A stretch of DNA of 29,999 nucleotides from a virus. Each line of letters starts with the position of its first letter. Positions within the stretch are counted from its first letter, which is position 1. A program made the translations under genes and the position numbers. Below the pieces are notes generated by a model. It was not told the origin of the DNA. It saw only the letters and a list, made by a program, of their open reading frames with translations, and did not search any database. Location: positions 1-29,999 of the IMG/VR virus record IMGVR_UViG_3300024313_000039; one strand, given 5' to 3'. Below, piece by piece: positions 1 to 29,999 of the stretch.

Positions 1-225
1 AAGCACCTTAAAATTATCATGTTTAGCTAGAGCCTTTAATAATATCTTCTGACCCATAGATATCTTTTCACCATCTCTTTTCCATTCAGCAATTAGAAAC
101 TTACCCTTTCGTTCTAACACCATATCTAAATCACTAGGCATAGCTTTAGGATTATCTTCTATAACGCCAGATAAGAAACCAAAGTCTATATGTTTGGCTT
201 GATTGTTTCTCATACCTTTAGTCAT
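1..225 (-). CDS. PD-(D/E)XK-like small nuclease, 5' part (runs off the window)
   Basis: The first 75 codons are visible, from ATG at 225 down to the window edge. The motif S31-D-L-D34, followed by a beta-strand-like stretch ending E47-W-K49 and a later Q59, fits the D...E-x-K active site of PD-(D/E)XK nucleases such as VRR-NUC or Holliday-junction resolvase-like proteins. I infer a phage DNA-processing nuclease. The start overlaps the helicase stop by 8 nt (ATGACTAA), so the two genes are probably translationally coupled. Bases 1-168 match 29832-29999, which carry the rest of this gene, or of a 95% identical copy. Joining the two halves gives a 122-residue protein, a normal size for such nucleases. 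The family assignment rests on a short motif. Confidence 0.6.
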   Translation of the reverse strand, partial: MTKGMRNNQAKHIDFGFLSGVIEDNPKAMPSDLDMVLERKGKFLIAEWKRDGEKISMGQKILLKALAKHDNFKVL

Positions 226-1087
226 GTTTTCTCCATGCGTTGCTATCTAATTGGTGAAAGCATCTTGTTTTGGCATGCCATTTGAAAAAAGTTTCAGAAA
301 TTTGTCCGTACAAGTCCGCTTCCCTGACCTTTTTAACTTGAAAAGATGTTCTTTCTTCAGCAAAATTTCTAGATACTACGCATATTAAATCAGCTTTATT
401 TGCAAAATGAGCTGAACCACTTATAGAATACGAATCAACATTATATGTTCCATCTGATTCTCTGGGTAGTTTTGTTGGGTGAGCAACTAACCAAGTAACA
501 CATTCAGTTTCCCTATTAAATCTTTTTATGTCTGATATAACATTTGATATATGCTCATCTTCTCTTAGATTACCTTTTCTACTTGGATTAATTTCGTTAT
601 ATGGGTCTAATACTAAACCATCTATTTTATATTCTTCTTTAGCTTGTCTAGCTACATCTAATATCCATTTGATATCTGGACTTTCATTTTCCATATCAAT
701 GAAAAAGAAATGTTCTTGTATAAATGCTAATGTTGTTACTAATTCATCTTTAGTAATTCTATCTCTCATACCATAGTCGAATGGTTTCATCATAAATTTT
801 TCTGCCAATCGTTTTATATTATTCGCCATGCTATGCTCGGGAGAAAATAGGCAAAAACGCCAGCCATGTATCTTTGCCATATTCATTAAAATATCAGCAA
901 GAAAAGAACTTTTTCCATGATTCGGAACTCCAGTCCAAACATGAAATGTTCCTCTAGCAACTTTGTAATTATCTTCTAATGATGTGAAGCCAACATCATA
1001 AGGTTGACTTGTATTTCCAGAATGTAAATCTTTGACTGATTCCCATAAATCTCTGGCTGTGTATAGACCATCTATTTTTTTGCTCAT
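218..1087 (-). CDS. DnaB/Twinkle-type replicative helicase (RecA-fold ATPase domain only)
   Basis: The protein has 289 residues. Walker A is G53-VPNHG-K59-S60, and Walker B is the hydrophobic strand ending L160-D161-PYNEI. A later VAHPTK segment (201-206) matches the helicase motif 3/4 region of SF4 helicases, with an Arg-rich C-terminus. This is the C-terminal ATPase domain of DnaB, T7 gp4 or Twinkle without any primase or DnaB N-terminal domain, so host primase is probably used. The likely role is hexameric fork unwinding. The start is supported by GGAG 7 nt upstream of the ATG. It lies 12 nt after the replication initiator and overlaps the downstream nuclease, forming one leftward replication operon. 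Confidence 0.88.
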   Translation of the reverse strand: MSKKIDGLYTARDLWESVKDLHSGNTSQPYDVGFTSLEDNYKVARGTFHVWTGVPNHGKSSFLADILMNMAKIHGWRFCLFSPEHSMANNIKRLAEKFMMKPFDYGMRDRITKDELVTTLAFIQEHFFFIDMENESPDIKWILDVARQAKEEYKIDGLVLDPYNEINPSRKGNLREDEHISNVISDIKRFNRETECVTWLVAHPTKLPRESDGTYNVDSYSISGSAHFANKADLICVVSRNFAEERTSFQVKKVREADLYGQISETFFKWHAKTRCFHQLDSNAWRKHD

Positions 1088-1099
1088 TGTTATTCTCCA

Positions 1100-1705
1100 T
1101 TATCCTAATAAAAAGTTTTTGTTTTTTTCTTTTACCTCTATCTTATCTTCCCATCTACCTTGATTTAACCAAGTTGTCGCATGTGCAATAAAAGCTGTTT
1201 CAGTATGCTTTACACTTTCAGCATATCTTTCCATAGCAGTTATTAATTCATCTTCTGTAACTTCTTTAGACTTTACCAGATTATTATATATCTTCTGACA
1301 TTTCTTTTTCGCAATCTTTCTAGGAACTTTATCCCAGAACTTTTCAAAATATGATGTTATTTGTTTATCTTGGGTATTATGTATCTCTCCGATACCTTCT
1401 AAGTATCTCTCTGATACTTTGGGTTTGTTACTCTCTGATACATACCCTATATTTAAGATATAAAGATTATAACCATAAGCACCATTTTTTTCTTTTCGAA
1501 TAGATATAAAATTAGATTTCTGTAATTCTTTGATATGCCTTGTAACAGATATTCTTGAACATTGGCAAAGTTTTGCTAGATGTTCCTGACTTGGGTAAGC
1601 TTCTCCTTTCTCATTAGCATAATTACAAATCATAAGTAAAACTAATTTACTAATAGAACTATTTGTATTCTGTTTAACTCCCCAAGCTAATGCTTCAAAA
1701 CTCAT
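1100..1705 (-). CDS. Winged-helix phage replication initiator (O-like)
   Basis: The protein has 201 residues. The N-terminal part (about 1-80) is a winged helix-turn-helix of the kind in phage replication proteins, including Y-P-S-Q-E-H-L-A-K-L followed by the recognition-helix-like S-R-I-S-V-T-R-H-I-K-E-L. The C-terminal part has FWDKVPRK-(A)KKKC...IYNNL and, near the end, AHATTWLNQGRWED. This arrangement recurs at the C-termini of phage replisome-organiser proteins. It probably binds the phage origin and loads the helicase encoded directly downstream. Its start overlaps the stop of the upstream HTH gene (ATGA), so the three genes look co-translated. The origin itself was not located. Confidence 0.75.
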   Translation of the reverse strand: MSFEALAWGVKQNTNSSISKLVLLMICNYANEKGEAYPSQEHLAKLCQCSRISVTRHIKELQKSNFISIRKEKNGAYGYNLYILNIGYVSESNKPKVSERYLEGIGEIHNTQDKQITSYFEKFWDKVPRKIAKKKCQKIYNNLVKSKEVTEDELITAMERYAESVKHTETAFIAHATTWLNQGRWEDKIEVKEKNKNFLLG

Positions 1706-1896
1706 TGATTAATCCCATAGAAATCATTTGGTTGCACCTTGCCTTCCGTAAACTCATACACTCTTATCATATCTTCTTTTCTTGGTATCACTCCCTCATA
1801 TTTCCATTTTGTTACAGTAGCTTCATTAAGATTTAATTCTTTGCAAAATCTTGCAACTGACCATCTTTCTTGTACTAAAAATTCATTGAATGTCAT
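1702..1896 (-). CDS. Cro/YdaS-like HTH regulator
   Basis: This is a 64-residue protein. It has a helix-turn-helix, W12-SVARFCKEL-NLNEATVTKWK, and ends in a GKVQPNDFYG segment like that of small Cro/YdaS-type repressors, where a 'V-x-P-x-D-F' strand follows the HTH. It is the first gene of the leftward operon and starts at the divergent control region 1897-2050, so it probably binds there and controls the early switch. Small inverted repeats in that region are listed separately. It could instead be an accessory replication factor. No larger CI-type repressor is visible in the window. Confidence 0.7.
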   Translation of the reverse strand: MTFNEFLVQERWSVARFCKELNLNEATVTKWKYEGVIPRKEDMIRVYEFTEGKVQPNDFYGINQ

Positions 1897-2050
1897 TATA
1901 ACTCCTTGATTTAATTAAACTTATCCATAGTTTTTTTATACTATATGAATATTATAATTTATTATTGAAAAAAAATAAAGATATATCTTGAATAAATAAT
2001 TTTATACATTATAATTAATATGGTTAAAAAACTTAAATTAGGAGCAGACA
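1897..2050. promoter_or_regulatory. Divergent early control region
   Basis: This very AT-rich spacer separates the leftward replication operon from the rightward recombination operon. On + there is a candidate sigma70-type promoter: -35 TTGAAT at 1988-1993, 16-nt spacer, -10 TATAAT at 2010-2015. On - the best candidates are TATAAT at 1956-1951 and TATAGT at 1945-1940, the latter with TTCAAT upstream. A 5-8-5 inverted repeat ATAGT/ACTAT (1927-1931 and 1940-1944) overlaps the leftward promoter and could be an operator for the HTH protein at 1702-1896. In DNA this AT-rich such matches arise easily by chance, so only the function of the region as a divergent promoter is reasonably safe. Confidence 0.5.
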
Positions 2051-2428
2051 ATGAGCAAACATGTAGAAATAGTAGCAAAAGGTTTAGTTCTTGATAATGC
2101 TATAGATGATATGATTAGAGAACTTTCACTTGTAACAAAAAGAACTGAATCTATATATTCTGATTATAAATTTTACAAACCTTGCATTGTAAATTGTGAA
2201 AGTCTTTATAGATTTATAACCATAAAATTCTACTCAAAAGAATCAATTATGAGAAACTATCAAGATTATTTAAGCCAAGCTGATTTTGGTATATTTAATT
2301 TTATAGATTATTGCATTGTTGATTTTACTAGAGGAACAAATATGAAAGAAATATCAGATGTAGAGAAAGCTTTGATAAACAGAAAAATTGATGAAAGATT
2401 AAAAAACTTAAATAGGAGTATACAATGA
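2051..2428 (+). CDS. Hypothetical early protein
   Basis: This is a 125-residue protein I do not recognise. It is the first gene of the rightward early operon, with the strong site GGAGCAGACA directly before ATG. The predicted character is soluble and mixed alpha/beta, with a charged helical C-terminus from about residue 98 (EISDVEKALINRKIDERL). Its stop overlaps the ERF start by ATGA, so it is probably translated together with the annealing protein and may work with it. I see no catalytic motif. Confidence 0.75.
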   Translation: MSKHVEIVAKGLVLDNAIDDMIRELSLVTKRTESIYSDYKFYKPCIVNCESLYRFITIKFYSKESIMRNYQDYLSQADFGIFNFIDYCIVDFTRGTNMKEISDVEKALINRKIDERLKNLNRSIQ

Positions 2429-2901
2429 GCAACGAAATAAAAGTACCAACAGCACACCTTGAAGCATTTAGAGATGCCAGACTTGAGATTCAGCAAGTAG
2501 GTATATCTAAGAAAGGGAAGAACAGTCATTTTGGTAATACATACGCAACATTAGATGACATCATAGAAATATGTGAGCCAATATTATTAAAGCATAATTT
2601 ATTGACCAGCTTTACACAAACTTATAACAATGTTGATAAAGATTCATTAGAACAATATCAATGCTTTTATAGAATGAAAGTTACGCATGTTCCCACAAGA
2701 CAATTTTTTGAATCGGAACTAACTTTATATTCTGATAGAAAACCACAGCAAATAGGTAGTGCTATGACATATGCCAAGAGATATCTATATCAAAATATGT
2801 TGTTACTAGCCACTAATGAGCAAACAGATGATGACGCAAACAAAGCTCAACAATCTATGCAGAATAAGAAAGTACAGAAAATTAACAGAGGAGATATATA
2901 A
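2425..2901 (+). CDS. erf: ERF-family single-strand annealing protein
   Basis: The protein has 158 residues and covers a whole ERF domain. Diagnostic features are the N-terminal F-G-N-T-Y-A-T-L-D-D segment (36-45) and the highly conserved G111-SAMTYAKRY-L-Y followed by an acidic DDDAN (135-139). ERF proteins anneal complementary single strands during phage recombination and genome circularisation. They are often paired with an exonuclease and an SSB, and an SSB-like gene follows at 3363. No exonuclease lies next to it; the small nuclease split across the window ends could fill that role (inference). It overlaps both neighbours (ATGA upstream, TAATG downstream). Confidence 0.92.
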   Translation: MSNEIKVPTAHLEAFRDARLEIQQVGISKKGKNSHFGNTYATLDDIIEICEPILLKHNLLTSFTQTYNNVDKDSLEQYQCFYRMKVTHVPTRQFFESELTLYSDRKPQQIGSAMTYAKRYLYQNMLLLATNEQTDDDANKAQQSMQNKKVQKINRGDI

Positions 2902-3098
2902 TGGTTTTACATGGCAGTATATTACGAGATGAAATAAAAGAATTGGAGAATGAAATGTCAGTAGCGGAATTGATTGAGCATATTACGTCTGATAAAACAT
3001 TAACTGATATTAATACTGCACTTGAAGACATTGCATTAGATAGGATAATAGACAGAACGCAAGATGCAGAAGAAATTATAAGAAGGGGAAAAATATAA
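2901..3098 (+). CDS. Hypothetical small acidic protein
   Basis: This is a 65-residue acidic helical protein I do not recognise. It sits between ERF and a coiled-coil gene, and both junctions are TAATG stop/start overlaps, so it is very likely translated by coupling. It has no membrane segment and no cysteines. An accessory role in recombination is only a guess from position. Confidence 0.65.
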   Translation: MVLHGSILRDEIKELENEMSVAELIEHITSDKTLTDINTALEDIALDRIIDRTQDAEEIIRRGKI

Positions 3099-3373
3099 TG
3101 GATAAAGATGAAAGTTACGAAAATGTAGAACAAGCTCAACAGCATTATGCTCAAGAGTTAGAGCAACTGCATGAAGATGAAGATAGGCATTTGCAAAAGT
3201 TAGAAGATGAAGTGGATAAGCATTTAGCAATTTCTATAGATGTTCATAAATCTTTTTCTTTTGCATTGGAATATATGAAACAATCTAAAAAATTAAATCA
3301 ATCACAACATATTGCAATAATGCAATTTACAAATACAGCAATTAAAAACAGGAGCAATCAAGATGGAAGATAA
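3098..3373 (+). CDS. Hypothetical coiled-coil protein
   Basis: The protein has 91 residues. Residues 5-45 are rich in Glu, Gln, His and Lys with heptad-like leucines (YAQELEQLHEDEDRHLQKL), suggesting a coiled coil. The rest is helical. It is coupled upstream (TAATG) and overlaps the SSB-like gene downstream by 11 nt. The SD for that gene, AGGAGCA, lies inside this reading frame. The function is not recognisable. Confidence 0.68.
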   Translation: MDKDESYENVEQAQQHYAQELEQLHEDEDRHLQKLEDEVDKHLAISIDVHKSFSFALEYMKQSKKLNQSQHIAIMQFTNTAIKNRSNQDGR

Positions 3374-3692
3374 ATCAATTAAAACACCAAGTGGCTATGA
3401 GATAAGAGTAAACTCTGGGAATTTATTTAAGAACAATTCAGAGAATCCAAAAGCACCAGCATATCGAGGTTTAGTCAATATTGAGGGACGTGGATTTGAC
3501 CTTGCGTTATGGCGTACAGAAAAAGGTTATTTGAATGTAAAATTTACTGAACATAAGATATCAGAAGATGGAACTAAGCAAGAATATAAGTATGATAATA
3601 AAACTTCAAACCTTACTCCAGAGCAAGCTGGCAAAATAATATCTGAAGATATGAATAAGAAAGATGAATTTAATGATGACATACCATTTTAA
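3363..3692 (+). CDS. SSB-like protein with acidic DDIPF tail
   Basis: The protein has 109 residues. Its main visible signal is the C-terminal D-E-F-N-D-D-I-P-F, the acidic tip with terminal Phe used by single-stranded DNA-binding proteins to recruit partners. The body has an N-terminal G-N-L-F-K-N-N motif and a beta-rich segment (YRGLVNIEGRGFDLALW) compatible with a compact OB-like or DUF736-like barrel, though it is not a classical SSB by eye. Its position two genes after ERF fits a role in protecting or presenting single strands for annealing. It ends the first early gene block, before the tandem hairpins at 3727-3785. Confidence 0.6.
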   Translation: MEDKSIKTPSGYEIRVNSGNLFKNNSENPKAPAYRGLVNIEGRGFDLALWRTEKGYLNVKFTEHKISEDGTKQEYKYDNKTSNLTPEQAGKIISEDMNKKDEFNDDIPF

Positions 3693-3726
3693 GTGTGTTT
3701 ATAATTAATTAACGTTTCCTAAAAGT

Positions 3727-3746
3727 CCATGCTCCTAATAGCATGG
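3727..3746 (+). promoter_or_regulatory. Hairpin in the intergenic region before the oxygenase gene
   Basis: This is a perfect 6-bp stem CCATGC/GCATGG with an 8-nt loop TCCTAATA. It lies 34 nt after the SSB-like stop and just upstream of a terminator-like hairpin. No U-run follows it, so it may be a 3' stabilising element or part of an attenuator. Confidence 0.45.
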
Positions 3747-3757
3747 CAGTTTAAGTT

Positions 3758-3785
3758 CTCCCATCAGAGATGGTGGGAGTTTTTT
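3758..3785 (+). terminator. Rho-independent terminator or attenuator
   Basis: The arms CTCCC-ATC (3758-3765) and GAT-GGT-GGGAG (3769-3779) form a GC-rich stem with a small bulge, followed by six Ts at 3780-3785. It ends the ERF/SSB block. The oxygenase gene starts only 13 nt later without an obvious promoter in between, so partial read-through is likely. Confidence 0.7.
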
Positions 3786-3798
3786 AAAAGGACAAACA

Positions 3799-4392
3799 AT
3801 GGGCAAATTAAAACATTTAAACAGCGAATTTTACAAAGAAAATATAATTTACGATAACAACAAAGATTCTGAATATGGCATAGTGCCAATTGAGATGGCT
3901 GACAATATGACTGACTTAGTTCTTAAAGAAGCTATGCAGTTCGGTGAAGAAGTTAAAACATCAACAACAGATAAAAATTTATCACATATGAGAAATGTTG
4001 AATGTTGGCGATTGAATCAAAAAGAATCTATCACCGCAGAATTACTTAATCATGCAATTATAGATATTAACAAAACTTTAAATTATAAATTATCTGGATT
4101 GCAAGACGTTCAATATTTGGAATACCATGAAGGCGGAAAATATGATTGGCACTCTGACATTGGTTCTGGTGTTGCAAGTATGAGAAAAATATCTATTAGT
4201 TGGGTATTGAATGAAGGTTTTGAAGGGGGTGATTTACAATTCTTTGGAGATGGTGGAGAAATACATACCCTCAATTCAACGCCAAACAAATTAGTTTCAT
4301 TCACAAGTTTTTTAAATCACAGGGTTACACCAGTAACTAAAGGTATACGCAAATGCGTGGTGGCTTGGTGTTTCGGTGAATCATGGAGATAA
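3799..4392 (+). CDS. 2-oxoglutarate/Fe(II)-dependent oxygenase (prolyl-4-hydroxylase-like)
   Basis: The protein has 197 residues. It shows the iron-binding facial triad of the double-stranded beta-helix fold: H118-S-D120 in YDWHSDIG, and distal H174 in FLNHRVTPV. R184 ten residues later would bind 2-oxoglutarate. The strand YLEYHEGGKY before the HxD motif is also typical. Family members hydroxylate protein side chains or other small targets, and marine phages often carry them, but the phage substrate is unknown. It lies directly after a terminator-like hairpin and overlaps nothing upstream. The next small gene follows its stop by one nucleotide. Confidence 0.88.
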   Translation: MGKLKHLNSEFYKENIIYDNNKDSEYGIVPIEMADNMTDLVLKEAMQFGEEVKTSTTDKNLSHMRNVECWRLNQKESITAELLNHAIIDINKTLNYKLSGLQDVQYLEYHEGGKYDWHSDIGSGVASMRKISISWVLNEGFEGGDLQFFGDGGEIHTLNSTPNKLVSFTSFLNHRVTPVTKGIRKCVVAWCFGESWR

Positions 4393-4393
4393 T

Positions 4394-4603
4394 ATGACAA
4401 CAATAGCAGACAAACTAATATATGATAAATGCAAAGAAAGAATACAGGCAGAAGTTAATTCTACTTTGAAAGTAATCAATGAATCAATGAATGAATCAGA
4501 ACCTGACATTAAAAAACTATCTAATCTTTTTATTATCTTGAGTAATCTTAATCAAAGTATTGCTCTCTTAAACACTATAAAACCTATAGAAAAAGAAGCC
4601 TAA
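4394..4603 (+). CDS. Hypothetical small helical protein
   Basis: This is a 69-residue, mainly helical protein I do not recognise. I start it at ATG 4394 because GGAG at 4385-4388 is well spaced for it. An in-frame GTG at 4376 lies inside the oxygenase gene and has no better ribosome site. The C-terminal part has regular leucines and isoleucines (LFIILSNLNQSIALL) that could form an amphipathic helix. It is the last gene before the long non-coding stretch 4604-5090. Confidence 0.6.
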   Translation: MTTIADKLIYDKCKERIQAEVNSTLKVINESMNESEPDIKKLSNLFIILSNLNQSIALLNTIKPIEKEA

Positions 4604-4630
4604 ATATATTTAATTATTTTAAATAAAATA

Positions 4631-4659
4631 CTTTACTTTTAATAAATAGTAGGTATAAT
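4631..4659 (+). promoter_or_regulatory. Promoter of the candidate ncRNA
   Basis: A perfect -10 TATAAT lies at 4654-4659. The -35-like CTTTAC/TTTACT lies at 4631-4637 with a 16-17-nt spacer. The predicted start near 4666 coincides with the first hairpin of the candidate RNA, which supports both calls. Confidence 0.6.
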
Positions 4660-4665
4660 GAATTT

Positions 4666-4913
4666 ATTGAAGTGTGAATCAGTAAGCATTTCAAGGTTGG
4701 GTGCAAAGAAGTAGGGATTAATTACCCTGAAACGGAGAGCTACAGAGGGACTCGTTATGTAAGTGTATTTTAATTTAAGTATATTTACATAGGGGTTCTC
4801 TCTGATAGAGATGTAAATTCTCGGATTTATACAGGGTAATAGCTGTATGAAATTTAGATGGAAATTCTATGCAAATCACATGTGTAAGGGAGCTATAATA
4901 CGCTCCCTTTTTT
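4666..4913 (+). ncRNA. Candidate structured non-coding RNA, about 248 nt
   Basis: This 487-nt gap holds no convincing gene but has a promoter, dense base-pairing potential and a strong terminator. Helices read by eye: TTGAAGTG (4667-4674) with CATTTCAA (4687-4694), one G-U pair; a 15-bp stem with three G-U pairs, 4756-4770 with 4777-4791; ATACAG (4829-4834) with CTGTAT (4843-4848); and a long-range 9-bp pairing ATTACCCTG (4721-4729) with CAGGGTAAT (4832-4840). ATTTACAT (4783-4790) can also pair with ATGTAAAT (4811-4818), which competes with the 15-bp stem and suggests two alternative folds. I do not recognise the family: no tRNA, tmRNA or group I intron core was seen. It could be a trans-acting sRNA, or a long leader if read-through reaches the operon at 5091. 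Confidence 0.6.
4886..4913 (+). terminator. Strong rho-independent terminator of the candidate ncRNA
   Basis: An 8-bp perfect stem AAGGGAGC (4886-4893) / GCTCCCTT (4902-4909) with an 8-nt loop, followed by a T-run to 4913. It closes the transcript that starts near 4666 and insulates the next promoter at 5008. Confidence 0.85.
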
Positions 4914-5007
4914 GTCTAATTTTAAAATAAATTTAAAATAAATTGAAATAATTTATATTTTATATATAAATCAATAACTTATAGCTGTATATTTTTACTA
5001 TATATTC

Positions 5008-5036
5008 TTTACATATATATAATTATTATATATACT
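5008..5036 (+). promoter_or_regulatory. Sigma70-type promoter with perfect palindrome (copy A)
   Basis: The -35 is TTTACA (5008-5013), then a spacer of exactly 17 nt, then -10 TATACT (5031-5036); each box is one base off consensus. A perfect 21-bp palindrome (5014-5034, arms of 10 with one central base) fills the spacer and enters the -10. That is where a repressor or activator dimer would act. The same arrangement is found at 24593-24621 on -. Confidence 0.8.
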
Positions 5037-5040
5037 TTCT

Positions 5041-5064
5041 TTATAGGTTGATAACAGCTTATAA
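5041..5064 (+). promoter_or_regulatory. Start-site hairpin, copy A
   Basis: TTATAGGTTG pairs with CAGCTTATAA around the loop ATAA (10-4-10), with two G-U pairs. It begins at the expected transcription start (about 5043). Copy B at 24588-24565 has the same geometry and loop with base changes that keep pairing, so an RNA structure at the 5' end of the mRNA is likely. A DNA operator is the alternative. Confidence 0.65.
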
Positions 5065-5090
5065 ATAAAAACTTAAACAGGAGCAAGAAA

Positions 5091-5519
5091 ATGAAAAAAT
5101 TAGAAAAGAAAATAGAGAAATTTTTAACAGGGCAAGGTTACGAAAATGTAACTTTTAATAAAACTAACAAATGGAGTGATGAAGAATACATTGAAGTTAG
5201 AGCTGACCATGTTACTAAAGCATGGACTTATGAAGGTGAAACAAAAACTATTGATGATGATTATGGAAAATTTACATTAACAAAGGGTGAACATTTTCCA
5301 GAAGAAAGAGAAAATAATGACATCTTTAGAATTTATCCAAAAGGTAAAGTGAATGGTCGCCAAACATATTTTATTACATGGGATGGAGTTAGCGACATCA
5401 TAAAAGATACAATGGATTATTCTTATGGAATCCCAGAAGTAGTTGATGAATTTTTTTATAACACTTTTGATGAATTAGAAGGTTATGACAATGTTTCTGC
5501 TGACATCTTAGCAGTATAA
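5091..5519 (+). CDS. Hypothetical protein, first gene of scaffold-A operon
   Basis: This is a 142-residue soluble acidic protein I do not recognise. It has an N-terminal lysine-rich helix (MKKLEKKIEKFL), then probably a mixed alpha/beta domain with many Tyr and Asp. There are no cysteines and no membrane segment. The ribosome site AGGAGCAAGAAA directly precedes ATG. It is expressed from the promoter at 5008-5036 with a structured leader, and the GGGAGC hairpin follows its stop. Its counterpart in the second scaffold, the 53-residue gene at 24379, is not similar in sequence. Confidence 0.72.
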   Translation: MKKLEKKIEKFLTGQGYENVTFNKTNKWSDEEYIEVRADHVTKAWTYEGETKTIDDDYGKFTLTKGEHFPEERENNDIFRIYPKGKVNGRQTYFITWDGVSDIIKDTMDYSYGIPEVVDEFFYNTFDELEGYDNVSADILAV

Positions 5520-5527
5520 TTTTAACA

Positions 5528-5545
5528 GGGAGCAGAAATGCTCCC
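5528..5545 (+). repeat. GGGAGC-AGAAAT-GCTCCC intercistronic hairpin, copy 1
   Basis: A perfect 6-bp stem with the 6-nt loop AGAAAT, 8 nt after the stop of the 5091 gene. The 5' arm is SD-like and the loop runs into ATG, so a five-codon reading frame (M-L-P-Q-H-stop) ends just before the AGGAG of the next gene at 5565. The stretch 5516-5558 is identical on the opposite strand at about 24384-24342 (copy 3). Confidence 0.8.
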
Positions 5546-5564
5546 ACAACATTAGGAGTATAAT

Positions 5565-5849
5565 ATGAAAGTATGGAATAACGAACTAGGTAGAAAAACT
5601 AAATGGAAAGAAGGTCATGGTTGGACTGAAATTATGGATAATGTAAGTAAAGGCGACAAAGTAATAAATGGTAGTGGTGAAGTTCTTATTTGCACAAACA
5701 TATTGGATTTAAACAAGTATCATAATTTTGGAAGAAAAGCTATGCAAGTCTATTTACACCCAACAAAAAAAGATGGAACTTTACATAAGGGCAGAAGTTT
5801 TATCTGTTATAAAAATGATGGAACAGGCTGGGAAAGAGAAGAAGAATAA
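5565..5849 (+). CDS. Hypothetical protein, second gene of scaffold-A operon
   Basis: This is a 94-residue basic, Trp- and Gly-containing protein I do not recognise, probably a small beta-rich fold (GDKVINGSGEVLICTN). The site AGGAG lies at 5554-5558, just 3' of the GGGAGC hairpin. Another copy of the hairpin starts 8 nt after its stop. No catalytic residues can be inferred. Confidence 0.7.
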   Translation: MKVWNNELGRKTKWKEGHGWTEIMDNVSKGDKVINGSGEVLICTNILDLNKYHNFGRKAMQVYLHPTKKDGTLHKGRSFICYKNDGTGWEREEE

Positions 5850-5856
5850 ATTAACA

Positions 5857-5874
5857 GGGAGCAGAAATGCTCCC
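5857..5874 (+). repeat. GGGAGC-AGAAAT-GCTCCC intercistronic hairpin, copy 2
   Basis: This has the same stem and loop as copy 1, with the shared left flank TTAACA, and lies between 5849 and the gene at 5892. Here the reading frame from the internal ATG does not stop at once but runs out of frame into the next gene. That argues that the conserved element is the hairpin rather than the short peptide. Confidence 0.78.
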
Positions 5875-5891
5875 ATTTACTTGGAGATACA

Positions 5892-6677
5892 ATGAGCAAA
5901 TTAAAAATAAGAGATGTAGCAAGAAAAGAAAATAGCAATAAATATTGTGGAGCAAGTGCATTGTCAGTTATAACAGGTCTTGATAGTTCAATTTGTGCAA
6001 GAATATTGGCAGACTTTGATTCAGATGTAATGATTACAGGTTGCTCAATTCCAAGAATGATTAATGCTATTAGAAATTATGGACTTGAAGCAAAAAGAGT
6101 TTTAAATCTTCCAGACAAATTAGGAGCTTTTATTAAGCAAAGAAAAGTTGGAGATAAAAACTTTTATTTGATTGTTGCTAGAACACATTATCAAATTATA
6201 CAAGGCAATAGATATGTTTGTGGTCAAGCTGGAAAAGTTGCTTCAATTCACAGAAATAAATGGTGTGAGTGGGGAGCTGATTTAGAAAGAGTTTATATTA
6301 TTTCTGGAGATGTAAAAATGCCAAAGCATATTAAAGATAAAATAAATAAATGGCAGAACAGAAATAAAAATGACTTTATAAAAGATGAAAGAGCAGTCAA
6401 AAGATTATTGAAAAAAACCAATATGAGATTTCAAGATTTATTTGAATATGGTATGAATGATGATAGAGATTGGTGGTATGAAGAATATAAAGAGAATAAC
6501 GAAACATTCATACTTGCTGTTAACCATGATATTGAACCAGCAGAAAAATGGAATAATCTTCTAGGAAAATATTTAGCACAAGAGCCATATGCAGAAGAAG
6601 AAGAATATCAATATGGCTATATAGAAGTGAAAGATATAGTTCCATTTACAAAAGAATTTTTAGAGATAGTTAACTGA
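5892..6677 (+). CDS. Papain-fold cysteine protease-like protein (C39-like N-terminal domain)
   Basis: The protein has 261 residues. The N-terminal part has N16-K-Y-C19-G-A-S-A-L-S-V-I-T-G, the usual helix start with the catalytic Cys of C39-like and transglutaminase-like folds. About 80 residues later, FYLIVARTH99YQIIQGNRYVCGQ fits the His-bearing strand followed by a turn. I infer a papain-like fold that may cleave or deamidate a target. The C-terminal half (about 150-261) is charged, ends in a Glu/Tyr-rich segment and is unrecognised. It is the last large gene of the scaffold-A operon, preceded by hairpin copy 2 and GGAGATACA. Catalytic activity is uncertain because the third active-site residue cannot be fixed by eye. 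Confidence 0.55.
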   Translation: MSKLKIRDVARKENSNKYCGASALSVITGLDSSICARILADFDSDVMITGCSIPRMINAIRNYGLEAKRVLNLPDKLGAFIKQRKVGDKNFYLIVARTHYQIIQGNRYVCGQAGKVASIHRNKWCEWGADLERVYIISGDVKMPKHIKDKINKWQNRNKNDFIKDERAVKRLLKKTNMRFQDLFEYGMNDDRDWWYEEYKENNETFILAVNHDIEPAEKWNNLLGKYLAQEPYAEEEEYQYGYIEVKDIVPFTKEFLEIVN

Positions 6678-6739
6678 TGGAACAAATATTATTATTAATA
6701 TTTTTAGTTATTCTATTTTCTGTTGCAGTTAGCAGATAA
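6677..6739 (+). CDS. Possible 20-residue membrane peptide
   Basis: A 20-codon frame starts in TGATG overlap with the stop at 6677 and encodes almost only hydrophobic residues (MEQILLLIFLVILFSVAVSR), a single membrane helix. The coupled start supports it. Against it, the DNA also contains an AT-only hairpin with a T-run (6684-6705) that may be a terminator. Its end overlaps the convergent small gene at 6729 by 11 nt. Confidence 0.3.
   Translation: MEQILLLIFLVILFSVAVSR
6684..6705 (+). terminator. Weak AT-only terminator between convergent operons
   Basis: AAATATTA (6684-6691), loop TTAT, TAATATTT (6696-6703), running into T to 6705. It is the only stem-loop I see where the rightward and leftward transcripts meet. 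With no GC pairs it may be weak or fortuitous. Confidence 0.3.
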
Positions 6740-6866
6740 TAGTAATCCAGATAATAGTTATGACAGAAGATTTAATTATAAACCACATTCCATCTGGAAC
6801 ATTATAAGAAATATCTTCTACCACATCTTTTATCTTTCCGTACCCATGCTTTAGTTTATCTAACAT
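6729..6866 (-). CDS. Small membrane protein, end of lysis cluster
   Basis: A 45-residue frame starts with ATG at 6866 in TAATG overlap with the holin stop and ends at 6729. It has a charged N-terminus (MLDKLKHGYGKIKDVVEDI) and a C-terminal hydrophobic helix (FIIKSSVITIIWITIIC). The topology suggests a single-pass membrane protein made together with the holin, perhaps a holin modulator. Homology is not recognised. Confidence 0.55.
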   Translation of the reverse strand: MLDKLKHGYGKIKDVVEDISYNVPDGMWFIIKSSVITIIWITIIC

Positions 6867-7279
6867 TATTTTTTCCTCATAAATTTAGAGATTCCACCAA
6901 CCCCTTTTAACCCTAGTCCAGCACATACAGTTATATAAATTAAATTAATGTACCAGTCTGGAAGTGTGCCTAAGATATCAAAACCTAATCTTACAAATGG
7001 TTGCGTATATGGGACAAAAACCAAAATTGCTGGTAAAAGTATAACCAGAGTTATGAACTCGTCTTTTAGACTTCCAGAAAGTTGGTCAACAGCTTTATTT
7101 TCCCATTGACTGTTGAGTTTATCTGCTTCTAATTTTCCTTCTGCAACTGCTTTAGCAACAGAAGTTTTAGCTTCAATCTCTGCTTTCTTTAAATTAGATT
7201 TAGCTTGTGATTCTTTACTTTTGTTTTCAAGATAACCACCAACTGCCTTAGTAAGTCCACCAACAATCATTCCTATCAT
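6866..7279 (-). CDS. Holin of the 3TM GTA-type family
   Basis: The protein has 137 residues. The N-terminus (MIGMIVGGLTKAVGGYL) is followed by a charged helical linker, then two hydrophobic segments at about 76-96 (FITLVILLPAILVFVPYTQ) and 108-128 (DWYINLIYITVCAGLGLKGV), ending in a basic tail. This matches the GTA_holin_3TM type found at the lysis locus of gene transfer agents and related alphaproteobacterial phages. It would make pores in the inner membrane to release the endolysin, which is encoded far away at 25460. It overlaps the upstream gene by 4 nt. Confidence 0.75.
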   Translation of the reverse strand: MIGMIVGGLTKAVGGYLENKSKESQAKSNLKKAEIEAKTSVAKAVAEGKLEADKLNSQWENKAVDQLSGSLKDEFITLVILLPAILVFVPYTQPFVRLGFDILGTLPDWYINLIYITVCAGLGLKGVGGISKFMRKK

Positions 7280-7500
7280 AAACCATCTCCATATTTAAAT
7301 AATCCAGCAATCACCGTTATGATTGAGCCAATCCAGACCAATGCTTTGACTGCACCCTTACCCATGTTAACAGTTGCTTTTAATTCACTTACTTCTTTTT
7401 TTATAGAAATCATTTCTTTTGAATTACTCTCTACATTCTTAGATACAAAATCTAACTTCTGCTCTAGCCTTAACAAACATTCTTTTTCTGCTGATGTCAT
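7276..7500 (-). CDS. Coiled-coil protein with C-terminal membrane anchor (XhlA-like)
   Basis: The protein has 74 residues. Residues 1-46 form a charged coiled coil, and residues 48-68 (GAVKALVWIGSIITVIAGLF) form one membrane helix near the C-terminus. This is the layout of XhlA-type and similar lysis accessory proteins, which sit at the membrane and assist the holin. It overlaps the holin start by ATGA, so the two are co-translated. Assignment is by topology and context only. Confidence 0.6.
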   Translation of the reverse strand: MTSAEKECLLRLEQKLDFVSKNVESNSKEMISIKKEVSELKATVNMGKGAVKALVWIGSIITVIAGLFKYGDGL

Positions 7501-7501
7501 A

Positions 7502-7834
7502 TTAATTACCTAATGAAAGTGGATTTGCGTTCATTGATTCTGTTACCGTCTTAAAAGATTTATCAACATGCTCAACAATTTTATCTATATCTGCGTCAAT
7601 CTTATCTATAGATGTTTTATTATTGCTTGAGTTTATTTCTACAGCAGTAATCCTTTCTAGTATTGCAGAATTATCTCCACTTGGAATACTTGACATACTA
7701 TCTTCTAAAACTGTCAATCTTGATTGCATTTGTGCGTACGTGTATATTCCCCCAGCAATCGGACTTGCAATTGATAGCAAAAAAATCAGTATTATTTTGG
7801 GTGTAAGCTGAATCGTTGAATCCTTGTCCGTCAT
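7502..7834 (-). CDS. Membrane-anchored coiled-coil protein, lysis cluster
   Basis: The protein has 110 residues. A hydrophobic segment at 13-33 (KIILIFLLSIASPIAGGIYTY) is followed by a coiled coil (QSRLTVLEDSM... and SNNKTSIDKIDADIDKIVEHV). It could be an inner-membrane spanin-like or lysis accessory protein; no cysteine-containing lipobox is present. The first 137 nt overlap the end of the 590-residue gene in another frame, and GGAG lies about 12 nt before the ATG. It is separated from the next gene by one base. Confidence 0.6.
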   Translation of the reverse strand: MTDKDSTIQLTPKIILIFLLSIASPIAGGIYTYAQMQSRLTVLEDSMSSIPSGDNSAILERITAVEINSSNNKTSIDKIDADIDKIVEHVDKSFKTVTESMNANPLSLGN

Positions 7835-9470
7835 AAAAGTCTATCTCCGTTTTTGTTAAATCTAATGTATCTGTTATCTTAACCTCAAAGTATTCCTTAT
7901 TAAATGATACAACAGTTAAAATATCAAGTTTTTGTACCACAATATCTGACTTAATTTTTGGGGTTACTGTACTAACAGAATTTTTTTTATCGCTGGATTT
8001 GGTCGAATCAGAGCCTTGTTTTTTCTCAGATTTGTCAGATTTTACCGTTTCAACAACCTTTTCTTCATTTACACTTGGTTCTTCTTTTATTTCTTCTTCA
8101 GCAGTTTCTTGTTCTTTATCCTCATTTTCACTTATTTCTTCTTTTGGCTCTGGCTCTTTTTCTTCGGTTCGACTATCGTCTGATAACTCGCTTTCTTCAT
8201 TTGTTCCATCAGCTTCCTCATTCTGAGCTGTTGTTTCCTCTTTTTGTTCATTTTGATTCTCCTTTAAATCATCTTCCATATTTATTTCTTCTAGTTCTGT
8301 TGGAAGTTCTTCTCTAATTTCTTGTAATGTTTCTGGTTCATTTTTTATTTCATTGACTGATTCAATTTGTATATCATTTATTTCAGGCAAATTATCTGGC
8401 ATTTCAATTGTTGGCATATCTATTTCTGGCATATTGTTATCTACAGGTATATCTGCACCAGCATTAATGTTTGTAGGCATCTCATTATTTATTCCAACGT
8501 CTGCAATCTCCATATTCATTTGCTCTGCTCTTATATCAGATATTACAGAAATTTGTGAAGATAAATTTGCAATTTGCATATCTTCTGGTGGGTTTGTATC
8601 AATGATACCACTTGATATGGTATTTACTATTGATGTTGCGTCTAATGAACCAATCTGAACTGTTTCGATAACTACAGGCTCGGCAACTACAGGCTCTACT
8701 GGAGCAATTTCTATGGCAACTGGCTCTATTACTACTGGCTCAACTACTATAGGCTGAATATCAACAGGATTTGCTACAATATCATCAACAACAGGGTTAA
8801 CAATAACTTCAGGAGCTACTACAGGGCTTATTTCCGCTATTTCTGGCTCTGATGGTATGATTACATCAGAAAGTGTCAAACTAAGGCTTAAATTGTCGAT
8901 AATTGTGCCAAATTGACCAGCTTTATTACCTGTATCTGCACCAGCATAATTTACAGTTAAAGATGTGTTAGTTGTTTCAAAGCTATTAGTTACATCTACA
9001 GAATATTTGGTTGTAATGACACCATCATTATAATTAGATGTAAAATTATGCGTTAAGACTTCGCTGTTCGTTCCATCTGATAAAGTCATGGTTATATTTA
9101 CAGGGTCAAGATTAAATGCTGTGCCTGTTGTGGTACACCAGCTTGAGCCTTCATTGTTACAACCAATAGATATTAAGCTACCAGAGATTGAATCTACTTC
9201 TTTGTTTTCTTCTGCCACGCTATCTAAAACTATGGATTGCGTAATTGAGCCACCATCACTTCCGCTAAATCTAACTGATTTATTTAAATCTCCATAATTA
9301 TTGCCATCATAATCAACATTGCCTTCTAACTCCCAGCCTTCAGTCTGGTTATTAAATGAGCCGTTATTTAGGAGATTTGATGTTTCCGTTGCTCTTACCG
9401 TTTGAGTCGCTGTAATTACTAACATTGTAATCAGTACCCAAGTAGTCAGGATAACGTATAATTTGCCCAT
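7698..9470 (-). CDS. Exported repeat-rich acidic protein, probable virion/surface protein
   Basis: The protein has 590 residues. It begins with a signal peptide (MGKLYVILTTWVLITMLVIT, cleavage likely after TVRA). A beta-rich domain follows (about 30-210, with N-G-S-F...W-E-L-E-G-N and L-S-L-S-L-T) that looks like a carbohydrate-binding or jelly-roll module. Next comes a Pro-Val-Glu repeat stretch (V-E-P-V-V-I-E-P-V type units, about 215-275), a long disordered Glu/Lys/Ser-rich region (about 365-490) and a C-terminal domain. Composition in the linker is extreme. Its start overlaps the upstream 196/182-residue gene by 107 nt, and its end overlaps 7502-7834 by 137 nt. Function unknown; export, adhesion or virion attachment is plausible. 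Confidence 0.7.
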   Translation of the reverse strand: MGKLYVILTTWVLITMLVITATQTVRATETSNLLNNGSFNNQTEGWELEGNVDYDGNNYGDLNKSVRFSGSDGGSITQSIVLDSVAEENKEVDSISGSLISIGCNNEGSSWCTTTGTAFNLDPVNITMTLSDGTNSEVLTHNFTSNYNDGVITTKYSVDVTNSFETTNTSLTVNYAGADTGNKAGQFGTIIDNLSLSLTLSDVIIPSEPEIAEISPVVAPEVIVNPVVDDIVANPVDIQPIVVEPVVIEPVAIEIAPVEPVVAEPVVIETVQIGSLDATSIVNTISSGIIDTNPPEDMQIANLSSQISVISDIRAEQMNMEIADVGINNEMPTNINAGADIPVDNNMPEIDMPTIEMPDNLPEINDIQIESVNEIKNEPETLQEIREELPTELEEINMEDDLKENQNEQKEETTAQNEEADGTNEESELSDDSRTEEKEPEPKEEISENEDKEQETAEEEIKEEPSVNEEKVVETVKSDKSEKKQGSDSTKSSDKKNSVSTVTPKIKSDIVVQKLDILTVVSFNKEYFEVKITDTLDLTKTEIDFYDGQGFNDSAYTQNNTDFFAINCKSDCWGNIHVRTNAIKIDSFRR

Positions 9471-9912
9471 AATCGTTTATATATCCCATCATTTTGTAAT
9501 GTTTGATTGCGTCTTTACCTATGAGTGCTTTCTTGCCATTCCATATGCTACAGGGAGTTCCTGAATGTAACATAGCACTCCAAACAGCTTTGCTCCCAGC
9601 ACACAGAACAGATATTGACGCTACTTTTAATCCAGCCTTTGCTAAAGAATTTGATAAGGCTCTGCGTTCACAATTCCAATCTGTGAATGTCGTTCCTGTA
9701 GATATACCAACTACTGAAGTTTGTACTGCACCCACAACTGGAAAAGAACAAATCATCTGCGAGTAGCTTTGTACTCCAGCAGATATGGCACTTGGTACTG
9801 GTTGATTTTTATAATTTACGGTACTTGTACTATCTGCTCCATGAGCATTCATTGAAGCCCAAATTAAAACAACCATCATTAAAAATAAAAAGACTATAAA
9901 ACTTCTTCGCAT
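9364..9912 (-). CDS. Secreted cysteine-containing protein, unknown function
   Basis: I place the start at ATG 9912 (182 residues), because the peptide then opens with a clean signal sequence (MRRSFIVFLFLMMVVLIWAS, cleavage near AHG-AD) and GGAG lies upstream. A longer in-frame start at 9954 would bury the signal behind 14 residues. The mature part has a Gly/Ala/Val-rich helical region and Cys in ICSFPV, WNCERR, VLCAGS and TPCSIW, likely disulfides. Similar short exported CER-motif proteins recur in marine phages (from memory), without known function. It overlaps the tail gene upstream by 19 nt and the 590-residue gene downstream by 107 nt. Confidence 0.65.
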   Translation of the reverse strand: MRRSFIVFLFLMMVVLIWASMNAHGADSTSTVNYKNQPVPSAISAGVQSYSQMICSFPVVGAVQTSVVGISTGTTFTDWNCERRALSNSLAKAGLKVASISVLCAGSKAVWSAMLHSGTPCSIWNGKKALIGKDAIKHYKMMGYINDYGQIIRYPDYLGTDYNVSNYSDSNGKSNGNIKSPK

Positions 9913-10520
9913 GAGAAAGATACTCCATATAAGCTGATATGATTCGCACTCCAAGTTAGCTCATTGTTTGTCATTCTCATAACGCATTTAGGACTTGCGT
10001 ATGTAATTGATGCGTCATCTGCCAAAGTTGCGGATAACGGTGGTTCTATGGTTAGTGTAGCATTTCCACTTCCATCACTGGCAACATCAGCAATAATCAT
10101 ATGCAGTTTGCTGGTTGTTCCAGAATTAAATTGTACATAGTCGCCTTTTTTAAACAATTGTGATTCAGATGTATCTGCACCATCTACTGTAATATCATAA
10201 GCTCCAACAGCATGCGAGCCGTTTACTGCAATAGTGTTTGATATTGTGCCTTGCACAGCACTTGCGTCTGGGTCGCCCATTAAAAATGTTCCAAACTGTC
10301 CATGTAATTGCATAAAAAAAGCTAACCATTCATTTGCTTGCGTTCTGTTCATTGGCGGTAAAGTAACTGTGCTGTACCATTTTGCACCAGTAAACTCATG
10401 CACTTGAGTTGAAAAGGTAAATGGACTTTGACTTTGTGCAACAGCTTTAGCAATACCCCATTCACTTCTAACAAAGTTTGGAGTGGTTGGCATTGTTAAT
10501 GGATAAGTAGGCTCTGCCAT
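9894..10520 (-). CDS. Minor tail protein downstream of the tape measure
   Basis: The protein has 208 residues, beta-rich, with W46-Y-S-T-V-T-L-P-P-M-N-R-T-Q-A-N-E-W and G-T-F-L-M-G-D-P-D, seen in tail-tip proteins located after the tape measure in many phages. The C-terminal part is also beta-rich with a final Cys-containing strand. By position it corresponds to the distal tail protein (GTA gp12 / lambda gpM slot). It follows the tape measure stop without a gap (10521 to 10520). Confidence 0.7.
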   Translation of the reverse strand: MAEPTYPLTMPTTPNFVRSEWGIAKAVAQSQSPFTFSTQVHEFTGAKWYSTVTLPPMNRTQANEWLAFFMQLHGQFGTFLMGDPDASAVQGTISNTIAVNGSHAVGAYDITVDGADTSESQLFKKGDYVQFNSGTTSKLHMIIADVASDGSGNATLTIEPPLSATLADDASITYASPKCVMRMTNNELTWSANHISLYGVSFSCEEVL

Positions 10521-12383
10521 TTAAGCTCCAAAGTCTTTAGCAAAAGTTCCACCACGCAATCTGGCATCTCTTACTGCTGATAAAGTATTTTCTCTTATGG
10601 CTGGTAACATATTCATAACTTCTGCTCTAACTGTTTGTGATACACCTGTAGCAAAGTTTAAGTTTTGCTCTATGGTAATACCACCGCCCATTTGATTATT
10701 TGGCACTATTGTTCCAGCAGATTTAGGTACAAACATTTCTGCACCTCTCTCTCCAACCATATATGGCATATTTGGATTCACATTTCCACCCATAGCTTTG
10801 CCACCACCGAATGAACCAAAAATTGCACTAGCTCCAGATAAGATATTTTGGAACATACTTCCGCCACCTGAAGAAGATAAACTCATGGCTTCTCTAATTC
10901 TTTTTAACATTGGTTCAATGACTGCCAACTGAAATATCAATGCAACCACTTGCTGTAAAACACTTTGAAAAATATCTACCATACTGTCTTTGAAATCTTT
11001 ACCGCTTACAACAGCTTCTCCAAATGCTTTTGAGATATTTGCACCAATATCTTCAAACATTTTATTTGCTTTCTCAAGTTGCTCCATTTCTAAATCAAAT
11101 GCTTCTCCTCTTGTTTCAGCTTCTCTATCCATTTCAATTTGGTTAATTTGAGCCTGTATTTTAAATTTTTCTTTTAAATCTTCATTGATAGCTCTAATGC
11201 CTTCAGCTTCTTTCTTTTGCTGTTCTATGGCTAGTTTTGCGTCATCAGAGAATTTTTTTCTTGCTTCTTTTACTCTATCGAACTCTGCGTTTTGTGCTTC
11301 TAAAGAAGCAGTTAATTCATCATTAGCTCCAACAAATTCTTTAACTTCTTTTATGAGTTGGTGAATTGCAACACCACCCAAAGCAATCCCTGTCATTATC
11401 ATAAATAATGGATTCACTAGCATAACTGTTGTTAGAGTTGTTATACTTCCAGCTAATCTTGCCAACATATTTATAGTTGCAACGCCAGCTAAAGCTAAGA
11501 AAAAGTTTTTAATGCCATCAATATTATCTACAAGGAATCTTGTGAATTTTGCTAATGATTCGCCTAAAGTTTTTCCTATTTCTTTTATTTTTTCTTGGTT
11601 GTTATCTAAGAAAACATTTAAGTCGCCAAATTGCATTTTTAATTCTTCAAAAAAAGATTCACTTACTGCAATTTGGAATTGCATAAATTTATCTTTAATC
11701 ATAGATAAAGTACCAGTTAAGGTATTAGCAAGCTCATCAGTAACATTACCAAATGTCCCACCTTTGCCAAACACTCTTTCAAATGCTTCTCTTGTTTCTT
11801 CGGCTGATACAGTTGCACCAGCAGAGAATCCAAGCAAATCTCTAACCCCTCTTTCTCTAAATACATCAGCACTAGCTATACCGCCAGAGAAAGACCTTTG
11901 TATTTGTTCAGCAGTTTGTCTAAAATCCAATCCTGTAACGGCAGCAACATTACCTGTTATCTCTAAAACTTTTGCTAATTCATCTGCATCTTCAGCTACA
12001 ACAGCTAAGTTTCCAGAAGCTTGTTGTATTTCTCCAAGTGTAAATGGAACTTTACCAGCAAATGCCAACATAGCTTCAAAAGCTCTTTCGCCTTCTTCTG
12101 CTGTTCCAAAGAGTGCTTTTAATCTTATCTGTAGATTTTCAATTTGGATTCCTGTATCTATAACGCCTTTTACAAATATAGCTCCAAATGCTACACCTAA
12201 AACTGCACCAACTTTTGTTGCTCTTGCAGTTACTTTTGCAAGACTATTAGAAAGATTTTTAAGACCACCACTCATTTTTTTTGATGAGTTGCTAACAACT
12301 TTGTTGGCTTCAGCCATATCACGCTTTAGACCTTTAAGGTCTGCTTCAATCTTTACTACCAGTTTATCTAGTTCAGTTGCCAT
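10521..12383 (-). CDS. Tail tape measure protein
   Basis: The protein has 620 residues. It starts with LDKLVVKIEADLKGLKRDM, the standard opening of lambda-type tape measures. A Gly/Ala-rich hydrophobic stretch follows at about 54-75, then a TMP domain (LEITGNVAAVTGLDFRQTAEQIQRSFSG type) at about 80-220. Hydrophobic segments lie near 290-345, and a long helical/coiled-coil region spans 350-460. It ends with a Gly-rich part and FVPKSAGTIVPN. It sets tail length and helps DNA entry; at roughly 0.15 nm per residue the tail would be near 90 nm. The ATG overlaps the stop of the frameshifted chaperone (TAATG). Confidence 0.93.
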   Translation of the reverse strand: MATELDKLVVKIEADLKGLKRDMAEANKVVSNSSKKMSGGLKNLSNSLAKVTARATKVGAVLGVAFGAIFVKGVIDTGIQIENLQIRLKALFGTAEEGERAFEAMLAFAGKVPFTLGEIQQASGNLAVVAEDADELAKVLEITGNVAAVTGLDFRQTAEQIQRSFSGGIASADVFRERGVRDLLGFSAGATVSAEETREAFERVFGKGGTFGNVTDELANTLTGTLSMIKDKFMQFQIAVSESFFEELKMQFGDLNVFLDNNQEKIKEIGKTLGESLAKFTRFLVDNIDGIKNFFLALAGVATINMLARLAGSITTLTTVMLVNPLFMIMTGIALGGVAIHQLIKEVKEFVGANDELTASLEAQNAEFDRVKEARKKFSDDAKLAIEQQKKEAEGIRAINEDLKEKFKIQAQINQIEMDREAETRGEAFDLEMEQLEKANKMFEDIGANISKAFGEAVVSGKDFKDSMVDIFQSVLQQVVALIFQLAVIEPMLKRIREAMSLSSSGGGSMFQNILSGASAIFGSFGGGKAMGGNVNPNMPYMVGERGAEMFVPKSAGTIVPNNQMGGGITIEQNLNFATGVSQTVRAEVMNMLPAIRENTLSAVRDARLRGGTFAKDFGA

Positions 12384-12936
12384 TAGTTATCTGGGTACAG
12401 CTCCATTAGTTCGTTTAACTCATCTTTGTCCATTGGTTTGTCTTTGTTGCCACCATTGAACTCACTAAATCCTTTTATTGCTAGAGTTATTTCGGTAATG
12501 CTCATATCCCAAAATACTGCTGGATTAACACCTATCATTCCTACACATACTTCAAGCCATCTTTGGTATGGTAGTTCAGCTTCTTCGTCTATTCCTCTAC
12601 TGGACTTTTTTTTTCGTCAGTATCGTCATCAACGTTCAATGCTAAAGTAACCAACTCTCCAGCCATCTTTATAGCTTCTAACAACCCAATCTCTGATATC
12701 AATACTTTAACTTCTTTGTCTTGTAGGTTATTCCCACCAGCCCTTAATGCCAAAGTTATGACCGATATTATTTCAGTCATAGTAATATCAGCTTGTGCCA
12801 ATTTATTTCCTAACTTTAGTATGCTACAACCTAAAGCCTGTTCTATCCTGATAATGGTATCAAGGCTCATTCTTGCCTTGTACTCTTTATCGTTAAACTG
12901 TAGTAGCTTTTCCGCCTTTAGACGATTTATGCTCAT
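12383..12936 (-). CDS. Tail assembly chaperone fusion made by -1 frameshift (G-T type)
   Basis: A run of nine A on the coding strand (12614-12606) lies near the end of the 115-codon gene. Slipping -1 there joins residue 110 of the short protein to a 74-residue extension ending at 12383, giving about 184 residues. The extension contains LPYQRWLEVCVGMIGVNPAVFWDM followed by T-E-I-T-L-A-I-K-G-F, the pattern of the DUF2376/TAC family that follows the first chaperone in GTA-like tail clusters. The open frame has no good start of its own and stops in TAATG overlap with the tape measure. This matches lambda G/GT and related systems, in which both short and fused chaperones coat the tape measure. Confidence 0.85.
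12589..12936 (-). CDS. Tail assembly chaperone, short form (GTA TAC family)
   Basis: The protein has 115 residues. The opening LQFNDKEYKARMSLDTIIRIEQALG and the helical middle (TEIISVITLALRAGGNN) match the GTA gp10 / Phage_TAC_11 type chaperone encoded just before the tape measure. It binds the tape measure during tail assembly and gives the longer fused form by frameshifting near codon 110. GGAG lies 7 nt upstream of the ATG. It overlaps the small gene upstream by 44 nt. Confidence 0.8.
   Translation of the reverse strand: MSINRLKAEKLLQFNDKEYKARMSLDTIIRIEQALGCSILKLGNKLAQADITMTEIISVITLALRAGGNNLQDKEVKVLISEIGLLEAIKMAGELVTLALNVDDDTDEKKSPVEE
12606..12614 (-). promoter_or_regulatory. A9 slippery site for -1 frameshift
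   Basis: Nine consecutive A on the coding strand, read GAA-AAA-AAA-AGT in the 0 frame. The -1 frame stays open for 74 further codons to 12383, while the +1 frame stops at TAG six codons after the start of the run. Confidence 0.8.
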
Positions 12937-13156
12937 TGTTTATCTCCGTTTTGGTTAATATAACAATAATCTCATCTCTACTTCCAACATTGTCAGCAGA
13001 GAAGATTGTGTAAGATTTCTTGTTAATTTTGATTGTATCTGTATCTTTGAATCCCTTATAAAAAGGTATTTCTAACTCAACATTGTTTTCTCCAATGTTA
13101 ACTTGTGCGTCTAATTTTTTAGAGCCTATCTCTATAGGCATTAGCTCCCAACCCAT
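12893..13156 (-). CDS. Hypothetical small tail-cluster protein
   Basis: This is an 87-residue, mainly beta-strand protein I do not recognise by family. It lies between the major tail protein and the tail chaperone. Segments such as VELEIPFYKGF and KKSYTIFSADNVGSRDEIIVIL suggest a small barrel. The last 15 residues overlap the chaperone gene. GGAG lies upstream of ATG 13156. It is probably a structural or assembly factor by position. Confidence 0.65.
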   Translation of the reverse strand: MGWELMPIEIGSKKLDAQVNIGENNVELEIPFYKGFKDTDTIKINKKSYTIFSADNVGSRDEIIVILTKTEINNEHKSSKGGKATTV

Positions 13157-13170
13157 AATTATCTCCTAAA

Positions 13171-13584
13171 TTAAACTGTAGCAAATGTAACTGCACCAGC
13201 AGATTCAAAACTCATTGAATAAGTTACTTCGCCATTATAACTACCAGCATATTCAATACTTGTTACTTGAAATGCACCTGTGAAAGTTGCAAAGTCTGGC
13301 ACAAGTAATTGAAAGTTGCTAAATGTAGAAGCTGAAAAAGCTGTTCTTACACTTGCTTCACTTGCAGAATCAGTAAATACACCAGAGCCACTTATACTAA
13401 AACTTTGGATTCCAGCGTCAGCTAATAATGTTCTAACTTTTGATGAATCTTTATTTGTTACATCTATTGTTTCTGCGTTCATTGTTATAGAAGTATCTCT
13501 TAGACCAGCAACAGTTGTAAATGTTTCTGGGCTTCCAGCATTTCCTATCTTGACAAGCAACGCACTTCCTTTTTGTACTGCCAT
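13171..13584 (-). CDS. Major tail (tube) protein, TP901-1/GTA gp9-like
   Basis: The protein has 137 residues. It starts with KGSALLVKIG and continues with VAGLRDTSITMNAETIDVTN, the classic opening of TP901-1-type tail tube proteins, with the S-M-S-F-E-S-A-G end strand. It forms stacked hexameric rings around the tape measure. It sits after the DUF3168 gene and before the chaperone pair, as in GTA clusters, and has a well-placed GGAG. Confidence 0.92.
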   Translation of the reverse strand: MAVQKGSALLVKIGNAGSPETFTTVAGLRDTSITMNAETIDVTNKDSSKVRTLLADAGIQSFSISGSGVFTDSASEASVRTAFSASTFSNFQLLVPDFATFTGAFQVTSIEYAGSYNGEVTYSMSFESAGAVTFATV

Positions 13585-13602
13585 ATCTATCTCCTAAAAA
13601 AA

Positions 13603-14010
13603 TTAACTATCGTACACAATCACAGATAAGCTTAGCACCCCATGACGTGTAATTCCATCATTTTCTGTTAGCGTGATTGTATTCCTGACTTGACTAACTA
13701 CCATATCAGCACCAGATACTGAATAACTTGTATCATGCAAAAGCTCATATATTCTTTCCATAGCGTCTGATATTTCTTTTTTACCTCTGTATTGACTCCA
13801 AACATCTATATCTACAGAGTATTCATTACCATCTAAACTCTTTGTTCCTCTATTCGCAACATTGATATTTCCAATAACAACATAAGGATAAGCTGTATCT
13901 TGTGGCACATTGTCAAATATTTTGTTATCACCAACAATACCATCTAGCGTACTATCACCATTTAAAGTGGAATATAGTATTGTTTGTAAGTCAAAAGAAT
14001 GAAAGCTCAT
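13603..14010 (-). CDS. Tail completion/terminator protein (DUF3168, GTA gp8-like)
   Basis: The protein has 135 residues. LQTILYSTLNGDSTL, the Y-P-Y-V-V-I-G strand, D-V-W-S-Q and the final H-G-V-L-S-L-S-V-I-V are typical of DUF3168 proteins. These cap the tail tube at the neck end and terminate tube growth. It overlaps the gp10-like gene upstream by ATGA. Confidence 0.9.
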   Translation of the reverse strand: MSFHSFDLQTILYSTLNGDSTLDGIVGDNKIFDNVPQDTAYPYVVIGNINVANRGTKSLDGNEYSVDIDVWSQYRGKKEISDAMERIYELLHDTSYSVSGADMVVSQVRNTITLTENDGITRHGVLSLSVIVYDS

Positions 14011-14456
14011 GATATTTTTACCTTATTTATTTTAATATCTTTAGCAATTCTATTCGCATATTGCTTAGTGTTTTTAAATGCGTCTGATTCCTTACCCATA
14101 AAAGGTCTTTGCAATCCACCTCTAGCAAAACTTTGTTCTAAAATATTTGCATAAGATACTCTTGTTTGAACTGCGGAAAAATGTCTTGCTCTGGTCGCTG
14201 GCTCAATAAAAAAACTATTAACTAATCTCCCTGTATCTATTGCTGGTGGATTATCCTTAGATGAAGCTGTGTGTGTCTTAGCACCTCTTTTATAAGTTCT
14301 GCCATCTTTAGGTGTTCTTTGCATACTTTTCATGATTTGATTCTTGAAATGATTAGCAACTCTGTTTAAATGCCTTTGGGTGTTTTCATCATATAAGTCC
14401 ACAGCTTTGCTTATCTTCTGATTCAATTTAGATTCTATAGTTACTTTAACTGACAT
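14007..14456 (-). CDS. HK97 gp10-like neck/tail-completion protein
   Basis: The protein has 149 residues. It has an N-terminal helical region, then the family's conserved middle with P-A-I-D-T-G-R-L-V-N-S-F and a later Y-A-N-I-L-E...R-P-F-M. These are hallmarks of HK97 gp10 family proteins, which lie between head-tail adaptor and tail terminator genes. It shares one base with the upstream adaptor gene and overlaps the next by 4 nt, in a tightly packed neck operon. Confidence 0.85.
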   Translation of the reverse strand: MSVKVTIESKLNQKISKAVDLYDENTQRHLNRVANHFKNQIMKSMQRTPKDGRTYKRGAKTHTASSKDNPPAIDTGRLVNSFFIEPATRARHFSAVQTRVSYANILEQSFARGGLQRPFMGKESDAFKNTKQYANRIAKDIKINKVKIS

Positions 14457-14779
14457 TAAGTTGCTACTCCTTCTTCAGCTTGTATCACTTGGTATCTTTC
14501 TTTGCCTTCCATTAAAGATGCAATATGTTGGATATTAAATGTTTTAGAGTTGTAGCTGATTCTATATTTAGGTGTTAAAGCTGAATAATATCTTATGGTG
14601 AAACGGTAATTACTTCTATCTTCTATCTGGTCGCCAAAAGAATTTTCTGTACCTGATAAGTTTTCTACTTTAGCCCAAACAGTAGTTGCTGTTCCCCATG
14701 ATATAGATTGACCACCACCAGAATCTGTAGATGGACTCATTGATTGTAGAACTACCTTGTTCCTCATTTGACCTATCAT
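14456..14779 (-). CDS. Head-tail adaptor/stopper (SPP1 gp16-like)
   Basis: The protein has 107 residues. It opens with I-G-Q-M-R-N-K-V-V-L-Q and has D-S-G-G-G-Q-S-I-S-W, V-W-A-K-V-E and R-S-N-Y-R-F-T-I-R-Y-Y, the conserved strands of the Phage_H_T_join family. It closes the portal channel after packaging and joins the tail. It shares one base with the connector gene. Confidence 0.9.
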   Translation of the reverse strand: MIGQMRNKVVLQSMSPSTDSGGGQSISWGTATTVWAKVENLSGTENSFGDQIEDRSNYRFTIRYYSALTPKYRISYNSKTFNIQHIASLMEGKERYQVIQAEEGVAT

Positions 14780-15456
14780 TAACCAAACATTCCCCCATAG
14801 TGTGCATGACCTCTGTAAGGGTGAGTAGATAAAGATTTAATTTTATATGATTGCAATAATTGAGTTGCACTTGTTGGAGCTAATACTCTTTTACCGTCTA
14901 ATAAATCTCCTCTATGCTCAAATAAATAAGCAGAATATTCTAAGCACGCTGATTTAATATCATAAGGAACTGCTGTGGTTGCTCCATAGCCAGCCACATA
15001 TTGAATCTCTAATCCGTTCGCTACTCTTAATGCAGTCGGATAAGATTCGCCTTGTCTTAAAACAATCCTCGCTGGAACACTTACATTATCCAAATAATAT
15101 TTTGAACTGGCAAAAGTAGTCGCTGTATCGTCATCATCATAGCTTTTGATATGAGTTACACTAGCTACAGGGCTGTTTGGAAGTAATATACTTCTGCGGT
15201 TTATATGTTGGTCTATCCCAACGTAAGAGCCTTCTTGAATTGGAATATCCACATCATACAAAGAATCAATAAATAATTGATAAGTAACTGTGGTCAATGA
15301 CCTTGCGGTATATTCTTTCGCCCAGTTATGGACTGCTCTTTCTATCAATGCAACAACAGTATCATCATCAGATGAATCTATTTTATTCCATGCTTTAATT
15401 TCAGCTTGAGTTACTGCGTATGCTGTTTCTGCTGTGTGAACTTTTAATCCAGCCAT
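14779..15456 (-). CDS. gp6-like head-tail connector
   Basis: The protein has 225 residues, with helices at the N-terminus (IERAVHNWAKEYTARSL), a beta insertion with R-S-I-L-L-P-N-S-P-V-A-S-V, and a C-terminal helical part (DIKSACLEYSAYLFEHRGD). This is the usual shape of gp6/GTA gp6 connectors, about 200 residues long. It forms the ring below the portal. It is the first gene of the neck cluster, but here it is separated from the capsid genes by about 5.5 kb of tail-tip genes. Confidence 0.85.
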   Translation of the reverse strand: MAGLKVHTAETAYAVTQAEIKAWNKIDSSDDDTVVALIERAVHNWAKEYTARSLTTVTYQLFIDSLYDVDIPIQEGSYVGIDQHINRRSILLPNSPVASVTHIKSYDDDDTATTFASSKYYLDNVSVPARIVLRQGESYPTALRVANGLEIQYVAGYGATTAVPYDIKSACLEYSAYLFEHRGDLLDGKRVLAPTSATQLLQSYKIKSLSTHPYRGHAHYGGMFG

Positions 15457-15470
15457 TTAGTTTCCCCCTG

Positions 15471-15809
15471 TTATTCCCAAGATGACGGAAGTTTACCTAC
15501 GATTGTAGGATTGTCTAACTTTGTAAGCATTGAATCTATAGCTGCCTTTAACTCTGCTTCCGTTTGTGGTATGTGTGCCAACACTTGAGTTTTACACCAA
15601 TCTTCAGTTAAACTATTAAATGCAGTAAAGCTTGCTGGATTAGCTTCAGCAATATTTACTTGCCCATAAATATCAGTTTTATTGTTTGGAGTTTTTACAT
15701 CACTTTGACCAGTAACACACCAATGAATACCCTTAACTACGTTATTTAATGCTCCTTCGTTTGAGGCTGTATCTAGTTGTGTAAAGTGCCATGTGTATGT
15801 ATTAGCCAT
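15471..15809 (-). CDS. DUF7936-like phage protein, tail-fibre associated
   Basis: The protein has 112 residues. The opening YTWHFTQLDT and later V-V-K-G-I-H-W-C-V-T-G match a small protein family commonly seen near tail fibres in marine phages (name given from memory as DUF7936). It ends in a helix and P-S-S-W-E. It starts in TAATG overlap with the fibre gene, so it may be a fibre partner or assembly factor. Confidence 0.65.
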   Translation of the reverse strand: MANTYTWHFTQLDTASNEGALNNVVKGIHWCVTGQSDVKTPNNKTDIYGQVNIAEANPASFTAFNSLTEDWCKTQVLAHIPQTEAELKAAIDSMLTKLDNPTIVGKLPSSWE

Positions 15810-17035
15810 TATTCACTCTCCAATGCAGTTACTTTAGCCTCTAAAACTTCTATTTTTGCAATGGCTTCTTTTAAAGCAGCCATCAATACAGGTACTGTTT
15901 CTGTATATTGAATACCTTTAATCTTGGTATCATCCTCAATACCATCTATTTCTTCTACTATTTGTGGTGATGCTAATGTTTCTTCTACAAGTTCAGGATA
16001 ATTAGTTTCCCAATCTTGAGCAATAAAACCAATCTTCTTCCCAGCTTTTGCATTATGTGCTTCTTGTTTCCAATTAAAAGTTACGGCTCTTGCAGCTTTT
16101 ACATGATTATAAGCATCTGAGCCATTTAGTTCTGCTATATTTTCTTTAATTCTTTCGTCTGAGTTAGCTGTCCATGAAGTATTACCACCAACTAAATGCA
16201 CACCTACATTACTTTCATCATATACATTCCAAAGTGAGTTTGTAAAAAACACTCCACGATAAGTATGTGAAACCACTACACCAAAAGCACCTAAATTAAG
16301 CGAAGGAGATGTAGTGTGAAATTTTACATCACCACTTCCTGTCCATGAGCCTGTTGATGATACCGTTCCAGTAGTATTTACAGACAACCCACTACCACTA
16401 ATACGAATTTTTTCTGCGTCTGCTGCACCAAAAAACATAAAATCATTATCAGTATCATATGAAATAAAGCCACGTCTTGCACCTGCACTATTTAAATACT
16501 TTAATGAATTGTCTGAATCAGAAGCTCCAGCTTGTAATTCTAATTCAGCATTACCTGAACTTTTTAATTGTATTTTAGTTGGTGTTAATACCACTCTATC
16601 TGTAGCACCTATTTTAAAATCTATTTGGTCATCAGTATCTGCGGTAATAGAAGTATCTGCGTCAGCGTCTAAAATTAATTCTGTACCATTCATATCCAAT
16701 GATGTTGATACAGTTAAAGCTCCGCCATCTGCAATCGCTAATGCGTCATCTCCATCTGTAAACTCAATCAATGCTGTTCTTACTGAATCAGATTTAACAT
16801 ATTCAACTGTGTCATTGGTTTGGTCTAACTCTGCAATCGTTATAAATGCGTCATTAGCTTCATTTCTTATTTGTAATAAATTGCTTGATGTATTATAAAA
16901 AAGTTGATTTGCAAAAGTAGTTGATGGAGCAGAACTTCCAGAACTGGTACTTGCCAACGCTTGTAATGCTGAATTTATATCAGCCCTTGTATTGGGGAAC
17001 GTCTGGTTTGCTATGGTAAAATCATTCTGACTCAT
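15809..17035 (-). CDS. Tail fibre with C-terminal S74 intramolecular chaperone
   Basis: The protein has 408 residues. The N-terminal part is a repetitive beta-rich shaft with Asp/Thr/Ser repeats. From about residue 290 comes the chaperone domain: S292-D-E-R-I-K-E-N-I, A-V-T-F-N-W-K, G-F-I-A-Q-D and a final coiled-coil helix, the Peptidase_S74 pattern. In this family the domain guides trimer folding and then cleaves itself off at the Ser/Asp site. It likely contacts the host receptor. It is followed by a DUF7936-type gene with a one-base overlap. Confidence 0.9.
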   Translation of the reverse strand: MSQNDFTIANQTFPNTRADINSALQALASTSSGSSAPSTTFANQLFYNTSSNLLQIRNEANDAFITIAELDQTNDTVEYVKSDSVRTALIEFTDGDDALAIADGGALTVSTSLDMNGTELILDADADTSITADTDDQIDFKIGATDRVVLTPTKIQLKSSGNAELELQAGASDSDNSLKYLNSAGARRGFISYDTDNDFMFFGAADAEKIRISGSGLSVNTTGTVSSTGSWTGSGDVKFHTTSPSLNLGAFGVVVSHTYRGVFFTNSLWNVYDESNVGVHLVGGNTSWTANSDERIKENIAELNGSDAYNHVKAARAVTFNWKQEAHNAKAGKKIGFIAQDWETNYPELVEETLASPQIVEEIDGIEDDTKIKGIQYTETVPVLMAALKEAIAKIEVLEAKVTALESE

Positions 17036-17074
17036 TTTTTTAACTCCTAAATAATGTTAACAATACTCTAATTA

Positions 17075-20000
17075 CTAACTGGATTCAAGATATCCGTACC
17101 CTTTAGCAACATAGCCAAAATCTTTTGCTACTGGATTTCCTGTTCCTGTGCCTTGATAAAAGTTTATAGTGAATCCTGTCGCTGACTTACTTGAAATAAC
17201 ATAATGTTGATTTTGGTCTAAATCATCTATTTCTATTCCTAAACCTTGTAATGCTTTAAATGCTGGACTAAATGTTACAGCTTGTCCACTTGTTCCAGCA
17301 GATATACCATCTTCTGCAACTGTTCTGTCTGGCATATCTACTGTCGCTGACAATGCTGATATGGCTGGTGTTGATGATGGATTTGTTGTGGTTAGCTTCA
17401 CTCTTAATTTTATATATCTGCCTTTGTAATTTCCCAATATATAATCTTGGTAATCAGTATATGTAGAATTATCGTTAGAGGTCGATATTTGGATTCTAGC
17501 GTCAACATCATCATGTTCGGTATAGTTACCATCAAAATTACCCTCTTGAGCGTCAAATAAGCCCTCAAAGCTGTCAAACAGGGTGTTTGCGTTAAATCTA
17601 GTGCTGGTCATTGAGGTTGTTACATATGAGTTGTAAATACCACCTAAATCAATCGGATTAGAATTAAAATAATAAAATCCATCTAAATTTTCTTGTACTT
17701 CGCCACCATCATCAAAGTTGCCAAGTGCGTCATCAAAGTTTCCAGAATGGTCGTCAAATAATTCACCAAGTGTTATTTGCAGATAATTAACGCTATCTCT
17801 ATTGACTACTTCAACATCTGTTTTTGTACCAGCAAATGCTGTTGATTCTGTGGTTGTTGCTACTGCGTTAAAATCATCTGCTATTTGATTTCTAATGATT
17901 GCTTTCTTGCTAGATGTTTCAGATGGAATCCCTAGAACATCAATCGCTTTTATCATATAAAATCCTGTTTGAGCTGGCAAAGATATTTGATTCGTTGCTT
18001 TGGATACATACTCTGCAACAATAGTAGCACCAGCATAAACAGGGCTTGATGTTACTGGAGTATGTCGTATCACATAATGAGATAAATCTAATTCATCATT
18101 TGGTGTCCATGAACATACTGCTAAATTATTGACTACATTCACAGAAAAATCTGCAACATCTGCTGGTGGAGCTGTTTTACCCACCACTTCATGTGATGCA
18201 CTAGTGAAAGAAGAATAAACATTAAACGCATTAACCGCTCTGGCTCTAACCTCATAAGTCATTCCATCTTCCGCATTAACAACTTCAAAATTTTGTCCTC
18301 TGGATTTACCTAAACTTGTATATTCAGTATCAGTAGATGTGTTTCTATACTCTACTTCAAATTCATTGGTTGTTCCCTGATTGGAAGATACTTTAATTAA
18401 AAGAATGGTGGATACAACACCAGAGTATGACCTCATAATATCGCTTACTTCTAATGATGGAGCTGTTACTGTTGCAGAAGTTGGCAAAGTAGTATTATCA
18501 GATATAAATTCAGATTCTTCAGCGTCCCAATCCCAAACACTAGAAGATGTTTCTTGTAATACTAAATCAATGCCTACATCATCTGCTGTGCTTACAAAAG
18601 TCCAGTCTGCAACTTGGAATATCTTAGAACTAAATCCTAGTCTTGCATTGGTTAAACTAACTGTATCACCTACTTGTAATTTAAAAGCTGAAAGTTTCAT
18701 GGGAGCTTGAACAACCATTTGCTGTCTATTTTTAAACAGAATAACTTTAGCAATTCTTTGTGCCATTGTTGGTGATGTAGTAAAAGGTAAATCTGCATTG
18801 GCAAATATTGTTTCTCCATTATCTTCTGCAACAAATGTGTCTGATGTTACCATTGGATAATCTGATGGTTGCCAGTCAGATGATGGGCTAGTAAAAACAC
18901 CTTTGACTGTATTAAACAAGTTTCTTCTGGATTGCTTGGTTTGAACAGACATACCACCTCTAAAATCATCTTCAGTAAGCGTTATAGTAGGAGCAACATA
19001 TTTTCCACCAGCTAAGATAAACTTACCGTTTGAATAGCTTAATACACCCAACATAGAGCCTAGCAATTCATCTATCGCTGTCATGGGGTCAACATTACTA
19101 TAAACAATCCCATGTGATTCATATCTGTTTTCTGTTCCACCACCAGCTAAACTAATATCTTCATCACATATATTTGCAACAGTAGTAAAAGATGTTGTAT
19201 CAATATTGGCAGTTGGTGTTGCTAATCCAAATCTAGTATCTGTTAAATAATCGTATAAACATAAAGCTGGATTAGATGAAAATGCTGTTGTTCCATCTCT
19301 AAAATCTAATATCTTTTTGCCTTTTATTTCGGCAGATATATTTGGAATACCTGTAGGAAAAGCATCAACATCATATTTTAATTTGACATATAAATAAGCA
19401 ATACCTTGCAATCTATGTGATTGTGTCCATTGTGATACTTCAGATACTAAATCTGCATCTGCTACTTGGTCATCACTTCCTAAATGTTTTTTTATTCTTA
19501 CTACTAAATCATCTGTGTCAGCAGACAAGAATCCATGACTAGCAATAATGGCACTACTTATTTCTGTTGTTGTTCCAGAAAGAAAAGGTTTGGGAGTATT
19601 AGCGTTGTTTCTATATGGAGTTATTCTTTCTCTGTTTCCAAAAGCACCAGTATAATTAATCGCTGTTGCTCTAACATCTGTTCTTAATCCCTCAGAAATA
19701 GTAACTGTCAAATTATGCCTTGCTCCAGAAGCAGAAGAACTTCCACCAGACGATATACCATAACTTACACCATTAATATTCAAAGTATCTGCTGTGGTTA
19801 TCGTAAATGCTGTATCAGAAACCAATGCTATAGATGTTGTTCCTTTTAATATTCCTTTACCAGAAACAATATTATATCCACCAAATGGTAATGTTGTTCT
19901 ATATTCTACATCAACATAACTGTTAACAATTAAGGTATTTGTTTTTCTAGTAAATCTGGATTCGGTTTCGTATTGAGCTGGAGCTGTAACAATAAATCTT

Positions 20001-20440
20001 GTTTCTCCATTAGAATCAGTTCCGCCACTTGTTAAAGTTAATTCATCTTCTCCAAAATATATTTTATCTATAGCTTGTATTTCATGTGAAGCTAACTGAA
20101 TTACTAAATGCAAATCTTTGTTGTTGTTAGTACCTTCCATGAATAAGATACCACCAGATTTTTTAGTTTCACCATAAACAGTATCTCTGGTAATGATTGC
20201 TTGCTTAACCATCTCTGTTCTAGCAGATAGTTGCTGTTGATAATTAGCTTTTGGTTTCTTTGCAAACACTTTTGAAAGTACAGCAGATACAGCCATATTA
20301 ACTAACATGCTTGAAACAGGACCAGTAACATATCCTAATGCTAATTGCCCAATCTTACTTCCAGCAATACTTTTTGCAGCACCTGTAACAGCTTTAACTA
20401 TTGAGCTAAAAAATCCCACTATTTTTCTCCCCCACCCCAA
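17075..20440 (-). CDS. gpJ-like tail tip / host specificity protein
   Basis: The protein has 1121 residues. A hydrophobic Gly/Ala-rich N-terminus (to about 60) precedes the conserved tip domain (RDTVYGETKKSGGILF and later strands). A central Phage-tail_3-type region with P-M-T-A-I-D-E-L-L-G-S-M follows, then fibronectin type III-like domains in the last 450 residues (EVRARAVNAFN, SHYVIRH). A distal part repeats G-N-F-D-D/G. It resembles lambda gpJ and its relatives in marine phages: central tip, possible membrane contact and receptor binding. It overlaps the hub-like gene upstream by 22 nt. Confidence 0.88.
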   Translation of the reverse strand: MGWGRKIVGFFSSIVKAVTGAAKSIAGSKIGQLALGYVTGPVSSMLVNMAVSAVLSKVFAKKPKANYQQQLSARTEMVKQAIITRDTVYGETKKSGGILFMEGTNNNKDLHLVIQLASHEIQAIDKIYFGEDELTLTSGGTDSNGETRFIVTAPAQYETESRFTRKTNTLIVNSYVDVEYRTTLPFGGYNIVSGKGILKGTTSIALVSDTAFTITTADTLNINGVSYGISSGGSSSASGARHNLTVTISEGLRTDVRATAINYTGAFGNRERITPYRNNANTPKPFLSGTTTEISSAIIASHGFLSADTDDLVVRIKKHLGSDDQVADADLVSEVSQWTQSHRLQGIAYLYVKLKYDVDAFPTGIPNISAEIKGKKILDFRDGTTAFSSNPALCLYDYLTDTRFGLATPTANIDTTSFTTVANICDEDISLAGGGTENRYESHGIVYSNVDPMTAIDELLGSMLGVLSYSNGKFILAGGKYVAPTITLTEDDFRGGMSVQTKQSRRNLFNTVKGVFTSPSSDWQPSDYPMVTSDTFVAEDNGETIFANADLPFTTSPTMAQRIAKVILFKNRQQMVVQAPMKLSAFKLQVGDTVSLTNARLGFSSKIFQVADWTFVSTADDVGIDLVLQETSSSVWDWDAEESEFISDNTTLPTSATVTAPSLEVSDIMRSYSGVVSTILLIKVSSNQGTTNEFEVEYRNTSTDTEYTSLGKSRGQNFEVVNAEDGMTYEVRARAVNAFNVYSSFTSASHEVVGKTAPPADVADFSVNVVNNLAVCSWTPNDELDLSHYVIRHTPVTSSPVYAGATIVAEYVSKATNQISLPAQTGFYMIKAIDVLGIPSETSSKKAIIRNQIADDFNAVATTTESTAFAGTKTDVEVVNRDSVNYLQITLGELFDDHSGNFDDALGNFDDGGEVQENLDGFYYFNSNPIDLGGIYNSYVTTSMTSTRFNANTLFDSFEGLFDAQEGNFDGNYTEHDDVDARIQISTSNDNSTYTDYQDYILGNYKGRYIKLRVKLTTTNPSSTPAISALSATVDMPDRTVAEDGISAGTSGQAVTFSPAFKALQGLGIEIDDLDQNQHYVISSKSATGFTINFYQGTGTGNPVAKDFGYVAKGYGYLESS

Positions 20441-20991
20441 TCAATAGACTTGTCTTGCAAATCATCTACAAACTCTAGTCCTTTATCATTTGGAAAAAAG
20501 AATTTTTGGTCTTGGTCTGTGTATCTAAAATCTAATGCTTTCTCTAGCGAGATTAATTTACTTTCAATATTATAATTAAGTGCAGACGTTTCGCCATCTT
20601 CTACAATAGTTACAGTATCAACAGTACCGCTAAATATTTGATAGGGTGTATCAACAATCGCTAAAGCATTACTTGTTGTTGTCAGAACTCCAAAATATAC
20701 GTTTACAGTTGTGCCTTGTTGAGTTTCATTAAATCCAGCAGACAAGATACTAGTATCTAGTCCAGAAACATTTATATTAATTCCATTTGCTTTAATATCT
20801 GCGGATTCACTAACTTGACTGATATCTATAAGATTCCCTAAACCCTGATAATCATTACCTAGAATCTCAAACTCACCATATCCAGTCCACATTCTTAGCG
20901 GAATGGAATACAAAAACTCTACTGCATAAAATGGTCTAGTTTGACTGCTAGATAACTGGGTGGAAAATGTACTCCCAATACTTCTAGCCAT
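20419..20991 (-). CDS. Tail tip hub-like protein next to gpJ
   Basis: The protein has 190 residues, beta-rich. Motifs L-R-M-W-T-G-Y-G-E, N-D-Y-Q-G-L-G-N-L and the C-terminal R-Y-T-D-Q-D-Q-K-F-F-F-P-N-D-K-G-L-E-F-V match a family commonly encoded just before gpJ in marine and alphaproteobacterial phages. By position it is related to the DUF2163/GTA gp13 slot. I infer a baseplate hub or adaptor. It ends with W-G-G-G-E-K, overlapping the gpJ start. Confidence 0.75.
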   Translation of the reverse strand: MARSIGSTFSTQLSSSQTRPFYAVEFLYSIPLRMWTGYGEFEILGNDYQGLGNLIDISQVSESADIKANGININVSGLDTSILSAGFNETQQGTTVNVYFGVLTTTSNALAIVDTPYQIFSGTVDTVTIVEDGETSALNYNIESKLISLEKALDFRYTDQDQKFFFPNDKGLEFVDDLQDKSIDWGGGEK

Positions 20992-20996
20992 AGCGA

Positions 20997-21236
20997 TTAA
21001 CCTTTAGACTTAGTGGCTTTTTTCTTGGTTACTTTTTTCTTTACTGCTTTTTTCTTTGTTTCTTTTGGCTCGTCTATTTTAACTTCTATGGCTGAATTGT
21101 TAGACATAAAGTTATTCGCTAAATCTACTTTCCATTGTTTATCGCAATCAATAATCTCATTGTTTTGATAAACTCTGGTCGCATTACCAGATTCATTACT
21201 AGAGCCTTTTACATCTCTTAACATTTTTATCTTCAT
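20997..21236 (-). CDS. Small lysine-rich head-region protein
   Basis: I choose ATG 21236 (79 residues), because GGAGAG lies 4-5 nt upstream. The longer in-frame start at 21248 has no ribosome site, and its ATG overlaps that SD. The N-terminal 55 residues form a small domain (RDVKGSSNESGNATRVYQNN). The C-terminal 25 residues are almost only Lys, Thr, Ala and Val (K-K-K-V-T-K-K-K-A-T-K), like a nucleic acid-binding tail. It lies between head and tail-tip genes. Function unknown. Confidence 0.7.
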   Translation of the reverse strand: MKIKMLRDVKGSSNESGNATRVYQNNEIIDCDKQWKVDLANNFMSNNSAIEVKIDEPKETKKKAVKKKVTKKKATKSKG

Positions 21237-21294
21237 ATTTCTCTCCATTATTCATTACATAATATTCTTAAAATACTATCTAATCAATATAAGA

Positions 21295-21333
21295 GTGAGG
21301 AGCAGACAATGAGCAATCAAAACCGCTCCCCAC
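21295..21333 (-). promoter_or_regulatory. Hairpin between capsid and tail-tip genes
   Basis: On the late (-) transcript GTGGGGAGC (21333-21325) pairs with GCTCCTCAC (21303-21295): 9 bp including one G-U, with a 21-nt loop. On + the same position is an A-C mismatch, so the - RNA is the better fold. No U-run follows. It may be a processing site or partial attenuator that lowers expression after the capsid genes. Confidence 0.5.
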
Positions 21334-21347
21334 AAACTTATCAGATA

Positions 21348-21779
21348 TTAAGCGTCTGTTGAATCTATAGGATTACCCAACACAGCTTGAACACTTATAG
21401 GTGTTCCGTTTGAGTGAGTTCCTGTAGCGTCAATCTTAACTCTTACATATCTATTACCACCGATATAACCAATTTGGCTAGTCTGTGGTGTTTCACCGTT
21501 AGCATCTAATGTTAAAAAGATACCAGAACCATCAACACTTCCTTCTGTTACTGCTGTTGAGCTAGTAACGGCTGTGAATGTTGAATCGTCTGTAGAATCT
21601 TGAAGTATAAAGTCAAACTTTACACTACCAGATAATGTATCGCCTTCAATACCAGAGTTAACTATGAACATTACTGATTCAAAACCTTGTGTATCAACAG
21701 TAGTTCCATTTGCGTCTGCTGTAAATACTTTTGCGTCTTGACAAGTAACTGACTTAGTTCTATTTGCAATATCTCTCAT
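21348..21779 (-). CDS. Head decoration-type protein
   Basis: The protein has 143 residues and is a beta sandwich by pattern: G-F-E-S-V-M-F-I-V-N-S-G, V-K-F-D-F-I-L-Q-D-S-T-D-D, I-G-Y-I-G-G-N-R-Y-V-R-V-K-I. This family is often found immediately after the HK97-type capsid in alphaproteobacterial phages and is thought to decorate or stabilise the head. It follows the capsid gene by 11 nt. Confidence 0.7.
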   Translation of the reverse strand: MRDIANRTKSVTCQDAKVFTADANGTTVDTQGFESVMFIVNSGIEGDTLSGSVKFDFILQDSTDDSTFTAVTSSTAVTEGSVDGSGIFLTLDANGETPQTSQIGYIGGNRYVRVKIDATGTHSNGTPISVQAVLGNPIDSTDA

Positions 21780-21790
21780 AATAATCTCCC

Positions 21791-23002
21791 TTATGCAGAA
21801 ATGTTTTGTAGTCTAATTGCTTCCGCAAGAACTACAGCACCGCCAACTCTACGTCTGGCAACATAACGTATATTTCCACTTGTAGCTTGTGAGTATGGGT
21901 CTCTCATTACTGAAAGATTAACTCTGTCTACAATAGTGTATGCTCTTGAGAAATCTCCATAAGCGATAGGTTTAGCAGAGCCACCAACATCTGGCATATC
22001 TTCAGCTAAAATATATGGCTTACCTAAGATTGTTGCTGGTGTTCCACCAACATAGCTCATAGCGTTAACAAATATTTTTTGACCTTCTGTATCTTCTAAC
22101 TTTAATACATCAGCAAAAGTAGCTCTGTTCATTACAAAACTTGCGTTTGCCATATAGTCAGATTTGATAGCCATTGTAAGGTCAACTAAACCATTTGCAG
22201 TTAAAGCTGTTCCACTTCCAGAATTAGTTGTACCAACTCCAGCAGATGTATCAGTAAAACCTTGTGGTCTACCTACACCATTACCAGTTACAAATGCAGT
22301 ACCTTCAGCTTTCGCAAACTGCTCACCAAACTCTGTAGACATTTCGCTTTCTAAATCAAAAGCAGAATCTTCTAACATAGCTTGTGAAATATCAACTAAA
22401 GCATAAAGCTCATGTGCGTCAATTTGCATTAAGCCTGTTGTGTAACCAGTTGTTTCAGAACGTGTACCTGTTTCAGCAACAAATTGTGCAGAAAATTGAC
22501 CAGTTCTTTTTGGAATCTCAATCCCTCTGTTAGATGTACTTCTAACTCTAGCAATAGAACGGATTGGAGAAATTTCAGTTACGCCTTTGATTAAATCAGC
22601 AACGTATTCTGCTGGAGCATAAAAACCACCTAATGTGTCATCAGACTCATAAAGTGCTTTCTTCTCCATTTCATCAACTTCACCTTTTCTTAGCCAATCG
22701 CCAAATGCTTTCATTTGAATGTCAACATCTTTTGTTTCGCCAGTATTTGGTCTTGCAATAACTGTTTCTAAGTTATCTAGTTTCGCTTGTGCTTCTGCTA
22801 AGTTCTTAGCTTGAAGTTCAATAGCTTGTTTGGTTTCAGCCATTTTAGAAATGTCATCAGCCATCTTGTCTACTTTTTCTTCAAGGATAGGGTCAGCAGA
22901 GCCTTTCTTTTCAATCTCGTCTAGACGTTTTGAGTTCTCACTTTTAAAATCTTCAAAAGTTGAATTCAAGTTGTCTATTACAGATTTAATTTCATCACTC
23001 AT
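21791..23002 (-). CDS. Major capsid protein, HK97 fold
   Basis: I start at ATG 23002 (403 residues), where TAAGGAG gives an ideal site. The in-frame ATG at 23032 lies inside the protease gene with no site. Residues 1-100 form a coiled-coil delta/scaffold domain (KRLDEIEKKG... KQAIELQAKNLAEAQAKL), removed by the protease. The rest is a typical HK97 capsid: GGFYAPAEYVADLI, SPIRSIARVRSTSNRGIEIP, F-V-A-E-T, V-D-I-S-Q-A-M-L-E-D, and a C-terminal R-D-P-Y-S...R-R-V-G-G-A-V-V. It assembles the icosahedral head. Confidence 0.95.
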   Translation of the reverse strand: MSDEIKSVIDNLNSTFEDFKSENSKRLDEIEKKGSADPILEEKVDKMADDISKMAETKQAIELQAKNLAEAQAKLDNLETVIARPNTGETKDVDIQMKAFGDWLRKGEVDEMEKKALYESDDTLGGFYAPAEYVADLIKGVTEISPIRSIARVRSTSNRGIEIPKRTGQFSAQFVAETGTRSETTGYTTGLMQIDAHELYALVDISQAMLEDSAFDLESEMSTEFGEQFAKAEGTAFVTGNGVGRPQGFTDTSAGVGTTNSGSGTALTANGLVDLTMAIKSDYMANASFVMNRATFADVLKLEDTEGQKIFVNAMSYVGGTPATILGKPYILAEDMPDVGGSAKPIAYGDFSRAYTIVDRVNLSVMRDPYSQATSGNIRYVARRRVGGAVVLAEAIRLQNISA

Positions 23003-23012
23003 AATAAACTCC

Positions 23013-23681
23013 TTAATGTTTAATTGTTTCAATTAAATGCTTAATACTATCCACAACATCACGTTGCTCATCAACCTCATGGTTAAATGACTTGTATAAT
23101 ACATTAGCACTTTGTTTTGCAACAGAACTAGACATTAAGCCCACATCACGCAAGTAATGTTCTATTTCCCTTACATTCATTTCAGCTAATTTCACTTTCG
23201 TAATCTTAGCTTTTGGATTCATTGGAAACGTAACCATTGATATTTCCATTAAGTCCAAATTCGTAATTGTTCTTTTCTTTAACTTGTCGCTGTATTTGTA
23301 ATCGTCTGGGGATAGTCTATATCCAATTGACATAGAATCTAATGCACCCATCTTCATAAGCTCAAATACTTCTTTACCTTTTTGTGTACCCATAGCAAGT
23401 CTGCCTTTAATCTTCAAACCTCTAGTATCCTCAACTAAAGAATCAATGACACCAATAGGCTCATCTGTCTTATGTTGATATAGAAGTTTTATTTGTTTTG
23501 GTTTCTTGCCTTTGATTGATTCAGAAAATGCACCTTGTTTGATAACATCATTCCCTAAATCCTTATTGTTGAATACTGACGCATAGCCTTCAAAAGTTCC
23601 ATCATCATCAGTATCTAATTCTTTGTAATCACATTCTAGGTCTAGAATATCATTTACAATCTCTAGATGTTCTTCAGACAT
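23013..23681 (-). CDS. Prohead protease (HK97 U35/S78 family)
   Basis: The protein has 222 residues. Catalytic residues are recognisable as H70 in LLYQH and S118 in D-S-M-S-I-G-Y, with E147 in L-M-E-I-S-M-V-T-F-P as the likely third residue. The family's opening F-E-G-Y-A-S-V-F-N-N-K-D-L-G-N-D is present. It cleaves the N-terminal delta domain of the capsid protein encoded next. The ATG lies 64 nt after the moron terminator, so the capsid operon needs a new promoter or read-through. Confidence 0.93.
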   Translation of the reverse strand: MSEEHLEIVNDILDLECDYKELDTDDDGTFEGYASVFNNKDLGNDVIKQGAFSESIKGKKPKQIKLLYQHKTDEPIGVIDSLVEDTRGLKIKGRLAMGTQKGKEVFELMKMGALDSMSIGYRLSPDDYKYSDKLKKRTITNLDLMEISMVTFPMNPKAKITKVKLAEMNVREIEHYLRDVGLMSSSVAKQSANVLYKSFNHEVDEQRDVVDSIKHLIETIKH

Positions 23682-23744
23682 AACTCAAATTCCCTGTCAA
23701 GTAAAAGTTATTCTATTCTAGCAACAAATTAACCTTATACACAA

Positions 23745-23772
23745 GCAAAAAAAAGGGAGTTGTGAAACTCCC
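23745..23772 (-). terminator. Terminator of the moron-like cassette
   Basis: On -, a GGGGAGTT / AACTCCC stem with a TCAC loop is followed by a run of eight Ts (down to about 23747). It lies between the 38-residue membrane gene and the prohead protease. It is the only clear terminator inside the late region. Confidence 0.85.
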
Positions 23773-23797
23773 CAAAAAGGTAGCAAGTATGAAAATT

Positions 23798-23914
23798 TTA
23801 TTCTAGCAGTAATATAAAATATGTTAAACCGATTATCATACTAAACATTAATATACTTAGAACTATTTCCCAGCCTGTCATATATTCCTCATGTTGATTG
23901 TGTTTATCTATCAT
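23798..23914 (-). CDS. Small membrane protein, third gene of moron cassette
   Basis: A 38-codon frame runs from ATG 23914 to the stop at 23798. A charged N-terminus (MIDKHNQHEEYMTGWE) is followed by one hydrophobic helix (IVLSILMFSMIIGLTYFILLL). The SD GGAGTATCTTAAT overlaps the stop of the 138-residue gene. A single-pass membrane protein is likely, perhaps acting in the host envelope, as moron proteins often do. Too short for a family call. Confidence 0.55.
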   Translation of the reverse strand: MIDKHNQHEEYMTGWEIVLSILMFSMIIGLTYFILLLE

Positions 23915-23915
23915 A

Positions 23916-24332
23916 TTAAGATACTCCTTCTATTTTTCTTATAGCTTTTGTTAATAATTGAAATTCTTCATATCCATTATGAACTGCTTCCCAGTCACCA
24001 TGTAAACAATGTTTAATAATATCTTCACTCTCAATACAGCTCCTCATAAGAAGATTATTATTTTCATCAAGTTCAGTTCTTAACTTACTTATTTTTTGCT
24101 CAAGATTATACAGTTCATATTTTGCATTTGCGACATACTCTTTTCTATCTGCACCCTCTTTATAACTTTTATATGTTTCTTCTTTTAAAGCACTTATTAA
24201 ATTCATTACAACTATTGCTTCTTCAAGATATTTACATTCAAGATTAGAAATCTTAGTTTTAAGTTTTTTAGTTTTTTGTAAAGCTAATAAGTATATTGCT
24301 TTAGTTTTATCATCATTATATTGTGTTTTCAT
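23916..24332 (-). CDS. Coiled-coil protein, second gene of moron cassette
   Basis: This is a 138-residue, almost all-helical protein with heptad patterns (KTKKLKTKISNLECKYLEEA and YELYNLEQKISKLRTELDEN). The C-terminal helices contain three Cys/Trp sites (MRSCIES, IKHCLHGDWEAV). It is not recognised as any head or tail gene. It is preceded by GGGAGC hairpin copy 3 and AGGAG. The region carries its own promoter and terminator. An accessory role, such as influencing the host or superinfection, is inference. Confidence 0.65.
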   Translation of the reverse strand: MKTQYNDDKTKAIYLLALQKTKKLKTKISNLECKYLEEAIVVMNLISALKEETYKSYKEGADRKEYVANAKYELYNLEQKISKLRTELDENNNLLMRSCIESEDIIKHCLHGDWEAVHNGYEEFQLLTKAIRKIEGVS

Positions 24333-24352
24333 AATTACTCTCCTAATGTTGT

Positions 24353-24370
24353 GGGAGCATTTCTGCTCCC
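24353..24370 (-). repeat. GGGAGC-AGAAAT-GCTCCC intercistronic hairpin, copy 3
   Basis: The same hairpin on the opposite strand, lying between the 53- and 138-residue genes. With its flanks it is identical over 43 nt to 5516-5558, including the five-codon M-L-P-Q-H frame and the AGGAG of the following gene. Confidence 0.8.
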
Positions 24371-24378
24371 TGTTAAAA

Positions 24379-24540
24379 TTATCTATTATCTGAATGTATA
24401 TTAGTTATTTTTGATTTAGGATATTTTACTTCTGCTTTCCTTAATGCTTCATACAAATCTTTTGCTTTAATAACTTTCCATATACCTTTGTTTGGGGTAT
24501 AACTGCTTGTGTTATCTAATTCTACAAAATATTTTTTCAT
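24379..24540 (-). CDS. Small protein, first gene of moron cassette
   Basis: A 53-codon frame runs from ATG 24540 to TAA at 24379. It opens MKKYFVELDNTSSYTPNKGI, then has a helix KAKDLYEALRKAEVKYPKS and ends in NIHSDNR: a compact beta-alpha protein resembling small phage host-modulating peptides only in size. The upstream AAACAGGAGATAGGAA is shared in part with the ribosome site of the 5091 gene. It is directly downstream of scaffold copy B. Confidence 0.65.
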   Translation of the reverse strand: MKKYFVELDNTSSYTPNKGIWKVIKAKDLYEALRKAEVKYPKSKITNIHSDNR

Positions 24541-24564
24541 TTCCTATCTCCTGTTTAAGTTTTT

Positions 24565-24588
24565 ATATAAGTTATTATTAACTTATAT
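24565..24588 (-). promoter_or_regulatory. Start-site hairpin, copy B
   Basis: On - ATATAAGTTA pairs perfectly with TAACTTATAT around the loop ATAA, starting at the expected transcription start (about 24586). Compared with copy A, the first pair flips A-T to T-A, the last changes A-T to G-C, and two pairs become G-U. All 10 pairs are retained in both. Confidence 0.65.
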
Positions 24589-24592
24589 AAGA

Positions 24593-24621
24593 AGTATATA
24601 TAATTATTATATATATGTAAA
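24593..24621 (-). promoter_or_regulatory. Sigma70-type promoter with perfect palindrome (copy B)
   Basis: -35 TTTACA (24621-24616), 17-nt spacer, -10 TATACT (24598-24593), with the same 21-bp palindrome at 24595-24615 as in copy A. The identical promoter and operator-like site at two loci suggests shared control. Confidence 0.8.
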
Positions 24622-24682
24622 GTATATATATAAAATAAATGTAGTTATAAGTGTTTGATTTGTATAGATATTATAAATTAAT

Positions 24683-25459
24683 TTAAATTATTTCATCTTC
24701 TGAATCATAATACAGGGTAAAACAGCGACAATTGATGACATTTAAAGCACCGCCATTTTGATAATCGCCTGTGTAATTCATTCTATTTTCAGTAAAGCCA
24801 CCGCCAGCTATGGGTGTCATAACCTTAAACATCTCATTGGTTGATATTACTGTTCCATTCATAGCCCTGTGCCATTGTCTAGTCCTGTCATCTAAAGCAC
24901 TATTCCATTCTTTGACAGGTCTATCCAAACCTAATGTTTTAGATATTTCATTATTGCCATAACTCATAGCAGAATGAGTTTCTGTTCTAGCAATCATAGT
25001 GGCTCGATATGGAGCAAAAGATTTATTACGTCTAATCTTTTCCGCTATCTGTGGAATAGATAAACCGTCTGCAATACCAATCTTAATTGCTTGTCGTATT
25101 TGTTTTTTAGTGGTTTCGGATACTTGCGTTACTTTAGTAGCTGTTACTTGTGCAATATAACTAGCAACAATAATATCTATTTCATCTTCTTGTTTGGTCT
25201 CTCGTTGCTTTATCAATCGTTCACTTGTAGCTGTAATAACTGTCGTATAATGATTAGATAATATTTTAAATAATTCATCTGAAAAATCTTCTAGAAAAGT
25301 ATAATACATATCACCAACTGCAATATATTCTCTTTCTGCTATTCTGGCTGTTTTTTTAAATAATTTTTTAGTCTTAGCATTAAGACTTTTAGAAAGATTG
25401 AGATATAACTTGAGTTGCTCTTTGTAGTCCTTACGCCTATTAATCCTGATTTTTGACAT
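24683..25459 (-). CDS. MuF / SPP1 gp7-like minor head protein
   Basis: The protein has 258 residues. The N-terminal half is helical. The C-terminal MuF core is clear: A-R-T-E-T-H-S-A, K-E-W-N-S-A-L-D-D-R-T-R-Q-W-H and the final N-C-R-C-F-T-L-Y. Such proteins bind the portal and enter the head, aiding assembly or DNA ejection. It follows the endolysin gene with no gap and precedes the moron cassette. Confidence 0.9.
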   Translation of the reverse strand: MSKIRINRRKDYKEQLKLYLNLSKSLNAKTKKLFKKTARIAEREYIAVGDMYYTFLEDFSDELFKILSNHYTTVITATSERLIKQRETKQEDEIDIIVASYIAQVTATKVTQVSETTKKQIRQAIKIGIADGLSIPQIAEKIRRNKSFAPYRATMIARTETHSAMSYGNNEISKTLGLDRPVKEWNSALDDRTRQWHRAMNGTVISTNEMFKVMTPIAGGGFTENRMNYTGDYQNGGALNVINCRCFTLYYDSEDEII

Positions 25460-25861
25460 CTACTCAATTATTTCAAAATGAACTGCGTCAATAAAATTCA
25501 TATCCCTATTCAGTTTGAAATCTCCTGTTACCCAGCTTCCACCCCATCTTATTTTAATATCTAAAATTTCGCAAACCTCGCCCACTACCGAAGCTACAGC
25601 TTCGTAATATTCTAGCTCCCAAGTAACTTTGCCTTTATCATAGCAAGCTATGTCTACAGCCTTACCCTGACAATGAAGCGATTTAGAGCCAACCTTACTC
25701 AATCCATCAGCTTTAAGTTGTTCGGCTCTTTCTAGGCTTCTCATGCCCTCTGTGATGCCAAAATCAATGGGTGTTAGCTTAATAACTTCATTCATAACTA
25801 ATTTTAAGTCTGGGTGAACTGTTTCTAATTTTTCTAGTGAGCCTTTTCCAAATTTAAACAT
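25460..25861 (-). CDS. M15-family endolysin (L-Ala-D-Glu / D-Ala-D-Ala peptidase type)
   Basis: The protein has 133 residues. It has the M15 metal site S61-L-H63-C-Q-G-K-A-V-D70 and D125-A-V-H128-F-E, with H63, D70 and H128 as zinc ligands. The length matches single-domain phage endopeptidases such as the T5 type. No signal peptide is present, so it needs the holin at 6866. Its placement between portal and MuF-like genes, far from the holin, is unusual. It shares no base with its neighbours (3-nt gap upstream, abutting downstream). Confidence 0.9.
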   Translation of the reverse strand: MFKFGKGSLEKLETVHPDLKLVMNEVIKLTPIDFGITEGMRSLERAEQLKADGLSKVGSKSLHCQGKAVDIACYDKGKVTWELEYYEAVASVVGEVCEILDIKIRWGGSWVTGDFKLNRDMNFIDAVHFEIIE

Positions 25862-25864
25862 AAT

Positions 25865-28045
25865 TTAATCCTTTGATGATAGTGGGTGGTCTTTAGGTAA
25901 TAAGTCTAAATCAAACTTACCACCTCTAAATTTACCTGTTCTAACAGCAACCAAGAAAGCATTGACTCTAGCATAAGCCCATTGGTCTTCTGACCTTACA
26001 CTTGGCCTAACACTTGATGGATTAGTTCTATATGCTCCTACACCACGTTTAAAAACTTTTCCAAGCATACCAACAGTTACTCGCTTGCCTTTCTTATCTC
26101 CATACTTATCATTGTGTTCGTCAACCTTGCCTTGCAGAGCCTTTTCTACTGTCTTAGATAATCCAGCAACTTTAAGTTCCATATCATCAAATGACTTTTC
26201 TCTCTCTGCCATAATCTGGTTTCTTTTCCTTTTAGCCCAACTAAAAGCTGTATCGCTTCCCCAAAGTTGCCACGCTATTCTTCCAGCAGAGGGAAAGCCT
26301 TTTTCACCTCGGTTAAATCCTTCTGCCTGTTTATCTACTTCATGCCTTGAAAAGAATGAGAACATTCTTAAAACTGTACTAGGAGATAATCTTTCTTTTC
26401 TCACTAACTGATTTGCTCTTGCAACACCTACTGCTGTTCCACCTCTGCCAAATTCTTTTCTCATGTCTAAACCTTTTTGTGCTTCCCTAGCCATTGAATC
26501 AGTTGGCACAAGGTCTAAATCAGATAATGCTTTTTCTTCCTCTCCAGCCCAAGCATTACATAAATATTCTGCTCTGACTTCTGCATCAAAGAAATCACAA
26601 TATTTGTTTTCGTAATGGATACAGTTACCGCAATTTTTTTGTGCTGTGCCTAAACGGTAGGCACTAGGTAACTTTGGGTCGACATCTTCTCCATCTGGAT
26701 ATTCATCTAGCTTTTCTTCTTTCTCACCATAAAGCATTTCATATGTATCATCATATTTTTCATTACCTTCAGAATCTACTGGCATATCGTTATCTTCATC
26801 TGGAGCTGTATCATCTACCTCACCCAATGGGAATAAATTTGAAGGTACTAATAAACTATCGCCACCATCTATCGGCTCAAGCCCAAGTCTTTCTCTGGCT
26901 TCGTTCCTAGTTAAAATACCTTGCTGAACGCCTTGACTGACATTAGCAAATACCTGTTTGCGTTTCTCTGCCATAGCTGGAATGCTATCTATATCATAAA
27001 CAATTTTTAAATCACCATCATATAACGGTGTAAGCCATTCGTTCAAATCAGATTGAATTCTATCCAATAATGGGATTATGGTTTCCTCATACAATGATAA
27101 TCTAGCTTCTGCAACATTCGCATAAGTGGTATCTGACAAACCTACTAATTGAGCTGGAACACCAAAACACAATGCAATTTCTCTGGCTGACGCATTCATC
27201 AACTCCAAAAAATCCATGTCCTTAGGATTCAGTCCAAGCTGTTGATACTCGAAATCTCCCTCTAACAACATTGGTCTGCCAGAATTATTACTACCTCTAA
27301 ATCTAAACTCTAAATCTTCTAGTATCATGGCTCTTTGGTCATCTGTAAGTGTTGCTGACATACCTGTTTCATCTTTTGGTTGAAATTTAAGCATAGCTGA
27401 TGGAGTGCAACCATTTTTCAATAATCCTACATTGTGCAACCCAGCCAAGTTATGCTGGTCAATGTTATAAGCTCCAGCAACAATAGGAGATAAGCCGTAA
27501 AAATCGTCTAATGGATTCCATAACTTAATATGCTTCAGTTGAGAAGCTCCTGTTAAGTTATCCACAGGATATTCATTTACTATCTTGCCATCTATCTTAT
27601 AGCAATACTTTGATGGAATCATTGAGCTTTCAGCTTTAATCTCAACTCTATCTGGTCTTAACAAATACAATTCTTTTGGGCTACCAAACTCTTTATCTTT
27701 TAACATATAAGAGTTACCAGATATTAATAAATAACTCACCATTGAATGAAAATACTCAACACCACTTTGTAGCGGATTTGGTCTTTTTAACAATGATATC
27801 AATTCATGGTTTTCTAATTCTTGGTCGCCAGAAAAAACTTTAAATGATGTTGCTGATACGTTGTTAGCGATTAAATTGATAGAACGGTATGCAATAGAAT
27901 TCTGTTGATATCCATCATCAGCAAACTGTTTATACTTTCTATTGGTTTTGCTTTGATAAGCATTAATCTTGTTTATTAATACTTTTGGAGCTTCTTTTCT
28001 TTGAATCTGCTCTGTTTGTTTTTTGAATCTATCAAATAATCCCAT
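25865..28045 (-). CDS. HK97-family portal protein with long C-terminal extension
   Basis: I start at ATG 28045 (726 residues), with GAGGA 7 nt upstream; the ATG at 28078 lies inside the terminase gene. Residues 1 to about 410 are a standard portal (SIAYRSINLIANNVS, I-S-G-N-S-Y-M, F-G-V-P-A-Q-L-V-G, T-Y-A-N-V-A-E-A-R). The extra 310 residues contain a four-Cys cluster C472-x2-C475-x7-C483-x12-C496, a domain with K-E-F-G-R-G-G-T-A-V-G and G-E-K-G-F-P-S-A-G-R-I-A-W, and a terminal Q-W-A-Y-A-R-V-N-A-F-L module. In other phages these are usually separate proteins (from memory). The portal forms the dodecameric DNA gate. Confidence 0.9.
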   Translation of the reverse strand: MGLFDRFKKQTEQIQRKEAPKVLINKINAYQSKTNRKYKQFADDGYQQNSIAYRSINLIANNVSATSFKVFSGDQELENHELISLLKRPNPLQSGVEYFHSMVSYLLISGNSYMLKDKEFGSPKELYLLRPDRVEIKAESSMIPSKYCYKIDGKIVNEYPVDNLTGASQLKHIKLWNPLDDFYGLSPIVAGAYNIDQHNLAGLHNVGLLKNGCTPSAMLKFQPKDETGMSATLTDDQRAMILEDLEFRFRGSNNSGRPMLLEGDFEYQQLGLNPKDMDFLELMNASAREIALCFGVPAQLVGLSDTTYANVAEARLSLYEETIIPLLDRIQSDLNEWLTPLYDGDLKIVYDIDSIPAMAEKRKQVFANVSQGVQQGILTRNEARERLGLEPIDGGDSLLVPSNLFPLGEVDDTAPDEDNDMPVDSEGNEKYDDTYEMLYGEKEEKLDEYPDGEDVDPKLPSAYRLGTAQKNCGNCIHYENKYCDFFDAEVRAEYLCNAWAGEEEKALSDLDLVPTDSMAREAQKGLDMRKEFGRGGTAVGVARANQLVRKERLSPSTVLRMFSFFSRHEVDKQAEGFNRGEKGFPSAGRIAWQLWGSDTAFSWAKRKRNQIMAEREKSFDDMELKVAGLSKTVEKALQGKVDEHNDKYGDKKGKRVTVGMLGKVFKRGVGAYRTNPSSVRPSVRSEDQWAYARVNAFLVAVRTGKFRGGKFDLDLLPKDHPLSSKD

Positions 28046-28055
28046 TATATATTCC

Positions 28056-29360
28056 TCAACTGATTCTAAAAATTGCATTACCAGAATTCTGAAGGCTACT
28101 TATCGCATACACGCATGCGTCAAGCCTGTCTGGACTTTTTACTGTGTAAGGTGTAAATGAACACATTTGTTCTTCCAACTCCTTAAAATAACCTACCATA
28201 TGAGCTTTATCCTGTTCAAAAATACTACTTACAGGCTCTGCTCGTAAAATCTTACCACGCTTTGCATGTACTCCCTTATAAGGAACATTAGCGTCTTGAA
28301 CTCTTAACAATTTCTCAATCAAATCTCCACCTTGATTTGTTTCTGCCACAATAAAGTCTGCTTCCCATTTATAGTAACACTCAATCGCCTTTTTAATCCA
28401 CATATCTGGACTAAAAATACCAGAATAATCGCCTAAAATATAGTAATGATTATCAACACCTCTACCAGCAACAATAATTCCTGTTTCATCTGAATCTCTT
28501 TTGCCTGAGATATTTTTGTTTGAAGTTACGGCTGGGTCTACAGCAACTACCACCCTTGTTAATTCTGGAGCAAGTTCTACTCTGTTTTTTTCTATGTTTG
28601 TTGCATTAAATAATGCACCTTCTATATCTTCTAAGATTTGACCATATAACTCTTGCTGTCCTATTCTAGTTCCACTATATCGTTCCTTTAACATCTTAAT
28701 AGTTGATGGAGCTAAGTTTTCAGCATTTTCAAAAGTGTTTCCCTTGATAACTTTGGTGTCTGCTCTAACTACCAACTGCTTAATTAATTCTATCGGTCTA
28801 GGTGTTGTGGTAATAATACATTTAGGACTTTCACCTAATCGCAATGCCATCATTAAATTATCAAAAGTTTCTTGAGCATAACGCCAACTTGCTAACTCAT
28901 CACAATAGGCTCTGTGAAAGTTGTTGCCTCGTAAGCGGTCTGGCTCAATTGCGGGATAGCCTACTATTTTTGACCCGTTGGTGAACTCAATTTGATTGTC
29001 GGTCTTGTTATATCCAGAATTAGACAATAGTTCTCTGTCAATAATACTAAGAAATCCTGACTCTCCTTGAAAGATTATCTTTTTTAAATCGGAATAAGTT
29101 GGAGCTACGACACCTACAATAGAGTTTGGATTAAGTAAACAGTAAATGGTTGCGTCATATGAAAGCGTTAATGTCTTGCCAAATCCCCTTCCAGCAAGAA
29201 AAAGCTGAATATTGTAATCATCTTCATCTTTTATTAACTGCTTATCTCTGGCTATTGCATACCACTTAGTTAATAGTAGACTCGCTTTCTGTGTCTGTGA
29301 GTCTAGTTCGTTGTATTGCTTTTGCCAATTCTCTAAATTTGGCTTGGTTTTCGCTTCCAT
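28056..29360 (-). CDS. terL: Terminase large subunit
   Basis: The protein has 434 residues. Walker A is A56-GRGFG-K62-T63, and Walker B is H-R-A-Y-C-D154-E155. A coupling motif T-T-T-P-R-P follows. The nuclease domain carries acidic residues D275 (VAVDPAV), E340 (VAETNQGG) and D414 (PDRLDA). This is a Terminase_6-type ATPase-nuclease that packages DNA into the prohead and cuts the concatemer; the sequence is close in style to GTA-like phage terminases. Its first 95 nt overlap the small subunit gene in another frame, and the portal start lies just after its stop. Confidence 0.95.
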   Translation of the reverse strand: MEAKTKPNLENWQKQYNELDSQTQKASLLLTKWYAIARDKQLIKDEDDYNIQLFLAGRGFGKTLTLSYDATIYCLLNPNSIVGVVAPTYSDLKKIIFQGESGFLSIIDRELLSNSGYNKTDNQIEFTNGSKIVGYPAIEPDRLRGNNFHRAYCDELASWRYAQETFDNLMMALRLGESPKCIITTTPRPIELIKQLVVRADTKVIKGNTFENAENLAPSTIKMLKERYSGTRIGQQELYGQILEDIEGALFNATNIEKNRVELAPELTRVVVAVDPAVTSNKNISGKRDSDETGIIVAGRGVDNHYYILGDYSGIFSPDMWIKKAIECYYKWEADFIVAETNQGGDLIEKLLRVQDANVPYKGVHAKRGKILRAEPVSSIFEQDKAHMVGYFKELEEQMCSFTPYTVKSPDRLDACVYAISSLQNSGNAIFRIS

Positions 29361-29649
29361 CAGTTACCTCTATAGTATTAACCTCTCTCCAATTTGCTTG
29401 GGTCTTTAGGTAGAATATGCACGCTCCGAGTGTATTCCTTGAAGATATATCACCAGTTGCCATCTTATAAAGATTTTCTGCAACTCTACCAATACACATA
29501 GCCTTTCCAGAATCTAGTTCTTCTTTGTAATGTTTATATAAGGTTGTTCTACTGATGCCAAGAACAGACGCAATCTGGATATGAGTTAACCCAAGTCCAG
29601 ACAACTTTGAAACCATTTCTTTATTTTCATTACTTTCAATCTTTGGCAT
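29266..29649 (-). CDS. terS: Terminase small subunit
   Basis: The protein has 127 residues. It has an N-terminal HTH with G-L-T-H-I-Q-I-A-S-V-L-G-I-S-R-T-T-L-Y-K-H-Y, a helical middle (ENLYKMATGD) and a C-terminal tail with Q-A-N-W-R-E. It recognises viral DNA and loads the large subunit. AGGA lies 5 nt before the ATG. The 95-nt overlap with the large subunit gene is large; a shorter large-subunit start could exist but no better site was seen. Confidence 0.85.
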   Translation of the reverse strand: MPKIESNENKEMVSKLSGLGLTHIQIASVLGISRTTLYKHYKEELDSGKAMCIGRVAENLYKMATGDISSRNTLGACIFYLKTQANWREVNTIEVTDGSENQAKFRELAKAIQRTRLTDTESESTIN

Positions 29650-29687
29650 ATAATCCTTTTATAATGTTCAAATAAATATATCTTAAT

Positions 29688-29999
29688 CTATTTATTAGCG
29701 TATTTATACCATCTTTTGATTACCTTCTTCAACCCATCTATTCCTTCTGCTATTTTTTCCAACTTATCTTTTTTAATGATTCCTATTCTTTTCACTTCAG
29801 TATTACCATCATACGAATAACCTTCTATGATAAGCACCTTAAAATTATCATGTTTAGCCAAAGCCTTTAATAGTATCTTCTGACCCATAGATATCTTTTC
29901 ACCATCTCTTTTCCATTCAGCAATTAGAAACTTGCCTTTGCGTTCAAACACCATATCTAAATCACTAGGCATAGCTTTAGGATTATCTTCTATAACTCC
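29688..29999 (-). CDS. PD-(D/E)XK-like small nuclease, 3' part (runs off the window)
   Basis: This is the frame open from the window edge down to TAG at 29688. It carries the active-site segment P-S-D-L-D...A-E-W-K seen in 1-225, followed by a C-terminal part that copy 1 lacks: IIEGYSYDGNTEVKRIGII and a basic helix ending KRWYKYANK. It lies directly upstream of the small terminase. Against 1-168 it differs at 8 of 168 bases; seven are synonymous and one gives Leu to Phe. It is most likely the same gene, read across the ends of a circular or circularly permuted genome. Confidence 0.6.
   Translation of the reverse strand, partial: GVIEDNPKAMPSDLDMVFERKGKFLIAEWKRDGEKISMGQKILLKALAKHDNFKVLIIEGYSYDGNTEVKRIGIIKKDKLEKIAEGIDGLKKVIKRWYKYANK

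Follow-up and report, generated by a model that had tools for sequence, protein, structure and literature searches.

Two operons lying at distant loci of the window (the whole stretch of DNA analysed here, IMG/VR record IMGVR_UViG_3300024313_000039, 29,999 bases, 33.8% GC) carry homologous leaders and the same RNA hairpin around different genes, and comparison with related viral contigs shows that such gene cassettes are exchanged at these fixed seams, both from phage to phage and from one slot to the other. The left slot spans 4936–6677; the right slot, 23798–24697, lies between a MuF-like head gene and the protease-capsid genes. We consider it probable that they form a two-slot cassette system, with the hairpin marking and protecting mRNA ends and the shared sequence guiding swapping, most likely via an Erf-like protein. 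Phage genomes are mosaics and, to our knowledge, signals placed exactly at the mosaic seams have rarely been seen. In this case two defined elements, a leader and an RNA hairpin, form the seams, and exchange can be followed between two places of a single genome as well as between phages. Besides the cassettes, the window encodes a terminase, a portal, a MuF-like head morphogenesis protein, a major head protein, a tape measure and a tail fibre J protein.

The sequence-only reading had proposed about 120 bp of homology between the regions preceding 5091 (+) and 24540 (−). This homology was recovered and extends further: 4936–5093 (+) and 24538–24697 (−) are alignable over ∼158 nt with ∼80% identity. 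The local score of this pair is 162, while 1000 dinucleotide shuffles averaged 28 and reached at most 51, and nowhere else in the rest of the 29,999-nt window scores similarly. The left leader scaffold (4936–5090, +, homologous to 24541–24697, −) is composed of an AT-rich upstream box, a promoter, a palindrome and a ribosome-binding site. Its sigma-70-like promoter, TTTACA-17 nt-TATACT (5008–5036, +), was located by a consensus scan, which by itself is not significant in DNA so AT-rich; many leader homologues carry TTGACA at the same site. The palindrome TATAGGTTGATAACAGCTTATA (5042–5063, +) is situated at or just past the expected transcription start and is followed by the ribosome-binding block AAAAACTTAAACAGGAG (5067–5083, +). 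The right leader scaffold (24541–24697, −) has its promoter at 24593–24621, its palindrome at 24566–24587 and its ribosome-binding block at 24548–24564. The palindrome had been described as operator-like. Inspection by eye of the variants present in 33 leader copies indicates that the fold is kept in several of them through G-U, A-U and G-C pairs; it could equally be an operator or a 5′ stem-loop of the mRNA.

Leaders of this type recur in other viral contigs. The exact 17-mer of the ribosome-binding block was found in 40 viral-contig stretches and the core promoter in 11 stretches of IMG/VR contigs; BLAST with the two leaders gave 47 distinct rows, a few of which represent one place matched by both queries. 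One contig (L017) has a leader that matches the left leader of the window at 158/158 nt and stands ahead of an unrelated gene. Altogether, the 32 leader copies that were scored precede 22 families of first genes.

The second shared element is a 43-nt block, identical between 5516–5558 (+) and 24340–24382 (−) as the earlier reading had indicated. The left copy includes a stop codon, a GNRA hairpin (stem-loop 5528–5545) and a Shine-Dalgarno sequence; in the right copy the stem-loop lies at 24353–24370. The hairpin, GGGAGCA-GAAA-TGCTCCC, consists of a 7-bp stem closed by a GAAA (GNRA) tetraloop. A third copy, overlooked previously, is located after the second gene of the left operon (25-nt core 5851–5875, stem-loop 5857–5874, +). 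The earlier statement that the hairpin follows the first gene is thus correct for both operons but too narrow, since it may follow any cassette gene. Predicted minimum free energies are −13.7 to −14.1 kcal/mol, and for each window copy none of 200 shuffles was equally stable. Most copies lie 4–8 nt past a stop codon and 16–19 nt ahead of the next start; some genes within the same operons have hairpin-free boundaries.

A GC-rich stem between genes could act as a transcription terminator or attenuator, and one copy passed a loose terminator scan. Nevertheless, nearly all contexts lack a T-run after the hairpin, the hairpin separates co-directional genes without a new promoter, and termination would not require a tetraloop as invariant as this one. 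Terminators proper, with a T-run, are found elsewhere: one, with a GGGAGC stem, upstream of the left leader (4886–4909, +) and one closing the right operon (23754–23773, −). We therefore regard a terminator as very unlikely; the hairpin is an intercistronic RNA element able to follow any cassette gene.

The pairing pattern of the hairpin across contigs was counted using scans that did not require pairing, leaving out an earlier pairing-selected set. Of 54 ACAGG-N5-GAAA sequences located after a stop codon in DNA of the clade, 51 were fully paired and the other three are ribosome sites, as against 0 of 26 for matches located elsewhere. In a scan of all IMG/VR with TTAACAGGG-N4-GAAA-N4-CCC, the four free pairs were all formed in 57 of 59 contexts (2% expected by chance), with more than ten stem types represented. 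Because of this strong covariation of the stem, we conclude from comparative evidence that the hairpin is an RNA structure under selection. An explanation at the level of translation is hardly credible. It would rely on the hidden Shine-Dalgarno sequence and ATG (GGGAGCAGAAATG), serving as a decoy or as the start of a mini-ORF; the 5′ half of the hairpin does resemble the ribosome site of the first gene, and two of the window copies would read MLPQH-stop, ending at the next Shine-Dalgarno. However, a short ORF is missing from the third window copy, and GGGGGTA-GAAA-TACCCCC, GGGGCTA-GAAA-TAGCCCC and GGGAGCT-GAAA-AGCTCCC occur at the same position with stem and loop kept and the ATG lost.

The exact hairpin 23-mer was found in 46 IMG/VR contig stretches representing 41 distinct contexts, many of these contigs being fragments that are partly redundant between samples. 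Wherever a 23-mer stretch includes a terminase gene, it falls within a single clade of marine siphophages; the related contigs retrieved by terminase likewise form one clade (∼55–100% identity). Some hairpin contexts are on contigs of 40–75 kb, which exceeds the genome size of this clade, so that the element appears to be distributed more widely. None of the 117 cellular loci listed for a looser pattern contained the exact 23-mer, and among the matches listed for this pattern in cellular genomes only unrelated hairpins were observed, pointing to no host. The left operon gave no blastn match among GenBank phages, the hairpin region gave only chance-level matches there, and nothing reached the gathering score in Rfam.

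The left operon contains swappable genes of 142 aa (5091–5519, +, without known family), 94 aa (5565–5849, +) and 261 aa (5892–6677, +, without significant family); the right operon contains genes of 53 aa (24379–24540, −, the first gene), 138 aa (23916–24332, −) and 38 aa (23798–23914, −, mostly the last gene ahead of the protease). These lengths agree with those given previously, as does the lack of relationship between the proteins of the two operons, which fall into separate clusters at blastp E<1e-4. Nothing significant was obtained with the six proteins against Pfam, PHROGs and PADLOC. The 261-aa protein carries a CGASAL motif near its N-terminus, faintly reminiscent of C39-type cysteine proteases; its C39-type match in the PDB was weak and not significant (E=0.57).

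Exchange is evident at the hairpin itself. The proteins flanking the 73 hairpins considered form 38 clusters upstream and 27 downstream, 10 clusters being represented on both sides, and in relatives the 38-aa gene is joined by a hairpin to seven different clusters of upstream genes. Three contigs that share one upstream gene are 91–97% identical in its last 150 nt and identical at 23/23 positions of the hairpin, with identity dropping to 23–37% in the next 60 nt. The mirror-image breakpoint is found in five contigs sharing the same 38-aa gene downstream. Sequence identity thus ends at the hairpin or at the ATG of the leader. The recurrence expected for a portable cassette, namely the scaffold and the hairpin before or after many different genes in marine viral contigs, is therefore borne out.

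The two-locus arrangement is also conserved in the clade. Loci were assigned using several marker genes, and not by the presence of the MuF-like gene on the same fragment alone: the left locus is beside a 2OG-oxygenase gene, and the right one is bordered by the MuF-like gene on one side and the protease on the other. In the window this 2OG-Fe(II) oxygenase gene (3799–4392, +, PF13640, E=5.9e-12) adjoins the left cassette, a position kept in relatives. Genes are exchanged between the loci. Homologues of the 94-aa gene, at the left locus in the window, occur at the right locus in L003/G001, L013 and L029; those of the 138-aa gene, at the right locus in the window, occur at the left locus in G001 (L304), L017 and L031. 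G001 thus carries both families at the loci opposite to those of the window. The homologue of the 142-aa gene in L025 is at the left locus. The right cassette of L006, L016 and L345 is in reverse orientation with respect to the MuF and protease genes and opposes the surrounding structural genes.

Two similar leaders in inverted orientation might suggest that one operon was simply duplicated and that its proteins then diverged, the outcome that the sequence-only reading had named as contradicting a portable cassette. Its probability is practically nil: the non-coding parts are 80–100% identical while the proteins have no detectable similarity, and relatives carry other gene sets as well as the same genes at the other locus. 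Gene mixing, the leader identity in L017 and the exchange between loci together rule it out. Nor do we find it credible that the hairpin serves as target of a site-specific recombinase or is itself a small mobile element, either integron attC-like or MITE-like. A single hairpin per gene cassette is indeed reminiscent of attC sites. Nevertheless, no integrase-like match was obtained among the window proteins scanned, which comprised part of the ORFs; the hairpin flanks (AACA...ACAAC or ACTTAC) do not correspond to RYYYAAC/GTTRRRY boxes; hairpin orientation is fixed with respect to transcription; leaders are exchanged too, and there was no sign of hairpins moving alone.

In relatives of the window phage, the hairpin often has a further element immediately behind it. 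Seven of the eight distinct type III hammerhead sequences present in these contigs follow the hairpin without a gap on its 3′ side and precede the next gene. For example, L018/L032 have the same 53-aa gene and hairpin as the window, followed by a hammerhead and another gene. These sequences have the CUGANGA and GAAA core and stems I–III, stem III being open as in type III. We propose from these features that they are self-cleaving ribozymes. The first were found using a motif that required the stems, hence biased toward pairing; with this reservation, two-sided changes were observed at 9 of the 16 pairs within the hammerhead. A covariance model detected 11 hammerhead copies in 1.06 Mb (E<4e-12), none of them in the window. 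No hammerhead was detected near the window hairpins, the best match having E=0.83. With Rfam RF00008, one hammerhead scored 30.4 bits (E=0.017), below the gathering cut-off of 48.5.

Scanning IMG/VR with the core motif gave at least 126 matches, including at least 115 complete hammerheads (at least 98 distinct); at least 92 of the complete ones have a start codon within 70 nt downstream. For 93 of these listed hammerheads, the 40 nt located 5′ of the ribozyme folded with −12 kcal/mol or better in 48% of cases, compared to 2.5% of upstream controls. In 49 of the 55 stable cases among the hammerheads listed, the end of the hairpin was 0–1 nt from the ribozyme. Since the hairpin abuts the ribozyme, the predicted cleavage would yield an upstream mRNA with a hairpin at its end. 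A strong hairpin abutting a hammerhead on its 5′ side is common at viral gene boundaries in IMG/VR loci L401–L481, well beyond the clade.

Taken with the exchange of genes, these features suggest how the cassettes may work. A fixed leader, including the sigma-70-type promoter, the palindrome and the ribosome site, would drive short accessory genes in each slot, where genes are separated by a stop codon, the 7-bp GAAA-tetraloop hairpin closely behind it and a fresh Shine-Dalgarno sequence for the next gene. The hairpin would then punctuate the polycistronic mRNA, giving a stable 3′ end to the upstream gene after cleavage downstream of the hairpin. Cleavage would be carried out by the hammerhead ribozyme in relatives and by host RNases in the window phage, which would need them because no hammerhead is located near its hairpins. 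With separate hairpin-ended mRNAs, genes could work in any order. The shared leader and hairpin would in addition provide the homology for recombination, most likely by the Erf-like single-strand annealing protein encoded at 2425–2901 (+, phrog_155, E=8e-30), our candidate for the swapping agent. A link of phage single-strand annealing proteins to the recombination of short or diverged sequences has been reported (PMC3945230, PMC8093625). An SSB-like protein is encoded at 3363–3692, near the Erf-like gene.

The recombination part of this scheme could be dispensed with if the leader and hairpin were selected only as expression signals of a two-locus regulon, with genes being brought in by illegitimate recombination and surviving only where the signals stay intact. 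Several observations agree with this: other phages have differing stems of the same shape at the same position, which implies a function independent of sequence identity; the promoter of the leader varies too; and short homology may reflect selection for signals following illegitimate recombination. On the other hand, 158 identical leader nt ahead of unrelated genes and breakpoints located exactly at the shared blocks argue for homology-guided exchange, and an annealing recombinase is encoded. A pure regulon is thus possible but rather unlikely, and we prefer the cassette system with homology-guided swapping. More tentatively, and with somewhat less than an even chance in our opinion, stop codon, hairpin, optional hammerhead and ribosome site might constitute an RNA boundary code common to several lineages of marine phages, making gene order irrelevant and exchange free. 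If so, this code would split polycistronic transcripts into separately ended mRNAs and allow exchange of accessory genes via leader and hairpin.

Among known systems, the closest in working principle are the PeSLs (promoter early stem-loops) of T4-type phages (Arbiol 2010; Comeau 2014; cited in PMC4503421). As far as they are described there, both systems have repeated promoter and stem-loop sequences between genes, tied to the shuffling of small accessory genes. By that same description, a PeSL is a promoter-terminator composite within one intergenic region, its stem-loop is a terminator with a T-run, and it belongs to large T4-type myoviruses. In contrast, the window, a ∼30-kb siphophage-like genome, has its promoter only at the operon head and hairpins after genes, with a fixed GAAA loop and, in nearly all contexts, no T-run; hammerheads joining the hairpins in relatives are a further difference. 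Hence, of the PeSL features given in that source, the flanking of shuffled genes is shared, and the composite cassette, the T-run terminator and the T4-like myovirus genome are not: the hairpin cassette is PeSL-like in its working principle without being a PeSL.

The start-associated sequences (SAS/ESAS) of cluster K mycobacteriophages, with the 13-bp GGGATAGGAGCCC at start codons (PMC3203893), are also short repeats, located where genes of different families begin, and some of them contain inverted repeats. The SAS is at the start codon, whereas the window element is placed after the stop codon and its swapping is documented; the window contains no copy of GGGATAGGAGCCC. Hammerheads of type III arrangement with a CUGANGA...GAAA core are known from intergenic positions upstream of genes in phages and bacteria (Perreault 2011, PMC3088659; RF00008). 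Those of the window's relatives differ in being a small variant below the Rfam gathering score that lies at gene boundaries, right against a strong hairpin on its 5′ side. For marine phages, we found neither this hairpin nor gene boundaries combining a hairpin with a hammerhead reported in the open-licence literature. Leader and hairpin offer a sequence handle for accessory genes, possibly involved in host takeover or anti-defence, of uncultured marine phages. They also make testable the idea that RNA end-processing signals, including hammerheads, are what frees gene order.

The nearest cultured matches, obtained with the C-terminal part of the window portal protein (57%), are CRP-822-type roseophages (PMC12629253), whose genome size is similar to that of the window. 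Their terminase was not among the best matches listed for the window terminase, and the hairpin is absent from the three CRP-822-type genomes checked. The endolysin gene of the window (25460–25861, −, phrog_465, E=5e-40) is flanked by the portal gene and the MuF-like gene, a place where lysis genes are not usually situated. Finally, the two ends of the window form a 168-nt direct repeat (1–168 and 29832–29999, 95% identical), as in a genome that is complete or circularly permuted.
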